From IMG/VR virus record IMGVR_UViG_3300008470_000039, positions 1 to 20,016 of that record: a stretch of 20,016 bases of DNA; one strand, written 5' to 3'. Source of the DNA: a virus. The notes beneath the pieces are model-generated. The model was not told the DNA's origin. It worked only from the letters and a program-made list of their open reading frames with translations, and did no database searches. Position numbers and translations under genes: made by a program. The stretch's first letter is position 1, and every line of letters starts with the position of its first letter. Shown in pieces: positions 1 to 20,016 of the stretch.

Positions 1-612
1 CCTTTAGATAAGCCACTACAAAAAGCAACTGAGCAAGTGTTTAGCGAGGACTTAGAATTTAACTTAGAGGACTTCGGTTATGCTGAGGATGAACTAGAAG
101 TAATAGAAGAGAAGTTCTTAGATTATAACCCGTTTGACTTCGCAGATATATCTACAATCGACTCGCAGATAATGGATGTAATAGAAGCTAATCCAAAAGT
201 AACCGTTCCTGAGATTGCAGAAATAGTAGGAGAGACTCCTAAAGAAGTTCAAGCGAGAATCAATAGACTAATTCGAAACAAACTTTTAAAGTCTACAGAC
301 AACGTTAAAGAGGTAACAGACGAAGGTAAAGAAGAAAGGGAAGTAACGGAACTAATCACAGTTTATAAATACGCTTTACGACCTAACGCTCCTGCTTTAA
401 GAGGACGCAGTAGAGACTTCTGTATAAACTTAATGAATGCAGATAGAAGCTACGAGTTGAAAGACATTGTAGTAATGAACAATAGACAAGGTAGTGGAGC
501 ATTTGCACATCGTGGAGGTTGGTATACTAATCCTAACACTAAGACTAGGACTAACTTTTGTCGTCATATTTGGGTTTCACGTACTGTCAAACTAAAGAAA
601 AATGCTAAGTAG
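1..612 (+). CDS. C-terminal part of a phage portal / MuF-like head protein (5' end outside window)
   Basis: The frame is open from base 1, so this is the last 203 residues of a longer protein; the GTG at 37 need not be its start. Visible residues 55-97 look like a winged-helix segment (EIAEIVGETPKEVQARINRL). The C-terminal part has RDFC (138-141), RGGWYTNP (171-178) and CRHIW (187-191), a pattern I associate with the C-terminal domain of portal or MuF-like minor head proteins in Bacteroidetes phages. Such proteins sit at the portal vertex or inside the capsid. The connector-like gene that follows supports a head role. Family assignment is from memory of motifs, not a search. Confidence 0.6.
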   Translation, partial: PLDKPLQKATEQVFSEDLEFNLEDFGYAEDELEVIEEKFLDYNPFDFADISTIDSQIMDVIEANPKVTVPEIAEIVGETPKEVQARINRLIRNKLLKSTDNVKEVTDEGKEEREVTELITVYKYALRPNAPALRGRSRDFCINLMNADRSYELKDIVVMNNRQGSGAFAHRGGWYTNPNTKTRTNFCRHIWVSRTVKLKKNAK

Positions 613-757
613 TTACCAAAGATTAAAATTAAAGAAAGAGTTGGCTGTAAAATTTGCAGAAGAAACAAAAGAAGATATTGAGTTTGTGATATTAAGACCA
701 CACTCTCGAAGAGCAAAGAACATTAGAAGAGAAGTAAAAGATAGAAACAATGGCTAG
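602..757 (+). CDS. small basic protein, unknown function
   Basis: A 51-residue frame starts at ATG 602, overlapping the upstream head gene by 11 nt, and ends in TAG at 755-757, overlapping the next ATG (750) by 8 nt. It fills what would otherwise be a 137-nt gap in a tightly packed operon, which is the main support for it being real. The product is rich in Lys and Arg (RPHSRRAKNIRREVK near the end) with a short acidic patch (EETKEDIE) in the middle. No family recognised. Its position suggests co-expression with head genes. Confidence 0.5.
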   Translation: MLSSYQRLKLKKELAVKFAEETKEDIEFVILRPHSRRAKNIRREVKDRNNG

Positions 758-1304
758 AACTTTATTAATAGACATGGATTATGTAAAGGATAATTCTATA
801 CTAGATGACAATGTAGATGAACGTCTTATGGTAGATGCTTTGTGGACAGCTCAAAGGGAGTATATTAAAGTTATTCTAGGTACTGACTTATTCGATGACA
901 TTATAGCCAAAGCAGCAGCAGGAACGCTTGCAGGAAACGACCTTATATTAGTTAACACATACATAGCACCTTGTTTACTTAAATACTTAGTATTTGAGAT
1001 GACTCCGATACTAGCTTACAAGTACAGGAATAAAGGAGTAGTACAGCAGAACTCAGAGAATAGCCAAGTAACTTCTTTTGATGACTTAACACATTTACTT
1101 AATAGATGGAGAGATAAGGCAGAGATGTTTGCAGAAGATACAATTAACTACTTATCTGCTAACTCTAGTCTGTTTCCTTTGTATACTAGTAATTCAGATG
1201 CAGACGACATCTTCCCTAGTAACTCTGCTTTTACTGGTGGTTTATATTTAGGAGGTGGAAAGAGCAGAGGAGGCTTTGATTATTTAAGAGATTGCTGCGA
1301 TTAA
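750..1304 (+). CDS. probable head-tail connector (DUF6712-like)
   Basis: 184 residues, starting at ATG 750 inside the end of the preceding small frame. The first 110 residues look helical, with the pattern AQREYIKVILGTDLFDDI followed by a long helical stretch around VNTYIAPCLLKYLVFEMTPILAYKY, as in connector/adaptor proteins of the gp6/gp15 type and the Bacteroidetes family DUF6712. The last 40 residues are rich in Ser, Gly and Asn and look flexible. It would attach below the portal and join head to tail. Location just after a portal-like gene and before other virion genes fits. Assignment rests on pattern and context. Confidence 0.5.
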   Translation: MARTLLIDMDYVKDNSILDDNVDERLMVDALWTAQREYIKVILGTDLFDDIIAKAAAGTLAGNDLILVNTYIAPCLLKYLVFEMTPILAYKYRNKGVVQQNSENSQVTSFDDLTHLLNRWRDKAEMFAEDTINYLSANSSLFPLYTSNSDADDIFPSNSAFTGGLYLGGGKSRGGFDYLRDCCD

Positions 1305-1307
1305 AAT

Positions 1308-1439
1308 ATGAGTAAAAACAAAGTAAAGAAGTTTAGTATAGTAGACAAAAAGTTAATCAAATTTGTAAATGAAAATAACGTACAACCAAATAATAGAAGA
1401 GTTTCAAAACTTCGCAACAGCTCACAGGCAAATAAATGA
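1308..1439 (+). CDS. possible small lysine-rich protein (overlaps next gene)
   Basis: A 43-residue frame starts at ATG 1308, 3 nt after the previous stop, in the local start context TTAAAATATG. It ends in TGA at 1437-1439 and overlaps the next gene by 71 nt in another frame. For: genes here are packed tightly, and without it there would be a 64-nt gap. Against: the overlap is long and the composition (many Lys and Asn) is what AT-rich noncoding DNA gives. The 3' half may be a shadow of the next gene. Confidence 0.3.
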   Translation: MSKNKVKKFSIVDKKLIKFVNENNVQPNNRRVSKLRNSSQANK

Positions 1440-1824
1440 GTTTGGCACAGGCGACCTTTGGGAAGTAGTACAGCATGACTCTCTACTAAAGGATTATAAC
1501 TACCCTTTGCTATTTGTACAAGACAGCCCTGTAAGTGTAGGAAATGGCTTTATAACTAACTCATTCAATGTTCTAGTAATGGATAAAGCAAACGAGGGAA
1601 CGGTTGAAACAGAAGTAAAGAGCGACACTCTACTTATTCTTTTAGATGTACTAGCTTATTTTGATAAACTATATTTAGATAATTGGAAGTTTGTAAGCCT
1701 AGAAAAGACAGGTAGTATAACGAGCTTTACAGAACGATTTGATGACACATTAACAGGGTGGACTATGAGTTTATCTTTTAAACAACCACTAGCATATAAC
1801 GAGTGCCAAATACCACAAATATAA
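1369..1824 (+). CDS. virion protein, possibly tail-completion/terminator-like
   Basis: 151 residues, mixed alpha/beta. An N-terminal helix (about 5-22) is followed by strands including PLLFVQDSPVSVGNGFITN and a C-terminal motif SFTERFDDTLTGWTMSLSF then a Cys (CQIP) near the end. I recognise this layout as recurring in Bacteroidetes phage structural operons between connector and tail genes, but cannot name a proven function. ATG 1369 is the only reasonable start. A tail-terminator or neck role is inferred from gene order only. Confidence 0.5.
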   Translation: MKITYNQIIEEFQNFATAHRQINEFGTGDLWEVVQHDSLLKDYNYPLLFVQDSPVSVGNGFITNSFNVLVMDKANEGTVETEVKSDTLLILLDVLAYFDKLYLDNWKFVSLEKTGSITSFTERFDDTLTGWTMSLSFKQPLAYNECQIPQI

Positions 1825-1836
1825 TAAATAAATAAA

Positions 1837-2112
1837 ATGACAAACTCAGGAGAATTAATAGCACAAAATGGAGTAATCGTAGTAAACGATGCTGTAGTGA
1901 ATGTAGTAAATGCAGACTCTTATTACGTAGCAGAGGATACAGTAATTGCAAGAATAGAAGTAAACGGAGACACAGCTACAGATGTTAAAGCTAATTATAT
2001 TTCTACACCTGCTACAGCAGTAAAGGGAGGGATACTAATTACTCCGCAAAGTGGCGATTACTTTAGCGCAATAACTTTAACTAGTGGAAGTGTAGTAGCA
2101 ATCTTAAAATAA
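1837..2112 (+). CDS. small beta-rich virion protein (decoration-like)
   Basis: 91 residues with almost no predicted helix: alternating Val/Ile/Thr strands through the whole length (GVIVVNDAVVNVVNADSYYVAEDTV, then ISTPATAVKGGILITPQSG and ITLTSGSVVAIL). It begins 12 nt after the previous stop at an AAATAAAATG start and stops 6 nt before the LamG gene. The all-beta composition and place in the operon suggest an exposed small virion or decoration protein. No catalytic motif seen; exact role unknown. Confidence 0.5.
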   Translation: MTNSGELIAQNGVIVVNDAVVNVVNADSYYVAEDTVIARIEVNGDTATDVKANYISTPATAVKGGILITPQSGDYFSAITLTSGSVVAILK

Positions 2113-2118
2113 GTAATT

Positions 2119-2832
2119 ATGTACGGATACGGTTACAGATATACAAGCGGTCTAGTACTAGGTGCTGGAGGTGGTGCGCCTTTCGTTAATACAAAGAGCC
2201 TACTATTTGATGGTACAGATGATAAAGTGAGTAGTGGTATAAATACTGGTACTAACGATGTAACCTTTTCATTTTGGATGAAAACTACAATGGTGGTAGC
2301 TTCTTTTGGTTCTGCAACTGCATTTGGCGGTAGGGCTTCTCTTAGTGGAGGTGGTTATACTTTAGGTCGGCTTAGTTCTATTATATCTACTCCTACTATT
2401 TTAAGAGTTAGGTGTTTCAACACAATGGGGACTACTCAAATAAATGACGGAAATTGGCATCATATAGCTTTTACCCATAACTACACAACTAAAGAAACAA
2501 AGGCTTATGTAGATTCAGTAAATGAAGTAACTGTAACTTTTCCAGTAACAAATAATTCATTCTTTGTTGAGCAAGGTTGGAACGGGTTAAATTATTTTTA
2601 CTCTGGAAACGTGGATGAATGTTCATATTTTCAAAGTGTTAAAAGCCCTACCCAAATAACAGGCTTATACAATGGTGGTACACCAACAGACTTAACTTCT
2701 TTATCTCCTTATGGTTGGTGGAGAAATGGAGATAATGACACATACCCAACTATCACAGATTTAGGGAGTGGTGGGAACAACGGAACGATGATTAATATGG
2801 ATGCCGCAGACATTGTAACAGATACACCTTAA
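2119..2832 (+). CDS. LamG / concanavalin A-like lectin-domain virion protein
   Basis: 237 residues. A Gly/Tyr-rich N-terminus (about 1-25) leads into a LamG-type jelly roll (about 26-180): SLLFDGTDDKVSSG, FSFWMKT, the hallmark DGNWHHIAFTHN near the middle, then KAYVDSVNEV. The C-terminal part carries YGWWRNGDNDTYPTITDLG and GNNGTMINM, typical of tandem-associated LamG proteins in marine phages and bacteria. Such domains bind carbohydrate, so surface attachment to the virion and binding of host glycans is a fair inference. It follows a small beta-rich virion gene by 6 nt. Confidence 0.8.
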   Translation: MYGYGYRYTSGLVLGAGGGAPFVNTKSLLFDGTDDKVSSGINTGTNDVTFSFWMKTTMVVASFGSATAFGGRASLSGGGYTLGRLSSIISTPTILRVRCFNTMGTTQINDGNWHHIAFTHNYTTKETKAYVDSVNEVTVTFPVTNNSFFVEQGWNGLNYFYSGNVDECSYFQSVKSPTQITGLYNGGTPTDLTSLSPYGWWRNGDNDTYPTITDLGSGGNNGTMINMDAADIVTDTP

Positions 2833-2838
2833 AGGACT

Positions 2839-3099
2839 ATGCATAATACTAGAACATACGCAACTATTAATACTACAGATTTAGAGTTAATAAACTTTAG
2901 CGAAATAGGAGAAACATCTAACGAGACTATGAGGAAGTCAATAGATGAAACTCAATTTGTAATTAAGTGGGAAGAGGGCTACGAGCCTACATTTATAGAG
3001 AATGGTAAAGTAATACCAGTAGGCACATACGACCATCACGCAATATCAGAATTAATGGCTACTTCTGAATGGAGCGAAGAAATAATAGTTAAAAAATAA
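2839..3099 (+). CDS. hypothetical protein next to LamG gene
   Basis: 86 residues, 6 nt after the LamG gene stop and 11 nt before the coiled-coil membrane gene. The middle contains QFVIKWEEGYEPTFIENGKV and then GTYDHHAISELMATSEWSEE; the overall look is a small mixed alpha/beta soluble protein with no signal peptide or membrane segment. I do not recognise the family. Sharing an operon with the LamG protein suggests a virion or tail-tip accessory role, but this is context only. Confidence 0.45.
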   Translation: MHNTRTYATINTTDLELINFSEIGETSNETMRKSIDETQFVIKWEEGYEPTFIENGKVIPVGTYDHHAISELMATSEWSEEIIVKK

Positions 3100-3110
3100 A
3101 CATAGATAGA

Positions 3111-3401
3111 ATGGAGGCAGAAGGGATTACATTTGGATTAAATGCTTTAATTAGTATAGGGTGTGCAGCAGGAGGAGCTTTTGCTTTTTGGTTTAAAATA
3201 AAAGGAGCTGTTAGTCTACTTAGTCAAAGAGCTAAGACTTCAGAGGATAGTAATAAAATACTTCATAGAAGGCTAGACTCTTTAAAAGATGAGGTAAAAG
3301 AAAACAGAGATAAATCAGACACTTCTATAGCAGATATAACTGGAAAGATTCAAGCAATGGAGCTAAGGATAATAACAGCTATTCACGAACTAAAGATATA
3401 A
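3111..3401 (+). CDS. membrane-anchored coiled-coil protein of the lysis cassette (XhlA/holin-associated type)
   Basis: 96 residues. One hydrophobic segment near the N-terminus (about residues 8-29, FGLNALISIGCAAGGAFAFW) is followed by a long charged helix with heptad spacing (about 38-96, including SNKILHRRLDSLKDEV). This is the layout of XhlA-type or other holin-associated proteins, though those usually have the membrane segment at the C-terminus. The stop codon overlaps the endolysin start: last base 3401 is the A of ATG. The coupling puts it in the lysis cassette. Confidence 0.5.
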   Translation: MEAEGITFGLNALISIGCAAGGAFAFWFKIKGAVSLLSQRAKTSEDSNKILHRRLDSLKDEVKENRDKSDTSIADITGKIQAMELRIITAIHELKI

Positions 3402-3835
3402 TGTACAGATTCAGTAAAAGAAGTTTAGGACGTATTGAGGACATTAACCCTGTATTAATAACCATTTTAAAGGAAGGTATTACAGATAGCCCTTATGACT
3501 TTGGTATCCCTAGAGATGGAGGCTTTAGAACTTACCAAAGGCAGGCAGAACTATACGCTAGAGGTCGTACTACTGCGGAGTTAATAGACAAAGGAATTAC
3601 TAACGTAGAAGGCAGACCTGACAAAAGCCGTATTACTTGGACTCTTAAAAGCTATCATATGACCTCAAACGCATTTGATGTTTATGCTTATGTAAATGGT
3701 GGAGCATCCTGGGATATGGAATACTTAGAACCTATTGCAAGACATTTAATAAAGGTAGCTGCAAGTCATGGAGTAATATTGAGTTGGGGTTACGACCTTT
3801 GGAAAAAAGATGGCGCACATTTTCAAATAAGTTAA
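3401..3835 (+). CDS. endolysin, M15-family (VanY/T5-like) peptidase
   Basis: 144 residues, translationally coupled to the upstream gene (TAATG). It carries the M15 zinc site: S-Y-H-M-T-S-N-A-F-D at residues 84-93, giving ligands His86 and Asp93, and W-K-K-D-G-A-H-F at 134-141, giving Asp137 and His140. An upstream GFRTYQRQAELYARGR stretch (about 41-56) is the usual substrate-groove segment. M15 phage enzymes cleave L-Ala-D-Glu or D-Ala-D-Ala bonds in peptidoglycan. There is no signal peptide, so release to the periplasm would need the holin. Length matches compact single-domain phage endolysins. Confidence 0.88.
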   Translation: MYRFSKRSLGRIEDINPVLITILKEGITDSPYDFGIPRDGGFRTYQRQAELYARGRTTAELIDKGITNVEGRPDKSRITWTLKSYHMTSNAFDVYAYVNGGASWDMEYLEPIARHLIKVAASHGVILSWGYDLWKKDGAHFQIS

Positions 3836-3837
3836 TT

Positions 3838-4017
3838 ATGAAAGGAAGGATAGATAAGTTTTTAGGATATTTTGTAAGTAAGAAATTGAGCGTTTTTATA
3901 GTTGCTAGTTTCTTTGTAGGTTTTGGAATGATACAATCTGCCGAATGGGTAAACGTAGCTGTACTTTATATAGGAGGTCAAGCGGTTGTAGATGCAGTAG
4001 CTAAGTTAAGAAAGTGA
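3838..4017 (+). CDS. small holin candidate
   Basis: 59 residues from ATG 3838 (TTAATTATG), directly after the endolysin stop. A longer frame from 3784 exists but would overlap the endolysin catalytic end, so ATG 3838 is preferred. Two hydrophobic segments are visible: about 19-36 (SVFIVASFFVGFGMI) and a weaker one about 37-52 (WVNVAVLYIGGQAVV), between a basic N-terminus and a basic C-terminus (AKLRK). Size, membrane layout and position between endolysin and spanin candidates support a holin. It ends in a GTGA overlap with the next gene. Confidence 0.6.
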   Translation: MKGRIDKFLGYFVSKKLSVFIVASFFVGFGMIQSAEWVNVAVLYIGGQAVVDAVAKLRK

Positions 4018-4439
4018 AAGGATTATTCCTTATATTAATATTCTTAGTATCCTGCTCTCCACAAAATAGACTTAATAGAAAAGTAAAGAGAGCAGAGAAT
4101 TACGCTTATAAACATGGCTTAGTAATTAAAGATACTATTAGAGTTATAGATACTGTAGTAATAGATAACTATAGAATAGACACTTTAAACACGTTTACAA
4201 GACACGACAGCGTAGTTATATTTAATAATGACAAAGTATATCTAAAGTATTTTTACGACACTCTCAGGCAGGAGATATACCACGAGGTAGAATGTAAAGG
4301 GGATACTATAATAAGAGAGGTGTTAGTTCCAGTAGATAAGATAAGAGTAATTGAAAAAGATAACAGATTTAACATTATTCTAATTGTCTTATTAGCTGCT
4401 TTATTCTTTGTAATTCTTAGAAAAAATTATGTAAGATAG
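4014..4439 (+). CDS. unimolecular spanin candidate (lipoprotein with C-terminal membrane anchor)
   Basis: 141 residues from GTG 4014, overlapping the holin stop (GTGA). The N-terminus is a lipoprotein signal: MKGLFLILIFLVSC, with the lipobox LVSC and the modified Cys at 14; the +2 residue is Ser, not Asp, which favours the outer membrane. The C-terminus has a hydrophobic segment (about 119-135, IILIVLLAALFFVIL) followed by basic RKNYVR. The middle is beta-strand rich (DTIRVIDTVVIDNYRIDTL). Outer-membrane lipid plus inner-membrane anchor in one chain is the u-spanin design, known from T1 gp11. The lysis cassette context agrees. Confidence 0.72.
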   Translation: MKGLFLILIFLVSCSPQNRLNRKVKRAENYAYKHGLVIKDTIRVIDTVVIDNYRIDTLNTFTRHDSVVIFNNDKVYLKYFYDTLRQEIYHEVECKGDTIIREVLVPVDKIRVIEKDNRFNIILIVLLAALFFVILRKNYVR

Positions 4440-4446
4440 AATTTAG

Positions 4447-4455
4447 TATATTTAC
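4447..4455 (+). promoter_or_regulatory. putative -7 box TATATTTAC
   Basis: The 35-nt gap between the spanin candidate and the metallophosphoesterase gene contains TATATTTACGAAAC, close to the Bacteroidetes -7 consensus TAnnTTTG and nearly the same as the boxes at 9568 and 15264. No clear -33 TTTG is seen at the usual spacing. It lies 20 nt before ATG 4475. Confidence 0.45.
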
Positions 4456-4474
4456 GAAACTTTAAAACTAGATT

Positions 4475-5509
4475 ATGCAGCATAGAAACGGCAAAAGACT
4501 AAGGCTAAAAGATGACGAGTTCGACCTTATCCAAAAGTACAGAAGGATAAAAGAGGAAAGCATAGCAGCAGGGATTAATCCTGACGATGTAAAACATGGA
4601 TGGCTTAAAACAGATAAGTCTAGTCTATTCTTTAAAAACCCAAACTTTAAGACAGAAGAAAAGAATAAGTTTGCTAAGAGCTTAATAAAAGAACTTAAAG
4701 AGTTTTCTCCTAACTATCCAACTATAAAAAGAACTAAGTCAAACGATGGGCATTTATTAGTATTAGACCCAGCCGACATTCACGTAGGTAAACTTTGCTC
4801 TATATTAGAAACTGGCAAAGATTATAATAGTCAGATAGCAGTTAAACAAGTAAAGGAGGGAGTACAAGGGATATTAGATAAGTCTAGCGGTTTTAATATT
4901 GACATGATTAATTTTATTGCAGGGAACGATATACTCCACACCGATAATACTAAATCACAAACTACAGCAGGAACGCACCAAGACCAAGATGGAATGTGGT
5001 ATGAAAACTTTTTAAATGCTAAGAGGTTATACGTTGAGGTTATTGAGCAACTAATACAAATCGCAGACGTTCACTTTACATTCAATCCTAGTAACCACGA
5101 TTATATGACTGGATTCTTTTTAGCGGATGTAATTAAAACACATTTTAGACATTCAAAGAATATAACTTTTGATTGTAGTATAGCACATAGGAAATACTTT
5201 AAATACCATAAGAACTTAATAGGTACTACTCATGGAGATGGAGCAAAGAACCAAGACCTACCATTATTAATGGCTACAGAAAGACCTATCTTATGGAGCG
5301 AAACAGATTACAGGTATGTTTATACTCACCATGTACACCACAAAGTAGCAAAGGATTACATCGGTGTAACAGTAGAAAGTTTACGAAGTCCAAGCCCTGC
5401 GGATAGTTGGCATAATAAAAATGGATATACTTCTAAACAAGCAATCGAGGGATTTATACACCACAAAGAGAACGGACAGATAGCTAGACTAACTCATTAT
5501 TTTAAGTAG
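4475..5509 (+). CDS. calcineurin-like metallophosphoesterase
   Basis: 344 residues. After about 90 residues of helical N-terminal region, the metallophosphoesterase motifs follow in order: DxH at D101/H103 (DPADIHVG), GND at 150-152 (normally GD), SNHD at 206-209 (normally GNHD), GTTHGDG at 250-256, and HHVHH at 285-289 (normally GHxH). The two-metal site therefore looks complete although several Gly residues differ. The family hydrolyses phosphoesters; in phages the substrate (nucleic acid, cyclic nucleotide or protein phosphate) is usually unknown. A -7 box lies just upstream. It precedes a small gene by 4 nt. Confidence 0.78.
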   Translation: MQHRNGKRLRLKDDEFDLIQKYRRIKEESIAAGINPDDVKHGWLKTDKSSLFFKNPNFKTEEKNKFAKSLIKELKEFSPNYPTIKRTKSNDGHLLVLDPADIHVGKLCSILETGKDYNSQIAVKQVKEGVQGILDKSSGFNIDMINFIAGNDILHTDNTKSQTTAGTHQDQDGMWYENFLNAKRLYVEVIEQLIQIADVHFTFNPSNHDYMTGFFLADVIKTHFRHSKNITFDCSIAHRKYFKYHKNLIGTTHGDGAKNQDLPLLMATERPILWSETDYRYVYTHHVHHKVAKDYIGVTVESLRSPSPADSWHNKNGYTSKQAIEGFIHHKENGQIARLTHYFK

Positions 5510-5513
5510 CTTA

Positions 5514-5696
5514 ATGATATACATAGAGCTATCAGATGAAAATACAGAATACTCTACAGAGTTCCCTATACATAATATAGATGACATAACGTATAGCTTT
5601 GAGGAGATGCTTAGAATGTACTCTCAGGCAGATATCGAGGTAGACAACTACCTATTAAATAGAGCAAATGAAATACACATAAAGAATAACAATTAA
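5514..5696 (+). CDS. small acidic hypothetical protein
   Basis: 60 residues, 4 nt after the metallophosphoesterase stop (CTTAATG). The protein is acidic and rich in Glu, Asp and Asn (YIELSDENTEYS, then ITYSFEEMLRMYSQADIEVD), with one likely helix in the middle. No motif or membrane segment seen. It is the last gene before a promoter-terminator pair, so it probably closes the preceding operon. Function unknown. Confidence 0.5.
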   Translation: MIYIELSDENTEYSTEFPIHNIDDITYSFEEMLRMYSQADIEVDNYLLNRANEIHIKNNN

Positions 5697-5707
5697 AATA
5701 AAAGTAT

Positions 5708-5715
5708 TATATTTG
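5708..5715 (+). promoter_or_regulatory. putative -7 box TATATTTG
   Basis: TATATTTG matches the Bacteroidetes -7 consensus TAnnTTTG exactly and is intergenic. It lies about 26 nt before a terminator hairpin, so a transcript from here would be only about 50 nt. No convincing -33 TTTG was found. Confidence 0.45.
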
Positions 5716-5721
5716 TCCTTT

Positions 5722-5773
5722 CGTAGTTTAGTTTAGTTTGGAGGAGTAGCATTAATTTGTTACTCCTTTTTTT
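5722..5773 (+). ncRNA. possible ~50-nt RNA between promoter box and terminator
   Basis: A transcript starting 7 nt after the TATATTTG box would run through a TAGTTTAGTTTAGTTTGG tract and end in the hairpin and T-run at 5773. No reading frame fits. The alternative is that the hairpin simply ends the upstream operon and the box is a chance AT-rich match. Seen: box, repeat-like tract and hairpin. Inferred: that it is a transcript. Confidence 0.3.
5741..5773 (+). terminator. intrinsic terminator
   Basis: GGAGTAGC (5743-5750) pairs with GTTACTCC (5759-5766): 8 bp with one G-U, loop ATTAATTT, followed by seven T (5767-5773). It ends the operon containing the metallophosphoesterase. The same 8-nt loop occurs in the terminator at 19139-19170. 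Confidence 0.82.
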
Positions 5774-5799
5774 GTGCCTAATTAAAAAAAAGTACTTTA

Positions 5800-5840
5800 A
5801 AATTTTTTTATTCGAAAACTTATATTTAATATTGTTGAAA
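5800..5840 (+). promoter_or_regulatory. duplicated promoter element, copy A
   Basis: The 18-nt core AAATTTTTTTATTCGAAA (5800-5817) recurs exactly at 18875-18892. In both places 12 nt separate it from TATTGTwGAAA; overlapping this is a -7-like box, TAATATTG here at 5827-5834. ATG of the next gene follows at 5852. TTCGAA inside the core is palindromic and could be a regulator site. A shared core plus shared spacing suggests a phage-specific promoter class. Confidence 0.6.
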
Positions 5841-5851
5841 ACTTTAACACT

Positions 5852-6505
5852 ATGAATTACGAATCGAAGCAAAAAGTAGAAATAAGCATTAAAGAGGTTT
5901 CAAAAGCAACTTTTGATAGTCAATATGGAGAATGGTATTTAATAGAATACATCAGCGAAGATGGGCAAACATTCTTCTATAAAGGTTCTTCCCCAATTAA
6001 ATTTTATGCAGATACATTTTACAAAATAAAGGCAACTATTAAGGTAGATAGTTATAGAGGCACAGAGCAAGTACTACTACAAAGAATTAACTTTGTTGAC
6101 AAGTCTATAATGGTAGAGAGACAGAGAGCGCACCAAGAGAAGATAGATAGAGAGAAGGCAGAAAGACTGAGAGAAATAGACGAGAGAAATAGAGTACAGC
6201 AAGAGATAAATAAAGTAAATGTGTTGAAAGTTGATAATGAATATAAGGCTTTCATTGGAAAAACAATCTCTGCACTTGGTTGGCATTACGACATGGGAGG
6301 TAGTATGTACGGAGTCATTAATACTATTAAAAGTAATTCGTCAAATGAATGTATCGTATATATAGACAAGAATGATAAGTCTAATAATATGACATCATTT
6401 ACACTTACATATAATCAGCTAGACACATTGTTAAAAAACGGTAAATTATCCGAGCCTAATAGACTACTAAACACAGGAACAGCAGCAAGAATAATTAATA
6501 AATAA
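5852..6505 (+). CDS. hypothetical early protein: beta-rich N-domain, coiled coil, C-domain
   Basis: 217 residues. Residues 1-83 are strand-rich (YGEWYLIEYISEDGQTFFYK, then FYKIKATIKVDSYRGTEQVL), resembling a small OB-like fold. Residues 88-122 form a highly charged helix (EKIDREKAERLREIDERNRV) likely to be a coiled coil. Residues 128-217 form a second globular part with GWHYDMGGSMYGVI. No catalytic motif is recognised. It is the first gene behind promoter copy A, which suggests early expression. A nucleic-acid-binding role is possible but only from the OB-like look. Confidence 0.55.
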   Translation: MNYESKQKVEISIKEVSKATFDSQYGEWYLIEYISEDGQTFFYKGSSPIKFYADTFYKIKATIKVDSYRGTEQVLLQRINFVDKSIMVERQRAHQEKIDREKAERLREIDERNRVQQEINKVNVLKVDNEYKAFIGKTISALGWHYDMGGSMYGVINTIKSNSSNECIVYIDKNDKSNNMTSFTLTYNQLDTLLKNGKLSEPNRLLNTGTAARIINK

Positions 6506-6518
6506 AAACTTTAAAGCT

Positions 6519-6698
6519 ATGGAAACATCATTTAACAAAATTTGCAAAAGTATTGCAACACTAAAAACAGAGTCTCAATGTGAATCTATTGAATCTATGA
6601 TTAAAACATTCAAAGATAAATACAAACGAGAAGGACACGAGTATTCTTACATATTGGTAGGAGCTTTATTAATGGCTAAACAAATAAAATTTAACTAA
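6519..6698 (+). CDS. small hypothetical protein, 59 residues
   Basis: ATG 6519 lies 13 nt after the previous stop; TAA at 6696-6698 overlaps the next ATG by one base (TAATG), a coupling seen repeatedly in this window. The protein is mostly helical with three Cys-free repeats absent; it contains IATLKTESQCESIESMIKTF and ends with a mildly hydrophobic helix (YILVGALLMAKQIKF). No known family. Real-gene support comes from the tight spacing on both sides and a length equal to the gap. Confidence 0.5.
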   Translation: METSFNKICKSIATLKTESQCESIESMIKTFKDKYKREGHEYSYILVGALLMAKQIKFN

Positions 6699-6883
6699 TG
6701 AAACACAAACTAACTCATTCACTTTGCGAGATGCAGAAAGTACAGAAAGACCTATGGGAAGTATTTACTACTGACTACTGGAATAATGGAACTTACACTA
6801 CTAAAGACATTTCACACCACGCAACAGAGCGCGAAGCTAAAGAACAAAAAGAAATTAATAAACATAAAAACTTAAACAAATGA
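6698..6883 (+). CDS. small hypothetical protein, 61 residues
   Basis: Coupled at both ends: TAATG with the upstream gene and ATGA (4 nt overlap) with erf. It contains a Trp/Tyr-rich middle (DLWEVFTTDYWNNGTYTT) and a C-terminal charged helix (EREAKEQKEINKHKNLNK) with two His in DISHHATEREA. No family recognised. Position before erf suggests an accessory of the recombination module, which is inference only. Confidence 0.5.
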   Translation: MKHKLTHSLCEMQKVQKDLWEVFTTDYWNNGTYTTKDISHHATEREAKEQKEINKHKNLNK

Positions 6884-7390
6884 AGAACTTACTAAAAGCG
6901 TTATCGGCATTTCAGAATGAAGTACCAACTATCCACGAAGAGACTAAAGGATTCAACTATACCTACTCAAACCTTAACTCAATATTCAAAGTTATTAAAC
7001 CACTACTCAATAAACATGGTTTAGGATTCTACCAAAACCTAGACAATAGAAATCTAGTTACTACAGTATTTCATGTAGAGTCAGGAGAGCAAATACAAAG
7101 TAGTTCTGCAATACCTGAGGTAACTTTAAAAGGAATGAATGACTTCCAGACTTTGGGAAGTGGAATAACTTATTTACGTCGCTAGCCTTTCTACGATTCT
7201 AGGTTTAATCACAGATAAAGATGTAGATGCTTGCGGAACTCAAGAGCCTAAGCTAGTAGGTAAGAAAACTTTTACAGCTAAAGATGCAGTAGCAGAGAAG
7301 TTAAAAGGAACAGATGCAAAAGATTTGAAAGATAAGTACATCTGTACAAATATTCAGATTGTAAAGTATAACGAATTAAAAGCTAAGTAA
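6880..7390 (+). pseudogene. erf: Erf-family single-strand annealing protein, split by a frameshift
   Basis: The first frame (6880-7185) gives an Erf-like start through GSGITYLRR and then meets TAG at 7183. The frame one base further on continues with ASLSTILGLITDKDVDA from 7181 to TAA at 7390. The Erf signature here is normally ITYLRRYSL...LLGL. Restoring a TA dinucleotide (CGCTAGCC to CGCTATAGCC at 7180-7187) would give LRRYSLSTILGL exactly, so a 2-nt deletion in a TATA tract is the simplest cause. Erf proteins anneal single strands in phage recombination; the exonuclease partner is just downstream. Intact it would be about 170 residues. Real mutation, sequencing error or recoding cannot be told apart here. 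Confidence 0.78.
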
Positions 7391-7391
7391 G

Positions 7392-7562
7392 ATGGAAGCG
7401 ATATTAAGAACTGAATTAGAAACAGCAGACAAAAGAATCATTGTCTTAGAAAGCACTATAGACACCTATAAAAGAATACTAGATGCTATGGATGAGCGAA
7501 TAGAACTAATGGAGAAAAGCCATAAGTTTGAATTAGAAAACTTTTACACTAAAAATAAATAA
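7392..7562 (+). CDS. small coiled-coil protein, 56 residues
   Basis: ATG 7392 follows the erf stop by one base; TAA ends at 7562, 2 nt before the exonuclease ATG. The sequence is a single charged helix with heptad pattern (RTELETADKRIIVLESTIDT then YKRILDAMDERIELMEKSH), so a dimeric coiled coil is likely. It fits exactly between erf and the exonuclease. Function unknown; a scaffold or partner for the recombination proteins is a guess from position. Confidence 0.55.
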   Translation: MEAILRTELETADKRIIVLESTIDTYKRILDAMDERIELMEKSHKFELENFYTKNK

Positions 7563-7564
7563 CT

Positions 7565-8191
7565 ATGAAAATAAGATGCAGCGCACTAGGAAAGATTATG
7601 ACAAACCCTAGGAGCAAAAAAGAAACATTGTCAGCAGGATGCAAGACCTATATTAAAGAACTTGTAAAAGAGGAGTTGTTTATGTATCGGTCTACAATAG
7701 ACTCTAAGTATTTAACCAAAGGGATAGATATGGAAGATACTTCTATAGACCTTTACAATGAAGTTCACAATACTTTGTACCTAAAGAATACAGAACGGCT
7801 CTCTAATGAGTTTATAACAGGCGAGTGTGATATAAACGCAGAGGATAAGATAATCGACATTAAGACAAGTTGGTCTTTAGAAACGTTCCCCGCATCTCCT
7901 GAGGATATAGACGCAGTTAAGACAGGATACGAATGGCAGCTAAGAGGTTATATGTGGCTTTACGATAAGCCGAAAGCAGAACTAGCGTACTGTATGGTAA
8001 ACACTCCTGACTACTTACTAAAGGATTGGGATAACTTAGACATTCACAAAGTAGACAAGTGGGATGCTACTCTAAGAGTTACTAAGATAGGATTTGAAAG
8101 GGATGCAGAAAAGGAGCAGCAGATAATGGAGCGAGTAATCGAATGCGGAAAGTTTTACATTGAGTACAAACAAGAAATACTAAACAAATAA
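7565..8191 (+). CDS. YqaJ-type phage exonuclease (PD-(D/E)XK fold)
   Basis: 208 residues. It begins with a KIRCSALGKIMTNPRSK segment typical of YqaJ-like phage nucleases. The catalytic region shows a Glu (GIDMEDTSIDLY, about 54-65), then GECDINAEDKIIDIKTSW (about 86-103) with the DxK motif at D98-K100, then YEWQLRGYMWL (about 122-132) with the conserved Gln. This enzyme class degrades one DNA strand to make 3' overhangs that an annealing protein pairs. The adjacent Erf gene is the expected partner. Confidence 0.8.
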   Translation: MKIRCSALGKIMTNPRSKKETLSAGCKTYIKELVKEELFMYRSTIDSKYLTKGIDMEDTSIDLYNEVHNTLYLKNTERLSNEFITGECDINAEDKIIDIKTSWSLETFPASPEDIDAVKTGYEWQLRGYMWLYDKPKAELAYCMVNTPDYLLKDWDNLDIHKVDKWDATLRVTKIGFERDAEKEQQIMERVIECGKFYIEYKQEILNK

Positions 8192-8200
8192 ATATAAATT

Positions 8201-9001
8201 ATGAAAACAGAAGTAAGAACAATAACTCCAGTAGTAGCTACTGAGATGTTAAAGAAAAATTTAAACAATAGAAAGGTAAGTGATAAACACGTTTCGTTTT
8301 TATCCGATGAAATGAGGAGCGGTAACTGGTTATTTGATGGGCAGCCTATTAGATTCTCAGAAGATAACACTTTAATAGATGGGCAGCATAGACTAAACGC
8401 TATTATCAAAAGCAAGACATCTCAAAACCTTTTAGTTATTACAGGGCTAAGTAAAGAAACTTTTAAAGTAATGGATACAGGTAAGAATAGAAACGCAGCA
8501 GATGTATTGTCTATGAATGGAGAAATGTACTACGCAGATATTTCATCATGTGCTAAGTTTTTAATTAGATTTAAAAGTAATAACTATTCAGGAACAGGTA
8601 ACAGAAGGTCTAGCACATCGAATACATCTATAGTGGAATGGTTAGAAGAGAATAGGGTTATAGTAGAGAACATTAAAACAGCAGACAGACTAAGAATGGC
8701 ATTTAGTGGAGTGTTAACTAGAACGAATATAGCTTCTTTATTGTATTTGTTTTCTAAGAAAGATGTTAATATTGCAGAGGATTTTATGAGAAGGTTGTGT
8801 ACAGGATTAGATTTAGGAATGGAAAGCCCTGTATTTGTTTTAAGAAAGCTATTGATAAAAGATAAAATGTCTAAAGCATCACTACCACAGAATGACAGAA
8901 TAGCGTTAATTATTAAAGGATGGAATGCATACCGATTAGGTAAGAGCGTAAAGTTTTTAAGATGGAATAAAGACACAGAGTCTTTTCCTGTAATCTTATA
9001 A
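8201..9001 (+). CDS. ParB/sulfiredoxin-fold protein
   Basis: 266 residues. The N-terminal part contains DGQPIRFSEDNTLIDGQHRL (about 46-65), matching the ParB/Srx nucleotide-binding core (DGxHR), followed by VMDTGKNRNAADVLSMNGE (about 89-107), a combination common in phage and plasmid proteins of this superfamily. The rest (about 110-266) is helical with KLLIKDKMSKASLPQNDRIA. Members bind or hydrolyse nucleotides, or act as nucleases; this subfamily's reaction is not established as far as I know. It is 9 nt after the exonuclease stop, in the same operon. Confidence 0.7.
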   Translation: MKTEVRTITPVVATEMLKKNLNNRKVSDKHVSFLSDEMRSGNWLFDGQPIRFSEDNTLIDGQHRLNAIIKSKTSQNLLVITGLSKETFKVMDTGKNRNAADVLSMNGEMYYADISSCAKFLIRFKSNNYSGTGNRRSSTSNTSIVEWLEENRVIVENIKTADRLRMAFSGVLTRTNIASLLYLFSKKDVNIAEDFMRRLCTGLDLGMESPVFVLRKLLIKDKMSKASLPQNDRIALIIKGWNAYRLGKSVKFLRWNKDTESFPVIL

Positions 9002-9010
9002 TATATAAAT

Positions 9011-9229
9011 ATGAAAGATATAACACTAAGAAACTTTAAACCATTTGAGTATAAAGTTTATAATCAAAAGGATGTATTAGAAAACTATAGTGGTGGCTTT
9101 ATGACAGAACAGATAGCAATCGACTGGTATAATAAGCATGGAGTTTGGCTAGAGAACCACTTCGATAGAAAGCTAGTGCTAATAGAAAATAGAGAATATA
9201 AACAAACATACCTTTGGACTAATGAATAA
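9011..9229 (+). CDS. small hypothetical protein, 72 residues
   Basis: It begins 9 nt after the ParB-like gene and overlaps the next by 8 nt (ATGAATAA). Aromatic-rich (FKPFEYKVYNQKDVLENYSG, IAIDWYNKHGVWLENHF), with likely alpha/beta fold and no membrane segment. Family unknown. The tight packing on both sides is the main evidence for a gene. Confidence 0.5.
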   Translation: MKDITLRNFKPFEYKVYNQKDVLENYSGGFMTEQIAIDWYNKHGVWLENHFDRKLVLIENREYKQTYLWTNE

Positions 9230-9566
9230 AATAGTAATAGAACATAACAAGCCAAAAGTAAAGAAGTCAACTATTAAGGCTATGTGCTTTAAGAAGTTTA
9301 ACGATGGCTTTACGGTTAACGAAGTAGTGAAAGCATACGGACACAATCTAAGAAGCGTACAATACTACAAAAAGAAGTATGTAGATGAAATGCTTTATAA
9401 GATGAAAAACTATAGAGGTGTAATGTTTACAGAATCTAAGCAACCGTATGCAGGTAATGAAATGAGATACGGTACAGAGCTTCCAGTTTACAAATGGGAG
9501 GAGCTAGACAATGTAGAAAAGATATTATCTAGACACGTATTTCACAAAGAGTTAAGAAAATTATAG
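9222..9566 (+). CDS. probable helix-turn-helix DNA-binding protein
   Basis: 114 residues. Residues 10-50 are basic and contain a helix-turn-helix-like stretch: MCFKKFNDGFTVNEVVKAYG then RSVQYYKKKYVDEML, as in resolvase- or transposase-type HTH domains where a glycine-bearing turn links two helices. The remainder (about 56-114) has no known motif. It would bind DNA, but target and purpose are unknown. A promoter element overlaps its last codons and directs the following SSB-like gene. Confidence 0.5.
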   Translation: MNKIVIEHNKPKVKKSTIKAMCFKKFNDGFTVNEVVKAYGHNLRSVQYYKKKYVDEMLYKMKNYRGVMFTESKQPYAGNEMRYGTELPVYKWEELDNVEKILSRHVFHKELRKL

Positions 9567-9580
9567 TTATATTTACAAAC
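9549..9580 (+). promoter_or_regulatory. promoter with repeated GAGTTAA...TATATTTAC element, copy 1
   Basis: GAGTTAAGAAAATTA (9549-9563) is followed by TATATTTAC (9568-9576) and AAAC. Nearly the same arrangement stands at 15248-15276. The box is 23 nt before ATG 9599 of the SSB-like gene, leaving a short leader. The upstream half overlaps the end of the HTH gene. Confidence 0.6.
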
Positions 9581-9598
9581 AATTAAAAACAATAAATT

Positions 9599-9940
9599 AT
9601 GGATTTAGAAATAAAAGGAACTCTAACCAAAATAGGAGAAATTGTAGAAGGGTTAAACAAGGATAACCAACCTTGGCAAAAGCTAACCTACACAGTAACA
9701 ACAGACCAAACTTATAATAACCTATATGCTTTTGAAGTGTTTAGCCAGGAGAAGGTAGAACAATTTAGAAAGTATAACGTAGAAGGGGATAAGGTAAAGG
9801 TACAATTTAACGTTAGCACAAATGAATGGAAAGGTAAATACTTCACGACTCTACAGTCTTGGAGATGCACAAAGGACACTATGGAGGATGCGCCGCAAAA
9901 AGTGGCACAAACTGAAGCAGAAGATGACTTGCCCTTTTAG
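9599..9940 (+). CDS. SSB-like single-stranded DNA-binding protein (DUF3127 type)
   Basis: 113 residues. The first 90 form an OB-like fold (LEIKGTLTKIGEIVEGLNKD, WQKLTYTVTTD, YAFEVFSQEKV, GDKVKVQFNVSTNEWKGKYF), the pattern of DUF3127 proteins found in Bacteroidetes and their phages. The C-terminus ends EAEDDLPF, the acidic tip of bacterial SSBs that docks partner proteins. It would coat single-stranded DNA in replication and recombination. It has its own promoter and stands between the recombination module and the replication initiator. Confidence 0.85.
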   Translation: MDLEIKGTLTKIGEIVEGLNKDNQPWQKLTYTVTTDQTYNNLYAFEVFSQEKVEQFRKYNVEGDKVKVQFNVSTNEWKGKYFTTLQSWRCTKDTMEDAPQKVAQTEAEDDLPF

Positions 9941-9988
9941 GAAGGTAATAGATTTATTTTTAAGCAACGGATACAAAATAAAATAGCT

Positions 9989-9996
9989 TATATTTG
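9989..9996 (+). promoter_or_regulatory. putative -7 box TATATTTG of the structured leader
   Basis: TATATTTG (exact TAnnTTTG) followed by TACAAC, in the 200-nt gap after the SSB-like gene. Transcription would start near 10003 and run into the hairpins at 10021-10128. No clear -33 TTTG at the usual distance. Confidence 0.55.
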
Positions 9997-10020
9997 TACA
10001 ACTAAATAAAAATATTACAA

Positions 10021-10128
10021 TAGTATATGTAGGCTGAGGTGCAAAAGGTCTACAAACATATATTAATAATTTAAACCCTTTAATGGTTAGTAGAGTTGCA
10101 CCCTCGAAAACTATTAAAGGGTTTTTTT
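10021..10128 (+). ncRNA. structured leader RNA with two hairpins and complementary loops
   Basis: Hairpin 1: 10021-10029 pairs with 10057-10065, and TAG 10030-10032 with CTA 10050-10052, with a 4-nt bulge between. Hairpin 2: AAACCCTTTAAT 10073-10084 pairs perfectly with 10113-10124. The loop of hairpin 1 holds GAGGTGCAA (10036-10044); the loop of hairpin 2 holds TTGCACCCTC (10096-10105): complementary over 9 bp with one bulged C. The loops could therefore kiss. Hairpin 2 is followed by seven T, so it is also a terminator. It may act as an attenuator for the replication genes or as a separate small RNA. No known riboswitch was recognised. Confidence 0.6.
10073..10128 (+). terminator. intrinsic terminator before the replication initiator
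   Basis: A 12-bp perfect stem (10073-10084 with 10113-10124), extended by G-U and G-C pairs at its top, and a run of seven T at 10122-10128. It stands 12 nt before ATG 10141, so read-through or anti-termination would be needed for expression from upstream promoters. Its long loop (about 24 nt) is unusual for a plain terminator. Confidence 0.75.
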
Positions 10129-10140
10129 GTGAAAAATATT

Positions 10141-10755
10141 ATGGGAAAATTAGGTTATACATGGTATCCAAAAGACTGGAACAACTCAGAAGCAGTCTTT
10201 GAATTAACACTACAGCAAAGAGGACTATACAGGGAGCTTATAGATTTAGCTATGCTGAATGATAATAAAATAAAATATAACCCTATTGTTTGGGCTAGAA
10301 AGTTTGCGTCTACAGAAGATGAGATAGAACTTATATTGGTTAGGTTAGGTGAATTAGAGTTGATAGTAGATAAAGACCACACCTTTTTATTCATACCTAG
10401 TTGCGAACCTAGACTAAACCTAGTTAGAGGAGGTAGAAAAGGAGGAGAAAACAAGCCTACCCCCAAGCCTATAGTTAAGCCTACCCCTAAGCCTATAGCC
10501 AAGCAAAAGAAAGAGAAAGGAAAGGAAAAGAAAGTATATAGAGAATTTGAACATTTATCTATCTCAGTTGATGAAGCTAGAAAATTAGGAAACAAGTACA
10601 CAAAGAAACAAGTAGATAATGTTTTAGAGAGTATAGAAAACTATGCAAAGAATAAATCTTATAAATCACTTTACTTAACTGCAAAGAAATGGCTAGAGCG
10701 AGAACATAAAGACCAACCAAGTAACCCAAGTATTAACAACCAACCTGTAAACTAA
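10141..10755 (+). CDS. phage replication initiator (DUF1376/DnaD-like N-domain)
   Basis: 204 residues from ATG 10141. A TTG at 10096 opens the same frame, but lies inside the terminator loop, so ATG is chosen. Residues 1-85 ([51 protein letters not shown]) match the winged-helix N-domain of DUF1376-type replication proteins. A Lys/Pro linker follows, made of two near-identical 8-residue repeats ([16 protein letters not shown]). The C-terminal part (about 140-195) is helical with [10 protein letters not shown], like helicase-loading regions. The next gene, the helicase, starts at the last base of the stop codon. Confidence 0.75.
10453..10500 (+). repeat. tandem 24-bp repeat inside replication initiator gene
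   Basis: Two adjacent 24-bp copies starting AAGCCTACCCC (10453-10476 and 10477-10500) differ at three positions, with AAGCC also repeated inside each copy. They encode the KPTPKPI linker repeats. In lambda, the origin iterons lie inside the initiator gene; the same arrangement is possible here, but the repeats may only be a linker duplication. Confidence 0.65.
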
Positions 10756-11822
10756 TGTATAAAAAACTATCAGAAGTAGAGAAAGAGTTAACAGACCTTA
10801 GAAATAATGGTAGGCAAAGAGGGAAGTCTATTGGTTGGGATTGGAATAACATGCCACTAACAATCAAAGAAGGATGCACTACGTATTTAGGAGCAGCTCC
10901 TGCAAGTGGTAAAACAGAACTTTGGCTAGAGATATTAATAAACTTATCATGTGTTCACAGTTGGAAACATATTATATTCACTCCTGAGACTGGAGACTTT
11001 AAAGATGTGTATTCAGAACTATGCCATAAATTTATAGGCAAAGGATTTATAAAAGGATTCAACGCAATGAATGAAGTAGAGCGAGTATATGCAGAAAGTT
11101 TTATAGATGAGCATTTTGTAGTTATAGACCCATTAGATAAAGACTTAACTATTATAGGCTTCTATAAATTAGTTGATAATATAGAATCTGAATTAGGCAC
11201 TACTTTTAATACTACTACTATCGACCCTTGGAACGAATTAAGCGAGGAGTACCTACCCGAAGATTTAGGTAGAGAAGATAAATACCTAAGCAGAATACTA
11301 GGAAAGGTTAGGAGAAACGCTAGAACAACTAATAGACATAACTGTATAATAACCCATGTTAGAGACCAAGCACAATCCACAGTAGATGGGATTAGTTTTT
11401 ATCCTGCACCACACGCTAGAGAATTAGCAGGAGGTCAAGTCTGGTTTAGAAAAGGATTATCTATGCTTATGCAATGGCGACCTCCTCTAGGATTAAGCTC
11501 TAAGAATGGAGTACCCTATACAAATAACGAACTACATTTAATAATAGCTAAGAGCAAACCCAAAGGAGTAAGCACTAACGGAGTTTATACATTGTATTTT
11601 GATTTAGATAAGTCTAGATATTATATGCTAGATGACAGAGGCAATAGAGTTTATTCAGATAGGGGAAAGTACAACGAAGTAAAAGAAGAACAAAAAATAC
11701 TACCTTTGAAACCAAATAAAGCATTTGACATAAACCACACCATAGAACCAAAGAAAGCAACCGTTTCAAAAGATGACGAATGGCTACAGGGTTACATGGA
11801 AGAAGAAGAATTTAAGATATGA
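10755..11822 (+). CDS. DnaB-like (RecA-fold, SF4) replicative helicase
   Basis: 355 residues, start coupled to the initiator stop (TAATG). Walker A is GAAPASGKT (46-54); Walker B is FNTTTIDPWNE with Asp157; ITHVRDQ (about residue 200) fits the sensor region of DnaB/RecA-like ATPases. It lacks the usual DnaB N-terminal domain, so it resembles the short phage helicases of T7 gp4 C-half or toprim-less type. The C-terminal tail (about 310-355) is acidic. It would unwind DNA at the fork, loaded by the initiator encoded just upstream. Confidence 0.78.
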   Translation: MYKKLSEVEKELTDLRNNGRQRGKSIGWDWNNMPLTIKEGCTTYLGAAPASGKTELWLEILINLSCVHSWKHIIFTPETGDFKDVYSELCHKFIGKGFIKGFNAMNEVERVYAESFIDEHFVVIDPLDKDLTIIGFYKLVDNIESELGTTFNTTTIDPWNELSEEYLPEDLGREDKYLSRILGKVRRNARTTNRHNCIITHVRDQAQSTVDGISFYPAPHARELAGGQVWFRKGLSMLMQWRPPLGLSSKNGVPYTNNELHLIIAKSKPKGVSTNGVYTLYFDLDKSRYYMLDDRGNRVYSDRGKYNEVKEEQKILPLKPNKAFDINHTIEPKKATVSKDDEWLQGYMEEEEFKI

Positions 11823-11932
11823 AAGTAAATAGAGTAGCAGCTAAAATAATAATTCCAACAATAATAATATCGAATGCTTTTGTGAGTTTTAATTTTTGGT
11901 ATTATGAAATAATTTTAATAAAAAGGAATTAA
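11819..11932 (+). CDS. small membrane protein, 37 residues
   Basis: ATG 11819 overlaps the helicase stop (ATGA); TAA ends at 11932, 2 nt before the methyltransferase start. The protein is hydrophobic through most of its length (AKIIIPTIIISNAFVSFNFW, then YYEIILI) with basic ends, so one membrane helix is likely. Perfect fit between coupled neighbours supports a real gene; AT-rich DNA can give such frames by chance. Confidence 0.45.
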   Translation: MKVNRVAAKIIIPTIIISNAFVSFNFWYYEIILIKRN

Positions 11933-11934
11933 TT

Positions 11935-12534
11935 ATGAAAGTGCTAAACTTATATGCAGGTATCGGAGGTAATAGAAAACTATGGAAAGATATAGAAGTT
12001 ACCCCTGTAGAGTTTGAACCAAAAATAGCAGAGCAATACAAAGCTCTATACCCTAATGATAATTTAATAGTAGGAGATGCTCACGAATACCTACTAGACC
12101 ATTATAGAGAGTTTGACTTTATATGGAGTTCGCCTCCTTGTCAAACACATAGCAAAACAAATTACTTTACTAATGAAATAAGAAAGCGTAGTAGGTATCC
12201 TGATATGAAACTTTATCAAGAAATTATATTTTTAAATCAATTTTGTAAAGGGAAGTTTTGTGTAGAAAATGTTATAGGATATTACGAACCATTAATTAAA
12301 CCCACTAAAATAGGCAGGCATTATCTTTGGAGTAATTTTAACATACCATTAATAGAGCAGCCTAAAGGAGATGTAGGTACAATGATGAAGCAGTATGTAG
12401 GTACTGGTAAACACGCACACGACAAAAAGCTAGTAGATAGAAACGCTGTTAATTCAAAGTTAGGGTTACACGTTTTAAACACAGCTAGAGGAATAATAAC
12501 ACAAAACAAAGTAGAACAAAGTAAACTATTTTAA
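11935..12534 (+). CDS. DNA (cytosine-5) methyltransferase, short phage type
   Basis: 199 residues. Motif I is LNLYAGIGG (4-12), binding S-adenosylmethionine; motif IV is SSPPCQTHSKTN with catalytic Cys69; motif VI is ENV (111-113). IGRHYLWSNFNIP resembles motif VIII, though the classical QxRxR is not plain, and a C-terminal NAVNSKLGLHVLNTARG could be motif IX-X. The target-recognition region is very short compared with the usual 300-400 residues. No matching restriction enzyme lies next to it, so protection of phage DNA is the likely role. Specificity cannot be read from sequence. Confidence 0.8.
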   Translation: MKVLNLYAGIGGNRKLWKDIEVTPVEFEPKIAEQYKALYPNDNLIVGDAHEYLLDHYREFDFIWSSPPCQTHSKTNYFTNEIRKRSRYPDMKLYQEIIFLNQFCKGKFCVENVIGYYEPLIKPTKIGRHYLWSNFNIPLIEQPKGDVGTMMKQYVGTGKHAHDKKLVDRNAVNSKLGLHVLNTARGIITQNKVEQSKLF

Positions 12535-12536
12535 TT

Positions 12537-12881
12537 ATGACACTAGAACAACTAACAACAAAGCTAGAACTTAACATTCTAATTGAAAAGGTACTACAAA
12601 AGAGTGGAGCTTATAGAACACCTCTAAGCAAAGAAGAAGCGTTAAAAGGTGTGCAACTATCACAAACAACTAAAGACACGTTACACACGCTTAAAAGTGC
12701 CTTAGAATGGATTACATTAAGCGAGGACTTAGTTAATGATTACAGAAAGAAAGTACAAGAGCTTGAAAATGATAAGTATAAATTATCTGTAGAGAATAGC
12801 AAGCTAAGGACGAGAGCCAACTACACAGAGCAAAAGAATAAGAACATACTAGAACATATTGAACTAAAAGAAAACAAATGA
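12537..12881 (+). CDS. hypothetical protein with C-terminal coiled coil
   Basis: 114 residues from ATG 12537, 2 nt after the methyltransferase stop (TTTTAATTATG); ATGA overlap with the next gene. The N-terminal 60 residues are helical (TLEQLTTKLELNILIEKVLQ and KEEALKGVQLSQTT); residues 62-112 form a heptad-rich helix (NDYRKKVQELENDKYKLSVE). No motif of known function. Possibly a scaffold for DNA-metabolism proteins in this operon; that is inference from neighbours. Confidence 0.5.
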   Translation: MTLEQLTTKLELNILIEKVLQKSGAYRTPLSKEEALKGVQLSQTTKDTLHTLKSALEWITLSEDLVNDYRKKVQELENDKYKLSVENSKLRTRANYTEQKNKNILEHIELKENK

Positions 12882-13252
12882 AATTATTAAAACAGATGAC
12901 ACTCGATGGGGTAACTCGCAGAAAAGATAAGAGCTTAAAAATCTCTTTTATAACTGCAACCGAACAGACTAGTCAGGAACTAATGGAAGTAGATAAGCTA
13001 TTAGATAGCTCAGGAGTAATGTACTACAAACAAAGTACAGGATTATCTACTGACGAAATAAAGCAAATAGACAAAGTAACTTTAGATAAGCCTAATGGAA
13101 AGTCAAATAGTGAAAGGTTAAGAAATGTACTGTATGTATTTTGTAAGCAGAAGCTAGGAGAAGACCCAACAAAAATACAGTTTGCAGAGTTCTATAATAA
13201 GTACATGGAAAAATATATTACTTACATTAAAGACCAGTTAGATGAAGTATAA
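12878..13252 (+). CDS. hypothetical protein of the replication/recombination operon
   Basis: 124 residues, overlapping its neighbours by 4 and 11 nt. The first half is strand-like (MTLDGVTRRKDKSLKISFIT), the middle carries VDKLLDSSGVMYYKQSTGLS and then a Lys/Asp-rich helix pair (SERLRNVLYVFCKQKLGEDP, FAEFYNKYMEKYITYIKDQL). I have a sense that similar proteins accompany NinG and PD-(D/E)XK genes in Bacteroidetes phages, but no function can be named. No membrane segment. Confidence 0.5.
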   Translation: MKLLKQMTLDGVTRRKDKSLKISFITATEQTSQELMEVDKLLDSSGVMYYKQSTGLSTDEIKQIDKVTLDKPNGKSNSERLRNVLYVFCKQKLGEDPTKIQFAEFYNKYMEKYITYIKDQLDEV

Positions 13253-13601
13253 CAATGATTTTAAATATGACTTAAAAGTAGGTCAGGTCGGAGAGAAGTA
13301 TCTTAATAAGATTTTAAGCGGTAAGAAGATAGAAGTAAAAACAGACCTACAAGCTCATAGAACAGGTAACATATTTATAGAGTATTACTCAAGAGGTAAA
13401 AAGAGTGGTATAAGTACTACAGAATCGGATTGGTATTGCTTTGTTTTATCTAATGAAAAGCTAGTACTTATTAAAACAAGTGAACTAAAAGCTATTTGCA
13501 GAAGTTATATTAACACTAGTAAAGATATTAAAGGAGGAGATTCAAATACTTCTAAAGGAATATTACTACCAATTAAAGATTTGTTTAATGCCACGATGTA
13601 A
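13242..13601 (+). CDS. PD-(D/E)XK nuclease-like protein
   Basis: 119 residues. An N-terminal Glu in KVGQVGEKYLNKIL (about 10-23) is followed by KKIEVKTDLQAHRTGNIFIE (about 26-45), where E29-V-K31 is the (D/E)XK part, then YSRGKKSGISTTESDWY. This is the layout of a small PD-(D/E)XK endonuclease, similar to phage Holliday-junction or structure-specific enzymes. The catalytic Asp normally before ExK is less clear (possibly D14-equivalent Glu). Overlap with NinG (14 nt) suggests a joint role in processing recombination structures. Confidence 0.55.
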   Translation: MKYNNDFKYDLKVGQVGEKYLNKILSGKKIEVKTDLQAHRTGNIFIEYYSRGKKSGISTTESDWYCFVLSNEKLVLIKTSELKAICRSYINTSKDIKGGDSNTSKGILLPIKDLFNATM

Positions 13602-14106
13602 AGTTTGCAAAGATAAATTTGAAGTTAGATACTTTCTCCAAAAGACTTGCCTAGAAACTTCCTGTATTATCGAATACAAAAACAAAGTAAAAGCTAAAGA
13701 GTGGAAAGCAGAAAAGAAAGTTTTAAAAGATAAGCTAAAAACTTACAGCGACCACGTTAAAGAGTTACAGGTAATAGTTAATAAATACGTTAGGCTTAGG
13801 GACAAAGACAAGGGGTGTATAAGTTGTGGCACTCCATTACTAGGCAAGTACGATGCAGGACATTATTACAGCGCAGGAGGTAATCCAGAGTTAAGATTTA
13901 ACATAGAGAATATTCATGGACAATGTGTATATTGTAATCAGCACAGACATGGAGCATTATTAGACTACACCGAAAGGCTGCCTAATAGAATAGGATTGTG
14001 TAAATTTGCAGAACTAAAAAAGTTAAGAGGTAATCCTATGAAGTATTCTATTCCTGAGCTAATCGAACTAAAAGTAATTTACCGAGATAAGATAAAACAA
14101 CTATGA
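13588..14106 (+). CDS. ninG: NinG-like (Rap) recombination endonuclease
   Basis: 172 residues. The N-terminus has a CxxC zinc ribbon (MPRCKVCKDKFEVRYFLQKT) plus C-L-E-T-S-C. A long basic helix (about 32-70) follows. The C-terminal half holds CISCGTPLLGKYDAGHYYSA and NIENIHGQCVYCNQHRHGA, the HNH-like zinc centre of NinG proteins, with AGHYYSAGG as the family's signature. Lambda NinG (Rap) cuts branched recombination intermediates. It sits with the PD-(D/E)XK-like gene and downstream of the replication genes, as in many phages. Confidence 0.92.
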   Translation: MPRCKVCKDKFEVRYFLQKTCLETSCIIEYKNKVKAKEWKAEKKVLKDKLKTYSDHVKELQVIVNKYVRLRDKDKGCISCGTPLLGKYDAGHYYSAGGNPELRFNIENIHGQCVYCNQHRHGALLDYTERLPNRIGLCKFAELKKLRGNPMKYSIPELIELKVIYRDKIKQL

Positions 14107-14405
14107 AATTTAAAGTAGAATTAGGAGAAATTGTATATTGTAATATAAAGGTTTACGATGGTAAAAACTTTCATTTAATAGAGAAGATAGTATTTTCTAA
14201 CCCTTATGATTTTGAGAGGTTAGAATTTAATGTTAATATTGCAGAAGATAATAGATATTTTAAAGACATCAATAATAAAACAAAGTTAAAAATTATAGAT
14301 ATTGACATTATATCAAGACTAGGATATAGAAACAAATCAAAAGGATATACAGAAGTAAAAGCAAACACAGAAATAAGAAACAAAATAACAGGAGCATATG
14401 AATAA
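14103..14405 (+). CDS. hypothetical beta-rich protein, AT-rich gene
   Basis: 100 residues, coupled to ninG by ATGA overlap. Strand-rich (KFKVELGEIVYCNIKVYDGK, LIEKIVFSNPYDFERLEFN), followed by KLKIIDIDIISRLGYRN. No motif recognised. The gene uses AT-ending codons (AAA, ATT, TTT) more than ninG, and shares that bias with the downstream methyltransferase, so the two may have arrived together. That is an impression, not a calculation. Confidence 0.5.
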   Translation: MKFKVELGEIVYCNIKVYDGKNFHLIEKIVFSNPYDFERLEFNVNIAEDNRYFKDINNKTKLKIIDIDIISRLGYRNKSKGYTEVKANTEIRNKITGAYE

Positions 14406-14420
14406 TTTAAACTAAAAACT

Positions 14421-15161
14421 ATGATAGAATTAAATAAAATTTACAACGAAAGCAATTTAGAAACAATGGCAAGGATGGAAGATAACTTTGTAGATATTAC
14501 AATAACATCTCCTCCATACAATATAGGTAAAAACAGACTTAATAGTGGTAGCGGTAAAAATTACGACAAGTATAAAGATGATTTAAATAAAGAAGATTAT
14601 TTTAAACAAACAAAAATTTGGATTGATGAAATGATTAGAGTTTCTAAATATCACGTTTTTTATAACATACAAGAAATTACAGGCAATAAAGGTATTGTTA
14701 AGTTTATTTTAAATAATTATAGCGAATATTTAAAAGAGACTTTTATATGGGCTAAAAGCAATCCGCAAGCAAGTATTGTAAAAACAATGGCAGGAAGTGG
14801 TTTTGAATATATATTTTGTTTTAGTAAAGATAATCCAAATAAGAGACTGTTTACATATTGTAATTTTAATAATAGAATATCTGGACAACAGGTCTATAAT
14901 ACTATTATAAAACCAAGTAATTCAAATACAGAAACAAAAGGACATAGTTTTGCATTTGATGATTGGCTACCTAATTACTTTATAAATTATTTTAGTAAAG
15001 AGAATGATATTGTTTATGACCCTTTTATGGGTACAGGGACTACTGCTAAATCTGCACATATTTATAAACGCAGATGGATAGGTAGTGAATTAAGTAAAGA
15101 ATATACAGAGCTTGCAAATAAGAGATTGAAACCGTATTTAAATCAAACTACTTTATTCTAA
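14421..15161 (+). CDS. DNA N4-cytosine / N6-adenine methyltransferase
   Basis: 246 residues. Motif IV is TSPPYNIG (29-36), where SPPY is commonest in N4-cytosine enzymes; motif I is at the C-terminus, YDPFMGTGTTAKSA (199-212), followed by RRWIGSELSKEY (motif II-like). Motif IV before motif I is the beta-class order. The enzyme would transfer a methyl group to an exocyclic amine of DNA. No restriction enzyme is encoded beside it, so it is a solitary phage methyltransferase. The gene is AT-richer than the genes around it, a sign of recent gain. Confidence 0.85.
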   Translation: MIELNKIYNESNLETMARMEDNFVDITITSPPYNIGKNRLNSGSGKNYDKYKDDLNKEDYFKQTKIWIDEMIRVSKYHVFYNIQEITGNKGIVKFILNNYSEYLKETFIWAKSNPQASIVKTMAGSGFEYIFCFSKDNPNKRLFTYCNFNNRISGQQVYNTIIKPSNSNTETKGHSFAFDDWLPNYFINYFSKENDIVYDPFMGTGTTAKSAHIYKRRWIGSELSKEYTELANKRLKPYLNQTTLF

Positions 15162-15280
15162 TGAAACAGCTAGACCTTTTAAAACATATTGATAAAAGTA
15201 ACCCTCCAAAGAAACTAATTATAGATTCATACGTTATAAAAAATATTGAGTTAAAAAAATTACTATATTTACAAACGTGA
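15161..15280 (+). CDS. possible small protein, 39 residues
   Basis: ATG 15161 overlaps the methyltransferase stop by one base (TAATG) and TGA at 15278-15280 overlaps the next start (GTGA). Both junctions are of the coupled type used elsewhere here. The product is Lys/Leu-rich (LKHIDKSNPPKKLIIDSYVI). Its last codons also hold the TATATTTAC promoter element, so the stretch may be only a promoter region. Confidence 0.4.
   Translation: MKQLDLLKHIDKSNPPKKLIIDSYVIKNIELKKLLYLQT
15248..15276 (+). promoter_or_regulatory. promoter with repeated GAGTTAA...TATATTTAC element, copy 2
   Basis: GAGTTAAAAAAATTA (15248-15262) then TATATTTAC (15264-15272) and AAAC directly before GTG 15277. The element matches copy 1 at 9549-9580 with 3 nt less between the halves. 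If used, the start site would fall near or just inside the next gene, giving a leaderless or internally started message, or the GTG is not the true start. Confidence 0.45.
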
Positions 15281-15753
15281 ACGAAGATTTCATTAAAGAG
15301 AAGCAACCAGTAATAGAGAAAGCGTGTTTAACTATCTGCAAGCATTCGGAACTATCTAAAGATTTAGCTCAGGAAGTAAGCATATACTTTTTAACTAATC
15401 CACTACCTGACAACCTAAGTAAGATAGACGGCTTTATATTTGTGGTAGCTTATAAGATGTTCCACTTATCAGGTTCTGAGTTTAACCGTTTACACTTTGA
15501 CAATGTACTACTAGAATCGTCAGACATTGACTACTTAAAAGCTGAAGATATACCCTACATTAATGACAACATCTATAAAGAGTACAAAGAGCATATAGGA
15601 CAGCTAGACAACATGGAGCAGATTTGGGTAGAAGAAATAGTTAAACGTAATATGTCAATAGCTTTATTCAGTCAGCACTCAGGAATCCATAGAACAACAG
15701 CAACCGAAAGAATGGAAAGTATTTATAACAAACTTAGAAAGAACAGCAAATGA
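15277..15753 (+). CDS. sigma-factor-like / HTH transcription protein
   Basis: 158 residues from GTG 15277. An N-terminal helical part (KQPVIEKACLTICKHSELSK, LAQEVSIYFLTN) resembles sigma-70 region 2 in ECF-type factors. The C-terminal part (EIVKRNMSIALFSQHSGIHR, TTATERMESIYNKLRKNS) has a helix-turn-helix like region 4. The region 2 match is weak, so this may be a divergent sigma factor or only an HTH protein. It could drive one of the two repeated promoter types seen here. No other start is available without losing the N-terminal helix. Confidence 0.5.
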   Translation: MNEDFIKEKQPVIEKACLTICKHSELSKDLAQEVSIYFLTNPLPDNLSKIDGFIFVVAYKMFHLSGSEFNRLHFDNVLLESSDIDYLKAEDIPYINDNIYKEYKEHIGQLDNMEQIWVEEIVKRNMSIALFSQHSGIHRTTATERMESIYNKLRKNSK

Positions 15754-15995
15754 GCATAATTATAATATCAATACTAGCTATCTTAGGATGGGCTAACTTA
15801 TTTAAACAAACCTTTACAACCAAAGAAGGCTTTAAATACAAGTATTACTTTGCTAGAACATTAATTAGTTCACTAGACATTAAGCCTTTTAATTGTGCCT
15901 ACTGTCTTTCTTTCTGGATTAGTCTAGTTTTTACTATTGCTTTTATAGACTTATCTTATATGGTTATATTTTTATACTTTGCAAAACAAGACTAA
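15750..15995 (+). CDS. small membrane protein with CxxC motif (DUF1360-like)
   Basis: 81 residues, ATGA overlap with the upstream gene and TAATG with the next. Hydrophobic segments at about 2-16 (SIIIISILAILGWANLF) and 53-76 (FWISLVFTIAFIDLSYMVIF) surround a loop with CAYCLSFW, a pattern like the CxxCxxFW of DUF1360-type membrane proteins. Function unknown; the Cys pair may bind metal or form a disulfide. Confidence 0.6.
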   Translation: MSIIIISILAILGWANLFKQTFTTKEGFKYKYYFARTLISSLDIKPFNCAYCLSFWISLVFTIAFIDLSYMVIFLYFAKQD

Positions 15996-16396
15996 TGAAT
16001 TACAGAGATTTAAAATGGCATGATTTAAGGAGCTTCGCAACTTCGCAGGGTATAGATACAAGGAAGAAAAAGAAGCGTACTATTCTGGAGGAGCTAGATG
16101 GGATGTTACCTAAAGCAAAGAAGCTAGAACCGTTCAAAGGGATAAAAGAAACACACCCACTATTTGATGAGATAAAAGAATACATACCACACTTAAAAGC
16201 ATACAAGAAAATTAAAGCAATATCTTCTGTTAAGGAAGTAACCACAGCAATAGCTACTTTGTTTATGAAGTACATAGAAACAGATAAGAGAGCAGGCTTA
16301 GATTTGTCATGTGGTCGGTGTAAATCTAGGTACTATGAGAGAATGATATACGGATACAATAAGTTAGCTGAGGAGTATGGAAGAGAATGTATATAA
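15995..16396 (+). CDS. SAP/HeH-like domain protein with C-terminal CxxC
   Basis: 133 residues. The first 40 (LKWHDLRSFATSQGIDTRKK then KKRTILEELDGMLP) match the SAP/HeH helix-extended-helix pattern, which binds DNA or RNA. The C-terminus has LSCGRCKSRYYERMIYGYNK, a single CxxC with a basic helix. The middle is helical. A DNA-associated protein is likely, partner unknown. It ends inside the next small gene (20-nt overlap). Confidence 0.55.
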   Translation: MNYRDLKWHDLRSFATSQGIDTRKKKKRTILEELDGMLPKAKKLEPFKGIKETHPLFDEIKEYIPHLKAYKKIKAISSVKEVTTAIATLFMKYIETDKRAGLDLSCGRCKSRYYERMIYGYNKLAEEYGRECI

Positions 16397-16535
16397 TTAC
16401 TACTTAGAAGTACAGGAGGATGGTAACCTTTATCTAGTAACAGAGTATGCAAATGGATACATTACAGAATGGGCAGCGAATGCTACAATAGAATGCGAAG
16501 GAGAAGTATATTTTATTAACCTATATGAAGATTAA
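16377..16535 (+). CDS. microgene 1, 52-residue acidic protein
   Basis: ATG 16377 is preceded by GAGGAG (16370-16375), one of the few Shine-Dalgarno-like sites in the window, and overlaps the upstream gene by 20 nt. TAA ends at 16535. The product is acidic and strand-rich (MEENVYNYYLEVQEDGNLYL, then TEYANGYITEWAANATIECE), possibly a small beta barrel or sheet. No family known. Confidence 0.55.
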   Translation: MEENVYNYYLEVQEDGNLYLVTEYANGYITEWAANATIECEGEVYFINLYED

Positions 16536-16617
16536 TAGCTACTCCAGTAACAAAAGAAAACCAATAGTTACAGAAATAGCTACTATAGTATTAAACCAAA
16601 ACAAAGATGAAGATTAA
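16525..16617 (+). CDS. microgene 2, possible 30-residue protein
   Basis: ATG 16525 to TAA 16617 overlaps both neighbours (11 nt each). It is bounded by an exact 11-nt direct repeat, ATGAAGATTAA (16525-16535 and 16607-16617), which supplies its start, the stop of the gene before, its own stop and the start of the next gene. The short product (SYSSNKRKPIVTEIATIVLN) has no recognised motif. It may be a true microgene or the trace of a short duplication. Confidence 0.35.
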   Translation: MKINSYSSNKRKPIVTEIATIVLNQNKDED

Positions 16618-16771
16618 ACGTAAACACTATAAAGCCTTACAGTATGCCTCCCTAATTCAGAGGTGGAAATACTTGCCCAGTAACTTTATATTTGAAGTGG
16701 TTACAAATTGCGAGATAGACGAACAGAAGTTAAACAGAAATAGAATAGAGCAGAATGATAAAAGAATTTGA
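16607..16771 (+). CDS. microgene 3, 54-residue basic protein
   Basis: ATG 16607 (within the second 11-nt repeat) to TGA 16771, overlapping the next gene by 17 nt. Basic N-terminus (MKIKRKHYKALQYASLIQRW) followed by a mixed charged helix (NCEIDEQKLNRNRIEQNDKR). The run of aromatic and charged residues and codon use similar to flanking genes support coding. Family unknown. Confidence 0.5.
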   Translation: MKIKRKHYKALQYASLIQRWKYLPSNFIFEVVTNCEIDEQKLNRNRIEQNDKRI

Positions 16772-16913
16772 AGAAATGGATTGGAGTAAAGAATACACAT
16801 ATAAAGAACAAAAGATATATATTAGCTACGAGACTAAGAAGTACATTCTATGCTCATTCTACGAGAATGGCAAGGGTACTTTTAAACTAGACAAAACAGA
16901 GTTTCATGGTTAA
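16755..16913 (+). CDS. microgene 4, 52-residue protein
   Basis: ATG 16755 to TAA 16913; overlaps microgene 3 by 17 nt and the metallopeptidase by 8 nt. Acidic and aromatic start (MIKEFEEMDWSKEYTYKEQK) and then IYISYETKKYILCSFYENG, suggesting a small alpha/beta protein. Overlaps on both sides and the absence of any other frame support it. No function known. Confidence 0.5.
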   Translation: MIKEFEEMDWSKEYTYKEQKIYISYETKKYILCSFYENGKGTFKLDKTEFHG

Positions 16914-17193
16914 TGCCTTAGTGAATAAATGGCAAAGTAAACTAAACTTAAAAGAGTGGAACTTTATTACAGAGGAGATACTACCTACTCAGGTAACTTA
17001 TGACAATGACTGCCCAGTTAAAGATAGGTACTTTGTAGGGATAGAAATAAACAAAGAAAACAAGGTAGGAACTATTTACCATGATAGAGAGCTAACAGAA
17101 GCAGATGTAATCCACGAACTACTACACGTTAAGTACCCAAACAAAAGCGAGGAGTGGATTAATAAGACAGAGAATATAATACTAAACCAATGA
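16906..17193 (+). CDS. minigluzincin-like metalloprotease (HExxH)
   Basis: 95 residues. The zinc motif is H70-E71-L-L-H74 in EADVIHELLHVKYP, and a Glu-rich helix follows (SEEWINKTENIILN), which could give the third ligand. The region before it (VGIEINKENKVGTIYHDREL) is beta-rich, as in phage minigluzincins and SprT/ImmA-type proteases. Size is at the lower limit of such domains. Target unknown; it ends in ATGA overlap with terS, so it is expressed with the packaging genes. Confidence 0.65.
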   Translation: MVNALVNKWQSKLNLKEWNFITEEILPTQVTYDNDCPVKDRYFVGIEINKENKVGTIYHDRELTEADVIHELLHVKYPNKSEEWINKTENIILNQ

Positions 17194-17648
17194 ATAAAGA
17201 GCTTACACCTAAAGAACAGAAATTTGCAGAGCTATGTGTAACACTAGGTAACCAAACAGAAGCGTATAGACAGGCTTATAATGTAACTAATAAGGATGCT
17301 GAATGGTTAAAAGTAAAGGCATCGCAAATAGCAAACAAGGATAACGTAAGTATAACTATTGGAATCCTAAAGGGAGAACTATCTAAAACACATGGGATAG
17401 ATAGGTCATTCATCTTACAGGGTTACCTCGAAATTATATCGGATGCAGACTACACATTTAGATTAGGAGCAGACAATGAGCTAACTAAAGAAGATAAGCA
17501 AGCGTTCTATCGTATAATGAATCAAACAAAAAACACCGATAAATTAAGAGCCTTAGAAAGCATATCTAAAATGATGGGATTGAATGAACCTGAAGTTATA
17601 GAGCATAAGCATATTATCACGACACACACAACCTCCTGGAATACATAA
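17190..17648 (+). CDS. terS: terminase small subunit
   Basis: 152 residues. The N-terminus is a classic terminase_2 helix-turn-helix start: ELTPKEQKFAELCVTLGNQT, EAYRQAYNV, then ASQIANKDNVSITIGILK. The middle has a helical oligomerisation part and the end is EPEVIEHKHIITTHTTSWN. It recognises the packaging site and loads the large subunit. Gene order (protease-terS-terL) and the motif give a firm call. Its TAA at 17646-17648 is directly followed, in the same frame, by the terminase large subunit. Confidence 0.88.
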   Translation: MNKELTPKEQKFAELCVTLGNQTEAYRQAYNVTNKDAEWLKVKASQIANKDNVSITIGILKGELSKTHGIDRSFILQGYLEIISDADYTFRLGADNELTKEDKQAFYRIMNQTKNTDKLRALESISKMMGLNEPEVIEHKHIITTHTTSWNT

Positions 17649-18860
17649 GCTATCGGACACACTAAATTATACAATCCACACCCTAAGCAGTTAGAGATAC
17701 ATAAAGCACTTGAAACAGATATTAAGTATTGTATTGTTTCTATTGGTCGGCAATTTGGTAAGTCTACACTAGGCGAGAATCAATCTATTAAATGGGCTTT
17801 AGAAAACAGCAGATGGAAAATAGGATGGGTTTCTCCAATATACAAACAAGCTAAGAAAGTTTTTAAAGACATAGAGAAGGCTCTAGTATCTAGCCCATTT
17901 GTTAAGAATATTAATAGAGGTGATTTGATTATTGAGTTCGATACTGGTAGTTCAATTCAATTCTATAGTGCAGATGCATACGACAGTATAAGGGGTGAAA
18001 CATTCGATGCTCTTATTTGCGATGAGTTCGCATTCTTTAAACCCGAAGCATGGAATGAAGTACTAAAAGCTACTGTATTAGTCAGAGGTAAAAAGGTACT
18101 TATCTTATCCACTCCCAAAGGTAAGAATCAATTTTACAACCTATACAACCTAGCAGAGCATAACAAGAACTATATAAGTTTTAGAGGTAGCAGTTACGAT
18201 AATCCTTTTATAGACCCTGAAGAAATAAGAGAAGCACAAAGGAATCTACCAGACCACGTATTTAAACAGGAGTATTTAGCGGAGTTCTTAGACAATGGTT
18301 CAAGTGTATTTAGAAACATTCAGGAATGTATTAAACAATCAACAGAATCTAGCAACCTATTTGCAGGAGTTGATTTAGGTCGGTCTGACGATTACACAGT
18401 TTTAACAATAGTAGACTCAAATAATGTAGAGGTATATTGTGAACGTTGGCGTCATATGGAATGGAGTGCTATTATCAATAACATAGTAATTCAGTTAAAT
18501 AAGCACAAACCTAATTGCCTAATCGAATCCAACGGAGCGCAGGATGCTATTTACGAGCAGATACGTAATAAAGTAACATACAATAAGAACAGCGTACAGC
18601 CATTCGTTACAACGTCTAAAAGCAAACAGAATATTATCGAAGATTTAATAGTACAATTTGAATCTAAAGAGATAGGAATAATCGGACACGATTGGCAAGT
18701 AAATGAGCTAGAAGTTTTCACGTATGAATACAACCTAAAGACTAGAGCAATAAAGTACTCAGCTCCTACAGGACTGCATGATGATTATGTAATGAGTAGA
18801 GCAATATGTAATCATGCTTTAAAGACTATGAAAAGTTCAGGTAAGTATTTTGTATATTAA
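17649..18860 (+). CDS. terL: terminase large subunit, start codon unclear
   Basis: The open frame directly follows the terS stop in the same frame. The Walker A region is GRQFGKST (17745-17768), Walker B is LICDEF (18012-18029), then STPKGKNQFYN (coupling motif), and the nuclease acidic residues appear in GVDLGRSDD, LIESNGAQD and GLHDDYVMS. The family start (LYNPHPKQLEIHK) lies at about 17667, yet no ATG, GTG or TTG precedes Walker A in this frame; the first such codon is TTG 17925, after Walker A. ATC at 17652 sits exactly where a TAAGCTATG start would be expected, so ATC initiation, TAA read-through or a sequence error are the options. Length from 17649 is 403 codons, near normal. Confidence 0.88.
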   Translation, partial: AIGHTKLYNPHPKQLEIHKALETDIKYCIVSIGRQFGKSTLGENQSIKWALENSRWKIGWVSPIYKQAKKVFKDIEKALVSSPFVKNINRGDLIIEFDTGSSIQFYSADAYDSIRGETFDALICDEFAFFKPEAWNEVLKATVLVRGKKVLILSTPKGKNQFYNLYNLAEHNKNYISFRGSSYDNPFIDPEEIREAQRNLPDHVFKQEYLAEFLDNGSSVFRNIQECIKQSTESSNLFAGVDLGRSDDYTVLTIVDSNNVEVYCERWRHMEWSAIINNIVIQLNKHKPNCLIESNGAQDAIYEQIRNKVTYNKNSVQPFVTTSKSKQNIIEDLIVQFESKEIGIIGHDWQVNELEVFTYEYNLKTRAIKYSAPTGLHDDYVMSRAICNHALKTMKSSGKYFVY

Positions 18861-18874
18861 AAATAAGTGTATAT

Positions 18875-18916
18875 AAATTTTTTTATTCGAAATATATGTA
18901 TTACTATTGTAGAAAC
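18875..18916 (+). promoter_or_regulatory. duplicated promoter element, copy B
   Basis: Core AAATTTTTTTATTCGAAA at 18875-18892 is identical to 5800-5817; 12 nt later comes TATTGTAGAAA (18905-18915), where copy A has TATTGTTGAAA. The box TACTATTG (18902-18909) fits the -7 consensus apart from one base. It drives the single small gene at 18940. Confidence 0.6.
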
Positions 18917-18939
18917 TAAATTAATTAAAATTTGAAATT

Positions 18940-19119
18940 ATGAAAAATTTAAAGGTTATAAGTAACAGCTTTGAAGATATTAGACAAGGAAAGTTAAACG
19001 CTAAATTTAATGATGGTGTAGAAATTATATACACAAAAGAAGAATTAAAATTAAATCACGTTAGCTCAAGATATTTAAATGGAAAAAATTTAAATGATTA
19101 TACTAAACTTTTAAAATAA
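18940..19119 (+). CDS. moron-like small gene, 59 residues
   Basis: ATG 18940 (TTGAAATTATG) to TAA 19119. The product is a small soluble charged protein (MKNLKVISNSFEDIRQGKLN, FNDGVEIIYTKEELKLNHVS) with no known family. It has its own promoter (copy B) upstream and an intrinsic terminator downstream, and is very AT-rich, like cargo genes (morons) that phages carry between conserved modules. It splits terL from the tail chaperone gene. A host-directed or anti-defence role is possible, by analogy only. Confidence 0.6.
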   Translation: MKNLKVISNSFEDIRQGKLNAKFNDGVEIIYTKEELKLNHVSSRYLNGKNLNDYTKLLK

Positions 19120-19138
19120 ACAAAACAAAACAAAGCAC

Positions 19139-19170
19139 AAAGGGAACTATTAATTTAGCTCCCTTTTTTT
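19139..19170 (+). terminator. intrinsic terminator after the moron-like gene
   Basis: AGGGAACT (19141-19148) pairs with AGCTCCCT (19157-19164) with one A-C mismatch, loop ATTAATTT, and a T-run to 19170. The loop is identical to that of the terminator at 5741-5773. Confidence 0.78.
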
Positions 19171-19218
19171 ATGTAATAGAATTTATACAACTAAGCAAAT
19201 TTAATACAATAGATAATA

Positions 19219-19899
19219 ATGAGAATACCTAAAAGCTTAAAGGAAGTATTAGTAAAAGACTACATCCAAATCAACAAGATTAGAAGTGCTGAGTACGAGA
19301 ATCCTTTTACTAGGACAATCGACCTACTTTGTATATTCAATGATAGAGCAGACGTTCTAAAGCAGAAACCTTCTGAGTTGGCTGTAGACCTTAGCCACTT
19401 ATTAGAAGAGCCTTCTCGTATTCTTAAACAATACTTTACAATTAATGGTAAGCGTTACGGTATAGTTAACCATATTAACGATTTAGAAGCAGGGCAGTAT
19501 ATGAGTTTCACAACTTATCTAAAAGGTTTTGAAGATAATCCAAATGTACACATAGACCAAATGCCTGACATATTGGCTAGTGTAATCTTTCCAGTAGATG
19601 AGAATAACAAAGTAATGGCTTTTGAACCTAGCTACTTTCGGAAACTCGCAGAAGATATAAGAAACACAATGTCAATAGAAGATGCATTTCCGATTTGCGT
19701 TTTTTTTTGTTTGCTCTGCAAGAACTTAACAACCACTACTCAGTCTTATTTGAAAACCAAACTACAGAACATGACGGAGCAGAGCAGGAGCGCAATATTG
19801 GAGGTGGCGAAGGATTTGGAGAAAGATGGGGTTGGATTGCCACCCTCGATAACCTCTGTAATGGAGACTTTACAAAAAGACCATACTACGAAAAAATGA
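19219..19899 (+). CDS. tail assembly chaperone candidate, unshifted product
   Basis: 226 residues from ATG 19219. The sequence to about residue 160 (RIPKSLKEVLVKDYIQINKI, YGIVNHINDLEAGQYMSFTT, EDAFPICVFF) fits the tail assembly protein that Bacteroidetes phages encode before tape-measure genes. After the T9 run at 19700-19708 this frame continues for 63 more codons (LTTTTQSYLKTKLQNMTEQ, EVAKDLEKDGVGLPPSITSV). A second frame overlaps this end, as in the lambda G/GT pair. Chaperones of this type bind the tape measure protein during tail assembly. Confidence 0.55.
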   Translation: MRIPKSLKEVLVKDYIQINKIRSAEYENPFTRTIDLLCIFNDRADVLKQKPSELAVDLSHLLEEPSRILKQYFTINGKRYGIVNHINDLEAGQYMSFTTYLKGFEDNPNVHIDQMPDILASVIFPVDENNKVMAFEPSYFRKLAEDIRNTMSIEDAFPICVFFCLLCKNLTTTTQSYLKTKLQNMTEQSRSAILEVAKDLEKDGVGLPPSITSVMETLQKDHTTKK

Positions 19900-19994
19900 A
19901 CGTAATAGAGTTTCTTAATATCTGTTCTTATGTTAAGGAGAAGCAGAAAGCAGAAGCAAGCCAAAGGAGAATACAGGAACTACAAAGAAGATGA
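19219..19994 (+). CDS. tail assembly chaperone, -1 frameshift (GT-like) product
   Basis: A -1 shift on the T-run would join residues 1-163 of the upstream frame to LFALQELNNHYSVLFENQ and on to TGA at 19994, giving about 258 residues. The joined tail contains GERWGWIATLDNLCNGDFTK and VIEFLNICSYVKEKQKAEAS, a W..L..L..GD pattern typical of such proteins. This second frame has no ATG before 19896, so it needs the shift. In the 0 frame TTT-TTT at 19702-19707 can re-pair fully after slipping one base. RNA polymerase slippage or a homopolymer read error (T10) would give the same result. Confidence 0.5.
19700..19708 (+). other. T9 slippery run, candidate -1 frameshift site
   Basis: Nine T between GCG and GTT. 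In the 0 frame the codons are GTT TTT TTT TGT; moving back one base keeps TTT TTT pairing and opens LFALQEL. No stimulatory hairpin or pseudoknot was identified by eye downstream. Same position also allows transcriptional slippage. Confidence 0.55.
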
Positions 19995-20016
19995 GCGAAG
20001 GAATAGTAACAAAGCA
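19991..20016 (+). CDS. start of next gene (partial at window end)
   Basis: ATG 19991 overlaps the chaperone-frame stop (ATGA). Only MSEGIVTK is visible, so no function can be read. In phages with this order the next gene is usually a tail or tape-measure gene. Confidence 0.4.

Follow-up and report, generated by a model that had tools for sequence, protein, structure and literature searches.

Promoter early stem-loop (PeSL) cassettes have reportedly been described in T4-like phages, RB49 among them (Arbiol et al. 2010 and Comeau et al. 2014, cited in PMC4503421), and are the closest known design to the element analysed here. In ColE1-type copy control the kissing loops are 7 nt long, and their letters may vary provided that a substitution in one partner is matched in the other. 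The kissing complex of ColE1 RNA I and RNA II is stabilised by Rop (PMC8683028), and in the Shigella RnaG/icsA system a kissing contact leads to the formation of an intrinsic terminator, an effect relieved by the VirF protein (PMC5394118). The put RNA of phage HK022 consists of two promoter-proximal hairpins in an early transcript that affect termination in cis (PMC9378689). In antitermination of the Q/AlpA type, a factor bypasses an intrinsic terminator located downstream of the promoter (PMC9371919). In the 20,016-nt stretch of viral DNA analysed here (the window), the replication genes of a Bacteroidota-type phage are preceded by a promoter and a predicted small RNA with two hairpins. A search of the window with the covariance models of Rfam release 15, judged by the gathering threshold, gave 0 matches, in agreement with the first-pass annotation, which had recognised no known class, and four relatives compared with the same release gave chance-level matches only (E up to 1). 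No earlier description of the cassette was found in the open-access literature, to which this search was confined.

Structure of the leader and its genomic context

The leader lies between a gene for a single-strand DNA-binding protein (SSB), which stops 49 nt short of the promoter box, and the first gene of a replication operon. The features of the locus are the following:

9599-9940, + strand: upstream gene, single-strand DNA-binding protein (DUF3127; phrog_4932, E 3e-22; PF11325, E 1e-17)
9989-9996, + strand: TATATTTG, Bacteroidota-type -7 promoter box, from the window sequence
10000-10128, + strand: predicted leader RNA, from promoter box, terminator and fold (z -3.2)
10021-10065, + strand: hairpin 1, with outer stem 10021-10027/10059-10065 and inner stem 10028-10035/10047-10054
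10038-10044, + strand: kissing word GGUGCAA in loop 1, pairing with 10096-10102; both partners altered in L122 and in L130
10073-10124, + strand: hairpin 2, predicted intrinsic-terminator hairpin; 95.6% of lower-stem cells paired in homologues
10089-10108, + strand: internal loop AGUA (10089-10092)/GAA (10106-10108) around GAG/CUC
10096-10102, + strand: kissing word UUGCACC, the entire 7-nt apical loop of hairpin 2
10122-10128, + strand: seven-T run of the predicted terminator
10141-10755, + strand: replisome-organizer-like gene behind the leader (phrog_13246, E 5e-7)
10755-11822, + strand: next gene of the operon, primase/helicase-like (phrog_5482, E 3e-39; phrog_239, E 6e-7)

The promoter box, both hairpins, the seven T and ATG 10141 all lie where the first-pass annotation had placed them, and its general reading of a promoter, a kissing RNA and a terminator is supported by the sequence and by homologues. 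The start of the leader RNA, near 10000-10003, was placed from the promoter box and its end from the T run, both being predictions from DNA alone. A GC-containing hairpin followed by a T run, as expected of an intrinsic terminator, is present in the sequence at 10073-10128, and compared with dinucleotide-shuffled versions the 157-nt leader stretch has the better fold (z -3.2), equalled by 1 in 200 of them.

Some details of the fold were redrawn. The lower stem of hairpin 2 comprises 16 pairs with one G.U (10073-10088/10109-10124), and the perfect 12-bp stem noticed earlier is present as only a part of it. Pairing of the two loops, GAGGTGCAA and TTGCACCCTC, had been proposed as 9 bp with one bulge; the pairing stood, and its geometry is better described as a perfect 7-bp kiss between GGUGCAA and UUGCACC. 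We regard the kissing-loop structure of the leader as almost certain. In hairpin 2, GAG (10093-10095) and CUC (10103-10105) close the apical helix, with the AGUA/GAA internal loop below it, which from its letters we take to be sarcin-ricin/loop-E-like. The same letters were found in L122, L130, L245 and Croceibacter phage P2559S (L288); the internal loop, located beneath the kissing loop of the terminator hairpin, might offer a site for a protein or for a tertiary contact.

In another part of the window, an ORF for a C-5 cytosine methylase (11935-12534) covers only positions 1-111 of the 324 of the Pfam domain; since only the first third of the domain is matched, the gene may be split or truncated.

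Covariation of the kissing loops in homologous leaders

Homologues of the downstream protein were located in viral contigs, and these served as a source of related leaders. Two of them are nearly the same as that of the window and differ in the kiss, which is GGUACAA/UUGUACC in L122 and GGUGCAG/CUGCACC in L130 instead of GGUGCAA/UUGCACC. These are two independent changes, each compensated on the partner side; compensating changes in both loops of homologues, proposed as a check in the first-pass annotation, were thus found. The three-sequence alignment A3, for which 129 of 500 shuffles were as good, was used just for its two double changes. In L127 and L128 (GCUCUCAC/GUGAGAGC) the leader sequence is unrelated, and the architecture and the complementary loops are kept with the same gene behind. 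L129 (GUGGACG/CGUCCAC) likewise has an unrelated leader sequence and retains the promoter, hairpin 1, the terminator hairpin, the complementary loops and the same gene.

A subfamily with three hairpins (A2, 31 aligned leaders) provided a larger set. Its kissing helix is paired in 99.5% of cells, a percentage that is partly circular because the members were collected via loop complementarity. All seven pairs of the kiss changed on both sides with no one-sided change, every position varies, and that circularity would not readily account for how many kinds of compensated pair occur. Sliding the partners against each other lowered whole-structure pairing from 95.5% to 39-49%. The three stems of these leaders contain 82 G.U pairs vs 20 A.C mismatches, an excess which indicates that the plus-strand RNA is the selected, folded molecule. 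No G.U was present in the 217 kissing cells.

Size and distribution of the cassette family

A first pattern scan with GAGGTGCAA followed by TTGCACC returned mostly chance matches inside genes, and included the L054/L075 type, which led to the wider family. A descriptor script, requiring the promoter TAnnTTTG, hairpin 1 and a later hairpin with a complementary loop, was then run on fetched loci. It gave 172 matches at a score of at least 34, vs 12 when the same promoters were joined to block-shuffled sequence, and 129 matches at a score of at least 38, vs 0 in the shuffles. On strand, 161 of the 172 agree with the matched gene, mostly the coding strand. Matches with an ORF behind them form 58 clusters with about 50 kissing words (51 once four loci judged spurious were left out).

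The pairing of loops was also evaluated in an unbiased set of leaders, which had to have a promoter, a 5′ hairpin, a terminator and an ORF and were under no requirement for loop pairing; most of them came from protein searches and a few from loci fetched by kissing-word pattern. A complementary loop run of at least 6 nt was found in 28 of 31 clusters, whereas 500 shuffles in which the second loops were dealt among the leaders averaged 2.6 such clusters and never exceeded 8. The earlier judgement that such loop nesting is hard to get by chance was therefore well founded. Of the three non-kissing clusters at least one, Croceibacter phage P2559S, does kiss with its hairpins drawn otherwise. In an earlier unbiased set, 22 of 27 leaders kissed, vs about 1.6 expected.

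From one relative to another the architecture persists, with a complete turnover of letters. The order promoter, hairpins, T run and ATG holds for the window and 53 retained clusters, with a median of 15 nt from stem end to ATG in these clusters (typically 12-22 nt). Most clusters have hairpin 1 beginning 3-6 nt past TTTG, roughly where transcription should begin; the subfamily of the window deviates, with a start 24-32 nt after the box. RNA lengths predicted from sequence cluster near 85-100 nt. Most clusters have at least 8 T in a 12-nt tail; in L212, L215 and L225 the T runs are weak, and termination there may be inefficient. Among 50 independent cassettes, the free positions of TAnnTTTG were T in 84% and A in 72%, a weak TTG lay some 20 nt before the box, and no conserved upstream DNA motif was found beyond the promoter. 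At L229:3600-3660, two TAnnTTTG boxes 28 nt apart stand ahead of a single CTGCAAG cassette.

Cassettes most often head replication operons. At an automatic threshold, 29 of 46 distinct replisome-organizer homologues have one in the 900 nt upstream, these cassettes using more than 20 different words, and about seven further homologues have one by eye; about a third of the homologous operons are without a cassette at the threshold used, and some of these carry other leaders. Cassettes also precede HTH replication initiators and HNH-helicase-like, ParB-like, antirepressor and homing-endonuclease-like genes (names read from N-termini unless annotated). The link to the replication initiator drawn at first thus held as a frequent position before replication operons, and not as one peculiar to them. 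A single cassette type can precede several genes, the GTAGCAG type being found before five different ORF starts. About 12 distinct genomes carry at least two cassettes, and all of these use different words, the genomes being too few to claim selection.

Three cultured phages carry cassettes. In Tenacibaculum phage Gundel_1 they stand ahead of the gene annotated as a primosomal protein and ahead of ant, in P2559S before a gene adjoining the initiator, and in Flavobacterium phage 11b before gp62. In P2559S (L288:33955-34001), the annotated start of gp48 at 33955 falls inside the leader RNA, and ATG 34001, just after the terminator, is the likelier start. Searches of named phages gave no match with the leader (blastn) or with the replisome organizer (tblastn). 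A covariance model of the three-hairpin subfamily was run on 25 phage records, most of which yielded one to two strong copies each; in 296 host genomes it found three weak matches, none with the cassette architecture on inspection. With the descriptor, one comparable match (T run and ORF) was obtained in 1.0 Mb of low-GC Bacteroidota chromosomes, both strands, vs 137 in 2.9 Mb of phage loci, the low-GC genomes having replaced a GC-rich set as host background. A prophage search of 395 Bacteroidota genomes turned up next to no copies of the downstream initiators. The examined phages are rich in cassettes, and the sampled Bacteroidota chromosomes have essentially none.

A second leader design was observed before the same replisome-organizer gene at L221:3200-3300, L265:3900-4000 and L227:3895-4000. 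An outer stem of the GGAG..CTCC type encloses a short segment (CGTAGT, TACGTT and AAGTAGTT), whose complement (ACTACG, AACGTA and AACTACTT) comes right after the stem and T run, which makes a covarying pseudoknot near the ATG.

Possible function and relation to described systems

Judging from sequence, the cassette is probably a cis-acting transcription attenuator composed of promoter, kissing-loop leader and terminator. Among the three functions offered in the first-pass annotation (attenuator, small RNA, antisense copy control), this is the best fit, since in nearly all relatives the element follows a promoter of its own and leads directly into an ATG, that of unrelated genes included. As it consists of the gene's own promoter plus a leader ending in a terminator, attenuation with regulated read-through would be its simplest reading. 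RNA polymerase would start just past TATATTTG and make hairpin 1; the loop of hairpin 2 would pair with loop 1 as it emerges, and hairpin 2 would close. By default, most transcripts would stop in the run of T, some 12 nt short of the ATG that opens the replication operon, and hairpin 2 should also halt transcripts coming from the ssb operon. Downstream expression would depend on read-through, with the kissing helix as the gate, and the kiss might stabilise or time the terminator, its effect on termination being conceivable in both directions.

Both hairpins are predicted to form together without the kiss (mean pair probability of the terminator 0.88, none below 0.5). The kiss is therefore compatible with termination, which does not by itself tell which way termination is pushed. 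No alternative antiterminator fold was found and, unlike in classical attenuators, no switch is visible within the RNA. The cassettes share an architecture that covaries, favours the coding strand, sits before ATGs and recurs before different genes; in vivo, we infer, they would terminate transcription, the kiss would strengthen this, and some factor would relieve it. Fixed complementarity with free letters suggests that nothing reads the sequence of the loops, and that private words are useful or tolerated. Selection for the shape and complementarity of the kiss, and not for its letters, fits a shape-reading partner, either a phage or a host factor, and also fits private words that avoid pairing between cassettes.

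The ends of the RNA bear on a different reading, in which the terminated RNA is itself the product, a compact small RNA acting in trans (as a regulator, or as a decoy for a polymerase or RNA-binding protein of the host), with the gene behind it incidental. Most clusters have hairpin 1 close to where transcription should start; with a terminator at the other end, both ends would be protected, and the predicted lengths are similar. We regard this as unlikely, because the cassette stands directly before the ATG in nearly all clusters, filling the only promoter space of that gene, because the same cassette is found ahead of different genes, and because the kiss would consume the exposed loops. The option of antisense copy control was not supported: besides the excess of G.U over A.C in the stems (82:20), which favours the plus strand, a minus-strand scan for promoters of the -7 box type showed no enrichment (6 in cassettes plus 120 nt vs 9 in controls). 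Copy number could also be sensed in trans if terminated RNAs kissed nascent leaders of the same cassette (loop 2 on loop 1) and altered termination, so that replication genes would follow phage copy number and private words would separate cassettes like the incompatibility groups of ColE1-type plasmids. The position before replication genes, the about 50 distinct words, their difference in all of the about 12 multi-cassette genomes, and the strength (median nearest-neighbour energy -9.5 kcal/mol) and lack of G.U of the kiss are consistent with such sensing; nevertheless, the intramolecular kiss should beat the intermolecular one, multi-cassette genomes are too few to show word avoidance, and genes other than replication genes are also preceded by cassettes, which makes it quite unlikely.

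The occurrence of the same cassette before different genes, as in the GTAGCAG type, would also be expected of a mobile recombination cassette only, as proposed for T4-like PeSLs, that is, a swap point for accessory genes in which the kiss merely improves termination; intergenic DNA of RB49 has the same order of promoter, stem-loop and ATG. Recombination would require neither that distant phages keep the cassette in place ahead of replication operons nor a fast turnover of letters combined with strict loop complementarity, and we consider this very unlikely as the whole explanation, the recombination-cassette and attenuator readings not being exclusive of each other. Two hairpins with kissing loops followed by a terminator recall a ligand-binding riboswitch with a loop-loop contact, as in the purine type. 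Outside the promoter, however, no letters are common to all subfamilies and just 7 columns are invariant within A2, every position of the kiss varies, Rfam gave no match and the genes behind are unrelated, so that a riboswitch is extremely improbable. Short complementary loops do arise by chance, but chance or DNA-level inverted repeats have a negligible probability in view of the 129 high-scoring matches set against none in shuffles, the single comparable match in 1.0 Mb of low-GC host DNA and the G.U-rich stems, which mark selection as RNA.

Returning to the cis-acting attenuator, the recurrence of one design with about 50 loop 'passwords' in many related phages suggests a common, so far undescribed RNA switch. 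We tentatively raise the possibility of a new class of phage regulatory RNA, carried by promoter-borne cassettes, in which a private loop word lets a 5′ hairpin and the terminator hairpin find each other, and a single reader of shape, indifferent to sequence, or the cassette's own RNA in trans, controls many genes of a phage without cross-talk; even a categorically new regulatory mechanism is conceivable. If true, a widespread RNA element would be added to Bacteroidota phages, whose transcription control is little known. The about 50 mutually different cis kissing pairs form a natural set that could serve as ready-made orthogonal attenuators in genetic tools, and they make testable how a loop-loop contact with a terminator hairpin affects intrinsic termination. 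The RNA ends are measurable at once, since Gundel_1, P2559S and 11b are in culture and carry copies.

With regard to described systems, the cassette resembles antisense copy control (ColE1, R1, pT181) in its covarying kissing loops of about 7 nt, here within one RNA, and ColE1 RNA I/RNA II in that the loops are fully paired in the kissing complex. The partners in ColE1, however, are two RNAs from opposite strands, whereas both loops here belong to a single plus-strand RNA. RnaG/icsA acts via an antisense RNA, in contrast to the cis contact of the phage cassette. The put RNA measures about 70 nt and suppresses terminators that lie further downstream, and the available text of PMC9378689 mentions no loop-loop contact. 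Factors of the Q/AlpA type load through a promoter DNA element, whereas the phage cassettes conserve an RNA shape instead. PeSL cassettes share the order of promoter, terminator-like stem-loop and ATG within a few nt (RB49 9405-9500, minus strand), the presence of several copies per phage and the occurrence of the same cassette before different genes. In four intergenic regions of RB49, the arrangement of promoter, stem-loop and ATG was clear in one, and the stem overlapped the promoter in two others; the RB49 examples have one stem-loop, and kissing 5′ hairpins are absent from all four regions, which sets the cassette apart as a variant. The scanned window proteins showed no match to a T4-specific family, and the window promoter is of the Bacteroidota type, vs the sigma70-like T4 early type of PeSL. 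In the window, unlike in PeSL, the loop of a 5′ hairpin covaries with the loop of the terminator, in an element that often heads replication operons.
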